From Sulfurospirillaceae bacterium (GTDB taxonomy: Bacteria > Campylobacterota > Campylobacteria > Campylobacterales > Sulfurospirillaceae), in the NCBI GenBank assembly GCA_028684065.1, contig JAQUGO010000003.1, forward strand, positions 1-60,070: DNA of 60,070 nt, in the 5' to 3' direction. Shown here in pieces: positions 1-60,070 of the stretch; positions within the stretch are counted from its first letter, which is position 1, and every line of letters begins with the position of its first letter. The notes below the pieces were generated by a model, which made no database searches, was not told the DNA's origin, and saw only the letters and a program-made list of their open reading frames with translations. The position numbers were made by a program, and so were the translations under genes.

Positions 1-125
1 ACTGCATCAGGCTCATAATGGTTACGTGTCGCATCATATGAATAAGCAATCATATGTGGTTTATCGTCGTAAACATTCTCCTCTCCCAGAAGCGTCTTGA
101 AATAGTTGACGTGTTTTATTTCCAT
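1..125 (-). CDS. glcD: FAD-linked oxidase, GlcD-like (N-terminal fragment)
   Basis: Only the first 41 codons lie in the window; the gene runs off the left edge on the minus strand. The N-terminus starts MEIKHVNYF and continues to an H-Y-E-P-D-A segment, the kind of sequence that opens GlcD-type FAD-linked glycolate/lactate oxidases just before the FAD-binding (PCMH) domain. The ATG at 125 overlaps the last 10 bases of the upstream PGBA_N gene, so the two are probably translationally coupled. From memory, Campylobacter jejuni has the same trio (glcD, exported protein, M23 peptidase) at Cj1213c-Cj1215, which supports the call. Substrate cannot be judged from this fragment; glycolate to glyoxylate is the family default. 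Confidence 0.7.
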   Translation of the reverse strand, partial: MEIKHVNYFKTLLGEENVYDDKPHMIAYSYDATRNHYEPDA

Positions 126-925
126 AGCGTGTCTTTTCTCTCCACTACAGTAAATGGAAGATTTAATATAATGCCATCAAGCCCTTGCCCCTTTAAAGTT
201 TTTGTTTGACCGAGTAAGTATTCGTAATAGTTATTATAGTCTACGACAGTAGCGCTGTCCCAACTAAACCATGTTGACTCGATATTGGTAATACGTGAGT
301 AAAAAGGTACTTGTTGTGTTACATTATTTTCCGTAATGGCAATGCTTTTAATTGTATTGAAATTATTACAATCTACAAAATAGCCGTTATTTTTAATAGC
401 AAAAAAGATGATAGATGCTGAATTTTGGTAACACGCTTTTTGAAAGATTTCTTTATCAGGGTTTGGTCGATAAAGTTTTGTTAAATAACCAGCAATAATG
501 TCTGGGTGAATCCAAGTGAGCGTATTGTATTCTTTGGTAATGGCTGTGTACATTTCATAGTTAGGTGTAACAATAAGCGCTCTGTTGTATAAGTAATTCA
601 TTGTGACTTCATCACCAACTTGAGGTTTTAGGCTTGTATCAGGAAATGCACCTTGCGTAAGCATCTTAAACTTTTCAACACGTAAAACGGCTTTACCATT
701 ATTTTTGCTTATTACGTTGACCTGAGCAATGATGCTAGATGTTTTTTCATCAAACTTATGTGTCACAATACCACTGGCACCCACCACAAAAGCCGAGGAA
801 TCAGCAATAATAACATCTTGGTTATTACTTTCTATGATTGTTGTTTTATACTCTTCAAAAAGAGACTTTGCTTCTAAAAAAGAACTTACTAAAACGAGAC
901 AAACGATTATGACAAGTTTGTTCAA
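116..925 (-). CDS. Exported protein with plasminogen-binding protein PgbA-like N-terminal domain
   Basis: A 269-residue protein with a Sec signal peptide (residues 1-19, hydrophobic core then L-E-A-K). The rest resembles the PGBA_N family of Campylobacterota exported proteins, named after Helicobacter pylori PgbA but usually of unknown function. The lysine-rich C-terminal tail that binds plasminogen in PgbA is absent, so plasminogen binding should not be assumed. It is divergent from the M23 peptidase and overlaps the downstream glcD-like gene by 10 bp. Two well separated Cys residues lie in the middle of the mature part (around residues 165-185). Family call is from recall of sequence style and synteny; biochemical role unknown. 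Confidence 0.6.
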   Translation of the reverse strand: MNKLVIIVCLVLVSSFLEAKSLFEEYKTTIIESNNQDVIIADSSAFVVGASGIVTHKFDEKTSSIIAQVNVISKNNGKAVLRVEKFKMLTQGAFPDTSLKPQVGDEVTMNYLYNRALIVTPNYEMYTAITKEYNTLTWIHPDIIAGYLTKLYRPNPDKEIFQKACYQNSASIIFFAIKNNGYFVDCNNFNTIKSIAITENNVTQQVPFYSRITNIESTWFSWDSATVVDYNNYYEYLLGQTKTLKGQGLDGIILNLPFTVVERKDTLWK

Positions 926-1075
926 CGGAAACTCCTTGGTATTTGATTAGGATGATTATACTATAACTGGATTAAAAAAAGTTTGTAAAGCATCTCATCT
1001 AGCAATCTAGATATTTAGGCATTTTGTAAGATTTATCCCGCTAGAATAAATTTATAATTTACGAGGGCTGCTGTG

Positions 1076-2248
1076 ATGTTGAAATTTTTATGGGTTTTGT
1101 TAGGATTTTTATCACTGTCATACGGAGCCTATGTTGAAGAGTTAAAGTGGCCTAAAGGTGATACATTTTTAACATTTTTAGGGAAAAACTCCATTCCCTC
1201 ATCACTTTATTATTCTCTTGATAAAGAAGAACAAGAGCTTGCTGCTGAAATTGTCGCTGGGATTAAATATCAAGTATTGCATGATGATAATGGACTTCTT
1301 GAACAAGCGCTCATCCCGATAGGTGATGAATTACAGATGCACATTATGAAAAATAACGATCACTATACAATGGAAATTATTCCTGTCGTTTACAAAGAAG
1401 AAGCGTTATCCTTGTCTATTAGTATTGAGAATTCTCCTTATCTTGATATCGTTAAAGCGACCAATAATTACATACTTGCCAATGAATTTGTACAATCATT
1501 TCGTGGTGGTGTTAATTTTAGAGGTCTTCAAAAAGGGGACAAGCTCGTTTTGTTTTATAAAGGCAAAAGCAGGCTAGGCAAGCAATATGGTGGTATAACG
1601 ATAGATGTTTCAATGTTAGAGACAGGAAATAAAAAGCATTATATGTTTTTTTATAAAGAGAATTATTATGATCAGACGGGAAAACAGTTAGAGCGTTTTT
1701 TACTGAGTATACCGGTTAACTATAGACGCATTTCCTCAGAATTTACAACAAAGAGATGGCATCCCATATTGCATAAATTTAGAGCTCATTTAGGTGTTGA
1801 TTATGCCGCAAATATAGGTACCCCAGTAAAATCAGCGGGAAATGGAAAAATCATTTATGCTGGTGAAAAAGGTGGATATGGGAATACTATTATGGTTGAT
1901 CATGCCGGGCCTTATAAAACACTTTACGGACATCTCAATAATTTTGCGCGTGGTATTAAAAAAGGTAAATCTGTAAAACAAGGTGAAGTAATAGGTTATG
2001 TTGGAAATACAGGAATGAGTAGTGGTCCGCATCTTCATTTTGGTCTCTATCGTAATGAAACAGCGATTAATCCTGGGAGTGTTATAAAAGTCGAAAAAAA
2101 TGCATTAAGTAGCCAAGATATGAAAAAGTTTCAGACGTATATTGCTTCTTTAAAAAATGATGTTGAAAAAGCTTTAATAAACCCATCTGAACCAAGAAGA
2201 GATGATGATTTTGCCTATTCTGAGCCTTTAGTTAAGACAAAACCATAG
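1076..2248 (+). CDS. M23 family murein peptidase (Csd3-like)
   Basis: A 390-residue periplasmic peptidase. Residues 1-18 form a signal peptide. The C-terminal LytM/M23 domain (about residues 235-345) has the zinc ligands in H-x8-D (F-R-A-H-L-G-V-D) and H-L-H-F-G (G-P-H-L-H-F), plus the conserved Y-G-H-L segment. The N-terminal 200 residues look like the Csd3/HdpA-type inhibitory and linker domains of Campylobacterota cell-shape endopeptidases, which cut D-Ala-mDAP cross-links. An upstream in-frame GTG at 1073 is possible, but the GAGGG at 1063-1067 is better spaced from the ATG at 1076. A perfect TTACATGTAA copy follows the stop codon directly. Confidence 0.85.
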   Translation: MLKFLWVLLGFLSLSYGAYVEELKWPKGDTFLTFLGKNSIPSSLYYSLDKEEQELAAEIVAGIKYQVLHDDNGLLEQALIPIGDELQMHIMKNNDHYTMEIIPVVYKEEALSLSISIENSPYLDIVKATNNYILANEFVQSFRGGVNFRGLQKGDKLVLFYKGKSRLGKQYGGITIDVSMLETGNKKHYMFFYKENYYDQTGKQLERFLLSIPVNYRRISSEFTTKRWHPILHKFRAHLGVDYAANIGTPVKSAGNGKIIYAGEKGGYGNTIMVDHAGPYKTLYGHLNNFARGIKKGKSVKQGEVIGYVGNTGMSSGPHLHFGLYRNETAINPGSVIKVEKNALSSQDMKKFQTYIASLKNDVEKALINPSEPRRDDDFAYSEPLVKTKP

Positions 2249-2312
2249 TTTACATGTAAGCCATAAAATCGATACCTATTTGTGATACAATAACTAAAAA
2301 AAAGAGTGTTGC

Positions 2313-3272
2313 ATGATAAAGTGTTTTTTTAAAAATAGTAATAAATTAGAAGTGATTACCGCTTTAGATGCGTTTGATGACAATGAAGATAAAAAGAGTA
2401 AAGTAGTTTGGCTGGATATGTTACATCCAACCCATGAAGAGATTGCATTTGTTGAAAAAACGTTTGGCATAGACTTTCCAACGAAGCAAGAGAGTGAGGA
2501 AATTGAGATATCTTCTCGTTACTGGGAAGAAGACAAAAAAATTGAAATCAACAGTTACTTTTTGATTAGCAATGAAGATGGCGCACACAATGAAACGGTT
2601 TCATTTATTCTTCAAGGTAACTTACTCATTTCCATTCGTTATAAAGAGTTACGAGCATTTGAAGAATTTAGTAAACGCTTTTACTATGCTCCTCGTGAAT
2701 TTAAAGATGGGTATTATATTTTTTCCCAACTCCTAGATATTAGAATTGATGCAGATGCTGATATCATCGAAAAGCTTTCTAAAGACATCACAAAACTGCG
2801 TAAGCACGTTTTTACTGACTATACCAATGAAGATGAAGATATTTTGGAAAAAATCTCTTCATTTGAAGATTTAAATATGAATATCAGAGAAAACTTGACC
2901 GATAAACAGAGAATTTTGACTTCATTTCTAAAGTCAAATAAATATGATGTTTCCTTGCGAGCTGATATCGTCATCATGCTTAAGGATATTAAATCGCTTA
3001 TTGACTATACGCAATTCAATTTTGAAAGGCTTGATTACCTTCAAAATATCTTCGTGGGTATGTTGAATATTGAACAAAATAAAGTCATTAAAATCTTTAC
3101 GATTATGAATGTTATCTTTTTACCACCAACACTTATCGCCAGTATTTATGGTATGAACTTTAAAATCTTACCAGAGCTTGATTGGCACTATGGCTATGCG
3201 TTTTCACTCTTTTTGATGGCGCTTTCTGCTATCACACCACTTGCTTATTTTAAAAAGAAGGGCTGGATTTAG
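2313..3272 (+). CDS. corA: CorA family magnesium/divalent metal transporter
   Basis: A 319-residue protein with the CorA layout: a large soluble N-terminal domain rich in acidic residues (1-250), then two closely spaced transmembrane helices at the C-terminus. The signature Y-G-M-N sits at the end of the first helix (about residues 279-282), followed by the second helix and a basic tail (K-K-K-G). It forms pentameric Mg2+ (or Co2+/Ni2+) channels in the inner membrane. The next gene begins 2 bp after its stop, so the two are likely cotranscribed. No M-box or other Mg riboswitch was recognised in the 64 bp upstream. Confidence 0.93.
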   Translation: MIKCFFKNSNKLEVITALDAFDDNEDKKSKVVWLDMLHPTHEEIAFVEKTFGIDFPTKQESEEIEISSRYWEEDKKIEINSYFLISNEDGAHNETVSFILQGNLLISIRYKELRAFEEFSKRFYYAPREFKDGYYIFSQLLDIRIDADADIIEKLSKDITKLRKHVFTDYTNEDEDILEKISSFEDLNMNIRENLTDKQRILTSFLKSNKYDVSLRADIVIMLKDIKSLIDYTQFNFERLDYLQNIFVGMLNIEQNKVIKIFTIMNVIFLPPTLIASIYGMNFKILPELDWHYGYAFSLFLMALSAITPLAYFKKKGWI

Positions 3273-3274
3273 GT

Positions 3275-3850
3275 TTGAATGGCATCAATAAAATAGAAAT
3301 TTTAAAAATTGAAGAGTGTGTATTTTCAGAGTATATCAAACCTAAAAGTATGTTCTATCGTCAAAATTCTATTGAAAAACGTTGGGATATTGTCGATACA
3401 CACGATAGCGTTGCCATTTTACTCTACCATAAAGAGCTCGATTCTTTTGTTTTTGTTAAACAATTTCGTCCTTCCATTTACCTCAAAAATAACGACGGCT
3501 TTACCTATGAGCTGTGCGCTGGCATCGTCGATAAAGACAAAAGCCTCATTGAAATTGCCCAAGAAGAAGTTTTAGAAGAGACGGGTTATGCTGTCTCTCT
3601 TGATAGACTTCAAAAAGTAACCTCTTTCTACACTGCCGTTGGCTTCGCTGGCGGTCTTCAAACATTTTATTTTGCAACCATCGACGAAAGCATGAGAGTA
3701 GGCGAAGGCGGTGGCATCGAAAATGAAAACATCGAAGTCATTTACCTCAAACGCGAAGAAGCCCTCCCTTTCATGTTCGACGGAACCCACGCCACCACCT
3801 CAGGCTTGATGTTTGCGTTGATGTGGTACTTTAAAAACTTCGAAAAATAG
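3275..3850 (+). CDS. NUDIX hydrolase resembling NUDT14 UDP-sugar diphosphatases
   Basis: A 191-residue Nudix protein. The Nudix box region is G-x5-K-x7-E-E-V-L-E-E-T-G-Y: the catalytic E-E-x-x-E-E core is kept, but the usual first E and the R are replaced. Segments before and after it (Y-R-Q-N-x5-W-D, T-H-D-S-V, V-K-Q-F-R-P, Q-T-F-Y-F and G-x-G-G-G) closely resemble, from memory, mammalian NUDT14 (UDP-glucose diphosphatase), more than ADP-ribose pyrophosphatase. The start is a TTG at 3275, 2 bp after the corA stop; the similarity extends to this N-terminus, which supports it. Probable substrate is a UDP-sugar or ADP-sugar. Confidence 0.82.
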   Translation: MNGINKIEILKIEECVFSEYIKPKSMFYRQNSIEKRWDIVDTHDSVAILLYHKELDSFVFVKQFRPSIYLKNNDGFTYELCAGIVDKDKSLIEIAQEEVLEETGYAVSLDRLQKVTSFYTAVGFAGGLQTFYFATIDESMRVGEGGGIENENIEVIYLKREEALPFMFDGTHATTSGLMFALMWYFKNFEK

Positions 3851-3873
3851 TTTTACATGTAAAGGCTTTTGGA

Positions 3874-4716
3874 CTAGATAATTTCTAATTGTTCTAAGAT
3901 GTCTTTGGTGAGTTTTGAAAGTGGGCGTTTGTCCAAGTCTTCATCGCTGATGTACCCGCCAAAAATAAGGCGCAGTAAATCTTCTTCATTTTTAAAGAGT
4001 GTTCCCTCGTAGTTTTGCATCAGCTCTTCGATGTAGCTTTCGTTGTACATCACAGACTTTTGGATAAGTTCTAAAACGATGTCTTTGTGGTTTTTGTAAA
4101 TCTCTTCTAGCGCAAAATCTTTGATGTTTTTTTGTGCTTTGGCATCGTTTGAGTTCAGTTCTAAATCAAAACCTTTTTCATCGTAATAAAACGAACTCTC
4201 TTTTACATGTAAAGAAAAACATGCCTTGTCATCGAAGCCATCGACGTAAGGATGCACATGGGTCGTGAGAGAAAACTCTTTGCGTCCTTTTATGCTTGTA
4301 TTACATGTAGGACAACTGGGGATAAGATTGTAAAACGACAATGCCAAGATCGGATAGGTTGCTTTGTCGTAAAAATGGTCAAATTGCGGACGCGTTGAGC
4401 CATTTTTTGAGCGAACCGTAAACGTATAATTTCGGTTGCAATACGGGCAAACCGTGACATTAAGGTCTTTGGCTAGCTTATAAGCATCGTAGGTATCATC
4501 ATCTACTTTAACGGTAAATTTTTTGTACGCTTTTATCATCATATCAAATTTATGATTGCCTTTGTAGTGCATCGCAATTTCATGCAGTTTTTCAGGCTTT
4601 GCGGTAATGACTTCCTCAAGAGAGTATTTACATGTAGGAAATTTGAATTTTGATTTTAGTGCTTCATAATGCTTTTGTGCCAACTCTTCCAACTTTGGCG
4701 TAGCAATTTTTATCAT
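3874..4716 (-). CDS. ptuB: HNH endonuclease, PtuB-like (Septu-type defence)
   Basis: A 280-residue HNH nuclease. A zinc-binding pair C90-P-Y-C93, a catalytic F-D-H-F motif (D113, H114), Y-P at 121-122, N130-L and a second zinc pair C135-x2-C138-N139 form a complete HNH/ββα-metal core. The flanking N- and C-terminal parts are helical with no recognised domain. It overlaps the upstream ATPase gene by 4 bp (ATGA at 4713-4716), the PtuA-PtuB arrangement of Septu anti-phage systems. In that family PtuB is the DNA-cutting effector, held and triggered by the PtuA ATPase. The gene contains one perfect and two 9/10 copies of the TTACATGTAA decamer. No reverse transcriptase lies nearby, so this is not a retron effector pair. 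Confidence 0.75.
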   Translation of the reverse strand: MIKIATPKLEELAQKHYEALKSKFKFPTCKYSLEEVITAKPEKLHEIAMHYKGNHKFDMMIKAYKKFTVKVDDDTYDAYKLAKDLNVTVCPYCNRNYTFTVRSKNGSTRPQFDHFYDKATYPILALSFYNLIPSCPTCNTSIKGRKEFSLTTHVHPYVDGFDDKACFSLHVKESSFYYDEKGFDLELNSNDAKAQKNIKDFALEEIYKNHKDIVLELIQKSVMYNESYIEELMQNYEGTLFKNEEDLLRLIFGGYISDEDLDKRPLSKLTKDILEQLEII

Positions 4717-6257
4717 GATTTCTTTTCCAAATTTTCCAAGCGATTTTGGAGGCTTTCTATTTGGTTTTTAAGCTCTTTGATTTCTTTCATCTTATTCGTT
4801 CTTTTACTATCAAGCATACGCTGTAATTGCCTTTTGACGATAGGCTCACCGATGATGCGAATGTACCTTTGTGCTTCATCATCGTCTGTAAGGGGAGAAG
4901 CGTTGTTGTTTAAATAGTCAATCACTTCATTGATTTTACTTTTGGCAAACTCACCCATAAGTCCCTCTTTCATAAAAAAACAATGAGAGAGTAGGGTGTG
5001 GATATTGGCTCCAAAGGTTTCGATATTGGGGTACACTTGCTTGCCATTTTCTAAAAAATTAACGTTTTCTTTGGGAAGGTCTGAGAGAAGGAATGGGGAA
5101 TGAGAAGTAATAACTAAATGAGCATTTTTTTTCAATTTCGTTAAAATATTCATCATTTCATTTAGAAAACTTTTTTGCCAATTTGGGTGTAGAGTATTAT
5201 CAGGCTCATCCAATAAAAACAAAAAATCATTATTATTAAAATTGACTAGATTGACAAAAAAGCTATAAAGCGTTTTTTCTCCATGGCTTAATGAACCATA
5301 TGAGCTACCATTTTGTGCCATATAGTCAAATGATAGTTCGTCAATCATACGTTGAAATAATAATTGAATATAATTTTCTCCAAAAAGTTCTCTTAATTTT
5401 TTGATTTCTATCATTTTATTAGCATGATTCATTAATTGGGTAAATTCGTTTTCATCTACAAAATCTATATTCATACCTTCTAATATTTCTTGTATTTCTT
5501 CATAGTTGATTGTAAGATAAAAATCTTTTGGATGTAATTTCTCAGTTAAATCAATATGTTCAAAAATTTCAGCAATGGTTCCAAATTTATTGAACAGGTA
5601 AATTAGATATTTATCATCAAGTCTAATAAGTGTTCGTAGTGTATCAACAATGACACCTGTATCAGATGAAATATCCCAACCAAGAGCTAAGCGAGTTTCT
5701 TCAATATCCTTTTCTTCAATTTCATAATCAGTAGCTATCCAAGTATCGATAAATTTATAACTAATATAGTAAGGTTTAAAATTAAAAAGTGGAAAATCAA
5801 TCTTTTGTAATTTGAGATAATTTTCGGTAATAAGTTGATTCGTTTGAGATAAATTAATAATTGTTAAATGGCTTTGTATTTTTGCCAAGGAAAGATGGTG
5901 ATTATCCATAGAAAAATATAATATTTTTTTGAACATCTCTCTTGTAAAACGTTTTTGTCGTAAAGGAGTATTTACAAGAATATTATTCGAATAAACAGTA
6001 AGTTGATTATTCTCAGATATAACACAAAAAACTTTTTCTTTTGTTATCATACTACTTAAAATTGCACTTTTCCCACTCCCATTTTCCCCAACAATCGCCG
6101 TCACATTGATATTCTCAGGAAAGATTGAAACATAGTCTTTTTTCTCTTCTATCGTGAGTTCACCATTTTCATACTTACATGTAAACCTAGGAGAAAAATT
6201 AAACCCTTGTTGCTTGATATTTTTATACTCTTCAACCCACAAATAAACCAGTTCCAT
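4713..6257 (-). CDS. ptuA: AAA/ABC-type ATPase, PtuA-like (Septu-type defence)
   Basis: A 514-residue SMC/RecF-class ATPase. Walker A G-E-N-G-S-G-K-S is at 57-64, the ABC signature S-L-S-H-G-E-K at 322-328, Walker B with D-E-P at about 344-352, D-loop region T-L-H-P at 355-358 and the switch histidine in T-S-H-S-P near 386. The long insert between Walker A and signature is typical of AAA_21/OLD-like defence ATPases. Residues 485-514 form a basic coiled coil. There is no TOPRIM domain, so it is not an OLD nuclease. Its ATG has a good ribosome site (GGAGAG). The start region of the operon sits directly after the aguB terminator. Septu subtype cannot be assigned by eye. Confidence 0.75.
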   Translation of the reverse strand: MELVYLWVEEYKNIKQQGFNFSPRFTCKYENGELTIEEKKDYVSIFPENINVTAIVGENGSGKSAILSSMITKEKVFCVISENNQLTVYSNNILVNTPLRQKRFTREMFKKILYFSMDNHHLSLAKIQSHLTIINLSQTNQLITENYLKLQKIDFPLFNFKPYYISYKFIDTWIATDYEIEEKDIEETRLALGWDISSDTGVIVDTLRTLIRLDDKYLIYLFNKFGTIAEIFEHIDLTEKLHPKDFYLTINYEEIQEILEGMNIDFVDENEFTQLMNHANKMIEIKKLRELFGENYIQLLFQRMIDELSFDYMAQNGSSYGSLSHGEKTLYSFFVNLVNFNNNDFLFLLDEPDNTLHPNWQKSFLNEMMNILTKLKKNAHLVITSHSPFLLSDLPKENVNFLENGKQVYPNIETFGANIHTLLSHCFFMKEGLMGEFAKSKINEVIDYLNNNASPLTDDDEAQRYIRIIGEPIVKRQLQRMLDSKRTNKMKEIKELKNQIESLQNRLENLEKKS

Positions 6258-6272
6258 GCACTCTCCAAAAGG

Positions 6273-6306
6273 TTTACATGTAAAGCCTAAAAACTTTACA
6301 TGTAAA
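6273..6306 (-). terminator. Inverted repeat of two TTACATGTAA decamers, likely terminator of aguB
   Basis: A perfect 13-bp stem (6273-6285 with 6294-6306) encloses an 8-nt loop. Each arm is TTTACATGTAAAG or its complement, so the hairpin is built from two decamer copies. It lies 7 bp past the aguB stop on the minus strand and is followed in that direction by CCTTTTGG. It separates aguB from the ptuA start. Confidence 0.6.
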
Positions 6307-6312
6307 AAGATT

Positions 6313-7185
6313 TTAGTCGATAAATCGTTTCGTCAAATCTCCGTAAGTCTCAATTCTTCTATCACGTAAAAATGGCCAGATGCGTCTGACATGTTCGCCT
6401 CGTTTTAGGTCAACTTCGACGATTAAAACCTCTTCTTGGTCGTGACTGGCTCGTTTGAGGATTTCGCCTTGTGGGCCTGCAACAAAGGAGTTGCCCCAAA
6501 AGCGGATGCCGTCCAGTACGCCGTGGTTATCTTCTTCTTTGCCGATGCGATTGACGCTAATGAGCGGAAGTCCGTTAGCGATGGCATGACCACGTTGGAT
6601 GGTTTCCCATGCGTCGCATTGACGTCGTTGTTCATCTTCCATGTCTTCATCAAACCAACCAATCGCCGTGGGGTAGATGAGCATTTCTGCACCCTTAAGC
6701 GCCATCAAACGTGCGGCCTCGGGGTACCATTGATCCCAACAGACTAAAAGACCTAGTTTACCGACACTGGTTTGAATGGGGTTGTAGCCCATATCGCCTG
6801 GGGTAAAGTAAAATTTTTCGTAAAAGCCTGGGTCATCAGGGATGTGCATTTTGCGGTATTTGCCTGCTACTGTGCCATCTTTTTCAAAGACGACGGCGGT
6901 GTTGTGATAGAGTCCAGCGGAGCGTTTTTCAAAAAGAGAAGTGACAAGGACGACTTCATTTTCTTTGGCGACTTTTCCCCAAAATCGTATATCTGCTTCC
7001 CAATCGTTGGCTAAATCAAAACATGCCACATCTTCATTGATACAAAAGTAACGGTCTTGATGTAGTTCTTGAAGAACAACCAGCTGTGCCCCTTGACTTT
7101 TAGCTTTTTGGATTAATGTGACTGTTTTTTGTATCGTTTCGTGCTTTGTAGAAGCAATGGCGTGTTGGATAAGTCCTACTGTCAT
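6313..7185 (-). CDS. aguB: N-carbamoylputrescine amidase
   Basis: A 290-residue nitrilase-superfamily enzyme that hydrolyses N-carbamoylputrescine to putrescine, CO2 and ammonia, the second step of the agmatine route. The E-K-C triad is visible: E40 (L-Q-E-L-H), K112 (Y-R-K-M-H) and C149 (L-V-C-W-D-Q-W-Y-P). Full length for the family. The first-step enzyme AguA lies 3.3 kb away on the same strand. In C. jejuni (from memory, Cj0947c-Cj0949c) aguB, a CDF transporter and aguA are contiguous; here feoAB on the opposite strand sits between. GAGG precedes the ATG. It is divergent from feoA with a 114-bp shared promoter region. Confidence 0.92.
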   Translation of the reverse strand: MTVGLIQHAIASTKHETIQKTVTLIQKAKSQGAQLVVLQELHQDRYFCINEDVACFDLANDWEADIRFWGKVAKENEVVLVTSLFEKRSAGLYHNTAVVFEKDGTVAGKYRKMHIPDDPGFYEKFYFTPGDMGYNPIQTSVGKLGLLVCWDQWYPEAARLMALKGAEMLIYPTAIGWFDEDMEDEQRRQCDAWETIQRGHAIANGLPLISVNRIGKEEDNHGVLDGIRFWGNSFVAGPQGEILKRASHDQEEVLIVEVDLKRGEHVRRIWPFLRDRRIETYGDLTKRFID

Positions 7186-7258
7186 TCTGTAACCTCGTCA
7201 ATATAGTTTATAGGACTATTTTACATTAATATCCTTTTAATGAAATTTAACCTAAAAT

Positions 7259-7275
7259 TTGATGTTCATTATCAA
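7259..7275 (+). promoter_or_regulatory. Candidate Fur box upstream of feoA
   Basis: The sequence TTGATgttcattATCAA is an interrupted palindrome of 17 bp, 24 bp before the feoA start. Read on the minus strand it begins GATAAT-GAACAT-CAAATT, close to three GATAAT-like hexamers of the Fur consensus. Iron repression of feoAB by Fur is the norm, so a site here is expected. The match is imperfect. Confidence 0.5.
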
Positions 7276-7299
7276 TTTGGTAGTGATTTAGGAGAATAA

Positions 7300-7527
7300 A
7301 TGGGTACGTTAGCAGAATTAAATGCAGGCCAAACTGCCGTAGTAACAAAAGTAGAGGCTACGGGTGAATTAAAACAGAGACTTTTTTCATTTGGTTTACG
7401 CAAGGGAAGCGTTTTAAAGATTAAAGCAACCAGTATTGCACGAAGCACAATGGAAATAGAGATAGGCTCAACCTTGCTAGCATTGCGCTATGAAGAAGCA
7501 AAATATATTCAAGTCAGTGAACAATGA
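7300..7527 (+). CDS. feoA: Ferrous iron transport protein A
   Basis: A 75-residue SH3-like protein of the FeoA family, showing the typical G-x2-A-V-V-T start of the domain, the R-L-F-S-F-G-L-R-K-G core and the A-L-R-Y-E-E-A near the C-terminus. FeoA is a cytosolic partner of FeoB, needed for Fe2+ uptake in some bacteria. GGAG stands 6 nt before the ATG. Its stop overlaps the feoB start by 4 bp (ATGA). Confidence 0.93.
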   Translation: MGTLAELNAGQTAVVTKVEATGELKQRLFSFGLRKGSVLKIKATSIARSTMEIEIGSTLLALRYEEAKYIQVSEQ

Positions 7528-9620
7528 AAGAGTTAATTATTGCATTGGTCGGTCAACCTAATGTTGGCAAAAGCATGCTCATTAACTCTATCGCAAATGC
7601 CCGTTTGCGAGTGGGTAATTTTTCGGGTGTAACGGTTGAAAAAGCCGAAGTGAGTTTTGATTTTCACGAACATGCGATTAAAATTATAGATTTACCTGGA
7701 ACATATTCTCTCAATGACTACACGCAAGATGAAAAAGTTACCAAAGATTTTTTAGAAAATGAGTATTATGATCTGATTATCAATGTTGTGGATGCTACCA
7801 ATTTAGAACGCAATCTTTTTTTGACCAATCAGCTTTTAGAGTTAGATAAAAAGATGATTGTGGCTTTAAACATGATGGATGAAGCGAATAAAGAAGGCAT
7901 TTGCATTGATAATGACCAACTCAGTACGATTTTAGGTGTTCCTTGTATTAAAGTTTCAGCCGCAACCAAAAGAGGTATAGGTAAACTCATCAATCGAACC
8001 ATTGATATCTCTAATTTTCCACATGAAAAAGCTAAACTGATTTACAGTGATGTGGTGGAGGAGGAGATAGCCAATTTGTCCTCTTTTTTACGAGAAAAAA
8101 ACTATAAAAGCGATATTTCGTATCGTGAAATTAGTGTTAGGCTACTCAAAGAAGAGCCTAAAATGTATCAGAAGATGCATGATGAACCTATTTGGATAGT
8201 TATGTTGCCTCGTATCAGAGATGCGTTAAATCATCTCTATTTGCATTATGATACAAAAGATAGTGTTGAAATTTTTTCAGAAGAGAACGCTGCTTTTGCT
8301 AAAGGCGCTGTCATTGAAACAGTGACACATAAGGGAAGCATTACACGTTCAGTGACTGAAAAAATTGATGCTCTATTGATTCATAAATTTTTTGGTATTC
8401 CTATCTTTATCGTTTTGATGTGGGCACTGTTTCAGCTTACTTTTACATTAGGTTCTATTCCTATGGACTGGATTGATATGTTTTTTGTGGCTCTTGGAAA
8501 TTATGCTAAAACCATTTTTGGTGATGGCGAATTAGGTTCCATGATAGCTGATGGTGCTATTTCAGGTGTGGGTGCTGTTGTGATGTTCTTACCTAATATT
8601 GTGATTTTATTTTTAGGGATTGCTCTGTTAGAAACGACAGGTTACATGGCGCGCGTTGCTTTTTTATTGGATGGTTTTTTCCACCGTTTTGGTTTGCATG
8701 GCAAAAGTTTTATTCCTTTGGTAACAGGGTTTGGTTGTTCCGTGCCTGCTTATATGAGTGCACGAACGCTTAAAAATACTAAAGATAGATTGATTACACT
8801 TTTTATCATTGGGTTTATGAGTTGTGGTGCAAAATTGCCTGTATATGTTCTTTTTGCGGGGGCTTTTTTTGGCAAAGAAAGTGCGGGAAATGTTCTATTT
8901 TTAATCTATATTGCTGGAGCATTTATCGGGTTAGTAGCGGCAAAATTTTTAAAAGTTTTTGTTTTTAAAGGCGTTGATGAACCTTTTGTTATGGAAATGC
9001 CAAAATACCGACTACCTTCTTTAAAGCTGATATGGCATACCGTGGTGACAAAAGCAATTATGTACCTAAAAAAAGCAGGAACATTTATCCTTGGGGCATC
9101 ACTTTTGATATGGTTTGCGAGTAATTATCCAAAGTATCCGTCCATCGTCACAGAATATGCTCAAAAAATAGAATTAGCTCAAAATAAAGAAGAAAAAGTT
9201 AACCTTCAAAATGAACAAGCAAAGATATTGTTAGAGAAGAGTTATTTAGGCATTGTAGGAAAATCGACCGATGTTCTTTTTGAGCCTATTGGGTTTGATT
9301 GGAAAATGACAATAGCAATTGAGTCTGGATTAGCGGCAAAAGAGGTAGTTGTTTCTACTTTAGGAGTTTTATATGCCTTAGGTTCAGATGTAGATGAGCA
9401 AAATGAAAGCCTTTTGAGTGAAATAGCCAAGCAAATTCCTCTAGCTTCTGCGGTTTCATTTATCATCTTTGTGATGTTTTACCTGCCGTGTATGGCGGCG
9501 TCTATTGTCTTCTCTAAAGAGGCTGGTAGTTATAAGTATTTGGCGTACTTGGTTGTTTTTACAACCATTGTTTCGTGGGTGCTAGCTTTTATTGGGTATC
9601 GTATTACCCTCTTATTATAA
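7524..9620 (+). CDS. feoB: Ferrous iron transport protein B
   Basis: A 698-residue inner-membrane Fe2+ transporter. The N-terminal G domain has G1 G-Q-P-N-V-G-K-S (10-17), G3 D-L-P-G-T-Y-S (near 57) and G4 N-M-M-D. A linker helical domain follows to about residue 270. The membrane part carries the two Gate motifs: G-x-G-C-S-V-P-A (around 408) with the conserved Cys, and the second half with L-P-C-M-A-A near the C-terminus. A charged loop (about 545-575) lies between membrane segments. The gene ends inside a bidirectional terminator that also covers the stop of the convergent CDF gene. Likely iron-repressed through the candidate Fur box. Confidence 0.95.
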   Translation: MKELIIALVGQPNVGKSMLINSIANARLRVGNFSGVTVEKAEVSFDFHEHAIKIIDLPGTYSLNDYTQDEKVTKDFLENEYYDLIINVVDATNLERNLFLTNQLLELDKKMIVALNMMDEANKEGICIDNDQLSTILGVPCIKVSAATKRGIGKLINRTIDISNFPHEKAKLIYSDVVEEEIANLSSFLREKNYKSDISYREISVRLLKEEPKMYQKMHDEPIWIVMLPRIRDALNHLYLHYDTKDSVEIFSEENAAFAKGAVIETVTHKGSITRSVTEKIDALLIHKFFGIPIFIVLMWALFQLTFTLGSIPMDWIDMFFVALGNYAKTIFGDGELGSMIADGAISGVGAVVMFLPNIVILFLGIALLETTGYMARVAFLLDGFFHRFGLHGKSFIPLVTGFGCSVPAYMSARTLKNTKDRLITLFIIGFMSCGAKLPVYVLFAGAFFGKESAGNVLFLIYIAGAFIGLVAAKFLKVFVFKGVDEPFVMEMPKYRLPSLKLIWHTVVTKAIMYLKKAGTFILGASLLIWFASNYPKYPSIVTEYAQKIELAQNKEEKVNLQNEQAKILLEKSYLGIVGKSTDVLFEPIGFDWKMTIAIESGLAAKEVVVSTLGVLYALGSDVDEQNESLLSEIAKQIPLASAVSFIIFVMFYLPCMAASIVFSKEAGSYKYLAYLVVFTTIVSWVLAFIGYRITLLL

Positions 9621-9642
9621 AGAGGCTTTGGCCTCTTTATAA
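9615..9642. terminator. Bidirectional terminator between feoB and the CDF gene
   Basis: A perfect 12-bp inverted repeat, TTATAAAGAGGC / GCCTCTTTATAA, with a 4-nt TTTG loop. It contains the stop codons of both convergent genes. A-rich left and T-rich right flanks suit termination in both directions. Confidence 0.8.
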
Positions 9643-10524
9643 CTTCCCTTCATTGATAATAGAATCATCATAAGGGTCAAGATGGGCAGTGATAACCCAT
9701 TCATCGTTAGGACGTAAGTCTTTGATATTTTCTTCTATGCGATCACCTGCATGATGGGCGCGGAGCAAGGAAATACCAGGACTAAAAACAAGATGCACAT
9801 CCACAAAATTAGTATTGCCCGATTTTCGTGTTTTAAGAAAATGAAAATCACTAATCTCTTTTTCATCAATAATAATATGTTTAATGTTGGTAACAATCTC
9901 TTCATCTAATGCGGCATCCAATAAGATATAGATACCATCTTTGATAATTTGGTAAGCAGAATGGATAATGTAAATAGAGATAACGATACCCATAATAGAG
10001 TCAATTAATCCAAAATTGGTTACTTGAATGAGCACTAAAGAGGCTAAAATGGCTCCATTGCTAAGGACATCAGTTTTATAATGTAAGGCATCTGATTTAA
10101 CCACCATACTTCCAGTTTTTTTAGCAACATAGTTCAAATAGGTTACCAAAGCAATGGTTAAGACCAATGAAATAATCATTACAATAATCGAAGAACCAAG
10201 ATAGGTTATTTCATTTTGATGAATCGCTTTTCGAATAGCTTCATACAAGATATAAAGTCCAGAAACAGTAATGACCGTTCCTTCGATAACTCCAGCGAGT
10301 GCTTCGATTTTACCCTTGCCATAATTAAATTTTTGATTGGCGGGTTGTTCAGATTTACTAATTGCAAAATAATTAAAGGCAGAAACGATAAGGTCAAGTA
10401 CCGAATCAATTGCAGAGGCAAGAACAGCTACGGAACCACTCATAATACCAATGGTAAGTTTAATTAAAATAAGCAGTGTTGCAGTAGCACTGGAAATAAT
10501 GGTCGCTTTTTTTTGAAGGGTCAT
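9637..10524 (-). CDS. Cation diffusion facilitator (FieF/YiiP-like) metal efflux transporter
   Basis: A 295-residue CDF protein with about six membrane segments in the first 200 residues and a cytosolic C-terminal ferredoxin-like domain. Metal-site motifs are present: A-S-A-I-D-S-V-L-D (D40, D44) in helix 2 and H-Y-K-T-D (H-x3-D) in helix 5, the DDHD tetrad typical of zinc/iron FieF-type exporters. Conserved His and Asp in the C-terminal domain (D-V-H-L, A-H-H-A-G-D) also fit. It overlaps aguA by 4 bp. The same aguA-CDF-aguB order occurs in Campylobacter, so a link to amine metabolism is possible though unproven. Confidence 0.9.
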   Translation of the reverse strand: MTLQKKATIISSATATLLILIKLTIGIMSGSVAVLASAIDSVLDLIVSAFNYFAISKSEQPANQKFNYGKGKIEALAGVIEGTVITVSGLYILYEAIRKAIHQNEITYLGSSIIVMIISLVLTIALVTYLNYVAKKTGSMVVKSDALHYKTDVLSNGAILASLVLIQVTNFGLIDSIMGIVISIYIIHSAYQIIKDGIYILLDAALDEEIVTNIKHIIIDEKEISDFHFLKTRKSGNTNFVDVHLVFSPGISLLRAHHAGDRIEENIKDLRPNDEWVITAHLDPYDDSIINEGKL

Positions 10525-11516
10525 TTGTCTTTTCCTATTTCTTTATAAATGTTCATAGAAGCACAGTGTAAGCTTCCATGCTCTCGAATTAAAATAGATG
10601 ATTCAATACCAACAATTTCTCGCTCTGGAAAGAGCTGTTTAAATGTTAAAAGTACCTCTGCATCACATGGGTCGCTATAGGTTGGTACTAATACAGCATT
10701 GTTAATCAGTACAAAATTCATATAGGTTGCAGGAATGCGGTGATCATTAAAGTATTTGGCGGCAGGAAGCGGTAATGGTATTAAATCAAAATCTGTTTTT
10801 TTAAGTTCTTTTTCCATCTTCCTAAGTTCCTTATAATGCTCATCTTTTTTATCATAGCATTTAACATAGGCAATGGTCTTTTTGTTAACAAAGCGCGCTA
10901 ATGTGTCGATATGAGAGTCTGTATCATCTCCCATAAGGGCACCGTGCTTTAAAATTATCAACTCTTTTAAGCCAAAAAGTTCTTTGAGAATATTGTTAAT
11001 TTTCTTTTTAGAAAGATGTGCATTACGGTTTTGCTCATACAAACAATACGCTGTGCTTAGCATGACGCCATGACCATTACTATCGATACTACCACCTTCA
11101 AGTACAAAATCAAAGCTATTTAGTTTTCCACTAAGATACCCCTCATCAAACAATCGTTGGGTAATCGTGTTGTCCATACTCGCTTCAAATTTATTGCCCC
11201 AAGCATTAAAAATAAAGTCATAGGTACGGCGTTTATTATTTTTATAAATATTGATACCACCAAAATCTCGAATCCACGTATCATTCGTTTGCATTTCGAT
11301 AAGCTGAATATTTTGAAGTGTGGGCAAAAGATTTGAAAGCGTTTGCTTATGTTCACAGATAACCATACATGGTTGAAAACGTGCAATGTGTGTGATAAAT
11401 TTTAAGTAAGTTGCACGAATTTCTTCAAGTGAGTGTGCCCAGTCGCTGTGTTCTGGAGGAAAGACAACGATGAGTGCTTCTTGTTCTTCCCATTCTGCGG
11501 GTATACGAATTTTCAT
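10521..11516 (-). CDS. aguA: Agmatine deiminase
   Basis: A 331-residue peptidyl-arginine-deiminase-fold enzyme converting agmatine to N-carbamoylputrescine and ammonia. Family motifs are visible: N-D-T-W-I-R-D-F-G, the L-E-G-G-S-I-D segment, H-I-D-T-L-A-R-F, and the C-terminal H-G-S-L-H-C-A-S-M-N with the nucleophilic C318. AAGGAG precedes the ATG. Together with aguB it makes putrescine from agmatine. The downstream CDF gene overlaps by 4 bp. Confidence 0.92.
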   Translation of the reverse strand: MKIRIPAEWEEQEALIVVFPPEHSDWAHSLEEIRATYLKFITHIARFQPCMVICEHKQTLSNLLPTLQNIQLIEMQTNDTWIRDFGGINIYKNNKRRTYDFIFNAWGNKFEASMDNTITQRLFDEGYLSGKLNSFDFVLEGGSIDSNGHGVMLSTAYCLYEQNRNAHLSKKKINNILKELFGLKELIILKHGALMGDDTDSHIDTLARFVNKKTIAYVKCYDKKDEHYKELRKMEKELKKTDFDLIPLPLPAAKYFNDHRIPATYMNFVLINNAVLVPTYSDPCDAEVLLTFKQLFPEREIVGIESSILIREHGSLHCASMNIYKEIGKDK

Positions 11517-11635
11517 CTTCTCTCCTTTTAGTAATGTTTCAAGGCAAATTATAGCAAAATAGATTTTGTATCGCCTCTTTTTAAGGAAAAAAGGTAAAAT
11601 AAGCTTTTAAAGCCTCTACATGTAAGGAGTAAACG

Positions 11636-13138
11636 TTGCTCTTGCGAGAGAAAAAACACAAAAGTATTAACCAAATTAATTTTATGGCTATTTTATTTGC
11701 AGGACTGTTTGCTTTTATCTCTGCATGCATCATTATTGTGAATGAATATTTGGAATTTAACAAAGAGATGGCTATTTTAGAAACAACCTATATTCAGAGC
11801 CAAAAAAAGAGCGCACAGGTCCAAATTAATCATCTTAATAGAATTATCAGTTACCGTTATGAACAAAGTAAGCAATTACCTCAAGAAGAGATTTATCAAA
11901 AGCTTATCGAGGATGTGCGCTATTTAACAGCAGATATGGATACTAATAATTATATCTTCGTAACGACGCAAGAGGGCAGAAAGCTTTATACCTCTAATCA
12001 GCTTGATGCCAATCAAAGTGACAAAGATATTGTCGTTACACAAGAATATCCACCGTTATCATTGGTCTTAGGAAGTGGTGTGAGTACGCGAAGTATCGAA
12101 GATGTTATGGCACAAAAAAAAGAAGATTACCAAACAAAAATCATCAATTTTATATTAAAAATTTATATGCTAACGTTGTTATTGTACATTATTAGCACCG
12201 TTGAATATCGCTATGTGAGTGATATTATGGGGCGTGAAATTCGTTTTATCGTAGAGTCTTTTAAAGATGTTTCACGAAGTTACCATACGATGGATATGGA
12301 GAAAATTAATTTTAAAGAGTTTCGTGAAATTGCTTCTCAAGCTAACTTTATGATTGATAAAATCAAAGAAAAAAACAGTGCATTGTTGGAGCTTAATTCT
12401 ACTCTTGAAACCATGGTAACTCAAAAAACACAGGAGCTTAAAAAATCAGTGGATTTTACTCAAGAGCTTTTAGAACGGCAAGATCGCTTTGTGAAAAATG
12501 CAATTCACGAAATCAATACGCCTTTATCTATTATTTTGATGAATATAGACTTGTATAATTTAAAATTTGAAAAAAACAGATACCTTGTCAAAATAGAAGC
12601 GGCTGTTAAAGTTTTAGATAATATTTATGAAGATTTAGCCTATCTTGTTAAAAAGGATAGAGTTGTTTACACGCCAGAAATGATTAATTTTTCACAATTT
12701 ATTGCTGATAGAGTGGATTATTTTCACGATGTGGCAGAAGGTAATAAGTTGATAATTGAGTCTGATATTGAATCTGATATTTTTATTTTATTTAATGAAA
12801 CAGAGCTTCAACGTATCTGTGACAATAACATTTCTAATGCAATAAAGTATAGTTATGAAGGGAAGTCTTTACATGTAAGGCTCAAAACAGAAAAGACACA
12901 TATTATACTTGAGATTGAAAATTGTGGGGAACCTATCAATTTTCCTGATAAACTGTTTGACCGCTATTATCGTGAAGATGAAGCACGCGGGGGTTTTGGT
13001 TTAGGCCTTAACATCGTTAGAGAAATATGTGATGAAAAAAATATTACAATAAAGATAGAATCAGATAAAGAACATACCCTATTTCGGTATATCTTTGAGA
13101 CTAAAGGATGGATGAGCGATGAAAATTTTATTGCTTGA
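11636..13138 (+). CDS. Membrane sensor histidine kinase with periplasmic Cache-like domain
   Basis: A 500-residue kinase. Two membrane helices (about 12-36 and 168-188) bracket a periplasmic domain of some 130 residues that looks like a single Cache fold (Y-I-F-V-T-x3-G-R-x-L-Y), a class that often binds small carboxylates. A coiled coil then leads to the H-box with H291 (I-H-E-I-N-T-P), the N-box (N-N-I-S-N-A-I-K) and G-box (G-F-G-L-G-L). The start is TTG at 11636, chosen because a perfect AAGGAG stands 6 nt upstream. The response-regulator gene overlaps its end by 20 bp. The pair lies directly upstream of DUF485-actP-acs, so an acetate-related signal is a reasonable guess. Confidence 0.88.
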   Translation: MLLREKKHKSINQINFMAILFAGLFAFISACIIIVNEYLEFNKEMAILETTYIQSQKKSAQVQINHLNRIISYRYEQSKQLPQEEIYQKLIEDVRYLTADMDTNNYIFVTTQEGRKLYTSNQLDANQSDKDIVVTQEYPPLSLVLGSGVSTRSIEDVMAQKKEDYQTKIINFILKIYMLTLLLYIISTVEYRYVSDIMGREIRFIVESFKDVSRSYHTMDMEKINFKEFREIASQANFMIDKIKEKNSALLELNSTLETMVTQKTQELKKSVDFTQELLERQDRFVKNAIHEINTPLSIILMNIDLYNLKFEKNRYLVKIEAAVKVLDNIYEDLAYLVKKDRVVYTPEMINFSQFIADRVDYFHDVAEGNKLIIESDIESDIFILFNETELQRICDNNISNAIKYSYEGKSLHVRLKTEKTHIILEIENCGEPINFPDKLFDRYYREDEARGGFGLGLNIVREICDEKNITIKIESDKEHTLFRYIFETKGWMSDENFIA

Positions 13139-13799
13139 AGATGAGTTAATGTTGCGTAGTTCCATTGAAGAGTATTTAGAAGCGTTAGGGCATAAAATTG
13201 TTGCTTTTAGCAATGGTGAAGAAGCCTATGAAATGATTAAACACGATATTTTTGATTTATTGATTTTAGATATTAATGTACCAAGAATAAATGGACTTGC
13301 TTTGCTTCAAGCCCTTAATGATATTGAGCATTCCTTCCCCACTATTTTTATTAGTGCCAATGTAGATATTGATGATATCGCACACGCTTTTGATTTGGGT
13401 GCATCAGACTATCTTAAAAAACCTTTTCATCTTAAAGAATTAGGGTTGAGAATTGATAAAATCAAAAAAGAATTTGCTGCAAAGAATTTTCAACATATCA
13501 TCTTAAGCCCCAAATATGTCTTTGCTAAAAAAGAGCAAATGCTTTTTTATAACAACAACGTACAGGTGCTAACCAAAAAACAGCTACAAATTGTAACATT
13601 ATTGTGTGAGAACATCGGTATTGTTGTTGATTTCGATAAATTTAGAAGCTATGTTTGGAATGACGAACCTGTTGATAATGCGACAATACGAGCAGAAATA
13701 AGTCGTTTTCGAAAATTGCTCAAAGAAGATTTTATTGTTAATTTAAAAGGAGTAGGGTATAAAATAGAGCGTTTTTACCCTGAAAAAAAAGTAATATAG
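13119..13799 (+). CDS. OmpR/PhoB-family response regulator
   Basis: A 226-residue regulator: receiver domain 1-115 with phospho-acceptor D51, acidic pair E7-D8 and the K-K-P-F switch lysine, then a winged-helix DNA-binding domain (about 130-220; R-A-E-I-S-R-F-R-K recognition helix and K-G-V-G-Y-K). Such proteins bind head-to-tail 10-11 bp direct repeats as dimers. Exactly such a repeat lies 56 bp after this gene, ahead of DUF485-actP, and again ahead of the second symporter operon at 32.5 kb. It is therefore the prime candidate for an activator of acetate uptake. This link is inference. Confidence 0.9.
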   Translation: MKILLLEDELMLRSSIEEYLEALGHKIVAFSNGEEAYEMIKHDIFDLLILDINVPRINGLALLQALNDIEHSFPTIFISANVDIDDIAHAFDLGASDYLKKPFHLKELGLRIDKIKKEFAAKNFQHIILSPKYVFAKKEQMLFYNNNVQVLTKKQLQIVTLLCENIGIVVDFDKFRSYVWNDEPVDNATIRAEISRFRKLLKEDFIVNLKGVGYKIERFYPEKKVI

Positions 13800-13854
13800 T
13801 TACACTTTTACTCATATAAAGGAGAATTTTTTTTAAATAATACGTGCTTTATCA

Positions 13855-13889
13855 AATGCTACGGTAATGCTATGTTACTAGTTTACAAT
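13855..13889 (+). promoter_or_regulatory. Tandem 11-bp direct repeat operator and -10 box of the DUF485-actP-acs operon
   Basis: Two head-to-tail repeats, AATGCTACGGT (13855-13865) and AATGCTATGTT (13866-13876), are followed after 7 nt by TACAAT (13884-13889). The repeats occupy the -35 position, as for OmpR/PhoB-type activators. The second half-site is identical to both half-sites at 32522-32543, also 7 nt from a -10 box. Confidence 0.75.
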
Positions 13890-13922
13890 GACACGTAGAA
13901 TTTAATACTGCAAGGAGCATTT

Positions 13923-14237
13923 ATGAGTCAAAATATTTACGACAAAGTGCGCACTAATCCGAAGTTTACAGAATTAGTCCAAAAGCGTAGTCGCTTTGCA
14001 TGGAAGCTAGCGATTATTATGTTAGTTGTCTATTATTCCTTTATACTTGTTATTGCTTTTTCTCCATCAACCTTTGGTCAACCAATAGGTCATGGTGTCA
14101 CGACCGTTGGTATTCCCATTGGCTTATCTATTATTTTTATTGCTTTTATTCTTACAGGCATTTATACGCGCAGAGCGAATGGTGAATTTGATGAGTTAAC
14201 CAATCAAATTAAAGAAGAAGCAAGGAGTGTCAAATGA
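13923..14237 (+). CDS. DUF485 membrane protein, partner of ActP (YjcH-like)
   Basis: A 104-residue inner-membrane protein with two hydrophobic helices (about 27-50 and 60-82) and charged ends, matching the DUF485 family (E. coli YjcH). These small proteins are encoded with SSS acetate permeases and are thought to help assemble or regulate them. CAAGGAG precedes the ATG. Its stop overlaps the actP start by 4 bp, so the two are made together. Expression is probably driven by the tandem-repeat promoter just upstream. Confidence 0.88.
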
Positions 14238-15880
14238 AATGGGGATTGCTACTTTTAACATTAAGCAATATTTTATTTGCCTCAGGCGGTGATGCTGGTG
14301 TTTCGGGTCAAAGAGACCTCAATGTTTCAGCGATTATTATGTTCTTATTATTTGTTCTTGCAACGCTTGGGATTACCTATTGGGCTGCAAAACGAACGAA
14401 AACAGCCAAAGACTTTTATACAGCAGGTGGAGGAATTACAGGTTTTCAAAATGGTTTAGCCATTGCCGGTGATTACATGTCAGCTGCTTCTTTTTTAGGA
14501 ATTTCTGGACTGGTGTATATGAAAGGGTTTGATGGGCTTATTTACTCTATAGGGTTTTTAGTAGGGTGGCCCATTATTCTTTTCTTGATTGCGGAACAGT
14601 TACGAAATCTTGGAAAATATACTTTTGCTGATGTCGCTTCATATCGTTTAAAACAAACGCCTATTCGTACTCTTGCGGCTCTTGGCTCTTTGGCTACAGT
14701 TGCTTTGTACTTGATTGCTCAAATGGTTGGTGCAGGTAAATTAATCCAAGTATTATTTGGACTAAATTATGAATATGCTGTTGTCATGGTAGGAATTTTG
14801 ATGATACTTTATGTCACTTTTGGTGGCATGTTAGCTACAACATGGGTTCAAATTATTAAAGCAATTTTATTACTCTCTGGTGCTTCTTTTATGGCTGTGA
14901 TGATTATGTATAAAGTTGGTTTTAGTTTTGAAAATCTTTTTTCCCAAGCCGTTGTAGCTAAAAAAACAGTAGCTATTATGAGCCCTGGAGGCTTAGTAAG
15001 TAATCCAATATCGGCCATTAGTTTAGGTATTGCACTAATGTTCGGTACGGCTGGTCTTCCTCATATCTTAATGCGATTTTTCACTGTTAATGATGCGAAA
15101 GAAGCTCGTAAATCTGTTTTTGTTGCAACAGGTTTTATCGGTTATTTTTATATTTTAACGTTTATTATTGGATTTGGTGCTATTGTTTTATTGACAGGTG
15201 ATCCACAATATTTTGATACGGTCAAAAATACACTTATTGGTGGCAATAACATGTCAGCGATTCATACCAGTCATGCCATTGGTGGAAATCTTTTCTTAGG
15301 ATTTATTTCAGCAGTTGCTTTCGCAACGATTTTGGCTGTTGTTTCAGGACTTACTCTTGCCGGTGCTAGTGCTGTGAGCCATGATCTTTATGCCAATGTT
15401 ATAGCGCGTGGTCGTGCTGATGAAATGACAGAGATGCGCATTTCTAAGTATGCAACTATTGCTCTTGGTATTATTGCAATTTTCTTAGGGATTGCATTTG
15501 AAAAACAAAATATTGCTTTTATGGTAGGTTTAGCCTTTGCTATTGCAGCCAGTGCAAACTTCCCCATACTCTTTTTATCCATGTATTGGAGTAAACTAAC
15601 CACAAGAGGAGCTGTATGGGGTGGAAGTATTGGTCTTGCAACGGCTGTTGTACTTGTTATTTTGAGTAAAGCAGTGTGGGTAGATATTTTAGCCAATAAA
15701 ACGGCTATTTATGCGTATGGAAATCCTGCTTTATTTTCAGTTACTATTGCTTTTATAGCCATTTGGTTTTTCTCTATCACCGATAAGAGTGAGGATGCTA
15801 AAAATGAAATTGCAGCGTACGAGCATCAGTATATTAGAAGTCAAACAGGAATAGGCGCAGAAGGCGCTTCTAGTCATTAA
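14234..15880 (+). CDS. actP: Cation/acetate symporter ActP
   Basis: A 548-residue sodium:solute symporter (SSS family) with an N-terminal signal-like segment and about 13 membrane helices. Family signatures are clear: [10 protein letters not shown] followed by [10 protein letters not shown] near the N-terminus, [14 protein letters not shown] in the middle, and [12 protein letters not shown] later. It imports acetate (and probably propionate or glycolate) with a cation. acs follows 41 bp downstream, giving a complete uptake-and-activation unit. Confidence 0.94.
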
Positions 15881-15921
15881 AAAGAGTTACAATAGAAAAT
15901 TTATAATAAAGGATAGAGACA

Positions 15922-17868
15922 ATGTCACAACTTTTTGAACCAAGTAGAGCTTTAAGTAAAGAAGCCAGAATTAAAAATATGTGCGAATACAAGGAGCTCT
16001 GCCTCCAAGCAGATGAGGATTTTGAAGGATATTGGGATAAGCTTGCGAGAGAAAAAATTGAGTGGTTTAAGCCTTATGATAGAGTTTTAAATGAGGATAA
16101 TGCTCCATTTTATAAATGGTTTGAGGGTGGTAAATTAAATGTTACACATCAATGTTTAGGGCGGCATCTAAACAAGCGCAAAAATAAAGCGGCGATTATT
16201 TGGGAGGGAGAAGATGGTAAAAAAAGAATTATTACCTACCTTCAGCTTTTCTATCGTGTAAATCGCTTGGCAAATTTAATGCGCAATAAATTTGGCATTA
16301 AAAAAGGTGATAGAGTTGTTTTGTATTTACCAATGATACCAGAAGCTGCATTTGCGATGTTGGCGTGTGCCAAAATTGGGGCTATTCACTCTGTTGTATT
16401 TGGTGGATTTTCAGCTGAGGCACTCAGAGATCGTGTTATAGATGCTCAAGCAAAACTTGTTATCACAGCGGATGGTGCCTTTCGACGAGGTAAACCTTAC
16501 ATGCTAAAACCTATGGTTGATGAGGCATTAAAAGAAGGTTGTGAATGCTGTGACAAAGTATTAATTGTTCAGCGCAATTTTGAAGATATAGAGTATGTTC
16601 CAGGGCGAGATTATGTCTATAATGAGTTGATTATGAATGAATCGCAATATTGTGATCCTGAATGGATGGATGCGGAAGATCCTCTTTTCTTGCTTTATAC
16701 GTCAGGAAGTACGGGTAAACCAAAAGGTGTACAGCACTCAAGTGCAGGTTATATTCTATGGGCACAATATACAATGGAACATGTTTTCGATGTCAAAGAG
16801 AATGATACCTTCTGGTGTACAGCTGATGTTGGTTGGATAACAGGACATACCTACATCGTTTATGGGCCTCTTGCTATGGGCGCTACAACCATTATGTATG
16901 AAGGTGTTCCTACCTTCCCAGATGTAGGTAGATGGTGGAATATGATTGAAGAACACCGTGTTAATCAGTTTTATACTGCTCCTACGGCCATTCGATTGTT
17001 ACATAAAGAAGGTGCTGATGCACCCGCGAAGTATGATTTGAGTTCACTTAAAGTATTAGGAACAGTAGGGGAGCCTATTAATCCTGATGCATGGATGTGG
17101 TACTATGAGCAAATTGGTGGTGGTAAATGCCCAATCGTCGATACATGGTGGCAAACAGAAACTGGTGGGCATATGATTACACCTCTTCCTGGCGCAACTC
17201 CGATTAAACCTGGGAGTGCGACATTCCCACTTCCTGGTATTAAAGCTGAAATTATTGATGAGCATGGTAATCCAACACCACAAGGTGAAAAAGGATTCTT
17301 GTGTATTACAAAGCCTTGGCCATCTATGATTCGTAATATTTGGGGTGATCCAGAGCGATTTGTAAAATCCTATTTTGGTGATTGTAAAAAAGATGGAAAG
17401 CCAGTTTATTTTTCCGGTGACGGCGCGATGTACGATGATGATGGATACATCGTCATTACAGGACGTACTGATGACGTAATCAATGTTTCTGGCCATAGAA
17501 TTGGAACGGCAGAAATTGAAGCAGTTCTTGGACATCATGATAATGTGGCTGAGGTTGCTGTTGTTGGTAGACCTGATCCTATTAAAGGTGAGGGTATCTT
17601 TGCCTATATCGTTATCAAAGGTGAAGATAGTTTAAGTGAAGAAGTGTATATGATTCAAGAGCTTAATAAGTTGATTGTTAAAGAAATTGGAAATATCGCT
17701 AAACTTGATGCGATTCGTTTCGTACCTGGTTTACCAAAAACAAGAAGTGGAAAAATTATGCGTAGAATTCTTCGCTCTATTGCTAAGAAAGAGCCAATTA
17801 CTCAAGATATTTCAACGTTGGAAGACCCTTCAATCGTTGAAAAAATTCAAAATCTCGTTCAATTTTAA
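15922..17868 (+). CDS. acs: Acetyl-CoA synthetase
   Basis: A 648-residue AMP-forming acetate:CoA ligase, full length. The P-loop-like motif [11 protein letters not shown] lies near residue 258, the W-W-Q-T-E-T-G motif near 410, the hinge/core region [13 protein letters not shown] near 515, and the catalytic, acetylation-prone lysine in [10 protein letters not shown] near 605. The tryptophan in W-W-Q-T-E-T-G narrows the acyl pocket to acetate. GGAT precedes the ATG. A strong hairpin terminator follows. A separate propionyl-CoA synthetase (prpE) lies at 36.8 kb. Confidence 0.96.
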
Positions 17869-17877
17869 TCCTATTTC

Positions 17878-17907
17878 AAAGCGGTTACTTTTAGATGTAA
17901 CCGCTTT
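17878..17907 (+). terminator. Terminator of the actP-acs operon
   Basis: An 11-bp perfect stem AAAGCGGTTAC / GTAACCGCTTT with an 8-nt loop and a following TTCT run. It starts 9 bp after the acs stop and also separates acs from the convergent PAS-like gene. Confidence 0.85.
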
Positions 17908-17922
17908 TCTAAAGAAAAAACT

Positions 17923-18606
17923 TTACGAAACTAATGCCGCACTGATAAGTGTTTCGTTATGCTCAAAATGGATAGTGCAGTTGCTTTTAGTACCCAATTC
18001 TTCAATAATTTTTTCATAATTACTATCTCTTGAATCACCTTTGATAGAGATAGAAAAAATAGGGTATTTTTTTTCATTAAAACGGATATATTCACCCGTG
18101 ATAAGAGAGAGCCTTGTTGTGATAATACTTGCTTGAAGATGCGATTGGTACACTTTATTTAAAAGCTTCATAAATGCTTCTACTTTAAGTCTTAATTCAG
18201 GAAAAGTTGGGTCAAACTCTTTTTTAAATTTAATTTCATTGTTAGTGGAAGAGGCACTAATGCATAAGTCTAAAAGTGCATAAATATTTGCATTTTCTCC
18301 GTATTCTTCAACATTTGCAAATTTTTTAGTGGCACTTTTATAAAGCTTTATACCAATAGAATTTTCATCATCATATCCTACGGTGATAGCATAAAATTTG
18401 TAAGAACCAAAGGCTATATCAATAATGGTGGTTTTAAAACCATAGGTAATACTAGCATAGGCTTGGGCGATATCAAATACTTTTTTAGGAACAACCTCAC
18501 CAAGAAGGTATTGGGCTTCTTGGTTGAGCGAAATTATTTTTCCATTATTGTCAAAGACTATAAAAGGATTATAGTCATGTTCAATCCATGCTTCTGAAAA
18601 GGTCAT
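17923..18606 (-). CDS. PAS-like domain protein of unknown function, downstream of rpoD
   Basis: A 227-residue soluble protein without signal peptide. Residues 8-50 look like the start of a PAS domain (N-P-F-I-V-F-D-N-N-G-K-I-I-S-L-N-x-E-A), which commonly senses small ligands or redox state. The remainder, to residue 227, resembles a degenerate histidine-kinase dimerisation/ATPase-like or PAS output region but no H-box, GGDEF or HTH is visible. The start lies 5 bp after the rpoD stop, so it is probably cotranscribed with rpoD. I do not recognise the family; a regulatory role is only a guess. Confidence 0.6.
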   Translation of the reverse strand: MTFSEAWIEHDYNPFIVFDNNGKIISLNQEAQYLLGEVVPKKVFDIAQAYASITYGFKTTIIDIAFGSYKFYAITVGYDDENSIGIKLYKSATKKFANVEEYGENANIYALLDLCISASSTNNEIKFKKEFDPTFPELRLKVEAFMKLLNKVYQSHLQASIITTRLSLITGEYIRFNEKKYPIFSISIKGDSRDSNYEKIIEELGTKSNCTIHFEHNETLISAALVS

Positions 18607-18611
18607 TACTA

Positions 18612-20465
18612 TTAACTTTCAATATAATTTTTAAGTTTTCTTCCCACTTTTGGGTGCTTAAGTTTTTTAATCGCTGAACTTTCTATTTGACGAACACGTT
18701 CACGCGTGACATTAAGCTCCTTACCTATCTCTTCTAAGGTTCGATCACTCTCATCATGCATTAAACCAAAACGCATACGAATAACAGCTTTTTCGCGGTC
18801 ATTCAATTGATCCAATACTTCATCAATCTGATCTTTAAGATCTGATTTAAGAATAAAATCAAGAGGTGCAACAGAGTTTTTATCTTCCACAAAGTCACCA
18901 AATTTACCATCGTCTTCGTTACCGATAGGTGCTTCTAAAGAGATAGGCTCTTTAGTGATTTTAATAACATTTTTGACTTTGTCTGCACTCAATCCCACTT
19001 CTTCTGCAATTGTTTCGATATCAGGCTCTTTGCCTTCTTCTTGGAGATGTTTACGGATAATTTTATTGATGCGGTTTATGGTTTCAATCATATGAATTGG
19101 GATACGAATTGTTCGTGCTTGATCAGCAATAGCACGAGAAATCGCTTGACGAATCCACCACGTGGCATATGTTGAAAACTTGTACCCTTTTTTATACTCA
19201 AATTTATCAACGGCTTTCATCAACCCGATATTACCCTCTTGGATAAGATCAAGGAATGGTAAGCCTCTATTGGTGTAACGCTTAGCGATAGAAACAACCA
19301 AACGAAGATTTGATTTTGCCATACGTGTCTTAGACTCATCGGCTATCTTTTTACCGCGTTTAATTTGCTCCAAAATTTCTTTAAGGTTATCAGGATCTAA
19401 ATCAAAGCCTTGTTTACTAGCTTCTTTAGTTTGGAACAGTTTTTTAATCTCCATATAGGTGGAAACCATAGTTGCTTCAGGAACCATAGAAGTGATATCT
19501 TCTTTATTTAAATCGACAATATCTTTTAGAAGTTTTTTATGATTGTCTTTGAGTGTATCGTTGAAAAGTGGAAGACGATACTCTAAACGCTTAAGTTCTT
19601 TATCAAATTCAAAGTCACTTTTAAGCGCTGTTTCCATGGATTTTACAAGCTCATTGATGAGTTTGCTGGTTGGTCCTAAATCCATTAATGACTCTTTTAA
19701 AAGTTTCTTTTTGAAAGCTAGAGCAAGGTCATAATTCATACGATCTTCTCTTTCTAACTCTTCTTCTGGTGGGCGTGAAAAACTTTTTAACCAATCTTTT
19801 TTAGCCTTTTCTAAGGCTTTAAAACTTTCGATAACTTTTTCGGTGCGTGTATTGTCTTTTTTGGAGAAACTCTTTTTTTCTTCTCCATCATCTTCATAGT
19901 CCTCATCATCGCTGTCATCATCATCACTGTCATCGCTGTCATCTTCGAAGGTTTTAAAGAGCTCTTTAACACGTCGTTCGCGATTTATGAGTGCTTCTTT
20001 ATAATCTAAAATAAAGTCAATGAGATAAGGAACAGAACAAAAGGCATCGATAATAATGTCTTCACCAAATTCAATTTTTTTACTAATATCGATCTCTTCA
20101 TCTTTGGTAAGAAGGGAGATTTGCCCCATTTCACGTAAATACATACGTACAGGGCTATCACTACGTGACCATTCAAGCAGTTCTTTTTCGCTAGCAAGAT
20201 CAAATTCTTCTTCTAAAGCAGCATCTTGAAGTTTTTGGCGCTCTTCTTCACGTTTTTTTGCCTCTTCAATATTACGTCTTTTGGCAATTTCAGCTGAAGA
20301 TATGAGCGTAACTTTGTATTTGTCTAAAAGAGCAATAAGTTTTTTGACGTTTGCAGGGGTTGGTGCCTTAACAAACAGGTTCATAACGTTTTCGTACGTT
20401 ACATGTGATTTTTCATTTTCTGCAAAAAGTTCTTCTAATTCAGTATAGAGTTCTTTTGAAGCCAT
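18612..20465 (-). CDS. rpoD: RNA polymerase primary sigma factor RpoD (sigma70)
   Basis: A 617-residue housekeeping sigma factor. Region 1.1 is at the N-terminus; region 1.2 ([11 protein letters not shown]) is near residue 104; an unusual acidic tract rich in D and S follows at about 175-200 within the non-conserved region. Regions 2.3-2.4 ([10 protein letters not shown]-x-R) near 435, region 3, and region 4.2 (T-L-E-E-I-G[14 protein letters not shown]) at 575-595 are complete. AGGAGAG precedes the ATG. A TATAAT box lies about 60 bp upstream. Confidence 0.97.
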
Positions 20466-20523
20466 GGTTGAAACTCTCCTTAAGTGAGTTGTGGAGATAG
20501 GTAAATAGTGTTAAAAGATGTGG

Positions 20524-20529
20524 ATTATA
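20524..20529 (-). promoter_or_regulatory. Probable -10 box of rpoD
   Basis: On the minus strand GG-TATAAT-CC gives a perfect -10 hexamer 58 bp before the rpoD ATG. No clear -35 is seen, normal for Campylobacterota sigma70 promoters, which rely on a periodic AT-rich upstream region. Confidence 0.5.
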
Positions 20530-20583
20530 CCGAGATTTTATTTAAACAACATTAAAAAGTGGATTTTCTTGTATTTTTTATTG

Positions 20584-20599
20584 TGGAACAAGAGTTGCT
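20584..20599 (+). promoter_or_regulatory. Sigma54 (-24/-12) promoter of flgF-flgG
   Basis: TGGAAC-N5-TTGCT: the invariant GG (20585-20586) and GC (20597-20598) are 12 bp apart, as sigma54 promoters require. It lies about 40 bp before the flgF start. In Campylobacter, rod and hook genes are sigma54/FlgR-dependent, which fits. Confidence 0.75.
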
Positions 20600-20638
20600 T
20601 AAGTGAGGTAAGATTTCATAAAAAGTGGATATAGCACA

Positions 20639-21442
20639 ATGCAAAATGGATATTATAGTACAACGGGAGCAATGGTTACACAGTTTAATAGACTGGATGT
20701 CATAACCAATAATCTTGCCAATCTTAACACAACAGCATTTAAACGTGATGATGTTGTCGTGGGTGATTTTAAACGTATTTTTCAAGAAGCTAAAGATGAA
20801 ATGCCTATCAAGGATAATACCAAAGAGGCTAGTAAATTTATTAATGCGGCGATTTCACGGACTCCGCAAGTCGTTGAACAATATGTTAATTATGATCAAG
20901 GAAGCCTCAAAAATACTGGGAATGCATTGGATTTTGCATTAAAAAGAGATGACGCTTTTTTTATGGTTGAAACACCCAATGGAATTCGTTTAACCCAAAA
21001 TGGTTCTTTTTCATTGAATGATACCGGTACTTTGGTTACCAAAGAGGGTTATCCTGTATTACCAGCAAACTATTTTCAAAACCAACAATATATTACTGTG
21101 CCTGAAGATGCAACACTGAGTGTTGATAAAAGTGGCAATCTTTACACAGGAGCTGATCCTGTTGGGCAGTTGTTTATTGCCCAAAGTGATGATATTAAAT
21201 CACTCACTAAAGAAGGAAACAATCTTTACAAATTTAATTCTTTAGACGAAACAACACAGCTTGAAAATGGAGATTTAGTAGCACAAGGCTTTTTAGAAGT
21301 GAGTAATATTAATCCCGTAACAGAGATGGTAGGGCTCATTGACGCTAGCCGGTTAGTTGAAATGTACCAAAAAGTGATGAATTCACATATGAATGATCTC
21401 AATAGTGATGCAATTAGTAAACTTGCATCCATTAAAGCATAG
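20639..21442 (+). CDS. flgF: Flagellar basal-body rod protein FlgF (FlgG2-type)
   Basis: A 267-residue axial flagellar protein. The N-terminus (Y-Y-S-T-T-G-A-M plus L-D-V-I-T-N-N-L-A-N-L-N-T-T-A-F-K) and the C-terminus (S-N-I-N-P-V-T-E-M-V-G-L-I-D-A-S-R) carry the paired heptad regions of rod/hook proteins. It is shorter in internal similarity than FlgG and corresponds to the gene called flgG2 or flgF in Campylobacter. It sits in the proximal rod. flgG follows 12 bp downstream; the pair is transcribed from the sigma54 promoter. Confidence 0.88.
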   Translation: MQNGYYSTTGAMVTQFNRLDVITNNLANLNTTAFKRDDVVVGDFKRIFQEAKDEMPIKDNTKEASKFINAAISRTPQVVEQYVNYDQGSLKNTGNALDFALKRDDAFFMVETPNGIRLTQNGSFSLNDTGTLVTKEGYPVLPANYFQNQQYITVPEDATLSVDKSGNLYTGADPVGQLFIAQSDDIKSLTKEGNNLYKFNSLDETTQLENGDLVAQGFLEVSNINPVTEMVGLIDASRLVEMYQKVMNSHMNDLNSDAISKLASIKA

Positions 21443-21454
21443 AAGGAAAAATAG

Positions 21455-22243
21455 ATGATCCGTTCTCTTTACACAGCCGCAACAGGTATGATAGCGCAAC
21501 AAACACAAATTGATACAACCTCAAATAATATTGCAAACGTAAATACGATTGGTTATAAAAAGCAACGCGCAGAATTTGCAGACTTGATGTATCAAACTAT
21601 GGAGTATGCTGGAACATCTACCAGTGGAACGTCTGTCTCTCCAACAGGAATTGAAGTAGGTTTAGGGGTTCGTCCAACAGCTATTGCTAAAATGTTTACC
21701 CAAGGTAACTTTAAAGAGACAGGTAATCCTCTTGATATGGCGATTACGGGAAATGGTTTCTTTCAAATTCAATTACCCGATGGGACAACGGCATACACAC
21801 GTAATGGCTCATTTAAATTGGATAATGGTGGTAATGTTGTTAATAGTGACGGTTATAAACTTCTTCCTGAAATTGTTATTCCGGAGGATGCAACGCAAAT
21901 TTCTATTGGTGTGGATGGTATCGTCTCCGTATTGCAAGCTGGTGCTACTGCGATGACACAAGTAGGGCAGATTGAATTGACTAACTTTGTCAATCCAGCG
22001 GGGCTTCACTCTTTGGGTGACAATAATTTTATCAATACAGCCTCTTCAGGGGACCCTATAAATTCAACTCCTGGACTTAATGGTCTTGGTCAAACAAGAC
22101 AACAATTTGTTGAGATGAGTAATGTTCAGCTTGTTGAAGAGATGACCGATTTGATTACGGGTCAGCGTGCCTATGAAGCAAACTCAAAAGCAATTGTTAC
22201 CAGTGATGAAATGTTGCAAACTGTTAATGGCTTAAAGCGATAA
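21455..22243 (+). CDS. flgG: Flagellar basal-body distal rod protein FlgG
   Basis: A 262-residue distal rod protein. Typical start M-I-R-S-L-Y-T-A-A-T-G-M, the N-terminal D-T-T-S-N-N-I-A-N-V-N-T-I-G-Y-K-K-Q-R motif with the FlgG-specific L-M-Y-Q region, and the C-terminal M-S-N-V-Q-L-V-E-E-M-T-D-L-I-T-G-Q-R-A-Y-E-A-N-S-K. Length matches the family. AAGGAAAAA precedes the ATG. A small membrane peptide gene follows after 7 bp. Confidence 0.95.
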   Translation: MIRSLYTAATGMIAQQTQIDTTSNNIANVNTIGYKKQRAEFADLMYQTMEYAGTSTSGTSVSPTGIEVGLGVRPTAIAKMFTQGNFKETGNPLDMAITGNGFFQIQLPDGTTAYTRNGSFKLDNGGNVVNSDGYKLLPEIVIPEDATQISIGVDGIVSVLQAGATAMTQVGQIELTNFVNPAGLHSLGDNNFINTASSGDPINSTPGLNGLGQTRQQFVEMSNVQLVEEMTDLITGQRAYEANSKAIVTSDEMLQTVNGLKR

Positions 22244-22250
22244 TAAAATA

Positions 22251-22421
22251 ATGTTGATTTTGCTTCCTTTTGTTCTTATAATTGTGATCATTGCAGTGAT
22301 TAATCATGTTTACTATCCTGATGTTGCACCCAAAAATACAACACCTCCCACCGTGGTGCAACAAGGATTAAGTGATACCAATAAAACCAATAATTATCTC
22401 GATAAATACATCAAAAAATAA
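22251..22421 (+). CDS. Small single-pass membrane protein, 56 residues
   Basis: An open reading frame of 57 codons between flgG and azlC. It starts M-L-I-L-L-P-F-V-L-I-I-V, giving one hydrophobic helix (2-20), then a short polar periplasmic or cytoplasmic tail rich in P, T and N, ending Y-I-K-K. The ATG is 7 bp after the flgG stop, with TAATAAAATA and no strong ribosome site, so it may depend on translational coupling. I do not recognise a family. Its reading frame, lack of rare codons and spacing make a real gene more likely than chance, but comparison with relatives is needed. Confidence 0.5.
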   Translation: MLILLPFVLIIVIIAVINHVYYPDVAPKNTTPPTVVQQGLSDTNKTNNYLDKYIKK

Positions 22422-22442
22422 ACTGATATGCAAAGATAGCAA

Positions 22443-23117
22443 ATGAATTTTTTAGCGCTTGTAAAGCTCACTATCCCTGTGATGATGGGATATATTCCTT
22501 TGGGCATGGCCTTTGGACTTTTACTGTCTAAGCTATTAATCCCATGGTACTATGCACTGTTTATGAGTATGTTTATTTTTGCAGGGTCGGGTCAATTTTT
22601 AATCCTTACCCTTTTTGCTTCGCAAGCAACGATTTTAGAGATAGGTATTGCAACCTTTCTACTCAATCTTCGCCATACATTTTATGGTCTTTCCATGATA
22701 TCAACGTTTAAAGAATTTTCATGGAAAAAGCACTATCTTATTTTTGGTCTTACCGATGAAACGTTTGCTCTTTTAAAAACCAGTGAAGTGCCTGAAGCAA
22801 ATCGTGAAAAAGCCTATTTATGGATAACTTTCTTAAATCAATGTTATTGGATTGTTGGCAGTGTGGTCGGTGCTATCTTAGGTAATATACTTCCGTTTAA
22901 TTACGAAGGGATTGAGTTTTCACTGACGGCTTTGTTTGTGGTTCTCTCTATTGAGTTGTATAAGAAAAATAAGTTGCATAAGCCTTTTTTTGTTTCCCTT
23001 ATTATTGGTTTTTTAGGTATGTTAGTATTTCCTCCTCAAAAGATGCTCATTTTGTCACTCTGCTTAGCAGCCTTTGTTTTAATCGTTTTTAAAAGGAGTA
23101 TGGAAAGTGGAAAGTAG
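22443..23117 (+). CDS. azlC: AzlC-family branched-chain amino acid exporter, large subunit
   Basis: A 224-residue membrane protein of the AzlC/YgaZ family with about 6-7 helices. The N-terminal P-V-M-M-G-Y-I-P-L-G-M-A-F-G and the F-A-G-S-G-Q-F and N-L-R-H signature segments are present. With AzlD it exports branched-chain amino acids or analogues. The azlD start overlaps its end by 11 bp. Confidence 0.88.
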   Translation: MNFLALVKLTIPVMMGYIPLGMAFGLLLSKLLIPWYYALFMSMFIFAGSGQFLILTLFASQATILEIGIATFLLNLRHTFYGLSMISTFKEFSWKKHYLIFGLTDETFALLKTSEVPEANREKAYLWITFLNQCYWIVGSVVGAILGNILPFNYEGIEFSLTALFVVLSIELYKKNKLHKPFFVSLIIGFLGMLVFPPQKMLILSLCLAAFVLIVFKRSMESGK

Positions 23118-23430
23118 CTATCTTATCGGAGGCATTATCATGGCAATGTGTGCAACGTATGCCACACGTGTTATCCCTTTTATCTGGTTTCGTACTCGAG
23201 AGCCTTCGCCTTTAATTAAATATATCGAACTAAATATGCCTGTCATGATTATGGTGATTTTAGTATTTTATGCGCTAAAAGATGTAAAATGGGAAATTTA
23301 TCCTTATGGTTTGGCCGAAATTATTGGAGTGAGTGTGGCAATAGGCTTACATGTCAAGTTTAAAAACGCACTTTTAAGTATCTTTATTGCCACGCTTGTT
23401 TATATGGTTTTGATTCAAAAAATTCTTTAA
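23107..23430 (+). CDS. azlD: AzlD-family exporter, small subunit
   Basis: A 107-residue membrane protein with about four helices and the conserved T-Y-A-T-R-V-I-P-F motif near residue 20. It starts at a GTG inside the end of azlC with AAGGAG-like sequence ahead, so the two subunits are coupled. The stop is 1 bp from the end of the convergent lipoprotein gene. Confidence 0.85.
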   Translation: MESSYLIGGIIMAMCATYATRVIPFIWFRTREPSPLIKYIELNMPVMIMVILVFYALKDVKWEIYPYGLAEIIGVSVAIGLHVKFKNALLSIFIATLVYMVLIQKIL

Positions 23431-23431
23431 T

Positions 23432-23914
23432 CTAATGTTTCTTTAATATGTAAGGAAGGTCATCATTCCTCTCATAACGTCTCATTTGTTCCTCAAACGC
23501 TTTGATGGCATCTGATAAGTCATGGGCAAAGGTATTGTCTAAGATATAATCATTTTTGTCTTTATGCAAGCTAATCATTCCTTTTTCACGAGCACCATAC
23601 ATAAGAGTATCTTTAACTGTTTCAGCTTGATTGTGACTTAATCGTCTCAGGTCATGCCCTAAACCACTTGCCCACATCTCCATAAAGGTAATGCGAAAAG
23701 GAAGGATAGTGGACCACGATTTTTCAAGAAGTTTTCCATCTTTATTGACATAATTGTAAAACGTGATACGATCATTAATAGTATCGTAAACACTAATCTC
23801 TTTACCCTCTAAGGGTAAAACTTGTGGAGCAATAATCGCTAAATTGGCTTCTTTAACACCACACCCAACCAATAAAAAAAGAGACACAAGTGCCAAACAA
23901 AATTGTTTTATCAT
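23432..23914 (-). CDS. Putative lipoprotein of unknown function
   Basis: A 160-residue protein with a signal peptide ending in a lipobox L-V-G-C (C18), so it should be lipid-anchored. The mature part has mixed alpha/beta character with no recognised domain. It is divergent from the cytochrome operon, sharing a 98-bp promoter region, and converges with azlD. No function can be assigned. Confidence 0.6.
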   Translation of the reverse strand: MIKQFCLALVSLFLLVGCGVKEANLAIIAPQVLPLEGKEISVYDTINDRITFYNYVNKDGKLLEKSWSTILPFRITFMEMWASGLGHDLRRLSHNQAETVKDTLMYGAREKGMISLHKDKNDYILDNTFAHDLSDAIKAFEEQMRRYERNDDLPYILKKH

Positions 23915-23928
23915 CTTAAAGCCCTATA

Positions 23929-23950
23929 TGTAAAGAAAGTGTAAAGAGAA
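23929..23950. promoter_or_regulatory. Tandem 11-bp direct repeat in the cytochrome operon promoter region
   Basis: TGTAAAGAAAG (23929-23939) is followed at once by TGTAAAGAGAA (23940-23950). The spacing of one helical turn is that of OmpR-type regulator sites, and an OmpR-type regulator is encoded in the downstream operon (26378). It is followed by an inverted repeat GTCAAT/ATTGAC. The site lies 60 bp ahead of the SHP-like gene and just ahead of the divergent lipoprotein. Confidence 0.45.
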
Positions 23951-24012
23951 CGTCAATAGAAAATTGACACTGTTATTTTATCATTTTATTATCAAAAAAG
24001 AGGAGAGGTTTT

Positions 24013-24429
24013 ATGAAGAAGTTACTTTTAATGGTAGGTTTAAGTATTCTTGCCTTACAAGCACAAGAGTTCAATGCGCCTATGCAGACGTACATGCAAG
24101 CACTTAGTCTTGAAGCAAAAAATACAGATAGTACATTTAATGGCTTTGATGCAAAAAGAGGTGAGACACTATTCCAGTCAAAACATATGGGTAAAAAAGG
24201 TGTTGAAATCAGTTGCACAACATGTCATACCATCAATTTAAAAAATAATGGGCAAAATGTCAATACTAATAAGTCCATTTTACCATTAGCACCTTCGGTT
24301 AATACAGGGCGTTTAAGCGATGTTAAAGAGGTAGAAAAATGGTTAAGACGTAATTTTAACGATGTATTGAATAGAGAAGGAACTGCACGTGAAAAAGGTG
24401 ATGTTTTAAGCTACATCATCACTCAATAA
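24013..24429 (+). CDS. SHP-like class I c-type cytochrome (DUF1924)
   Basis: A 138-residue periplasmic monoheme cytochrome. Signal peptide 1-18; heme-binding C-T-T-C-H at 68-72. The pattern and length fit the DUF1924 family, related to the Rhodobacter sphaeroides heme protein SHP, an oxygen- and NO-binding cytochrome whose usual reductant is a diheme DHC protein. A DHC gene follows 10 bp downstream, matching known shp-dhc-cytochrome b gene sets. GAGGAGAGG precedes the ATG. Confidence 0.8.
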   Translation: MKKLLLMVGLSILALQAQEFNAPMQTYMQALSLEAKNTDSTFNGFDAKRGETLFQSKHMGKKGVEISCTTCHTINLKNNGQNVNTNKSILPLAPSVNTGRLSDVKEVEKWLRRNFNDVLNREGTAREKGDVLSYIITQ

Positions 24430-24439
24430 GGAGCATATT

Positions 24440-24895
24440 ATGAAGAAGATTATTTTAGGCACTATGGTAGTTGCAAGTTTGGCCTTTAGTGGCAGTGTTC
24501 CAGTCGTTGCTGACGCGCTTTATCAAAAAGAGTGTGCTAGTTGTCATTTTGGGTACCAACCAGCCCTTTTAAATAAGGCTTCATGGGAAAAAGTAATGGG
24601 AAGTTTAAGCGATCACTTTGGTACGGACGCTTCACTCAATAAAGAAGATCATCAAGCTATTTTAAGTTATCTTGTTCGTAATGCAGGAAATGGTAAAATA
24701 ACAACTAACAATGATACAACGCGTATAACGCAGTCAGCTTATTTTAAAAAAGAACATCGCAAGATACCACTGAACGTTATTACACAAAAAGAGGTTGGCT
24801 CTTTGGCTAACTGTATGGCCTGTCATACCACAGCGGATAAAGGCAGTTACAGCGAGCGTGATATTGTTGTACCAAATTACGGGAGATGGGAATGA
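24440..24895 (+). CDS. Diheme cytochrome c (DHC family)
   Basis: A 151-residue periplasmic diheme cytochrome. Signal peptide 1-24; heme motifs C-A-S-C-H (32-36) and C-M-A-C-H (125-129). The spacing of nearly 90 residues between hemes and the W-x-K-V-M-x-S-L-x-D-H-F-G-x-D-A-S-L segment are typical of the DHC family. It probably passes electrons from the membrane cytochrome b to the SHP-like protein. The stop overlaps the next start by 4 bp (24892-24895). Confidence 0.88.
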   Translation: MKKIILGTMVVASLAFSGSVPVVADALYQKECASCHFGYQPALLNKASWEKVMGSLSDHFGTDASLNKEDHQAILSYLVRNAGNGKITTNNDTTRITQSAYFKKEHRKIPLNVITQKEVGSLANCMACHTTADKGSYSERDIVVPNYGRWE

Positions 24896-25995
24896 AAAAA
24901 ATACTCGTATGGAGTCTTTACACGAGGCTCTTCCACGTTTTATTGATGGTCTTAATGTTGGCCGCTTTTTTGACACCTGAAGTGAAACGACTTCTAAGTT
25001 GGCATGTTGCTATTGGTTATACGTTAGCATTACTCTTTGCTTTTAGGATTTTATGGGGTTTGATGGATGTTAAGTACTCAAAGTTTAAAGATTTTAACTT
25101 TAAGTTAGGGGATTTAAAAGAGTATATGTTTAGTATTTTTGGCACCAAAAAAGAGTACATAGGTCACAATCCTGCTTCAAGTTATGCTATCGTTTTGATG
25201 ATAGCGCTTACCTTTCTAGCCGTTATAACAGGTGCTTTAGCGTATGGCGTGAAAGAGGGTATGGGAATTTTTTCGTTTATGAATCACACGCTTTTTCGTG
25301 ATATGAAACTTTTTAAAGAAGTGCATGAAGTCTTTGCCAATGCTTTAATGTTTGTGATTGGTGCGCATATAGCAGGTGTTTTACTGGATAAAATACTTCA
25401 TCGTTCCCCTGCATTACAGTCGATGATTGATGGTATGAAGCCTAGTAGTGAAGAGGGCTTGCGTTTAAGTCTTTTTCAAAAAGCATTTGGCATCTTTTGG
25501 ATAGGTTTTTCCATCTTTGCTTTAGTTTACATGTTAGCAACGCCACAAAATATTTTCCTAGCCGATGGTAACCAAAAAATGGATTATGCTAAGAGTGAAC
25601 CTACTTTTTACAAAGAGTGTATCAGTTGTCATACACTCTATCCTCCTTTTTTACTGCCAGAGCGTTCATGGGTGAGTATGATGCAAACATTGGACAATCA
25701 TTTTGGCGATGACGCTTCCCTTGATCCTGCGACGACACAGAGTATTAAAGATTTTTTAGTGAAAAACAGTGCAGAGTATTCCACTAAAGAATCTGCTTGG
25801 AAAATTATGAATAGCATGCCCAAAGATCAAACGCTTCTGGCTATTACTGAGACTTCGTATTGGAAAGGGCGGCATAAAGAGATTGACAAAGAAGTCTTTA
25901 AAAGAGCGGATATTGGAAAGCCCTCCAATTGTAAAGCATGTCATACTAATTTTGAAAATGGCTTACTCAATAATCGAGACATTAAAGCATTATAG
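24892..25995 (+). CDS. Cytochrome b561-type membrane protein fused to a DHC-like diheme domain
   Basis: A 367-residue fusion. Residues 1-220 form a cytochrome b561/NiFe-hydrogenase-type b domain with about five helices and candidate heme ligands H15 (R-L-F-H), H38, H145 and H159. Residues 225-367 repeat the diheme module of the preceding gene, with C-I-S-C-H near 243 and C-K-A-C-H near 347 and the same W-V-S-M-M-x-T-L-D-N-H-F-G-D-D-A-S-L core. It would carry quinol electrons to the periplasmic cytochromes. An ATG 6 bp earlier (24886) is in frame; ATGA overlap favours 24892. The fusion is unusual compared with separate cytb and dhc genes. Confidence 0.85.
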   Translation: MKKILVWSLYTRLFHVLLMVLMLAAFLTPEVKRLLSWHVAIGYTLALLFAFRILWGLMDVKYSKFKDFNFKLGDLKEYMFSIFGTKKEYIGHNPASSYAIVLMIALTFLAVITGALAYGVKEGMGIFSFMNHTLFRDMKLFKEVHEVFANALMFVIGAHIAGVLLDKILHRSPALQSMIDGMKPSSEEGLRLSLFQKAFGIFWIGFSIFALVYMLATPQNIFLADGNQKMDYAKSEPTFYKECISCHTLYPPFLLPERSWVSMMQTLDNHFGDDASLDPATTQSIKDFLVKNSAEYSTKESAWKIMNSMPKDQTLLAITETSYWKGRHKEIDKEVFKRADIGKPSNCKACHTNFENGLLNNRDIKAL

Positions 25996-26003
25996 GAGCT
26001 TGT

Positions 26004-26381
26004 ATGAAACTTTTTTTGATTTTCGCATTCACACTTTGTTTGTATGCAGGGCATGGTGAAAAGCATGAACGCCATATTAATAAAGATTTGACCTATTTAG
26101 AGCTGACACAGGAGCAGACAGAAGATTTTAAAAAGATTCTCAAAAAATATTACCATGAAATCCAAGAATTTAGAGAATTTCAAGAGAGCATCAATGCTAA
26201 GAAAAAAGCACTTTTTTTGCAAGACTCTCTTGATACACAGGCCTTAAGTATCTTAAATCGCGAGTTGTATGAAAAAGCGAGTCAAGACGAAACTCAGATA
26301 CTAGAGCGTATGCACAAGGTGTTAAGCCCAAAACAACGAGAAGCTTTTGTGCGCTATTTTGAAGAGTGGGAAGTACGATGA
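26004..26381 (+). CDS. Small periplasmic Spy/CpxP-like protein
   Basis: A 125-residue exported protein: signal peptide 1-16, a short H/E-rich segment, then a long all-helical region with L-T-Q-E-Q-T-E-D-F and L-S-P-K-Q-R-E-A-F, the two LTxxQ-like motifs of Spy/CpxP/CnrX proteins. Such proteins act as chaperones or as periplasmic sensors that restrain a neighbouring histidine kinase. Here the response regulator overlaps its stop by 4 bp and a kinase follows, which suggests that it modulates that system. The His/Glu-rich N-terminus could bind metal, a guess. Confidence 0.65.
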   Translation: MKLFLIFAFTLCLYAGHGEKHERHINKDLTYLELTQEQTEDFKKILKKYYHEIQEFREFQESINAKKKALFLQDSLDTQALSILNRELYEKASQDETQILERMHKVLSPKQREAFVRYFEEWEVR

Positions 26382-27049
26382 GCGAGCCAATTTTATTAAT
26401 CGAAGATGATATGGATATGCAAACATTGATTGTTGATTTTCTGCACAATTATGACTTTGATGTACGTGCTTTTGCCAATCCCAAAGAGGCATTGGAGCAT
26501 TTGCATGTAAGCCCCAATCACTATAAAGTGATTATCTTGGATTTGATGCTGCCTCACATGGATGGTTTTGATGTATGTCAAAAAATACGTGAAATGAGCA
26601 CAGCACATATTATTATTTCCTCTGCTCGTAGTGAAATGAGCGATAAAATTTTAGGTTATGGTTTGGGTGCGGATGATTACCTCGCAAAGCCTTATGAGCC
26701 ACGTGAATTGGTGCTTAAGATTAATTCATTTTTGCGAAGAGCCACGCAGACAAAACGCGTTGTAGGGGATTTTAGTATCAATGAAGAAACCATGGAAATA
26801 TCCATAGATGACTGTGTTTTAGAGCTTACCAAAATTGAATTTGATATCTTGCACCTCTTTTTAAGTCATCCTAACAAAGTTTTTTCTCGTGAAGTGATTT
26901 ATCATGTGATTAACCATGATGATTTTCAGAGTAAAGACAGAACGGTAGATATGCATGTGAGTAATATCCGTATGAAAATTGGTGATGACTCCAAAAATCC
27001 ACGCTATATCAAATCGGTTTGGGGTGTTGGGTATAAATTTATAGGCTAA
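26378..27049 (+). CDS. OmpR-family response regulator of the cytochrome operon
   Basis: A 223-residue regulator: receiver domain with E9-D10-D11, phospho-acceptor D55 and K-P-Y switch motif; winged-helix domain with the D-R-T-V-D-M-H-V-S-N-I-R recognition helix and V-W-G-V-G-Y-K-F end. A GTG 12 bp upstream is in frame but the ATG at 26378 overlaps the preceding stop (ATGA) and is preferred. It probably controls the operon that encodes it, perhaps through the 11-bp repeats at 23929. Confidence 0.9.
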   Translation: MSEPILLIEDDMDMQTLIVDFLHNYDFDVRAFANPKEALEHLHVSPNHYKVIILDLMLPHMDGFDVCQKIREMSTAHIIISSARSEMSDKILGYGLGADDYLAKPYEPRELVLKINSFLRRATQTKRVVGDFSINEETMEISIDDCVLELTKIEFDILHLFLSHPNKVFSREVIYHVINHDDFQSKDRTVDMHVSNIRMKIGDDSKNPRYIKSVWGVGYKFIG

Positions 27050-27057
27050 GGACGTTT

Positions 27058-28272
27058 ATGTCTATTTTTACAAAAGTGATGATTCTCTTTTTGGTAAGTC
27101 TTTCTTTGATGATGGTTGTCTCCCAGCAAACCAATACTATTACGCAATCTAAAATTGAAATTTTACTCAAAGAAAAATATAAACAGGCCTCCAATGAACT
27201 TTTTACTTACTTTTCCAATAATGATAAAGTGGGCTTAACCAAAAAACTTGAAGTCCTTAATTTCAAGGTTATTAGCCATGATACTCCTACTCTTTTAAGC
27301 TATGAAGTCATCTATGAAAACGCTACTTCTTTTGGCGAAATAAAAATTTTACGCGATACTAAAAAACGCTATTTGTTATTTATGAGCTATCTTGATGAGA
27401 CACTTTTGGTACAAGATGCTTCACAAGAAGAGAGCTTTTTAGAAAAAGACTTTTTGGGGTATCTTATTTTTGCGGATATTCTTATTTTACTGGTTATCTT
27501 TTTACTGATATTGAAAATTCTCTCCCCTCTAAAAAAGTTATCACACGACATGCAACGCTTTGGTGATGGAGCATTAAATGTGAGGATGAATGACATGGGA
27601 AAAAATGAGTTGGGAACTCTTTCACGTGCTTTTAATAACATGGCTGAAAATATCGAAACTTTGATTCATTCGCGCCAAAGACTTTTAAGAGATGTGGGGC
27701 ATGAGCTTCGCACACCGATAGCCAAGGCCAAATTAGCGCTTGAGATGTTGCCTGAAAGTCGGTATGAGAGTATTTTAAAAAAATCAATTTTTCAAATTGA
27801 TAAGATGACGGCAGAGCTTTTGTCCATTGAAAAACTGAATGCGAAAAATAGCGTGCTCAAAACAGAAAAATTTAACACTGAAACACTTATTTTTGAATCG
27901 CTTTCCAAATTAGTCATCGAAAATGAGAGCTGGGTTGAAGTGCACATGCATGAAACCTTTGATATTACAGGAGATTTGAATTACCTCAGTATTGCGCTTA
28001 AAAATCTCATTGACAATGCATTGAAATACGCGACACAAAAGCCTATTGTTATCGAAGTTACGGCGCAGTCTATTGCAGTTAAAAGTCAAGGTGAACCGTT
28101 GAAGCATAGTATTGCTTATTATTGTGAAGCCTTTGTTCAAGAAGATCATTCACGTGGGCAAGAGGGATTTGGTTTGGGACTGAGTATTGTTAAGAAGATT
28201 TTAGATGCACATCAGATGCGATTGACGCTTACATGTAAAGAAGGTTGGAATAGCTTTGCTATTCATTTTTAA
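27058..28272 (+). CDS. Sensor histidine kinase (ArsS/CpxA-like) of the cytochrome operon
   Basis: A 404-residue kinase: helix 1 at 5-22, a periplasmic domain of about 105 residues, helix 2 at 133-153, a HAMP linker (154-206), H-box with H215 (V-G-H-E-L-R-T-P), N-box (L-I-D-N-A-L-K-Y) and G-box (G-F-G-L-G-L-S-I-V). It resembles Campylobacterota acid/redox kinases of the ArsS type. Signal unknown; the Spy-like protein upstream may act on its periplasmic domain. The gene ends 5 bp from the convergent DUF294 gene and contains a TTACATGTAA copy near its end. Confidence 0.88.
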   Translation: MSIFTKVMILFLVSLSLMMVVSQQTNTITQSKIEILLKEKYKQASNELFTYFSNNDKVGLTKKLEVLNFKVISHDTPTLLSYEVIYENATSFGEIKILRDTKKRYLLFMSYLDETLLVQDASQEESFLEKDFLGYLIFADILILLVIFLLILKILSPLKKLSHDMQRFGDGALNVRMNDMGKNELGTLSRAFNNMAENIETLIHSRQRLLRDVGHELRTPIAKAKLALEMLPESRYESILKKSIFQIDKMTAELLSIEKLNAKNSVLKTEKFNTETLIFESLSKLVIENESWVEVHMHETFDITGDLNYLSIALKNLIDNALKYATQKPIVIEVTAQSIAVKSQGEPLKHSIAYYCEAFVQEDHSRGQEGFGLGLSIVKKILDAHQMRLTLTCKEGWNSFAIHF

Positions 28273-28277
28273 CGTTT

Positions 28278-30098
28278 CTATTGCACAAATGTGAGTTTAA
28301 AATGGTGTGTTAAGAATTTCTTAAACGTGTTGACGATTTTGAAACTGTCTTTGAGTAACTCTAGTTCCAATTGATTGAGCATATCAATTTGAATCATATT
28401 GCTATAATCACTTGCCAATTCAAAGGTCCGTAAACGCTCTTTTAAACGAAGATTTAAAAAAGTATCAAACGCTTCAATGAGGGCTTCGGCAAAATGTTCT
28501 TCCAAAATCTCCTCTGCTTTTAGAGCACGAATACGCTCAACAGTTGGAGTTTTTTGAATGTGTAATTGCAAACATAAGGCACGAATGCCTTGAACAATGG
28601 GGAAGATACCTCCTTTTTTAACATCAATCTGATTTTTTTCAACGATGAGGTTGGTAAACATCCCAATTGGTGTGGGAAAGAGCAGGGCGGCTTTGGCAAA
28701 ATTGGCTAAAAAGACATCTTTTTGATTGTCGTGGTTGAATATCTGTGCTTTTAAACGCTCAAGTAAGCTAGCATCTCCGCCAACAGCGATGGAGTCAATA
28801 AAAATAGCCAAATGCATATAGTCATCTTTTTGAGGACTTTCCATCCACCGTGCTATCTCCTTTTGATACGCCAAAAGCGGTTTACACCAATAAGGATTGG
28901 AAACCATAATATTGCCTTCACAGCGTGGAAATCCAAAGTCAATTAAGATGTCCGTATAGCGTTGCATGTACGGCGCATAGACAAAAACATCGGCATCATC
29001 GGCTAAGATGAGCGCATTATCTTGGTCTGTTTTTAGCATTTGCTCTTTTCTGCCTTCACTACCCATCACAATCAAACAGGCTTTATTGGCAAGCTCTTTT
29101 GGGAGTATCATTGTGTAGAGTTTCTCATAAATCTTTTCATTCAGCTCTGAAATTAGCTGAGAGATATACTCAACTTTTGTGCCTTTAACATGCAACTTTT
29201 TGATAATGTTGATAAAATCGTGGCTAGCACGCTTGAGCTCCTCGATGGTTTTAGCCTTACGAATTTGCACCGCTACCAAATAGGTATGATTCGCAAAATA
29301 GCTGAGTAAATCAATTTGTTCCAAAATACCTACAATATCGCCATTCTTCGTCACAACAATGCGTTTGATAGAATTTTTAGTGAGTCGCAAAAGAGCATTA
29401 AATAAAAAATCATCTTGTTCAATTGTGATTATAGGCGATAAAGCAAGTGGGCCGATGGGTGCGTATTTGTTGTAGTCGTTGAAAATAATATGATGTCTTA
29501 CGATACTATCGGTCACAATACCAAAGCTTTGCGTTTCAGTATTGTTTACAATGATGCAATTAGAGCCTTTTTCTTCCATCGTTTTAAGAGCGTCAAAGAC
29601 AGAGCATTTCTCATCCACAATGCAAGGCTCATGAATATACGAGTCACCCACGCGTGCAATCATAAATCCTGAGAGTTGGGTGGAATACTCTTTTTGTTTA
29701 GCTGATTGGATGCGACTGGCTAGGTCATTGATAAAAAAAGCTTTAAAGGTTTCATTGCTATCAAGAAGCACCATAAAATCCACGCGTTTCATCTCAAAAC
29801 AGATAAGTTCTTCATGGACTTTAAAAGTACTGTTTGTTTTTTCGTAAATCAAAGAGTCTGCATCAAAGCAGTTTTGGTGATGATAGACTTTTATCAGCTC
29901 ATTGTCTTGATACTCGCCTACTTCACCTTTAATAATCATATATAAAAATTCTGCATTTTGTTCAGGCGAGATAAGAATCGTATCTTTCTTATAATAAGCA
30001 ATATTGATGGCATGGATTGCTTTATAGAGTTGTTCTGTGTTTAAACATCCAAAGGGATGAATTGATTTGAGAAAAGCCTCTTGATCATGGAAGCTCAT
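28278..30098 (-). CDS. cNMP-binding / tandem CBS / DUF294 nucleotidyltransferase-like protein
   Basis: A 606-residue soluble protein with three parts: a cyclic-nucleotide-binding-like beta-roll (about 15-130), two CBS domains (about 150-270), and DUF294, a nucleotidyltransferase-like domain with G-S-E-G-R (346-350) and T-D-Q-D-N-A-L (357-363), followed by its substrate-binding helical domain. This architecture is widespread and commonly encoded beside ActP-like symporters of the DUF4212 type, as here, and is presumed to regulate uptake in response to nucleotides. The motif G-S-E-G-R-K-E-Q with T-D-Q-D matches GlnD-type active sites, so protein nucleotidylation is possible. Confidence 0.85.
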   Translation of the reverse strand: MSFHDQEAFLKSIHPFGCLNTEQLYKAIHAINIAYYKKDTILISPEQNAEFLYMIIKGEVGEYQDNELIKVYHHQNCFDADSLIYEKTNSTFKVHEELICFEMKRVDFMVLLDSNETFKAFFINDLASRIQSAKQKEYSTQLSGFMIARVGDSYIHEPCIVDEKCSVFDALKTMEEKGSNCIIVNNTETQSFGIVTDSIVRHHIIFNDYNKYAPIGPLALSPIITIEQDDFLFNALLRLTKNSIKRIVVTKNGDIVGILEQIDLLSYFANHTYLVAVQIRKAKTIEELKRASHDFINIIKKLHVKGTKVEYISQLISELNEKIYEKLYTMILPKELANKACLIVMGSEGRKEQMLKTDQDNALILADDADVFVYAPYMQRYTDILIDFGFPRCEGNIMVSNPYWCKPLLAYQKEIARWMESPQKDDYMHLAIFIDSIAVGGDASLLERLKAQIFNHDNQKDVFLANFAKAALLFPTPIGMFTNLIVEKNQIDVKKGGIFPIVQGIRALCLQLHIQKTPTVERIRALKAEEILEEHFAEALIEAFDTFLNLRLKERLRTFELASDYSNMIQIDMLNQLELELLKDSFKIVNTFKKFLTHHFKLTFVQ

Positions 30099-30118
30099 AA
30101 AAATCCTTACATGTAAAC

Positions 30119-30141
30119 AAGAGGTGCATAGTGCACCTCTT
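30119..30141. terminator. Hairpin between the symporter and DUF294 genes
   Basis: A perfect 10-bp stem AAGAGGTGCA / TGCACCTCTT with a 3-nt TAG loop. It stands 20 bp ahead of the DUF294 start and could terminate the symporter transcript (minus strand). A TTACATGTAA copy lies directly beside it at 30107-30116. Confidence 0.6.
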
Positions 30142-30150
30142 TAAATAAAT

Positions 30151-30176
30151 TTCTTGCAAAACTCATTTTGCAAGAA
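30151..30176. repeat. Second perfect hairpin in the same intergenic region
   Basis: An 11-bp stem TTCTTGCAAAA / TTTTGCAAGAA with a CTCA loop, 9 bp from the hairpin at 30119-30141. Further interrupted complementarity (CACTAAG ... CTTAGTG, about 30184-30224) follows. The whole 30099-30291 gap of 193 bp has no convincing gene. It may form a structured 3' end or a small RNA. Confidence 0.5.
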
Positions 30177-30291
30177 ATGAAAAGCACTAAGAGTACGTGG
30201 GCTTTCTGCCGAAGAAAACTTAGTGTTAACGTAGTCTTTACAGCTTTGCTTGAAAGACGTGTCGAGCGTTCTGCTAGAACACTCATTAAGA

Positions 30292-32190
30292 TTAGTGTGC
30301 GCTCGCTGAGCCCGCACCTCTTGGAATACGAATCATTTCAACCATCTCTTGAACCTCTTTTGGAGGAGGAGGTGTCATTTGCGCTACAACATAGGCAACG
30401 ATAAAGTGAAGAATCATACCAATGGTGCCAATACCTGTTGGTGCAATACCGAAGAGGTAATCAGCTTTATTTCCGCCCATAAAGACGAAGTAAATAATAT
30501 AGCCAAATGTAAATATAAGTCCTGTTAACATACCCGCAATTGCGCCTTCTTTATTCATACGTTTGTAGAAAATTCCCATAATAATCGCTGGGAAGAAGGA
30601 AGCTGCGGCAAGACCAAAGGCAAAAGCAACGACTTGTGCCACAAAGCCTGGAGGGTAAATACCCAAATAGCCTGCAACAACGATGGCGACCACTGAGGAG
30701 AGGCGTGCCCATCGCATTTCGGCTTTTTCACTGAGTTTTGAAAGACCTGTTTTAGCATCTCTGTAAAATACTTTTCCCATCAAGTCATGTGAAACAGCTG
30801 TCGCAATTGCTAAAAGCAATCCTGCCGCTGTTGAAAGAGCTGCAGCAAGTCCACCTGCGGCAATGAGCGCAATAACCCAGTTTGGAAGACCCGCAATTTC
30901 TGGATTGGCTAAAACGATAATATCGTTATCAACATAAAGTTCATTAACGATTTTACCCGATGCACGCATCTGCTCAGCGCTTGCGGTATGTGTTGGTTTT
31001 GGATTGGCTGTTAAGCGTTCACCATGAGCACCTACTTTATCCGTGAATTGTGGTTTGCCATTGCCTTCAAAAGCTGCGCCTGCGGCGTATTGAATTTTAC
31101 CATCGCCATTTCTATCATTCCATGCCAAGAGTCCTGATTGCTCCCATGTTTTAAACCAAGCACCATTGTTGATGGTACCATCTAAATGTTTGGCTTCACC
31201 TTTGGAAAACGCTTGATAATCAACATTTTGAACATTTTTAATCAAGTTTAATCGTGCAAATGCACCCACAGCAGGAATAGAGGTATACATAATTGCAATG
31301 AACAATAATGCCCAACCCGCAGAGATACGAGCCCCTTTAACCGTTGGAGTAGTAAAAAATCGAACGATAACATGCGGAAGTCCCGCTGTTCCAAGCATCA
31401 ATGCCGCCGTTAACATAAAGACATTAAATGTACCACTAATACTTTCAGTATAGGCTTTGAACCCTAAGTCTTTCACTGATTGATCAAGTGCATGTAATAA
31501 ATAGGTTCCTTTATCAATCATTCTCACACCATCATCAAAATGGAAGGCAACTTTAGAGCCAAAACCAACTTGTGGCAAGAATGTATCGGTTACTTGAAGT
31601 GAAAGGAAAATTGCTGGAACGGTAAATGCGAAAATCATAACACAGTATTGTGCCACTTGTGTATAGGTAATGCCTTTCATTCCACCAAGAACAGCGTAGA
31701 CAAAAACGATGGCCATACCAATGATAACGCCTGTATTAATGTCAACTTGCATAAAGCGAGAGAAAACGATACCGACACCTCGCATTTGACCTGCTACATA
31801 GGTAAAAGAGATAAAAATAACACAGATAACTGCAACGACACGTGCTACATCTGAATAATAACGATCTCCGACAAAGTCAGGTACAGTAAATTTACCAAAT
31901 TTACGAAGGTATGGCGCTAGTAATAAGGCTAAAAGAACATAGCCACCTGTCCAACCCATTAGGTAAGCGCCACCATCATTTCCTTGCATGGAGATGATAC
32001 CAGCAAGTGAGATAAATGAGGCGGCACTCATCCAATCTGCACCTGTTGCCATACCATTAAGAACAGGGTGAACGCCACCACCTGCAATATAAAACTCCTT
32101 AGTTGATCCTGCTCGTGCCCAAATCGCAATACCGATATAAAGTGCGAAAGAAAGACCTACAAAAAGATAGATTAATGCTTGTAATCCCAT
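30292..32190 (-). CDS. Large sodium:solute symporter (VC_2705-type SSS family)
   Basis: A 632-residue membrane transporter with SSS signatures: T-K-E-F-Y-I-A-G-G-G followed by W-M-S-A-A-S-F-I-S near the N-terminus, G-T-A-G-L-P-H-V-I-V-R-F-F and A-T-A-V-S-H-D-L-M. A hydrophilic insert of roughly 90 residues (about 345-435) contains D-R-N-G-D-G-K-I, a calcium-loop-like sequence. This insert and the upstream 84-residue DUF4212 partner mark the VC_2705 subfamily, thought to carry acetate or related short acids. Its promoter shares the operator found ahead of actP. The DUF294 protein is encoded next on the same strand. Confidence 0.92.
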   Translation of the reverse strand: MGLQALIYLFVGLSFALYIGIAIWARAGSTKEFYIAGGGVHPVLNGMATGADWMSAASFISLAGIISMQGNDGGAYLMGWTGGYVLLALLLAPYLRKFGKFTVPDFVGDRYYSDVARVVAVICVIFISFTYVAGQMRGVGIVFSRFMQVDINTGVIIGMAIVFVYAVLGGMKGITYTQVAQYCVMIFAFTVPAIFLSLQVTDTFLPQVGFGSKVAFHFDDGVRMIDKGTYLLHALDQSVKDLGFKAYTESISGTFNVFMLTAALMLGTAGLPHVIVRFFTTPTVKGARISAGWALLFIAIMYTSIPAVGAFARLNLIKNVQNVDYQAFSKGEAKHLDGTINNGAWFKTWEQSGLLAWNDRNGDGKIQYAAGAAFEGNGKPQFTDKVGAHGERLTANPKPTHTASAEQMRASGKIVNELYVDNDIIVLANPEIAGLPNWVIALIAAGGLAAALSTAAGLLLAIATAVSHDLMGKVFYRDAKTGLSKLSEKAEMRWARLSSVVAIVVAGYLGIYPPGFVAQVVAFAFGLAAASFFPAIIMGIFYKRMNKEGAIAGMLTGLIFTFGYIIYFVFMGGNKADYLFGIAPTGIGTIGMILHFIVAYVVAQMTPPPPKEVQEMVEMIRIPRGAGSASAH

Positions 32191-32200
32191 TGTTTACCCC

Positions 32201-32455
32201 TTACTCGTGAACATCATATTTTTCTTCGATTTTTTCCATCATTTTTGCATACACAAAAATAAGAATAACGAAGATATACATTGCTCCTTGTTGAGCAAAC
32301 CAAAAGCCAAGTTTGTAACCGAAAAATTCGATAGAGTTTAGTGCATCTCTAAAAAGAATGCCACATCCAAACGAAACAACAAACCATATCACTAACAATT
32401 TAATAATTGTTGCGATATTTTCTTTCCAATAAGCCTGAGCAACTTCTTGGTTCAT
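32201..32455 (-). CDS. DUF4212 symporter small subunit
   Basis: An 84-residue membrane protein with two helices (about 17-36 and 50-70), matching the DUF4212 family that always accompanies VC_2705-type SSS symporters, much as DUF485 accompanies ActP. Features include Y-W-K-E-N near the start and the F-G-C-G-I-L-F-R-D-x-L loop. The symporter start is 10 bp downstream. The operon begins at the tandem-repeat promoter about 55 bp upstream. Confidence 0.9.
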   Translation of the reverse strand: MNQEVAQAYWKENIATIIKLLVIWFVVSFGCGILFRDALNSIEFFGYKLGFWFAQQGAMYIFVILIFVYAKMMEKIEEKYDVHE

Positions 32456-32508
32456 CCAGTCCCCTTTGTTTTTGGTATATAAAACACAGCTTTGTATTTC
32501 ATAGGCAC

Positions 32509-32543
32509 ATCATAAGTTCTCAACATAGCATTAACATAGCATT
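32509..32543 (-). promoter_or_regulatory. Perfect tandem 11-bp operator and -10 box of the DUF4212-symporter operon
   Basis: On the minus strand AATGCTATGTT occurs twice head-to-tail (32543-32533, 32532-32522), then GAGAACT (7 nt) and TATGAT (32514-32509). The half-sites are identical to the second half-site ahead of actP and have the same 7-nt spacing to the -10. The rest of the 280-bp gap (32544-32735) is very AT-rich, with no gene seen. Confidence 0.8.
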
Positions 32544-32735
32544 TCAATAAAGCTGAAAAAAAGTTACAATAATAGTGAATATATGTGTAAAAAAGAAACA
32601 AATAAAGTATATTAATAATATTAAAATAAATATATAAATAATAATTCAATAAATAGTGTTTCATAAATAAGCATTTTTATTATTGTGCTGATAGCCAATT
32701 CGTGCTAAAATATGTTAAATTTAAGGAGATAAAAT

Positions 32736-33278
32736 ATGCGTATAGCAAAAGATGAAACAATAGCGCTTGTTGTGGATGTTCAAGAACGACTCTTTGGACA
32801 CATTTTTAATCATGAAAAATTATTGCATAATATGTCTATACTTTTGCAAGGGTTCAAACATTTAAATATACCTTGTATTATTAACGAGCAATACAAAAAA
32901 GGCTTAGGTGAAACTATTCCAGAAATACAAGCTCTTGTAGCAGAAGATGCTCATTTTGAAAAAGTAACCTTTAGTTGTTTGCAAAATCCTCCAACGAAGG
33001 AAGCAATATTAGCATATAAAAAGAAATATGCCCTTGTGATGGGTGTTGAAACGCATGTGTGTGTGATGCAAACGTGTTTAGACTTGCTTGCAATAGGCAT
33101 TCAACCGATAGTGATAGTAGATTGTGTAGGTTCACGAAAGCAAAGTGACCATGATATAGCGATTCAGCGATTAGCGCATGAAGGTGTCATTCTTGCAAGC
33201 TATGAGTCCATCTTGTTTGAATTGTGTGTCAGTGCTAAAGAGCCAGCTTTTAAGGCGATTAGCCAATTAGTAAAATAA
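32736..33278 (+). CDS. Isochorismatase-like cysteine hydrolase
   Basis: A 180-residue cytosolic hydrolase of the isochorismatase/YcaC superfamily. The triad is visible as D14 (V-V-D-V-Q-E-R-L), K75 (F-E-K-V-T-F-S) and C108 (V-E-T-H-V-C-V-M-Q-T). The S-C motif after the lysine and the C-V-M-Q-T-C-L-D-L sequence suit YcaC-like members; substrate unknown (amides, nicotinamide-like compounds or none natural). TTAAGGAG stands ahead of the ATG. It is convergent with prpD and separated from it by a hairpin. Confidence 0.88.
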   Translation: MRIAKDETIALVVDVQERLFGHIFNHEKLLHNMSILLQGFKHLNIPCIINEQYKKGLGETIPEIQALVAEDAHFEKVTFSCLQNPPTKEAILAYKKKYALVMGVETHVCVMQTCLDLLAIGIQPIVIVDCVGSRKQSDHDIAIQRLAHEGVILASYESILFELCVSAKEPAFKAISQLVK

Positions 33279-33326
33279 ACAAGCCGAAAAAAATCAAAGC
33301 TGTCAAGACGTGTAAAGTGTTGTACT

Positions 33327-33349
33327 AAGTGAAGCCAAAGGCTTCACTT
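33327..33349. terminator. Hairpin between the cysteine hydrolase and prpD
   Basis: A perfect 10-bp stem AAGTGAAGCC / GGCTTCACTT with an AAA loop lies between two convergent genes, 8 bp after the prpD stop. There is no long T-run on either side, but position and stem strength suit a bidirectional terminator. Confidence 0.7.
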
Positions 33350-33357
33350 ATGTATAT

Positions 33358-34812
33358 TTAAAGCGCAAAAAGGTCACTAAACTCATTAAAATTCATGGTT
33401 TCCAAGTTGGCTTGATTGGCACATACTTTTTCAATAGTCGCACATTGCTTTGGACTTAATCGTCCTGCAAGATTGGCTTTGAATTTTTTAATTAAAAGAG
33501 GAATTCCTTCTTCACGTCTGCGTTTATGCCCCACGGGATACTCAATCTCTACTTTCTGACTACTCGTGCCATCTTTATAAAAGATTTGAACGGCATTGGC
33601 AATGGAGCGTTTATCAGCTTCTAAATATTCTTTGGTGTAACGCTCATCCACTTCAACAATCATTTTATCACGTAAAGCATCTACTCGTGGGTCATCGGCA
33701 TAGCTATCTTCATAATGCTCAGCCGTTAAATGACCATAAATCAAAGGAATGGCTACCATATATTGAATACAATGGTCACGATCCGCTGGATTGGCAAGAG
33801 GGCCAACTTTATTGATAATACGATGTCCTGATTCTTGCGTTGTAATGACAATTTTTTCAATTTCATCTAATCTATTATGCGTTTCATCATACAATTTAAT
33901 GGCACATTCAACCGCTGTTTGGGCATGAAATTCTGCAGGAAAGCTGATTTTAAATAAGACTTGCTCCATGACATAGCTTCCAAAAGGTTGAGGAATGGTG
34001 AGTTTTTTACCCCCCATTTTAACATCTTCATAACCCCAAAATTTAGCACTTAAAGCGGAAGGATAACCCATCTCTCCTGCGAGTGCTTTTAAGGCCAAAT
34101 TTACACCACGACTACTAGCATCGCCAGCTGCCCATGATTTACGAGAGCCTGTATTGGGAGCATGGCGGTAAACTCTGAGTGCTCCACCATCAACCCAAGC
34201 ATTGCTGACTGCATTGCGAATTTCGTCAAAAGTACCGCCAAGCATTTTAGTGGCTACGGCTGTTGAGGCAACACGTACAAGAAGTACATGGTCCATACCT
34301 TCTTTGTTAAAACAATTTTCTAGGGCAATAATGCCTTGAATTTCATGCGCTTTAATCATAGCCGTTAAAACATCTTTGACTTTTAAAGGCTCTTTGCCTT
34401 CACTTATATTCTTACGACTCAAATAATCACCCACAGCCCAAATAGCCCCTAGATTATCACTAGGATGTCCCCATTCTGCGGCAAGCCATGTGTCGTTAAA
34501 ATCAAGCCAACGAACCATTGTTCCCACATTAAAAGCGGCACGCTCAGGGTCTAATTGGTATGAAGTGCCTGGAATTTTGGCTCCAAGTCCTGGCATCGTT
34601 GCACCTGGGACTACAGGGCCTAAAAGCTTGGTACATTGTGGAAATTTAAGGCCCAAGAGCCCACATCCAATAGTATCCATTAAACTGTAACGTGCTGTAT
34701 CATAGGCTTCTTTACTATTAATTGTAAAAGAATCCGCATAGGTCGCGATATCCGTTAACAACTGGTCGAATTCTGGTCTTTGTGTATCCAATACACCCAT
34801 ATTTGTACTCAT
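33358..34812 (-). CDS. prpD: 2-Methylcitrate dehydratase PrpD
   Basis: A 484-residue MmgE/PrpD-family enzyme that dehydrates 2-methylcitrate to 2-methylaconitate. It aligns by memory with E. coli PrpD over its whole length: [29 protein letters not shown], and [17 protein letters not shown]. An earlier in-frame ATG at 34836 would overlap prpC, but it has no ribosome site; AAAGGA at 34818-34823 is 5 nt from the ATG at 34812, so that start is preferred. It is the last gene of the prpE-B-C-D operon. No acnD/prpF pair is present, consistent with PrpD chemistry. Confidence 0.95.
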
Positions 34813-34825
34813 CATATTCCTTTGA

Positions 34826-35947
34826 TTATCGTTCATTTAGCGCTACATAAGCTCTATTGTCTGGTCCAATATATTCAGAATTTGGACGGATTAGTTTATT
34901 ATCCCCTCGTTGTTCTACCACATGTGCTGCCCAACCAGCAGTCCGACTCATAATAAAAATAGGGGTAAAATACGCCGTTGGTATTCCCATAAAATGGTAC
35001 GTTGAAGCACTGTAGAAATCTAAGTTTGGAAAGAGTTTTTTCTCATCCCACATGACTTTTTCAATCGCTTCGCTGATAGGGAAAATGGTCGTATTTTTAC
35101 AATCATCCGCCAGTTTACGTGACCACTCTTTGATGACAATGTTACGTGGGTCGTTGCTCACATACACACGGTGTCCAAAGCCCATAATTTTAGCTTTATT
35201 TTCCAATTTTTCAAAGATACCTTTGGTTGCATTTTCCGGTGAGCTAAATTCAGATATAAGCTCCATCGCCGCTTCATTAGCCCCTCCATGCAAAGGTCCA
35301 CGAAGCACGCCAATGGCGGCAGTGATGGCTGAATAAATATCAGATAAAGTTGAAGCGGCAATACGCGCGGCAAAGGTTGAGGCGTTAAATTCATGCTCTG
35401 CATACAGAATTAAAGAAACATGCATCGCCTTAATCCAAAGCTCATTAGGTGCTTTACCATGAAGTTTTTCTAAGAAGTAACCCCCAATGCTATCTTGTGT
35501 GCTGTTCGTATCAATCTCTTTTCCATTGATGTGATAATGATGCCAATAGAGTAAAATCGAAGGGAAAATTCCCAATAATCGTGTAATGATTTCGGCTTGA
35601 TTGGAAAAATCACTCGTTTCTTGCTCTAAACAGCCTAATGTTGAACATGCGGTGCGCATAATATCCATAGGATTGGAATTTTTAGGCAATGTTTTTAAAA
35701 CCGTTTTAAGAGCTTCAGGAAGACTGCGTGCAAGGATAAGCTCTTGTTTATACTGTGCTAACTCTTTGGGTTTAGGAAGCTCTCCTTTGGTTAAAAGATA
35801 GGCGACTTCTTCAAAGGTAGCATTTTGGGCTAAATCATAGATGTCATACCCACGGTAATTAAGCCCATGGCCTGTTCCTACCGTACAAATAGCAGAACGT
35901 CCTGCAACAATACCTGCTAAGCCACCTGTTTTTTTTGTATCTTTCAT
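34826..35947 (-). CDS. prpC: 2-Methylcitrate synthase PrpC
   Basis: A 373-residue citrate-synthase-fold enzyme joining propionyl-CoA and oxaloacetate. Family motifs: G-G-L-A-G-I-V-A-G-x-S near the start, the [12 protein letters not shown] (catalytic His) segment, and G-F-G-H-R-V-Y. The short type II/methylcitrate length and operon position favour PrpC over GltA. AGGAG precedes the ATG. It follows prpB by 9 bp. Confidence 0.94.
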
Positions 35948-35956
35948 GGGTGTCTC

Positions 35957-36838
35957 CTATTTTTTGCATGTGAAAAGCGCATCCAGCTTTTCTTCAAAAG
36001 CATGGTAATTGAGCATATCATAAAGCTCCATGCGTGTTTGCATCGTTTCGATTGAATTCTTTTGGCTACCATTCTCTAAAATATCTTTGAAAACATTTAA
36101 GGCAGCCTTATTCATCGCACGAAAACCAGACAGAGGATAGAGTACCATAGCAATTCCCACAGCGTCTAATTCTTGACATGTGAAGTAAGGTGTTTTACCA
36201 AATTCAGTAATATTGGCTAAAACGGGTACTTTGATAACATCCGTAAATTGTTTATACTCTTCAAGGGTATGAATGGCTTCGGCAAAGATCATATCAGCTC
36301 CCGCCTCCACATAGGCACTTGCTCTCTCAAGCGCTGATTGTTGTCCTTCACTGGCATGTGCATCGGTACGTGCCATAATGACAAAATCCTCATCAATGCG
36401 TCCATCAACGGCCGCTTTAATGCGGTCACTCATCTCATCAATGCTCACAAGCTCTTTATTAGGGCGATGGCCACATCGTTTTTGTGCCACTTGGTCTTCA
36501 ATATGGCACGCTCCAGCCCCTGCTCGAATAAGTTCTTTAATAGTACGAGCAATATTAAAAGCTCCACCCCAGCCTGTGTCAGCATCGACTAAAAGTGGTA
36601 AATCGCTTGCAGCAGTAATGCGCCTAACATCAATGCACACATCTTCTAAATTGGTCATTCCTAAATCGGGTAAGCCAATGCTAGCATTGGCTACACCGGC
36701 TCCACTTAAGTATAAGGCTTTATGTCCTACACGTTGTGCTTGCATGGCACTGTACGCGTTAATAACACCTATGATTTGAAGAGGATTTCCCTCTTTGACT
36801 GCTTGTCTAAATTTTGTTCCAGCACTAACGATACTCAT
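35957..36838 (-). CDS. prpB: 2-Methylisocitrate lyase PrpB
   Basis: A 293-residue isocitrate-lyase-superfamily enzyme cutting 2-methylisocitrate to succinate and pyruvate. The catalytic K-R-C-G-H loop ([10 protein letters not shown]), the metal-binding D-A-D-T-G-W-G and the S-G-A-G-V-A-N start region are visible. Length fits PrpB rather than the longer isocitrate lyase. It overlaps prpE by 4 bp (ATGA). Confidence 0.95.
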
Positions 36839-38748
36839 TTTTTACCTTTTTTTATTTGTTGTGGATACCCTAGGGTCCCAATGGCTTTTTGAATCTCTTC
36901 TAAGACACTTTCATCCTCAATCGTTGAAGGCATACTCCACTCTTTCCCATCAGCCATACTACGCATTGTACCACGTAGAATTTTGCCGCTTCTCGTTTTA
37001 GGAAGTCTATGGACAACCGTAGCAAGTTTCAATGCAGCAACCGCTCCAATTTCCTCACGTACCAGTTGTACAACACCATCAGCTAAAGATTGAAGGTCAC
37101 GCTCTATACCATCTTTTAGAACAACAAAGGCCATTGGCACTTCGCCTTTAAGTTCATCATCGACACCGATAACCGCACATTCTGCAACATCAGGATGTTT
37201 AGCGATAACTTCTTCCATTTCACCTGTAGAGAGTCGATGTCCTGCGACGTTGATAACGCCATCCATTCTTCCCATAACCCACACATAGCCTTCTTCATCA
37301 ATATAACCACTGTCCCCGGTGAGGTAATAGCCTGGATAAAAGCTGAGATAAGATTTTTTATAGCGGACATCATCTGACCAAATGCCCATAAGGCATGAAG
37401 GTGGAAGTGGGAGTTTGAGAACAAGATTACCCAGTTGATTGGGTTTACATTCATTCCCTTGTTCATCAAGAGCTTTGAGGTTAAACCCCGGCATTGGTTT
37501 GGTAGGTGAGCCTGCTTTAATAGGCATTGGATCAAGTCCCATAGGATTGGCCGCAATTGCCCAACCTGTTTCTGTTTGCCACCAGTGGTCAATAACCGGT
37601 TTACCTGTCATTTTAGTAATCCACTCTAGCGTATCACTGTCACAACGCTCACCAGCAACAAAGATACTTTTTAGGGCGCTTAAATCATATTTTTTAAGCC
37701 ACTCTCCTTTAGAATCTTCTTTTCGAATGGCTCTAAATGCTGTAGGTGCCGCAAAAAGGATATTGACTTTATATTCATCACATATCCGCCAAAATGATCC
37801 TGGATTTGGTGTTTTGACAGGTTTTCCTTCATAGACGATGGTAGTACAGCCATTCATAAGTGGTCCATAAACGATATACGAGTGTCCTACCACCCAACCA
37901 ACATCGCTTGCTGCCCAGAAAACGTCTCCTGGTTTGGCATTGTAAACATTGTCCATAGACCATTTCATCGCAACAGAATGTCCACCATTGCTTCGAATAA
38001 CACCTTTTGGTTTACCGGTTGTTCCTGACGTGTAAAGGATATAAAGAGGATCTGTAGCGTCGACTGGAACACACTCGACAAGACCCGCTTTTTCTTCCTC
38101 AACCTCCCAGTCCACATCACGCCATGGAAGCATGTTGGCACGTTCTTGTGGTCGTTGCCAGATAAGGCAGGTTGTGGGTTTATGGCTTGATTGTTTAATC
38201 GCTTCATCTAACAGAGGTTTGTATTTAATGACTCTGCTGATTTCAATACCGCATGAAGCACTAATAATCACACGAGGTTTAGCATCCTCAATACGCGTTG
38301 CCAACTCATGTGCGGCAAAGCCTCCAAAAACGACCGAGTGAATTGCTCCGATACGAGCACATGCAAGCATCGCAATAATGGCTTCTGGAATCATTGGCAT
38401 GTAGATAACAACACGATCGCCTTTATTAACCCCTTTGTTGACTAAAATCGACGCTGTCTTGGAAACACGCTCACGTAACTGCTTATAAGTATAGGTTCGT
38501 TTAGTATCTGTGACGGGAGAATCATAGATGATGGCGAGTTGATTGCCTCTACCATTATCAATGTGTAAATCAAGTGCATTATAACAGCAGTTCATACACC
38601 CACCTACAAACCAACGGTAATGACTATCCACGACATCTAAAACTTTATCCCATTGATGATACCAATGTACTTTGGTTGCAGCATCAGCCCAAAATTTTTC
38701 TGGGTTTTCGATGGATTCTTTGTAGGTCAAATCATATTTTGATGACAC
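36835..38748 (-). CDS. prpE: Propionyl-CoA synthetase PrpE
   Basis: A 637-residue AMP-forming acyl-CoA synthetase. [11 protein letters not shown] near residue 235, [10 protein letters not shown] near 395, the core [13 protein letters not shown], and the catalytic lysine in [10 protein letters not shown] near 590. G-M-D-G versus G-T-D-D in Acs and the PrpE-type N-terminus distinguish it from Acs at 15.9 kb. It starts at a GTG with a near-perfect TAAGGAGG site. It is the first gene of the methylcitrate operon and faces the divergent HTH regulator. Confidence 0.94.
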
Positions 38749-38762
38749 AGGTATCCTCCTTA

Positions 38763-38894
38763 CGTACTTAATTTGTACAATTATATAACACGTGAAGGTG
38801 CAATTCAGTGTACTACTTTTGATTTTTTAAGACTATTTTTAGACATAAGGGGTTATTATTGTACTAAAATCATACAAAATGGATAATAAATGTA
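38763..38894. promoter_or_regulatory. GTAC-rich intergenic operator region between prpE and its divergent regulator
   Basis: Five GTAC tetramers occur in about 130 bp (38763, 38775, 38810, 38861 and 38892, the last inside the regulator's start ATGTAC). About 0.5 would be expected. The best site, AATTTGTACAATT (38770-38782), has a perfect TTGTACAA core. Others read GTGTACTA and TTGTACTA. They are candidate binding sites for the 38890 regulator. Confidence 0.5.
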
Positions 38895-39831
38895 CGATAA
38901 TACCATTGAAAAAATCATTGCCATTTATAATCGTTCAGGTTTGAGTATCTCTAAATTTGCATCCGTTATCAATAAAGATAGACGTACACTCACTGCATGG
39001 ATTGATAAAATCGTCACCAAAGAACCTTCAACAGATGTGAAAATTGCCATTTCAAAATTTTTTAGGTATCCCTCTTTTATTTGGGATAGTGAATGTCATG
39101 GCGTAGATTTTGAGGAACTTTTAGAAAATGTACCTGAAGATGAGGTTCGTATCATTGATCATGGGTATGAAGGAGGGCTTCAGTATATTTTAGAAAAAGA
39201 AGTTGATAGCCGTTTTGTGATTCATCCCCAATTCCCTGGCCCAATTTATCGCGATAAAGTTGTTCCAACGCCTTATAAACGTGTTATTTCTGCTGAGGCA
39301 ATACAACTGAAAAAACAACGTTATGAGCAGATATTTGATTATTCTTTTGAATCGATTGAATGGTACTCTATCGAATCACTTTTGCGATTTGCATTTTCAC
39401 AAATAGGTAATTTTTACACCAAAAGTGAGAAGATACAAATACTGGAACTCGTTCATGATACTTTTTATGATAACTACAACAAAAGTCTCTATTTTTTTGA
39501 TTCACATTCAACGAAGATTTATGGAATGGATACAGCGTATATCTCCATTAATATCAAAAAGAATTTTATGTTTTTTAAAATGCCTATTGACTCGCTTATC
39601 GTTGAAATTCAAAATAAAAAATTAATCCACCGAATGCATCGTTATTTTACCTCTGCTTCACAAGCACCGAGTCATCTTAATCGTATGGATGCGGCTAAAA
39701 TTTTACGTATCGTTAAAGGAGCTGTAGTTTCTGATAAAACATTGATAGAGTGTTATCATGATATTGACAAACAGACCAATTATGGACCACTTTTTCTGAA
39801 CAATATTTCACCTGATGCGTTAGCTCACTAA
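38890..39831 (+). CDS. Uncharacterised HTH regulator, divergent from the prp operon
   Basis: A 313-residue cytosolic protein. Residues 5-60 look like a Cro/phage-repressor-like helix-turn-helix (Y-N-R-S-G-L-S-I-S-K-F-A-S-V-I-N-K-D-R-R-T-L-T-A-W). The remaining 250 residues have no domain I recognise; a helical segment near 150-200 and a basic H-R-M-H-R stretch are visible. It is not the sigma54-dependent PrpR, nor GntR or LysR. Its position, 141 bp from prpE and opposite to it, makes it the likely regulator of propionate use. Function is inferred from position only. Confidence 0.65.
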   Translation: MYDNTIEKIIAIYNRSGLSISKFASVINKDRRTLTAWIDKIVTKEPSTDVKIAISKFFRYPSFIWDSECHGVDFEELLENVPEDEVRIIDHGYEGGLQYILEKEVDSRFVIHPQFPGPIYRDKVVPTPYKRVISAEAIQLKKQRYEQIFDYSFESIEWYSIESLLRFAFSQIGNFYTKSEKIQILELVHDTFYDNYNKSLYFFDSHSTKIYGMDTAYISINIKKNFMFFKMPIDSLIVEIQNKKLIHRMHRYFTSASQAPSHLNRMDAAKILRIVKGAVVSDKTLIECYHDIDKQTNYGPLFLNNISPDALAH

Positions 39832-39906
39832 AAGGTATTTTTAATCAAATATTCTATGCTAACTCAGTAAGATAGCATTTTTATTCTTGACATGTAAAGG
39901 TAAATA

Positions 39907-40530
39907 ATGAGTGAATACTCTTTCCTTCTAGCAATTGGTACCGTGTTTATGTTAGGGACGATGAGTCCAGGGCCTAGTTTTATTTTAATCGCCAAAACGG
40001 CTGTTTCAAAGTCTCGAAAAGAGGGTTTTGGTGTTGCTATTGGCTTAGGTCTCGGCGCTGTTGTTTTTTCTCTATTAGCGATTTTTGGACTTTATGCTAT
40101 TTTAGAAACAGTACCTTTTTTATATGGTACTTTAAAAATAGTAGGAGGTATATATCTTCTTTTCTTAGCGTATAAAATGTGGAAATATGCAGATATGCCT
40201 ATAGATACACAGATGAACTTGGAGCACAAACCAAAGAGTTTGAGTCGAGCCATTTTATTTGGATTTGCAACACAGATGAGCAACCCAAAAACAGCCATTA
40301 TCATCGGAAGTATTTTTGCGGCATTGCTTCCCAAGGAGATACCTCCTTATGGTACATTCTTAGTGTGTCTTAGTGCTTTTATCATCGATGTCTCATGGTA
40401 CTCTTGTGTTGTCGGACTTTTATCAACGCAAAAAGCGCAAAAACTCTATTTACGTTCTAAAAAGTATATTGATAGAGTTGCTGGAAGTGTACTGGGTGCT
40501 TTAGGCCTTAAATTGGCTTTAGATAGATAG
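39907..40530 (+). CDS. LysE/RhtB-family amino acid exporter
   Basis: A 207-residue membrane protein with six helices and the LysE family start G-T-M-S-P-G-P-S-F-I-L-I. The central S-N-P-K-T segment of the RhtB subgroup is present. It exports amino acids such as homoserine, threonine or lysine; substrate unclear. The upstream 75 bp contain an ATGCTA/TAGCAT inverted repeat with a T-run (terminator of the preceding gene) and a 9/10 decamer copy. Confidence 0.88.
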   Translation: MSEYSFLLAIGTVFMLGTMSPGPSFILIAKTAVSKSRKEGFGVAIGLGLGAVVFSLLAIFGLYAILETVPFLYGTLKIVGGIYLLFLAYKMWKYADMPIDTQMNLEHKPKSLSRAILFGFATQMSNPKTAIIIGSIFAALLPKEIPPYGTFLVCLSAFIIDVSWYSCVVGLLSTQKAQKLYLRSKKYIDRVAGSVLGALGLKLALDR

Positions 40531-40539
40531 AATATCATA

Positions 40540-41169
40540 ATGAAATTTTTTCTCATAGCCCTTTTTCTAAGCAGTACACTTTTAGCTGATTCTATGATCG
40601 ATGAAGCCACTAAAATACTTTCAAATAAACGTATCAGTGCGTATGATTATAAAAAAAGCATTGACGAAAAAGAGGGTGTTTATATCTTTGATTGCTCCAC
40701 TTTTATCTCTTTTATTTTGAAAAAAAGCTCACCCAAAGCACTTAAGGCTTTACATGTAGATGAACATCATACCCATGCACGAGCAAAAAATTTTTATGAA
40801 TTTTTATCTCCACTTATAGAGGGGGAAATAGTGCATGGTTGGATGGGGATTAAACAGATGCAGAATGTACACGTAGGAGACATTATCGTATGGAAGTATG
40901 ACCCCTCTCTTAAAAAACACGATACGGGGCATGTGGTGATGGTCTATGAAAAACCTATTTTAGAAGAAGAAGGGCTATGGCGTGTTCGGGTCATGGATTC
41001 GACGAAAGGAAAACATGCACAAGATTCACGAGGTCAAAATGAGAATGGTTTAGGTATAGGAACGATGTGGTTTCGTGTCAATAAAGAAGATTTTCCAATA
41101 GCCCTTCACAATTCAGATAAACTGAAAAAGCCTGTTTTTCGTGATATAGCAATGGGAAGAGTATTATAA
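40540..41169 (+). CDS. Exported NlpC/P60-like cysteine hydrolase
   Basis: A 209-residue protein with signal peptide 1-16. A papain-like core is suggested by F-D-C-S-T-F (Cys near 52) and D-T-G-H-V-V-M-V (His near 131), then V-M-D-S-T as the third polar residue. This is the C-H-D/x arrangement of NlpC/P60 and CHAP murein hydrolases. It would act in the periplasm on peptidoglycan peptides or amide bonds. Start is 9 bp after the lysE stop. Its last 6 bp overlap the end of the convergent diguanylate cyclase gene. Confidence 0.65.
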   Translation: MKFFLIALFLSSTLLADSMIDEATKILSNKRISAYDYKKSIDEKEGVYIFDCSTFISFILKKSSPKALKALHVDEHHTHARAKNFYEFLSPLIEGEIVHGWMGIKQMQNVHVGDIIVWKYDPSLKKHDTGHVVMVYEKPILEEEGLWRVRVMDSTKGKHAQDSRGQNENGLGIGTMWFRVNKEDFPIALHNSDKLKKPVFRDIAMGRVL

Positions 41170-43119
41170 AATACAAATCTCGTTTTTACCATTTTTCTTC
41201 ACATGATACATTGCCATATCAGAATCTTTTAAAACTTGGTTGATAGTTTTATTGTTATCAAGAAATGTTGTTCCTCCAATACTGGCTGTACAATGATATA
41301 TAAAGGGTTGATTATTGATTTTAAAACTATACTCTCGTGAGAGTGCATGTAGGAGTTTATGACCCAAATTTTTAAGCTCAGCTTTGGCTTGTTGTTCATC
41401 TGTGCCTAATTTTGTTACGAGAATGACGAACTCATCTCCTCCAAAACGAGAAACTGTATCACTGATACGTACAGTCTCTTTAAGTCTTTTGGCAACACTA
41501 ATAAGCAACATATCACCAATATCATGGCCTTTGGTATCGTTGAGGCTTTTAAAATTATCAATATCGACGAAGAGCAATCCACAATATTCTAAAATGCGAT
41601 TACTCATAGACATAGTATAGGCAAGTCTATCAAGTAATAATTTTCGATTAGGAAGATCTGTAAGGTTGTCGTAGTATGCTAAATGTTGAATCAACTCTTG
41701 GTCTTGTTTTTCTTGCGTAATATTTCGAAACATGATAACCGTACCTGTATGTTTGGAATCTAAAATAAAAGGGGTCGAGGTGAGATTGACAATAATATGG
41801 TGTCCCTCTTTTGTTCGAAACGTCTCTTCTGCTATATAGGTACGCTGTAATTTAATAGACTCCATGATATGACACTCTTCATCTTTATGAAGGGTATCGT
41901 GTACATGAATACGCGCATGTGCAACGGTTCCTAGAAGTTCGTGAGGTTTATACCCAAGAATGTTACAGCCGGAGTGATTAATGAAAGTAATCATGCCTTT
42001 GCTGTCTGTGAGTATGATACCACTAGCCGTTTTTTTAATAATGGTTTCAAACTGCATTTTTTCAAAGAAAATACGTTTTCGCTGAATTAGGAGCAAATAA
42101 ACGGCACCCACCAAAAGGCTTATTACAACACTTCCAAAAGCAAAGAGAATAAAGTATTTTTTTTGAAGCTCGCTGTATTCAGGGAAAATGCCATACGTAA
42201 TAGCATAGCCTGCAAACTGGTTAGAAATATCAACGATAGCATGAAAACTAGCGATATAGCTCTCTCCCATGCTATCAACCATGAGTACCGAAAAGTTTTT
42301 ACCTGTATCAAGGGCTATTTTAAAAGAGGGTTCTTCTAATAACAAAGTGTTTATTTTTTGTACAAGAGGCGAGGTAAGCGCTTGGGCACTCGACTTAGAG
42401 AGTTTAGAATTTTCAATAACAAAATCATCAGATAAAACAGAGGGGCTAAAATATTTTTTATGCTCCTTAAAAACCAAATCAGTTGTAATACTTTTTTTAA
42501 ATAATAAAATATTATTTTGACATGGAAGTAGTTTTAACAGTTCACGTTCAATGCTATCGTAAGGGAGAGAAAGCTCAACACTGCCTAAGTGTTCATTGTT
42601 TTTATCAATAATAGGAAAAACATAACGAAATCCTGGATAAATCCTACCACCTTCAAATCCTATAATCGTTTTTTTATTGATATTGGCTTGTTTGATGGAA
42701 GGTCTTATGTCTGCTAAAGGATCACCATTTTCAGTGAGGGCATGAAATCGTAAAAAGCTTTCTCCTAAGACCGTATGAAAATGAAATTGGCGAATTCCAA
42801 AAGGAAGTAAAGTATCGTGATATAAAGGGTATAAAAGACGATACAATGAACCTCTGAGAGGTGCTTTTGTTTTTTCATCGGCAAATTTTGCTTGACGCAA
42901 GATATTGAGAACAGAGGGTTTCATAATAGAAGATTGAAAATAATTTTCAATAGAAATACGATACATTTGGGTAACAGCGTTGTAAGCAATACTAAGGTTT
43001 TTATTTTGATTTTCGATAAGCATCTCTTTTTCTTTTTGCATGACAGAATAGGTATAACCAAAAAAAAGTCCATAACACGAGAGTGCAAAAAGAGTGGTTA
43101 AGAGGAGTATTCGCCGCAT
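41164..43119 (-). CDS. Membrane diguanylate cyclase with periplasmic sensor and PAS domain
   Basis: A 651-residue protein. Helix at 5-25, a large periplasmic double-Cache-like domain (about 30-320), helix at 325-350, a PAS domain (about 360-480) and a GGDEF domain with intact G-G-D-E-F at 560-564. The allosteric I-site R-I-S-D lies 5 residues before it (551-554), so the enzyme should make c-di-GMP with product inhibition. No EAL domain. The upstream periplasmic binding protein gene ends on the first base of this gene, which suggests that the two form one sensing unit. Confidence 0.93.
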   Translation of the reverse strand: MRRILLLTTLFALSCYGLFFGYTYSVMQKEKEMLIENQNKNLSIAYNAVTQMYRISIENYFQSSIMKPSVLNILRQAKFADEKTKAPLRGSLYRLLYPLYHDTLLPFGIRQFHFHTVLGESFLRFHALTENGDPLADIRPSIKQANINKKTIIGFEGGRIYPGFRYVFPIIDKNNEHLGSVELSLPYDSIERELLKLLPCQNNILLFKKSITTDLVFKEHKKYFSPSVLSDDFVIENSKLSKSSAQALTSPLVQKINTLLLEEPSFKIALDTGKNFSVLMVDSMGESYIASFHAIVDISNQFAGYAITYGIFPEYSELQKKYFILFAFGSVVISLLVGAVYLLLIQRKRIFFEKMQFETIIKKTASGIILTDSKGMITFINHSGCNILGYKPHELLGTVAHARIHVHDTLHKDEECHIMESIKLQRTYIAEETFRTKEGHHIIVNLTSTPFILDSKHTGTVIMFRNITQEKQDQELIQHLAYYDNLTDLPNRKLLLDRLAYTMSMSNRILEYCGLLFVDIDNFKSLNDTKGHDIGDMLLISVAKRLKETVRISDTVSRFGGDEFVILVTKLGTDEQQAKAELKNLGHKLLHALSREYSFKINNQPFIYHCTASIGGTTFLDNNKTINQVLKDSDMAMYHVKKNGKNEICIL

Positions 43120-43949
43120 TAGAAATTTCCATTTTTTGGAATAGTATAATTTAGATCACCAAAATTTTCTAGATTAAACTGATTAAGATTAGGGATACTC
43201 ATTCCATAAGAAAGAGATTCTCCCCATGTTTGATAAATATCTTTTGGAGCATCTAAAAGTATTTTTTGTATCATATCTATCTCTTCTTGACTTAAGGTTA
43301 TGGTATTGGCTATCAGCATTAGCCCTGGAACAGGAGCTGAATAACTGAGAATTTCAACTCCTAAAGAAGCATATTTTTGAGCAATACTCTCCTTCATCCC
43401 TCCTAGTAAAAAGTCACCTCTCAGGATAGAAAGCGCTACATTGTCATGATTGCCCGTATATTGGTAGTACATACGATTGAGATCTTCGTGTAAAAATTCG
43501 TGGATTAAAAGTTTTGTTTGCATATAGCCACACGTTGAGAGCGGTTGTGTAAGAGCCACTTTGATGGTCGTTTTGTCATGTTTTGGCAAAGAGTCTTTGG
43601 TAAATTTAACCAAAACACAACGATATTGTGTTTGTCCATTTTTTTGTTTAAAGGTTACAATGGGACTTAGTGATGTCGTACTTTTTTGAAGTATAGCAAA
43701 AGGCAGAGGGCCAAGATAAACTAAATCTGTTTGATTGTTTTTAAAGGCTTCAATAACATCTTGATATGTTTTGGCAACATTTAAGGTAACCGTTGTATGT
43801 AGTTTTTCCTCAAGATAGGACATTAGCGGTAAAAATTCTTGAGTGATTGTTGTATTTTCTTGTAAGGGAATCACAGAGAGGACAAGAGGTTTAGCCTCTA
43901 CATGTAAAGAAAGTAGAATGAAAACTAAGTTCAGTAGAAGAATACGCAT
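43119..43949 (-). CDS. PhnD-like periplasmic substrate-binding protein
   Basis: A 276-residue exported protein with signal peptide 1-19 and the PhnD/phosphonate-binding fold (L-x-Y-L-E-E-K-L; D-V-I-E-A-F; D-L-V-Y-L-G-P-L-P-F; the G-G-M-K-E-S-I-A segment). No permease or ATPase gene is near, so it is unlikely to feed an ABC transporter here. Its stop/start junction with the diguanylate cyclase gene implies that it presents a ligand to that sensor. Ligand unknown (phosphonate, phosphite or another small anion). Confidence 0.82.
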   Translation of the reverse strand: MRILLLNLVFILLSLHVEAKPLVLSVIPLQENTTITQEFLPLMSYLEEKLHTTVTLNVAKTYQDVIEAFKNNQTDLVYLGPLPFAILQKSTTSLSPIVTFKQKNGQTQYRCVLVKFTKDSLPKHDKTTIKVALTQPLSTCGYMQTKLLIHEFLHEDLNRMYYQYTGNHDNVALSILRGDFLLGGMKESIAQKYASLGVEILSYSAPVPGLMLIANTITLSQEEIDMIQKILLDAPKDIYQTWGESLSYGMSIPNLNQFNLENFGDLNYTIPKNGNF

Positions 43950-44031
43950 ATTTAAACCGCCTTAACGATTAAATTTACATTATCCACATTACTCCAAATT
44001 AAATAAAATATTACTGAAAATAAAAACATGT

Positions 44032-44769
44032 TTACTGGTTTAGTTGGATGAGTTGTTCGCCAAATTGATGCAAAGTACGTTCATCCATCCGTATGGCAAG
44101 TCCTGAAATACCAATTGCGCCAACAAATTCCTTTTTACTATTAAAATATGGAATTGCTAAAGATTTTAAGCCAAATTCATGCTCTTCATTGCCAATTGCA
44201 TACCCACGTGTTTTGATACGTTCGACTTCACGATTCATTTTACTAACCGTTGTTATGGTATTGCTGGTATAGTGTTTTAACTCTAAGGTTGCACAATCGA
44301 TTCCCAAATAGGCAATGAGAATTTTTCCAAAAGCATTGGTATGTAAAGGAGCATGCAAACCAATCGCATTACGTGTTTTTAAAACACGATTTGATTTGTC
44401 CACTTGGTTGAGGTATAAAACGGCATTGTTATCGTAAATACCGATATAAGAACTCTCATTGGTTAATGAAAAAATGTCATCCAATAATATTTGTGTTTTT
44501 GAAATAATCTTTTCCCTATCATCTTTAAGAACGATTTTACGCATCAAATCACTTAAAATAATCTCTTTTGTATTATCCTTATATTCAATGAAATCTTCAC
44601 TTTGTAAGGTTGTAATAAGCCTTGACATCGTACTTTTGTCAATATCAAATTTTTGACATAAGGCATTGGCTGTAACAGGTTTACTTGACGTTATCACCTC
44701 TTTTAAGATGAGTAAGCCTTTGGATAAAGATTTGTTTTGACTTTGCATATTAACTCTTGATAGTGACAT
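44032..44769 (-). CDS. IclR-family transcriptional regulator
   Basis: A 245-residue regulator: N-terminal winged helix (about 15-75, with the D-K-S-T-M-S-R-L-I-T-T-L recognition helix) and a C-terminal ligand-binding GAF-like domain. It is transcribed away from the CoA-ester operon that starts at 45053, the standard place for a local IclR regulator. A 9-bp inverted repeat, ACTAATCAT / ATGATTAGT, lies just ahead of its start. A ligand such as mesaconate, glyoxylate or a CoA ester precursor is possible. Confidence 0.9.
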   Translation of the reverse strand: MSLSRVNMQSQNKSLSKGLLILKEVITSSKPVTANALCQKFDIDKSTMSRLITTLQSEDFIEYKDNTKEIILSDLMRKIVLKDDREKIISKTQILLDDIFSLTNESSYIGIYDNNAVLYLNQVDKSNRVLKTRNAIGLHAPLHTNAFGKILIAYLGIDCATLELKHYTSNTITTVSKMNREVERIKTRGYAIGNEEHEFGLKSLAIPYFNSKKEFVGAIGISGLAIRMDERTLHQFGEQLIQLNQ

Positions 44770-44784
44770 AAGCTTTTTTCATGG

Positions 44785-44812
44785 ACTAATCATAACATTT
44801 TTAATGATTAGT
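44785..44812. promoter_or_regulatory. Inverted repeat operator ahead of the IclR gene
   Basis: ACTAATCAT (44785-44793) and ATGATTAGT (44804-44812) are perfect inverted 9-mers with a 10-nt spacer. They lie 16-43 bp before the regulator's start and so can mediate autorepression or control of both directions. The remaining 44813-45052 is T-rich (long T tracts at about 44820-44858) with no gene. Confidence 0.6.
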
Positions 44813-45052
44813 ATGCTACTTTTTTTCACATTTTTTTTTATTTTTTATTTTTTATTTTACTATATAAGAATAATTTTTAAAATTATCTCACCATGTGAAA
44901 CTCTATTTTTATAAAGTGTTACCAAACTATCATTTTTTGGCCAATTTTTACTTTATTAAGAAAATATTAAAATCTATTTCATCTCTTGATATTATAGAGT
45001 CGTTTATTTTTGATATGTCTTAATACCCGTAAATAATGTAAAAGGTAAAAAG

Positions 45053-46174
45053 ATGATGGATTTATCGAAGCTAACAGCACAAGATGATTTAACACCAGTT
45101 CTAGGTGGCTTCTGGCCTGGCATACAAATCTATTACCCACCCATCAAATTTAACCCCCTTGATGGCTCGTATGAGAGTATGGAGCAAGCCAAATTTAGGT
45201 TACAAAAACATGCCTATAAAACTAAAGCGCACACGCTTTTATTTGACCTTGAAGACGGATGTCGGATGAAAGATATGTCTCGAAAATTGCTTTTAGAGGA
45301 GTTACCAAAATTTCCTGAACGAGATTTCCAAATTGCGATTCGAATCAATCCTTTTCGAACAGATGAGTATGAGGAGGATTTAAAATTACTCAAACAGATA
45401 CATCGCTATATTGATGTTATCGTTTTGGCAAAGGCTGGAGAAGTTTATGGAGATGCCGAAATAAGAGATTTATCTTCTTGGCTGGTATCAATTGGTAGTT
45501 CACTGACGATACAGCCTATCATTGAACATCCAAAATCCCTTCACATCGCATCCAAATTGATGAGTTATCAAACCGTTAAACACGTTGTTTTTGGCATTCA
45601 CGATTTTTCCAAAGCGATGGCGTATAAAATTACACCGGAGGGTTGGATTGATGAGTTAGAAACATTTTTCAATCTTTTAACGATGGAGGCGCGTATTCAC
45701 GGTAAAGGGGTTATTGGTGGGGTTGAAGTTCTTTTAACACCTAATTCTTTACCAGATAGTTGTTTAGAGAAAAAAGATATCCGAAGATGGCTTGATTTAC
45801 ACGGTGACCATGCTAGTCGCCATGTCTACGCTCATGCGAAACGTGAAACGGCTATGGGATTGACAGGAAAACAAGTCATTACCCCCAATCACATCAATAT
45901 CTGTAAAGTAGCCTTTACTCCTTCGCCTGATGAAATTCAAAAGGATATTAATATCCTCAAAGAAGCAATTCGTGCTGATGCACTTTTAAGTGGTGCCATA
46001 CGTTATGAGGGTGAGATGCTTGATCCTCCTATGTTTGGGAAATCCTTGCAAAATATTTTAAGAGCCTATGCTTTAAAAAGTTTAAAAGAGGAAGACCAAA
46101 ACTTCGCCTTACATGTGCTAGGTAAAATGCCATTACATACTATTAAAGAAAACTGGCCATTTGGTCAAATATAA
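45053..46174 (+). CDS. CitE-superfamily CoA-ester lyase (HpcH/HpaI aldolase fold)
   Basis: A 373-residue TIM-barrel lyase of the citrate lyase beta/malyl-CoA lyase group. The substrate-binding L-L-F-D-L-E-D-G motif, R-I-N, the metal-binding E in I-I-E-H-P and D in G-I-H-D-F-S are all present, so the active site looks intact. It is longer than MCL/CitE and diverges at the C-terminus (K-E-N-W-P-F). Likely substrates are malyl-, beta-methylmalyl- or citramalyl-CoA. AAAGG is 7 nt from the first ATG. It begins the operon and is followed by the synthetase-lyase fusion after 10 bp. Confidence 0.82.
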   Translation: MMDLSKLTAQDDLTPVLGGFWPGIQIYYPPIKFNPLDGSYESMEQAKFRLQKHAYKTKAHTLLFDLEDGCRMKDMSRKLLLEELPKFPERDFQIAIRINPFRTDEYEEDLKLLKQIHRYIDVIVLAKAGEVYGDAEIRDLSSWLVSIGSSLTIQPIIEHPKSLHIASKLMSYQTVKHVVFGIHDFSKAMAYKITPEGWIDELETFFNLLTMEARIHGKGVIGGVEVLLTPNSLPDSCLEKKDIRRWLDLHGDHASRHVYAHAKRETAMGLTGKQVITPNHINICKVAFTPSPDEIQKDINILKEAIRADALLSGAIRYEGEMLDPPMFGKSLQNILRAYALKSLKEEDQNFALHVLGKMPLHTIKENWPFGQI

Positions 46175-46184
46175 GGGGCGCAAA

Positions 46185-48701
46185 ATGAAACTTGAAGAAT
46201 ATCCACAATTAGAAATCACCGTTCCAGAATTTTTAAATATTGGCGTTGCGTGTACTTCTAAACATTTAGGTACAGTAAAAGAAAATACGATTGCAATGAT
46301 TATCGAAGATACGAAGTTAGGAACCAGTGAAATTACCTATAAAACCTTAGCCAATGCATCCGATAGATTGGCAAACTTTTTGCGCTCGATTGAGATAGAT
46401 GTGCGTGATCGCGTGTTGATTTGTTTGAAAAACTCTCTTGCCTATCCCATTTCATTTTTTGGAACAATGAAAGCAGGTATCGTAGCTGTTCCAACATCAA
46501 CATTACTGAGTGGTTCAGAAGTCAAATATTTAGCGACGGATTCACAAGCCAAAGCGATTGTTTTATCGGCTTCTATGTATGATAATTTATTGCCTTATTT
46601 GGAAAATTTGGACAATTTAAGCCATATCATTGTTGCAGGAATTGCGAGTGTAGAAAATTTGTTACAACCTAAAGGGATAAAGATTTACGCATTGGATGCC
46701 ATTTTAGAAAATTTTGATGACTCTCCTAATCATTACAATTCGCGCTCAGGTGAACCCGCATATCTTGTTTATACCTCTGGTACAACAGGTTTTCCCAAAG
46801 GTGTCTTACACTCTCATCGCTCTCTCATTGGGCGTGAGCCAGCCAGTGAATATTGGTTTGATTTTAAAGAGAACGACCGCATTATGCACTCTGGAAAATT
46901 TAATTGGACATATGTACTAGGTTCGGCCTTGATGGATCCTTTGTATCGAGGTTATACGGTCATTGCACATGAGGGAGCAAATGATGCAAAAAGTTGGATT
47001 GAGCTGATTAAAAAGCATCAATGCACCATTTTTATTGGTGTTCCAACCATTTACAGGCAGATTATTCAAAAAACAGATTTTACGATTGAGGATTGCCCAA
47101 GTCTACGTCATTGTATGAGTGCAGGGGAGCATCTTTCTTCGGAAATGGTGACATTGTGGCAAGAACGTTTTAAGCAAAATATCTATGAAGCGATAGGGAT
47201 GAGTGAGTTTTCATACTATATTTCTCACTCAAAATACCGACCTATTCGCCCAGGAAGTGCTGGCTTTGTTCAACCTGGCCATAATGTAAAACTTCTTGAC
47301 CCCAATACACTTGAAGAAGTAGGTAGCGAAGAAGAGGGAATGATATGCATTGGTGAAGATGACCCAGGATTGTTTTTGGAGTATTGGAATTTGGAAGAAG
47401 ATACAGCCAAAGCCAGACACAATGGTTACTTTTTTACAGGTGATTATGCGAAACGTGATAAAGAGGGATACATTTGGTTTTTAGGGCGCAAAGATGACAT
47501 TATCAATACTTTTGGGTTTCGTGTGAGTCCTCATGAAATAGAGCGTGTTATCAAAACACATCCTTTAGTAGCTGATTGTGTGGCTTTGGGACTTGATTTG
47601 GATGCGTATAAAACCATTGTGGCTATTGTGGTTATTCCAAAAGGTGCTATAAGCAAAGAAGATGAAGCCGCGATTTTAGAATTTGGACAAAATAACCTTG
47701 CCAAGTACAAAGCGCCTAAGCAAATTTACATCGCTAGTGACTATCCTAAAACGAAAAATGGCAAAGTCTTACGCAAACAGTTGGCCAAAATTGTAATGGG
47801 TGAAGAGGCGGTAGAAATTCCCAAAGCAGAGACGTATCGTGCAAGACGTTCAATGCTTTTTGTGCCACCTTATAATGAGCGTTTTATTCAAAAATCGCGC
47901 ACACTTCTAGCCGATGCCATTATCTTTGATATGGAAGGAATCCTAGAAGAGCAACGTGTGGTCGCTCGTTTGATGATTCAAAAAGAGTTTGCTGAAAACT
48001 CCAATTTTGGAACAAGTGAGCGCATTTTACGTGTAAATAAATTGGGCACTGCAGATTTGCTTGAAGATATCAAATTAGCTAAAACAATTGATATTGATGC
48101 GCTGTTGTTTACATGTATTGAATCAGCCGCAGATGTTCTTAAGGTAGAGGAGATTTTAGAAACAATCAATCCAAAATTAGAGCTGATGATAACCATTGAA
48201 TCGCCATTAGGTGTTTTAAATATCCAACAAATTTGTGCCACTGGTGGGCGTTTACGTTGTGTAATGATAGGTTCAAATACATTAGCGCAAAAATTGCAAA
48301 TCAATTTGAAAAAAAATTCAAAAGCGATTTTTAACTATATGGCGCAAATTGTTTTAGCCGCACGTGCCTATGGCAAAATTGTCATTGATGGACCGCATTA
48401 TGATGTGAGTGATGAGTTTTCATGCGAAGCCAGTTCCAAAGATGCCTATTATCTTGGTTGTGATGGCAAAGCGGCTTTACATCCGATTCAATTAGAGTAT
48501 GTTAACGATATATTCACTCCCAAAAAAGCGGAAGTGGAAGATGCCAAAGAGATGATACTTGCTTTTGAGAAAGCACAAAAGAGTGGGCGAGAGGTGATTC
48601 AGTTTAAGAATGAGCTGATTGATCGTTCCCGCATCGAATGGGCGCAACGCATTATTACACTGTACGATAGATACCGAGAAATCGGTCAAAGCTTGTATTA
48701 G
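46185..48701 (+). CDS. AMP-forming acyl-CoA synthetase fused to a CitE-like lyase domain
   Basis: An 838-residue fusion. Residues 1-540 are an acyl-CoA synthetase with Y-T-S-G-T-T-G-F-P-K-G (196-206), a core near G-R-K-D-D-I-I and the C-terminal K-T-K-N-G-K-V-L-R-K lysine motif. Residues 551-838 are a CitE/malyl-CoA-lyase-type domain (R-R-S-M-L-F-V-P-P, T-I-E-S at 670-673, D-G-P-H-Y-D, A-L-H-P-I-Q). Two key sites are altered: D-L-E-D is D-M-E-G (582-585) and the metal-binding D of G-x-x-D is missing (I-G-S-N-T-L, 695-700). The lyase part may be inactive or changed. The ATG at 46185 with AAGGGG ahead is preferred to an upstream TTG. Confidence 0.85.
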   Translation: MKLEEYPQLEITVPEFLNIGVACTSKHLGTVKENTIAMIIEDTKLGTSEITYKTLANASDRLANFLRSIEIDVRDRVLICLKNSLAYPISFFGTMKAGIVAVPTSTLLSGSEVKYLATDSQAKAIVLSASMYDNLLPYLENLDNLSHIIVAGIASVENLLQPKGIKIYALDAILENFDDSPNHYNSRSGEPAYLVYTSGTTGFPKGVLHSHRSLIGREPASEYWFDFKENDRIMHSGKFNWTYVLGSALMDPLYRGYTVIAHEGANDAKSWIELIKKHQCTIFIGVPTIYRQIIQKTDFTIEDCPSLRHCMSAGEHLSSEMVTLWQERFKQNIYEAIGMSEFSYYISHSKYRPIRPGSAGFVQPGHNVKLLDPNTLEEVGSEEEGMICIGEDDPGLFLEYWNLEEDTAKARHNGYFFTGDYAKRDKEGYIWFLGRKDDIINTFGFRVSPHEIERVIKTHPLVADCVALGLDLDAYKTIVAIVVIPKGAISKEDEAAILEFGQNNLAKYKAPKQIYIASDYPKTKNGKVLRKQLAKIVMGEEAVEIPKAETYRARRSMLFVPPYNERFIQKSRTLLADAIIFDMEGILEEQRVVARLMIQKEFAENSNFGTSERILRVNKLGTADLLEDIKLAKTIDIDALLFTCIESAADVLKVEEILETINPKLELMITIESPLGVLNIQQICATGGRLRCVMIGSNTLAQKLQINLKKNSKAIFNYMAQIVLAARAYGKIVIDGPHYDVSDEFSCEASSKDAYYLGCDGKAALHPIQLEYVNDIFTPKKAEVEDAKEMILAFEKAQKSGREVIQFKNELIDRSRIEWAQRIITLYDRYREIGQSLY

Positions 48702-48710
48702 GAGAAAGGA

Positions 48711-49769
48711 ATGATACTCAACAATAAAATAAACAGAGGAAACTATTTTGAGGATTTTGCGATTCATCAAAAAATAGTTCATCCGCTTCCTCGTACGATT
48801 AGTCATGGCGATGTTTCCTTGTATATTGCTCTTACAGGAAGTCGGTTTGCCTTGCACTCTTCAGAGGTTTTTGCGCAGTCTTTGGGGTACGACAAAAAGC
48901 CAATTGATGATTTGCTGATGTTTCATCTCACCTTTGGTAAGTCGGTACAAGATATTTCATTAAATGCGATTGCCAATCTAGGGTATGCTGAGATTTCATT
49001 TCCTAATCCCGTTTTTGTGGGTGATACTGTATCGATGAAATCAACCGTAATAGGGCTCAAAGAGAATTCAAATCTTAAAAGTGGAGTGGTGTATGTGCAT
49101 TCCATAGGATACAATCAAGATGGTCTTGAGGTGCTCAATCTTAAGCGCTGGGTCATGGTACATAAGCGAGAACACGGCATCTCTTATAAGTTAGACAGTG
49201 TACCAACTTTTGCTAAAACAACGCCTATTAAAGAGGTAATTACGATACCTAAACTTCATGATGTTGATACCTTGGCAACAGGAGGAAAATACTTTTTTGA
49301 AGATTATGAAAAAGGTGAACGACTCACTCATCCCGAAGGGCTTACCATTGACACGAGTGACCATACCTTAGCCACTAAGTTGTACCAAAACAATGCAAAA
49401 GTGCATTTTGATGACTTTATGATGAAAGAAACTCCCATGGGTGGGCGTTTGATGTACGGAGGTCATGTCATTTCTGTGGCGCGCTCACTGTCATTTAATG
49501 GTTTGCAAAATGCAATGTGGCTCTATGCGATAAACAGCGGTGTGCATGCGAACCCCACTTTTGGTGGCGATACAATTTATGCGTACACTGAAATTTTGGA
49601 GACTATTGAGCATGAAAGGGAAGATATAGGATTGTTACGACTACGAACGATTGCGCTTAAAAACATGAGAGCTGATGATGTGGAAAGTCCGATAGATAGT
49701 GATGGAAAATACCTTAAAAATGTGGTACTTGATTTGGATTACACAGTTGTAATCCCAAGAAATAAGTAA
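48711..49769 (+). CDS. mch: Mesaconyl-CoA hydratase (beta-methylmalyl-CoA dehydratase)
   Basis: A 352-residue double-hotdog MaoC-type hydratase. Long stretches match remembered Mch from Chloroflexus and Rhodobacter: N-Y-F-E-D-F, P-R-T-I-S-H-G-D-V, G-S-R-F-A-L, F-G-K-S-V-Q-D-I-S-L-N-A-I-A-N-L-G-Y-A, then G-G-H-V-I-S-V-A-R-S-L-S-F-N-G-L and G-G-D-T-I-Y-A in the C-terminal half. It interconverts mesaconyl-C1-CoA and beta-methylmalyl-CoA. This is the enzyme that identifies the cluster as C5-dicarboxyl-CoA metabolism. GGAG precedes the ATG; the spacing to the fusion gene is 9 bp. Confidence 0.92.
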   Translation: MILNNKINRGNYFEDFAIHQKIVHPLPRTISHGDVSLYIALTGSRFALHSSEVFAQSLGYDKKPIDDLLMFHLTFGKSVQDISLNAIANLGYAEISFPNPVFVGDTVSMKSTVIGLKENSNLKSGVVYVHSIGYNQDGLEVLNLKRWVMVHKREHGISYKLDSVPTFAKTTPIKEVITIPKLHDVDTLATGGKYFFEDYEKGERLTHPEGLTIDTSDHTLATKLYQNNAKVHFDDFMMKETPMGGRLMYGGHVISVARSLSFNGLQNAMWLYAINSGVHANPTFGGDTIYAYTEILETIEHEREDIGLLRLRTIALKNMRADDVESPIDSDGKYLKNVVLDLDYTVVIPRNK

Positions 49770-49865
49770 AGTAAATTCACAACAAAGTTGAGGCTTTAGT
49801 GATATGAATGTTCAAGGAATGACTTTCTTGAAAAGAAGAAATAAAATAAAAAAAAGGATAAACAA

Positions 49866-50849
49866 ATGACACACCCTAATGTAGAATTATTTGAATCAGG
49901 AAAAAGCTTACCAATTATTCCCTCTTGCGAGCATTTTGCTGGCAGCGAGAAGCTGATAGGAAAAGCGTTTGAGATGCAGCGTAAACTGGGGCCTATTTTT
50001 GACATCACATGCGATTGTGAAGATGGGGCGCAAGTGGGTAAAGAAGTTGAGCATGCCAAAATGGTAGCAAAAATGGTGAATTCGGAAGAGAACCCTTATG
50101 GGATGGCAGGGGTCAGAATTCATGATTTTTCCAATGCTAATTGGAGGCAGGATATTGATATTTTAGTACCTGCTGCGGGAGAAAAATTGGCATATATTAC
50201 CTTGCCAAAAGCGACATGCTACGAAGATGCCAAAGAGCAAATAGCCTATATTCAGCTTACATGTAAAAAGAGTGGCATTCAAAGAGAAATTCCGATTCAT
50301 ATCTTGATAGAAACACACGGGGCACTTAGGGATGTTGAAAAACTAGCCACGCTTCCATGGCTACAAGTGCTTGATTTTGGATTGATGGATTTTGTCTCCG
50401 GTTATCAAGGGGCGATTCCCGCTTCTAATATGCGAAGTCCTGGGCAATTTGACCATGAACTTATTAAACGTGCTAAAGCCAATGTCACGCAAGCCGCTTT
50501 ATCCAATCATGTAATCCCATGCCACAATGTAACACTGGATTTAAAAAATAGCTATCAAACGTACGAAGATGCCAAACGAGCACGTAATGAGTTTGGATTT
50601 ATGCGCATGTGGTCTATTTACCCAACCCAAATCACAGCCATAGTCGATGCGATGAAGCCAGATTTTAATGAGCTTGAAGAAGCACAAGGTATTTTAATAG
50701 CGGCGCAAGATGCTTCCTGGGGACCTATCCAATATGCTGGAGAGCTTCACGATCGCGCTACGTATCGATATTTTTGGGAACTTGTTCAGCGTGCACATTT
50801 TAGCGGTGTTAAACTCAAGGAAGAGATAAACGAACGATTTTTTGCCTAA
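49866..50849 (+). CDS. Malyl-CoA / beta-methylmalyl-CoA lyase-type CoA-ester lyase
   Basis: A 327-residue CitE-superfamily protein. D-C-E-D-G near 51-55, R-I-H-D-F, the metal ligand E in I-E-T-H-G-A-L and D in F-G-L-M-D-F are present, with S-I-Y-P-T-Q-I replacing the usual I-H-P-x-Q near the end. Its active site is therefore complete. With the adjacent Mch, the most likely reaction is cleavage (or formation) of beta-methylmalyl-CoA to glyoxylate and propionyl-CoA. AAAGGA stands 8 nt before the ATG. It contains a TTACATGTAA copy (L-T-C-K). Confidence 0.85.
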   Translation: MTHPNVELFESGKSLPIIPSCEHFAGSEKLIGKAFEMQRKLGPIFDITCDCEDGAQVGKEVEHAKMVAKMVNSEENPYGMAGVRIHDFSNANWRQDIDILVPAAGEKLAYITLPKATCYEDAKEQIAYIQLTCKKSGIQREIPIHILIETHGALRDVEKLATLPWLQVLDFGLMDFVSGYQGAIPASNMRSPGQFDHELIKRAKANVTQAALSNHVIPCHNVTLDLKNSYQTYEDAKRARNEFGFMRMWSIYPTQITAIVDAMKPDFNELEEAQGILIAAQDASWGPIQYAGELHDRATYRYFWELVQRAHFSGVKLKEEINERFFA

Positions 50850-50857
50850 ATTTTAAT

Positions 50858-50888
50858 TTACATGTAAGGTTCAGTTCCTTACATGTAA
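50858..50888. terminator. Paired decamers forming a bidirectional terminator
   Basis: Two TTACATGTAA copies with GG/CC flanks form a 12-bp perfect inverted repeat around a 7-nt loop (TTCAGTT). It lies between the lyase gene (+) and the zinc-ribbon gene (-), and its right arm encodes the last codons (L-H-V-R-N) of the latter. Confidence 0.65.
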
Positions 50889-51083
50889 AGCTTGTTTAGC
50901 AGAAAAAAGAGGATTTTTTACTGTCTCACTTCCACATGAAGGGCATACACCACTTTCAGTATAACACGCATAACAAAAAGGTGTTTCACATTTTGAACAA
51001 TTATGCCCACATGTGTGACATGTATAGTTATTAGCATGATCTGATTTAGGTTTTTGATCTTTCTTTGTAAATAATCCAAACAC
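50871..51083 (-). CDS. Small zinc-ribbon protein
   Basis: A 70-residue protein with at least seven cysteines in C-x2-C pairs (C-H-T-C, C-S-K-C, C-Y-A-C, C-P-S-C) and intervening histidines, so it should bind one or two zinc ions. Basic N-terminus, no membrane segment. I do not recognise the family; it is not a rubredoxin (no fitting spacing and aromatic core). It ends within the decamer hairpin. Confidence 0.6.
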   Translation of the reverse strand: MFGLFTKKDQKPKSDHANNYTCHTCGHNCSKCETPFCYACYTESGVCPSCGSETVKNPLFSAKQALHVRN

Positions 51084-51213
51084 GATTCTCTCCTAATTTT
51101 GATGCCATTGTATCCAATCGTGACATAACAAATCATTGATTTAAATCAGAAAAAAGTATCTTTTACTTAGCGCTCTTTTTGCGTACTCTTTTAATGAGAA
51201 TGATACTGCTGTT

Positions 51214-51777
51214 TTACAGCACTACCATTGCTGCAAAACTAGTTCCAACGCGTCCCACATTTTCGACTGAAACATGCATTTTTGCATCAATTCTATTATC
51301 TTCAATAAATTGTTTTTTGATTTCCAAGATGACAGGTGTTGTTGCGCCTGGAATTTTGATAGTATCGTAAAATTCACAAAAGAAGGCACTTTGAGATGAG
51401 CTAATCATCGGAGGAAAATCTTCTAAGACTTTACTCACTTCAATAGCGTAGGTTTGGATTTCACTCTCATTTTTGGCTAAAGCATTGGCGCAGAGTTTGA
51501 GTTTTTCAAGGTTCTCTTTATTGGCAAAGCAAATCGTTGCTTTTTTAGTTTTTAAGATATTGGCCAGTGTATCTTTGGGCGTGGTATCATTTTTTTTACC
51601 AATTGAAACAACCAGTGTTGCTGGATTACTGGAAAGTGGGATAAAATAAGAAAAAGGCGCAGCATTAATAACGCCATCATCTTCCGTTACAATCCACGCA
51701 ATGGGCCGAGGAATCACAGTTCCAGACATAATCTTATAGCGATCTAAGTCATTAATTTCGTCATAATTTAACAGCAT
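51214..51777 (-). CDS. Flavin reductase-like FMN-binding protein
   Basis: A 187-residue split-barrel protein of the flavin_Reduct family. Diagnostic parts: S-G-T-V-I-P-R-P-I-A-W-I (start of the domain), N-A-A-P-F-S-Y-F-I-P-L-S-S-N-P, and the D-T-x-x-N-I-L stretch. It binds FMN and may reduce or transfer flavin electrons; substrate unknown. Divergent from the class I fumarase gene with a 98-bp spacer, so joint control is possible. Confidence 0.85.
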   Translation of the reverse strand: MLLNYDEINDLDRYKIMSGTVIPRPIAWIVTEDDGVINAAPFSYFIPLSSNPATLVVSIGKKNDTTPKDTLANILKTKKATICFANKENLEKLKLCANALAKNESEIQTYAIEVSKVLEDFPPMISSSQSAFFCEFYDTIKIPGATTPVILEIKKQFIEDNRIDAKMHVSVENVGRVGTSFAAMVVL

Positions 51778-51835
51778 TGAATCCCCTAGTAAATTTTTAA
51801 AATTATATCTAAATATAATTTTTATCTGTAATTAG

Positions 51836-51841
51836 TATAAT
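51836..51841 (+). promoter_or_regulatory. -10 box of the class I fumarase/mesaconase gene
   Basis: A perfect TATAAT follows T-AATTAG, 34 bp before the ATG at 51876, with AGGAG at 51863-51867. An ATTAGT overlap resembles half of the IclR-gene inverted repeat, weakly. Confidence 0.45.
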
Positions 51842-51875
51842 CAAGTGAAAAAATTTTTACATAGGAGCATTGTCA

Positions 51876-53366
51876 ATGGGTACGATTACGCAAGAAGACA
51901 TTAAACAAAGTATCGCTGATGCGATTCAATACATTTCCTATTACCATCCGGCGGATTTTGTAAAAGGTATGATTGAGGCATATAAGATTGAAAAATCAGA
52001 AGCAGCTAAAAATGCAATCGGGCAGATACTAATTAACTCAAAAATGTGTGCGATGGGACATCGTCCACTATGCCAAGATACGGGTTCTGTTAATGTCTTT
52101 ATCAAAGTGGGTTTAAAAGCAAAATTAGAATTAAATAAAGAGTTAGAAGATATTATCAATGAAGGTGTTGCTCTTGGGTATCAAGACCCTGATAATACCT
52201 TACGTTATTCTATCGTCAGTGACCCAGCAGGGAAGCGCATCAATACCAAAAACAACACGCCAGCAGTCATTCATTACAGTGTTAATAATTCAGATGAGAT
52301 AGAGATAACCGTAGCGGCAAAGGGCGGTGGTAGTGAAAATAAATCTAAGTTTGCTGTTCTAAATCCTAGTGATAGTATCTACGATTGGGTCATGGAAAAT
52401 GCACGACATATGGGAGCAGGGTGGTGTCCTCCAGGAATTATTGGTATCGGTATTGGGGGCAATCCTGAAAAATCAATGCTCCTTGCTAAAGAAGCCTTAA
52501 TGGGGCATGTAGATATTCATGAACTCAAAGCCAGAGGTCCACAGAATGCTTTGGAAGAATTGCGTCTCAAACTCTATGAAGATATCAATAAAATAGGCAT
52601 TGGTGCACAAGGGCTTGGTGGTCTTACGACGGTACTGGATGTTAAAATTTTGGATTATCCTTGTCATGCAGCATCTTTACCTGTTGCAATGATACCTAAC
52701 TGTGCGGCAACACGACATATTCATTTTACCCTCAAAGGCGATGGTCCAGCAGTGTTTGAACAGCCAGATTTAGATTTATGGCCTGATATTGAACTTCCGA
52801 TGGAGAGCATTAAACGTGTGAACATTGATGATTTAAATAAAGGAAACCTATCTCAGTTTAAATCAGGCGATACCTTACTTCTTTCAGGAAAAATTTTAAC
52901 AGCACGTGATGCGGCACATAAAAAAATCGTTGAGTACAAAAATGCAGGAAAGCCATTGCCTAATGGTGTTGATTTAGAAAATAAATTGATTTATTATGTC
53001 GGACCTGTTGATCCTGTTCGTGATGAAGCCGTCGGACCAGCAGGTCCAACCACATCAACACGAATGGATAAATTTACCAAAGATATGATGGAGATCAATA
53101 TCTTAGGCATGATTGGTAAAGCCGAGCGAAAACAACCAACGATTGATTTGATTAAAGAGTATGGCTCAATTTATTTTATCGCAACAGGCGGAGCGGCGTA
53201 TCTCATTTCTCAATCTATCAAAAAAGCGCGTGTGGTTGCTTTTGAGGAATTGGGTATGGAAGCGATTTATGAGTTCGAAGTTAAAGATATGCCAGTCACG
53301 GTTGCTGTGGACAGTAGTGGAGAGTCTATTCACACAACTGGCCCTGCTAAATGGAGGACTATTTAA
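51876..53366 (+). CDS. Class I iron-sulfur fumarase / mesaconase
   Basis: A 496-residue [4Fe-4S] hydro-lyase made of fused alpha (1-290) and beta (about 300-496) parts. Cys residues for the cluster appear in R-P-L-C-Q-D-T-G, G-A-G-W-C-P-P-G and near I-P-N-C-A-A-T-R; the beta part has D-A-A-H-K-K and G-P-T-T-S-T-R-M-D. Its length of about 500 is closer to mesaconase-type class I enzymes than to FumA (about 548). It could hydrate mesaconate to citramalate as well as fumarate to malate. The ATG at 51876 fits AGGAG better than the TTG at 51870. A strong terminator follows. Confidence 0.87.
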   Translation: MGTITQEDIKQSIADAIQYISYYHPADFVKGMIEAYKIEKSEAAKNAIGQILINSKMCAMGHRPLCQDTGSVNVFIKVGLKAKLELNKELEDIINEGVALGYQDPDNTLRYSIVSDPAGKRINTKNNTPAVIHYSVNNSDEIEITVAAKGGGSENKSKFAVLNPSDSIYDWVMENARHMGAGWCPPGIIGIGIGGNPEKSMLLAKEALMGHVDIHELKARGPQNALEELRLKLYEDINKIGIGAQGLGGLTTVLDVKILDYPCHAASLPVAMIPNCAATRHIHFTLKGDGPAVFEQPDLDLWPDIELPMESIKRVNIDDLNKGNLSQFKSGDTLLLSGKILTARDAAHKKIVEYKNAGKPLPNGVDLENKLIYYVGPVDPVRDEAVGPAGPTTSTRMDKFTKDMMEINILGMIGKAERKQPTIDLIKEYGSIYFIATGGAAYLISQSIKKARVVAFEELGMEAIYEFEVKDMPVTVAVDSSGESIHTTGPAKWRTI

Positions 53367-53372
53367 TACTTG

Positions 53373-53406
53373 TGGGCTTCTTGCATCATTACATGTAAGA
53401 AGCCCA
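53373..53406 (+). terminator. Terminator of the fumarase/mesaconase gene
   Basis: A 10-bp stem TGGGCTTCTT / AAGAAGCCCA with a 14-nt loop that carries part of a TTACATGTAA decamer, followed by TTTTTTCC. Confidence 0.8.
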
Positions 53407-53475
53407 TTTTTTCCTTTTGGGTAAAATAAGATACAATAAGAGTTCTCACGATTAAATCAATCCAAAAGGAACTCT

Positions 53476-54765
53476 ATGGCATTTGAAAAATTAGGATTGG
53501 TATCCTCTATACTTACCGCGATTGAAGCACTCGGTTACACAAAACCTACACCTGTGCAAAGCAAAGTAATCCCCTTAGTTTTAGAAGGCAAAGATGTTAT
53601 GGCAACAGCACAAACCGGTACGGGTAAAACAGCCGCTTATGCACTGCCAATTTTACAACAGTTAGCCAAAAAAGAGATAAAAGAAAAAAGCAAGCGTTCC
53701 ATTCGAGCCCTTATATTAGTTCCTACACGTGAATTGGCCGCGCAAGTGGGTAAAAGCATTGAAGCATATGGCAAAGAATTAGACCTTAAAAGTTGTGCAG
53801 TCTATGGCGGTGTTAAGTTTACGCCACAAGTTAAAAAACTTGAAAATGGTATTGATATTTTAATCGCAACACCGGGAAGATTGCTCGAACATGTGAAGCA
53901 AGAGAGTGTGAATCTTTCTAAGGTAGAAATCGTTGTTTTTGATGAAGCTGATAGAATTTTAGATATGGGCTTCTGGTCTGAGGTTGAGACACTTTTAGCG
54001 CTTGTTCCTAAAAAACGACAAACACTTCTTTTTTCCGTAGGGCTAAGTAAGTCGGTCAAGCGACTCTCTGAAATCAGTATGAAAAAACCGATTAAAATCG
54101 AAATAAACAATCAAGGTGATTTGGCAAAAAAAGTCAAACAAACCATTTATGTCTGTGACCAAGATAAAAAATGTGAATTGCTCTCTTTTATGATAGGTTC
54201 CCAAAATTGGCATCAAGTTTTAGTCTTTACCAAAACCAAACAAAGTGCTGATGAGGTTGGAGCGTACATGGAAGATAGTGGGCTTAAAACACTCATTTTA
54301 CATGGCGATAAAGCACATTCGGCACGCACCAAGGCGCTTAAAGATTTTAAAGCGGGAACGATTCGCGTGCTTGTAGCGACAGATATCGCTTCACGTGGTC
54401 TTGACATCGAAGATTTACCACATGTCATTAACTATGAACTTCCAGGAGACGCAGAGGATTATGTGCATCGTATTGGTCGAACAGGACGTGCGGGCAAAGA
54501 GGGTGAAGCTATCTCTTTGGTATGTAAAGAAGAAAAAAGTGTTTTAAAAGAGATTGAAAAAATCTTAAAATACGGTTTAAAAGTGGAGTTTTACAAAGGC
54601 TTTGAAACCAAAGAATGGATAGATAAAGAAGCTAAAAAAAGCACCATTAAAGGCAGAATTGAACGTAGTCAAGAGAAGCGTTTAACACAGCCAAATAGTA
54701 TCGTTGGGATGCATAAACGTAAAGCCAAAGAGAAAAAACAAGAGCATAAAAAAGGACGAAAATGA
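53476..54765 (+). CDS. DEAD-box RNA helicase (RhlE-type)
   Basis: A 429-residue helicase: Q motif (F-x-K-L-G then P-T-P-V-Q), motif I A-Q-T-G-T-G-K-T, motif II D-E-A-D, motif III as S-V-G (in place of the usual S-A-T), and motif VI H-R-I-G-R-T-G-R-A-G. A basic C-terminal tail (K-K-Q-E-H-K-K-G-R-K) binds RNA. Likely involved in ribosome assembly or RNA turnover. The S-V-G change in motif III is unusual. The next gene overlaps by 4 bp. Confidence 0.93.
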   Translation: MAFEKLGLVSSILTAIEALGYTKPTPVQSKVIPLVLEGKDVMATAQTGTGKTAAYALPILQQLAKKEIKEKSKRSIRALILVPTRELAAQVGKSIEAYGKELDLKSCAVYGGVKFTPQVKKLENGIDILIATPGRLLEHVKQESVNLSKVEIVVFDEADRILDMGFWSEVETLLALVPKKRQTLLFSVGLSKSVKRLSEISMKKPIKIEINNQGDLAKKVKQTIYVCDQDKKCELLSFMIGSQNWHQVLVFTKTKQSADEVGAYMEDSGLKTLILHGDKAHSARTKALKDFKAGTIRVLVATDIASRGLDIEDLPHVINYELPGDAEDYVHRIGRTGRAGKEGEAISLVCKEEKSVLKEIEKILKYGLKVEFYKGFETKEWIDKEAKKSTIKGRIERSQEKRLTQPNSIVGMHKRKAKEKKQEHKKGRK

Positions 54766-55226
54766 GCGTAGAACTGGAAAAACTGAGCTATTTTAAAAAT
54801 TTTATCGAAAATGAAAAAGGTGAGTTAGGCTGTAATGTTTACATTATGAGCTTAGTGGTCGAAGCCTATTATGAGTTTATCTCGGAGGTTTTAATTCCAA
54901 GTTCATCTCGTAGTATGACACAGTTTAAATTGCTTGAAGAATTACGTGCATTAAAACTTGTCAATGAGCAAGAATTTACCATAATGAATGAAACGCGTAA
55001 ACTTAAAAATGAGCTAACCCATCGTTTGGATTATCGTGTGAATATCACGTATCTGCACGATTTTAACAACAATTGCAAACTTTCCAACAAGAAAATTCCT
55101 GAAGACAAAGAGGACCAAAAAGCGATTGATGATTCGTTGAGAGACGCTTTGATTAAAAGTTACACGCTCATTGATGACAAGCTTTATCCTCGCGTTATTG
55201 CTGAACTTGACACCGTACATGCTTAG
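54762..55226 (+). CDS. HEPN/MtlR-like helical protein, function unknown
   Basis: A 154-residue all-helical protein. N-E-T-R-K-L-K-N-E-L-T-H near residues 74-86 resembles the R-K-L-R-N-x-x-A-H signature of HEPN-type and mannitol-repressor-like (MtlR/DUF4145) folds. In true HEPN RNases R and H lie four to six residues apart; here R-x-x-N-x3-H could still fit. It is encoded between an RNA helicase (4-bp overlap) and a thioesterase (9-bp gap). A toxin role is not suggested by the context; no antitoxin partner is seen. Confidence 0.45.
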   Translation: MSVELEKLSYFKNFIENEKGELGCNVYIMSLVVEAYYEFISEVLIPSSSRSMTQFKLLEELRALKLVNEQEFTIMNETRKLKNELTHRLDYRVNITYLHDFNNNCKLSNKKIPEDKEDQKAIDDSLRDALIKSYTLIDDKLYPRVIAELDTVHA

Positions 55227-55235
55227 GAAAGATGG

Positions 55236-55739
55236 ATGAAATTTAAAGTAACGGGTCAACAGCATATTTCTAAAAATTGTTTGGTGTGTGGGGTTGAAAA
55301 CGCTTTTGGACTTAAAACGAAATTTTATGAGTTAGAAAACAAAGAAATCGTAGCTTTCTTTACACCTCATGATAAACTTCAAAGCTATCCTGGTGTTTTA
55401 CACGGTGGTATTTCGGCTACGATTTTGGATGAGACGATTGGGCGAGCCATAATGGCACATTACGGTCAGGGAAGTTTTGGCGTGACTATCGAGCTTAAAC
55501 TTAAATATCGAAAGCCAGTTCCGCTAGATGTTGAACTCAAAGTAGTAGGGCGTATCACCAATGATAAAGGGCGAATTTTTGAAGGCACGGGTGAACTACT
55601 TTTACCTAATGGTGATGTAGCCGTCAGTGCGGAGGGGCGTTATATGAAACGTGATATCCAGCAAATTGCTCAAAACGATTTTATGAACGATGAATGGTTC
55701 GCAAGTGATGGCAAAGAGCGAGAAGAGATAGAAATTTAA
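55236..55739 (+). CDS. PaaI-type hotdog thioesterase
   Basis: A 167-residue single hotdog-fold protein. The P-G-V-L-H-G-G-I-S-A-T-I-L-D-E-T-I-G motif carries the catalytic D/E region of PaaI-like acyl-CoA thioesterases. A C-x2-C (N-C-L-V-C-G) near the start is typical of one subgroup. Substrate unknown. The recQ start codon immediately follows its stop. Confidence 0.88.
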   Translation: MKFKVTGQQHISKNCLVCGVENAFGLKTKFYELENKEIVAFFTPHDKLQSYPGVLHGGISATILDETIGRAIMAHYGQGSFGVTIELKLKYRKPVPLDVELKVVGRITNDKGRIFEGTGELLLPNGDVAVSAEGRYMKRDIQQIAQNDFMNDEWFASDGKEREEIEI

Positions 55740-57536
55740 GTGTCAGATAAAAACCGCATTCTTCAGAGTGTCTTTGGACACCACCGTTTTAGAGCGTATC
55801 AAGAAGAGGCCGTAGATACTATCTTAGCGCGTCGAGATATTATGATGATACTGCCCACAGGAGCAGGGAAGTCTTTGTGTTATCAGCTTCCCTCACTCGT
55901 GATGGAAGGACTGAGTGTGGTGATTTCACCGCTTTTAGCCTTGATGCACGACCAGATTACCGCACTTTCCACCTTTGGCATTCATGCTTCGATGATCTCT
56001 TCGATGCAAACTCCCTCCGAAATTCAAGAAACCATGCAAGCGTGTCGCAAGGGTGAGATTAAACTTCTCTATGTTGCTCCTGAGCGCTTAAAAGGTGAGT
56101 CATTTTTACACTTCTTGCAAACCCTTCCCATTAATTTTTTTGTCATTGACGAGGCGCACTGTGTGAGTGAGTGGGGGCATGAGTTTAGGGAAGATTACCG
56201 ACAACTTTTTCGCCTCAAACTTTACTTTCCACAGACTCCCATTGCCGCGTTTACTGCAACAGCGACAAAGATCGTTGAGCACGATATTCTGCATCAGCTT
56301 AGCCTCTCAAATCCTCTTATCATTCGTGCAAAAGTGGAGAGAGATAATTTAACCATCAACGCGGACTATCGCAACGCCAACGGGCGCGATCAGCTTCTCT
56401 CTTTTTTGAGTGCGTTTGAAAACGAAAGCGGCATCATTTACACCTTAAGTCGCAAAGAAACCGAAAGTTTGGCGCAGTTTTTACGCACACGCAATATCCT
56501 TGCACGTGCGTATCATGCGGGACTTCCGACCGAAGAGAAAAATGAGACGTTTCGCGCTTTTTTAAACGATGAGATTCAGGTCGTTGTCGCAACCATCGCC
56601 TTTGGTATGGGCATCGATAAGAGCAATATTCGTTTTGTGGTGCATATGTCACTGCCTAAAACCATCGAAAACTATTACCAAGAGATTGGGCGCGCAGGGC
56701 GTGATGGCTTGCCGTCTTCGACGTTACTGCTTTTTTCCAACTCAGACATCGTGGAGCACAAGCGTCGCATCGGTGAACAGCCCGCTTCAGAGTATCAAAT
56801 AGTGGCGTATGAAAAGCTCGAAGCGATGGCAAAATTTGCCTCTTCGCAAGTGTGCAGGCATCAGCAAATCGCGGCTTATTTTGACGATACGATTCTTACA
56901 TGTAAAACGCGTTGCGACAACTGTATCGATAGTGAAAAGCAGAGTGTGGACATTTCGTATGAAGCATTAAAACTTCTCTCAAGCGTTTACCGAACAGGAC
57001 AGCGTTTTGGACTGCAATACGTAGTCGATGTGTTAATGGGTTCCACCAATGAGAAAATCGTGCAAAACGGACACCAAAGCCTTTCTGTTTTTGGCATCGG
57101 AAACGATAAAACCAAAGCGCAATGGCTCAGCATCGGCGATCGATTGATGGAGCTTGATGCTTTAAACGTGGGTGAATACCGTGTGGTGAGCCTCAGTGAA
57201 TACGGTGCTCAAATCATCAAAGAGCGCTTATCTGTGAGTATTCATGCGAAGCGCTTAGAAGAGCGTCAAAAGGTCAAAAAAGCCAAGAAAGTTGTTTTTG
57301 GTACGTTCGATCACTCTATTTTTGAACAATTGCGTTCCTTGCGTTTAGAAATAGCCAAAGAAAATGGTGTTCCCCCTTACGTGGTTTTTAGCGATAAAAC
57401 CCTTAAAGAGATGGCGGAAAAACTCCCACTAGATAAAGAAGCGATGCTTGAAGTCAGTGGTGTTGGTGAAGTGAAATTTGAGCGCTATGGCGAAGCTTTT
57501 ATGGCATTGTGTGCGAAGCTCTCTACCGTAAAATAA
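55740..57536 (+). CDS. recQ: ATP-dependent DNA helicase RecQ
   Basis: A 598-residue superfamily 2 helicase: motif I T-G-A-G-K-S (near 40), DEAH box V-I-D-E-A-H-C-V-S-E-W-G-H, A-T-A-T motif III, H-M-S-L-P-K and Q-E-I-G-R-A-G-R-D-G motif VI, a zinc-binding domain (C-R-H-Q-Q ... C-K-T-R-C-D-N-C), the RQC region and a C-terminal HRDC domain (about 520-590). It unwinds recombination and replication intermediates. It begins at GTG directly after the preceding stop codon. The fourth gene of the helicase operon; contains one TTACATGTAA copy. Confidence 0.95.
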   Translation: MSDKNRILQSVFGHHRFRAYQEEAVDTILARRDIMMILPTGAGKSLCYQLPSLVMEGLSVVISPLLALMHDQITALSTFGIHASMISSMQTPSEIQETMQACRKGEIKLLYVAPERLKGESFLHFLQTLPINFFVIDEAHCVSEWGHEFREDYRQLFRLKLYFPQTPIAAFTATATKIVEHDILHQLSLSNPLIIRAKVERDNLTINADYRNANGRDQLLSFLSAFENESGIIYTLSRKETESLAQFLRTRNILARAYHAGLPTEEKNETFRAFLNDEIQVVVATIAFGMGIDKSNIRFVVHMSLPKTIENYYQEIGRAGRDGLPSSTLLLFSNSDIVEHKRRIGEQPASEYQIVAYEKLEAMAKFASSQVCRHQQIAAYFDDTILTCKTRCDNCIDSEKQSVDISYEALKLLSSVYRTGQRFGLQYVVDVLMGSTNEKIVQNGHQSLSVFGIGNDKTKAQWLSIGDRLMELDALNVGEYRVVSLSEYGAQIIKERLSVSIHAKRLEERQKVKKAKKVVFGTFDHSIFEQLRSLRLEIAKENGVPPYVVFSDKTLKEMAEKLPLDKEAMLEVSGVGEVKFERYGEAFMALCAKLSTVK

Positions 57537-57664
57537 TAGCAATATATGGTGTAAAAAATAGGAAAATATCTTAAGAAAAAGATGTGTTGAGGAATGCTAC
57601 GATAAGATCTGTTAATAACCAATTGTGCTGATAAGAAGTCTTATAAATGATCAAAGGAGTAGCG

Positions 57665-58744
57665 ATGAAAGTTTTCTTTTTTATTTTGGTCTTTGTTTTT
57701 GGTTTACACGCTGAGTCTATTTCACCTTTGCCTTTGGCTAACTCTCTTTCATCCTTTGAAAAAACTCCTATTCCTTTTGATATTCCCTCCCTTAAAATAG
57801 TATGGAAAGCACGTATTGAAGCGATACATGCCACAGGAGTTCTTCCCTTAATTGATGTTGAATCATCGTTTAATCCAAGCAAATTTGATTTAATAGATTA
57901 TGCTCAAATAATGGATGACAAAGGTGTTGCGTTGATTGCTTTATCGCCACAAATAGGGGATAAAGCGTATGCCAAAGAAGGCAAACTATGGCACGATGTA
58001 CCTCGCACACTCATCAGTGCTGATGCTTCTCGGTATGTGCCCACAAGCACCTCAGGAATCTATCCTGCATGGACGAGTGAGCCTAAATCGTTTATAAACG
58101 AAACCATTAAGCAAGTAACCAAACAGCATTATCCCCTTTTAGGGGAGTTTGAGTTTCGACACTATCTTTCCACACGACAAGTGAAACGTAACGAATCGTA
58201 TCGCGATGTGAGTATTCCTATTGATTCGGAAGCAGGGCATGTGTTGTTTGATTTTGCCGAAAAAACAGGAATTTCATTTCAAATTCATTATGAAGTGGAA
58301 GACGCTTTGCTTAATCCTTTGGAGAAAATGCTTGATACCTATCCTCATGCCAATGTTATTTGGTGCCATTTTGCACAAATTCGTTACAGTGGTAATGCCA
58401 AACGCTTTACGCCTTCTTTTGTACGAGGTTTGCTTGAGCGACATCCCAATCTCTACTTTGATTTAGCCTTTGGTGATAAAGATTCAGTGTATAAACCCAG
58501 TAATGAACACCAAGCTACGATTTGGGATAGAAATACGGGTAAACTTAAAAGTGAATGGACTCAGTTGATAGAAGATTATCCGTATCATTTTTTAACCGCC
58601 TTTGATATTGGCGGTGACCGACATGACGAATTGCCTAAAAAGATACAAAATTCACGTGAAGTTTTAAAAAGTCTAACCCCTAAGACGCAAGAGATTGTTG
58701 CGTATAAAGCTTTTTGGAAGCTTGTTTTTAAGGAAGATATTTAG
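57665..58744 (+). CDS. Exported amidohydrolase-2-like protein lacking the N-terminal HxH
   Basis: A 359-residue periplasmic protein with signal peptide 1-16. The barrel resembles amidohydrolase family 2 (I-H-Y-E-V-E, V-I-W-C-H-F-A and F-L-T-A-F-D-I-G-G near the end), which would supply later metal-ligand His and Asp residues. The usual N-terminal D-x-H-x-H is replaced by L-I-D-V-E-S-S-F, so metal binding may be lost or different. AAGGAG is 7 nt from the ATG at 57665; an ATG at 57647 is less likely. Substrate unknown. Confidence 0.65.
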   Translation: MKVFFFILVFVFGLHAESISPLPLANSLSSFEKTPIPFDIPSLKIVWKARIEAIHATGVLPLIDVESSFNPSKFDLIDYAQIMDDKGVALIALSPQIGDKAYAKEGKLWHDVPRTLISADASRYVPTSTSGIYPAWTSEPKSFINETIKQVTKQHYPLLGEFEFRHYLSTRQVKRNESYRDVSIPIDSEAGHVLFDFAEKTGISFQIHYEVEDALLNPLEKMLDTYPHANVIWCHFAQIRYSGNAKRFTPSFVRGLLERHPNLYFDLAFGDKDSVYKPSNEHQATIWDRNTGKLKSEWTQLIEDYPYHFLTAFDIGGDRHDELPKKIQNSREVLKSLTPKTQEIVAYKAFWKLVFKEDI

Positions 58745-58769
58745 GCTTTTAAAAGAGAGATAAAAGCCT
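58743..58769 (+). terminator. Terminator of the amidohydrolase-like gene
   Basis: A 9-bp stem AGGCTTTTA / TAAAAGCCT, overlapping the stop codon, with a T7 run after it. A TTACATGTAA copy (58780) follows between the two convergent genes. Confidence 0.85.
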
Positions 58770-58795
58770 TTTTTTCAGCTTACATGTAAAGGATT

Positions 58796-59437
58796 TTAGC
58801 GTACAAAATTGGTCATAATCTTGGCTTCACGTTCTGGGAAAGGCAGGTTATTGTCTTTGGCCAATTGCATCATTTTAAGTGTCCAGGCCATATTCTTACC
58901 AAGCACTCGCGCGATTTGCATCCCTTCAAAATCTTCTTGTACTTCTCCTGGTATTCTTCCGTGAACAACATTCCAGTAGTTTGCTGTTGGCATAATCATC
59001 TCGGCATAGTTAAGGTAGTGATTCATGGCATCAAAGGTACCGACACCACCAGAGCGTCTAACTGCTACGATACTGGCCCCTACTTTTTTGCGAAATAGCC
59101 CACCATTGGCAGAAGAGACATAAAAAGCACGATCTAAAAATGACTTCATCGTTCCTGCAATGCCTGCAAAATGAACAGGTGTTCCTATCAGTATTCCATC
59201 GGCATCTTTCATCTTCTGAATGCATTCATTGACGTATTCATCGTCTTTTGCCACACAGCGTTCATCTTGATTTTTGGCACAACCGCCACAACCAAAACAT
59301 CCACGAATTGTTTTATTACCGATATGCATGATTTCAGTGCTAATGTCTTCTTTTGCCAATTCTAGTGCAATGGTATCGATAAGTTGAGCGGTGTTTCCAT
59401 TATGTTTTGGACTACCGTTAATAGCGACTACTTTCAT
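58796..59437 (-). CDS. NADPH-dependent FMN reductase / iron-sulfur flavoprotein-like
   Basis: A 213-residue flavodoxin-fold protein of the FMN_red family with the phosphate-binding G-S-P-K-H-N-G-N-T-A loop near residue 8 and the T-P-V-H-F-A-G-I-A-G-T-M-K-S-F-L-D-R signature. The segment G-C-F-G-C-G-G-C-A-K with a following C is the compact cysteine motif of iron-sulfur flavoproteins (Isf-type), which may hold a [4Fe-4S] cluster. Likely a redox or detoxification role (quinone, oxygen). GAGGAG-type site ahead of the ATG. Confidence 0.85.
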   Translation of the reverse strand: MKVVAINGSPKHNGNTAQLIDTIALELAKEDISTEIMHIGNKTIRGCFGCGGCAKNQDERCVAKDDEYVNECIQKMKDADGILIGTPVHFAGIAGTMKSFLDRAFYVSSANGGLFRKKVGASIVAVRRSGGVGTFDAMNHYLNYAEMIMPTANYWNVVHGRIPGEVQEDFEGMQIARVLGKNMAWTLKMMQLAKDNNLPFPEREAKIMTNFVR

Positions 59438-59713
59438 TTTTTTATTTCTCCTCTGTATTGTGGTATTTTATTGATAGTATTGTAACGCATTGTGTTTTAA
59501 TCTCTTACAAGAAGAGAAACAAACAAAATATTTAGACTCCTTTTTAATACCAATAGTTAAAATAAACGTATTGTTTGTGGTGAAATACTTATTTACTTGT
59601 ATCTTTTCTCACGGATGTGATGAATTGATAGTATAAATAGCCTAAAGCAATTTTATTGGCAAAGAGAATAGATGAAAAATCTTCTTTGTTGTCGTTCAAT
59701 ATACTGGTATATG
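59438..59713. other. Gene-free AT-rich region of 276 bp
   Basis: No coding region or stable hairpin was recognised between the flavoprotein and the partial membrane protein. It holds the flavoprotein promoter (AT-rich) and the 3' end of the next gene. Short A/T tracts are the only visible structure. Confidence 0.5.
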
Positions 59714-60070
59714 TTAAAACTTTTTTAATTCAAATGGTGTTTCATAAAGTCCTAATAAACTAAAGAATAATGTTAAAAAAAATCCTGCACCAGCAATGCC
59801 AGAAAAGCATATGGTTGAAATAAACAAAGAAAATATCAAAATAAAAGTAATAAGCATGTTTGAAATTGAAGTATTGTGATATATAAATGTAAAACATCCA
59901 ACATTGAAAATCCATAGTAAAACTAAAAACCAATTCCTTCCATGAGCAGAAGTCATATGGTGTAATGAAAAAACAATATAACTTAAAAGATTTTCTGTAG
60001 AGTTAAGATTGTTGGTAAGATATTCTCTTCTTTTTTCTAATTCACAACTGTAATAACGATTGGCTTCTAT
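59714..60070 (-). CDS. Membrane protein of unknown function (N-terminus outside the window)
   Basis: The reading frame stays open from the right window edge (60070) to the stop at 59714, giving 118 residues of a longer protein. The first 40 visible residues are hydrophilic (E-L-E-K-R-R-E-Y), then come about three to four hydrophobic helices. An internal ATG at 59956 would give only 80 residues and is less likely. No family recognised. Confidence 0.5.
   Translation of the reverse strand: MEANRYYSCELEKRREYLTNNLNSTENLLSYIVFSLHHMTSAHGRNWFLVLLWIFNVGCFTFIYHNTSISNMLITFILIFSLFISTICFSGIAGAGFFLTLFFSLLGLYETPFELKKF

Follow-up and report, generated by a model that had tools for sequence, protein, structure and literature searches.

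An acyl-CoA synthetase fused to a CitE-like domain with an altered metal site in a conserved gene cluster of Campylobacterota

Gene cluster and domains of the fused protein

The window, a 60,070-nucleotide stretch of DNA from a Sulfurospirillaceae genome (contig JAQUGO010000003.1), harbors a gene cluster in which an AMP-forming acyl-CoA synthetase is joined to a CitE-like lyase domain. Two separate CitE-like lyases, a hydratase and a fumarase-type hydro-lyase are encoded nearby. The genes and domains are:

33358..38748, minus strand: propionate genes, in the order prpE-prpB-prpC-prpD
44032..44769, minus strand: IclR-type regulator, divergent (best NCBIfam match BhcR, far below the cut-off of that model)
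45053..46174, plus strand: CitE-like lyase 1 (373 aa), immediately upstream of the fusion
46185-48701, plus strand: fusion gene, an open reading frame of 838 aa from ATG (846 aa if an upstream TTG is the start)
46185..47819, plus strand: AMP-forming acyl-CoA synthetase domain with intact catalytic motifs, residues 1-545 (PF00501, PF13193, motifs)
47826..48698, plus strand: CitE-like C-terminal domain (malyl-CoA lyase/CLYBL fold), residues 548-838, broken metal site (PF03328, AlphaFold model)
48711..49769, plus strand: double-MaoC hydratase (PF19315, mesaconyl-CoA hydratase; 8hgn, E 9.2e-103)
49866..50849, plus strand: CitE-like lyase 2 (327 aa), two genes downstream of the fusion
51214-51777, minus strand: flavin-reductase-like gene, flanked by lyase 2 and the fumarase; homologues lie near the cluster in many other loci
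51870..53366, plus strand: class I fumarase-type hydro-lyase with both halves in one chain (PF05681, PF05683), candidate mesaconase

The order lyase 1, fusion, double-MaoC hydratase and lyase 2 recurs in nearly all loci with sufficient flanking sequence. A class I fumarase and an IclR-type regulator often accompany the cluster, the fumarase adjoining it in other Campylobacterota loci, and homologues of prpB, prpC and prpD adjoin the cluster in several Gammaproteobacteria too. Elsewhere in the window, an acetyl-CoA-synthetase-like gene (15922-17868) adjoins a gene for a predicted 548-aa membrane transporter (14234-15880), which resembles a solute/sodium symporter and is possibly an acetate permease.

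The original prediction described an 838-residue fusion of an intact AMP-forming synthetase and a CitE-like domain, in agreement with the reading frame, the Pfam domains (AMP-binding, 46-401; AMP-binding_C, 451-527; HpcH_HpaI, 555-767) and the synthetase motifs TSGTTGFPKG (residue 197), GDYAKRD...GR (residue 419), DDIINTFGFRVSPHEIE (residue 437) and KTKNGKVLRK (residue 522). With the AMP-binding N- and C-domains and the P-loop, hinge and catalytic-Lys motifs all present, the synthetase half is a member of the ANL enzymes. The solved structures closest to it are those of 4-hydroxybutyrate-, anthranilate- and benzoate-CoA ligases; among the NCBIfam models listed, none was matched at its cut-off. 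The C-terminal domain was modelled by AlphaFold with a mean pLDDT of 90.4 as a complete TIM barrel with a C-terminal lid, the predicted fold being that of the CitE-like superfamily. The closest structures to the model are the Methylobacterium malyl-CoA lyase and human CLYBL (Z about 34), and 285 residues were aligned with malyl-CoA lyase 5ugr (Z 34.0, rmsd 2.2). Confidence in the full-length model is low over the synthetase (mean pLDDT 72.9, pTM 0.50), and the arrangement of the domains was therefore left uninterpreted.

Active-site residues of the three CitE-like proteins

Zarzycki and Kerfeld (PMC3832036) describe four residues as absolutely conserved across the CitE-like superfamily and malate synthases: Glu141 and Asp168, which bind Mg2+, and the pair Glu44-Asp45, which holds the metal-bound waters. 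According to the same study, Arg76 and the lid residue Asp299 are conserved as well, save for a Glu at the lid position in the malyl-CoA thioesterase group, and the lid residue of malyl-CoA lyase (MCL) works on the adjacent subunit. Alignment to the R. sphaeroides MCL, whose numbering is used here, and conservation in the case of the HPxQ element, located these positions in the fused protein:

47928..47939, plus strand: D582-M-E-G585, DxED motif without its final Asp (MCL Asp45 replaced by Gly585)
48030..48038, plus strand: R616-V-N618, containing the kept Arg (MCL Arg76)
48198..48200, plus strand: E672, kept metal-ligand Glu (MCL Glu141)
48279..48281, plus strand: T699, within IGSNTL (695-700), in place of the metal-ligand Asp (MCL Asp168)
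48480..48491, plus strand: H766-P-I-Q769, HPxQ element, part of a stretch that is among the best conserved in the domain
48621..48623, plus strand: D813, kept lid Asp (MCL Asp299); invariant across the fused forms, Glu or Gln in the unfused ones

Both predicted losses, D-L-E-D changed to D-M-E-G and the metal-ligand Asp missing from IGSNTL, were found in this alignment at G585 and T699. Glu44 is kept as E584 and the water-holding pair is thus incomplete, while of the Mg2+ ligand pair the Glu is present and the Asp is replaced by Thr699. The elements said to remain (R-V-N, the Glu of I-E-S, D-G-P and H-P-x-Q) were likewise located, D-G-P as D735-G-P737 and H-P-x-Q in the region D760-G-K...HPxQ...TP, which ranks with the best-conserved parts of the domain. 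The equivalents of the catalytic Arg76 and the lid Asp299 (R616 and D813) are both present; the mark of the thioesterase group, Glu for the lid Asp, is absent from this protein and from the other fused copies, which have Asp. Taken together, the domain shares with the MCLs of R. sphaeroides and Methylobacterium and with human CLYBL the whole-domain fold with lid (Z 32-34), the Arg, one ligand Glu, the lid Asp and HPxQ, but differs from them by the lost Asp168 and Asp45 equivalents and by the fusion to a synthetase.

This is in contrast to the two lyases of the same operon, which had been predicted to be intact. The tested catalytic residues are intact in lyase 1 (34 of 34 orthologues) and invariant in lyase 2 (35 orthologues, except for a gap in one row), and both proteins retain their own lid Asp. 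The nearest solved relatives of lyase 2 (3qqw and 3r4i) are named only as (putative) citrate lyases.

Fused and separate-gene homologues

A close copy of the lyase-like domain in a long open frame was detected in 19 of 298 Campylobacterota genomes scanned, the window genome included; within the genus of the window, among the genomes searched, it was present only in the window genome. A scan of genome contigs added fused copies from Sulfurospirillum, Arcobacter, Poseidonibacter and one contig labelled as Gammaproteobacteria. The survey yielded 36 distinct fused domains, nearly all from Sulfurospirillum and Arcobacteraceae, which form one clade with 100% support. Full-length fused copies in dozens of genomes rule out a sequencing artefact or a chance read-through joining two genes. 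The Asp45 and Asp168 equivalents are both lost in all 36 domains, so that the fusion and the residue loss are not due to chance. The Asp168 position is occupied by Lys (24), Thr (6), Asn (3), Arg (2) or Ser (1), never by Asp. The alignment revealed no restoration of the residues elsewhere in the homologues; the only possible substitute is Asn698, beside the lost Asp168 equivalent and invariant in the fused copies. Pairwise dN/dS of the lyase-like domain (NG86) ranged from 0.03 to 0.26 in the measurable pairs, synonymous sites being saturated in many Sulfurospirillum pairs, and was similar to or slightly above that of the synthetase half. From these codon comparisons, the domain is under purifying selection, and pseudogene decay is ruled out.

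Two fused copies from Campylobacteraceae MAGs DT_7 and DT_9 (L043:8001-10523 and L044:1382-3904) carry Asp42->Asn, Arg76->Lys and Glu141->Asp in addition, and their sites are the most degenerate among the fused forms seen. The copy in the Gammaproteobacteria-labelled contig (BB4, 1.05 Mb; L048:8001-10520) is 68-69% identical and would be explained by gene transfer or by a fault in binning or labelling.

The gene set also occurs at 15 loci in Gammaproteobacteria, among them Pleionea (L056), with the synthetase and the lyase-like protein encoded by separate genes. In each of the 15 unfused lyase-like proteins with a synthetase at the locus, one or more of the four shell residues is altered, in several patterns: Glu44-Asp45 is replaced by QE, HE, HR, GA or GD, and some copies also show Asp168->Asn and Glu141->Asp. 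The lid position is occupied by Glu or Gln. Some copies (L056, L100 and L101 types) retain both direct metal ligands, and in L056 and L101, for example, only the water-holding pair is changed. The clusters L101 and L129-L136 consist of two divergent blocks adjoining prpB, plus prpC and prpD where the flank is long enough, and in the L101 type the lyase-like gene has the dehydratase and lyase 2 as neighbors rather than the synthetase. At L101 (3-15855), genes for malic enzyme and a PEP synthase regulator adjoin as well as prpC and prpD, which hints at a link to gluconeogenesis. A 1424-aa open reading frame at L100, considered as a larger fusion, results from read-through in high-GC sequence and ends in the synthetase.

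In nine close relatives, all from genomes in which a sequence search for the synthetase gave no match at E 1e-100, the metal shell is complete and the lid residue is Glu, the signature of the malyl-CoA thioesterase group. These nearest relatives outside the gene set thus share the lid Glu and the intact metal site with that group, whereas fused copies have the lid Asp and no complete shell, and unfused gene-set copies Glu or Gln with a broken shell. In a 35-row subset used for a tree with the key columns left out, the 27 synthetase-linked rows were broken and the eight without synthetase intact. Only two independent contrasts underlie this association of synthetase presence with a broken site, which is hence a pattern beyond the reach of statistical significance and no statistical proof. 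The metal site was likely lost more than once, since one intact relative (L098, beside prpB-prpC-prpD) is placed within the synthetase-linked clade of the sequence tree. Among 398 Pseudomonadota genomes scanned, the synthetase was found only in the query's own genome; in a class sample of 369 genomes, it was found in six of those with a strong match to the lyase domain, the query genome included.

Role of the lyase-like domain and pathway context

The fused protein is best explained, with a probability of roughly 55%, as a dicarboxylic-acid:CoA ligase whose substrate is most likely mesaconate or another C4/C5 acid related to it, and whose pseudoenzyme domain derives from a CitE-like protein of the malyl-CoA-thioesterase type. 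Within this gene set the domain has lost the Mg2+ shell that lyase chemistry requires, but it retains the complete fold, lid and CoA-side residues. Judged from its sequence, the domain is likeliest catalytically silent. It may bind CoA or the CoA-ester product of the synthetase and may set the oligomer, and the product could be held, handed on or gated to the beta-methylmalyl-CoA dehydratase and the lyases of the operon; the domain would then be a partner or scaffold of the synthetase in a beta-methylmalyl-CoA/mesaconate/citramalate pathway. This explanation is preferred because shell residues are lost in 36 of 36 fused and changed in 15 of 15 unfused copies and intact in the nine relatives without synthetase, and because both neighboring lyases are intact, the domain is kept by selection with the full MCL/CLYBL fold, and the fused copies form one clade. 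The original prediction had offered a channelled CoA ester or a binding or regulatory domain; the latter is favored over an active lyase, the metal site being broken in every gene-set copy with fold, CoA-side residues and selection kept. Against the pseudoenzyme explanation, most catalytic residues remain in the fused copies (D582, E584, R616, E672 and D813), and unfused forms such as L056 and L101 keep both direct ligands, the L101-type gene not lying beside the synthetase.

The Lys at the Asp168 position in 24 of 36 domains and the invariant adjacent Asn698 make a metal-independent or re-liganded activity possible. An active domain with a changed, metal-independent mechanism, for example a mesaconyl-CoA/citramalyl-CoA thioesterase or a CoA-moving module working with the synthetase, is nonetheless unlikely. 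It would fit the ancestral type (malyl-CoA thioesterase group, from the Glu at Asp299 in unfused relatives; PMC3832036), the retention of Arg616, Glu672 and Asp813 together with the Lys in two thirds of the fused copies, and a gene cluster in which no CoA transferase was seen. However, several residues occur at the Asp168 position (K/T/N/R/S), branches differ at the Asp299 position (D, E or Q), and the L043 and L044 sites are altered further. It is improbable that the domain is a structural part of a mixed oligomer with the intact lyases, for example by lending the lid Asp813 to a partner's active site and thereby docking the synthetase to them. The MCL lid residue does serve a neighboring subunit (PMC3832036), Asp813 is invariant in fused copies whereas the metal site varies, and the lyases co-occur with the fusion across loci; yet each partner lyase has its own lid Asp, and unfused forms carry Glu or Gln there. 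Equally doubtful is a still metal-dependent lyase or thioesterase whose shell is completed by other residues, with the fusion channelling a CoA ester within a single chain: the domain still has one direct ligand (Glu672), Arg616 and the lid Asp, and unfused L056, L100 and L101 types retain both ligands, but the Asp168 and Asp45 equivalents are gone from all fused copies, Lys or Arg is common at Asp168, and the operon already has two intact lyases.

The nearest named solved relative of the hydratase (48711..49769) is, by sequence similarity, beta-methylmalyl-CoA dehydratase (8hgn), which ties the operon to beta-methylmalyl-CoA/mesaconyl-CoA chemistry. The synthetase most likely activates mesaconate or a related acid, and class I fumarases can be mesaconases (PMC4682846). 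The cluster has a beta-methylmalyl-CoA dehydratase homologue, CitE-like lyases and a class I fumarase (candidate mesaconase) in common with the glyoxylate arm of the 3-hydroxypropionate bi-cycle and the citramalate cycle, but, going by the genes, an AMP-forming synthetase replaces the CoA transferase. No CoA transferase, including mesaconyl-CoA C1-C4 transferase, was seen in the gene cluster; one of family III (PF02515) is encoded elsewhere in the genome (G000:C7:125996-127090, L138). As in the citramalate cycle, an isocitrate-lyase-independent acetate assimilation, isocitrate lyase is missing and a mesaconase candidate present: in the genome, only the PrpB locus matched PF00463, weakly (50 bits).

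The fusion and a candidate pathway are already known from Arcobacter butzleri (AB1918, cluster AB1917-AB1921; PMC2147049), where they were described in 2007. That account reports the same two-domain protein and gene order as in the window, with the alpha and beta parts of the class I fumarase (AB1921) likewise in one chain. It proposes a conversion of glyoxylate and propionyl-CoA to pyruvate and acetyl-CoA with AB1918 as mesaconyl-CoA synthetase, takes the CitE domain for a possible malyl-CoA lyase, and, in the passages covered, makes no mention of the missing metal residues or an unfused form. In a search of open-licence papers, where absence is weak evidence, neither the lost metal site nor the separate-gene form nor the thioesterase-type relation was reported. 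The original prediction had included neither the unfused arrangement nor the descent from a thioesterase type, and it mentioned neither the C-terminal Asp, which is retained, nor the published AB1918 fusion. The pathway may run either as proposed for A. butzleri or in the sense of the citramalate cycle (PMC8307300), which would turn acetyl-CoA and pyruvate into glyoxylate and propionyl-CoA. A. butzleri is reported not to grow on acetate or propionate (PMC2147049), which counts against a simple role in acetate assimilation in that organism. It is a long shot that repeated loss of the metal site beside the synthetase turned a CitE-like protein of the thioesterase type into a metal-free CoA-ester module which, with the synthetase, takes the place of mesaconyl-CoA transferase in a citramalate-methylcitrate route that assimilates acetate or propionate without isocitrate lyase.

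The gene set would represent a natural case in which a superfamily with reportedly absolutely conserved catalytic residues has yielded a partner domain, with intact outgroup, separate-gene and fused forms available for comparison. It also offers a concrete handle on a carbon pathway of free-living and host-associated Campylobacterota that was proposed from a genome in 2007.
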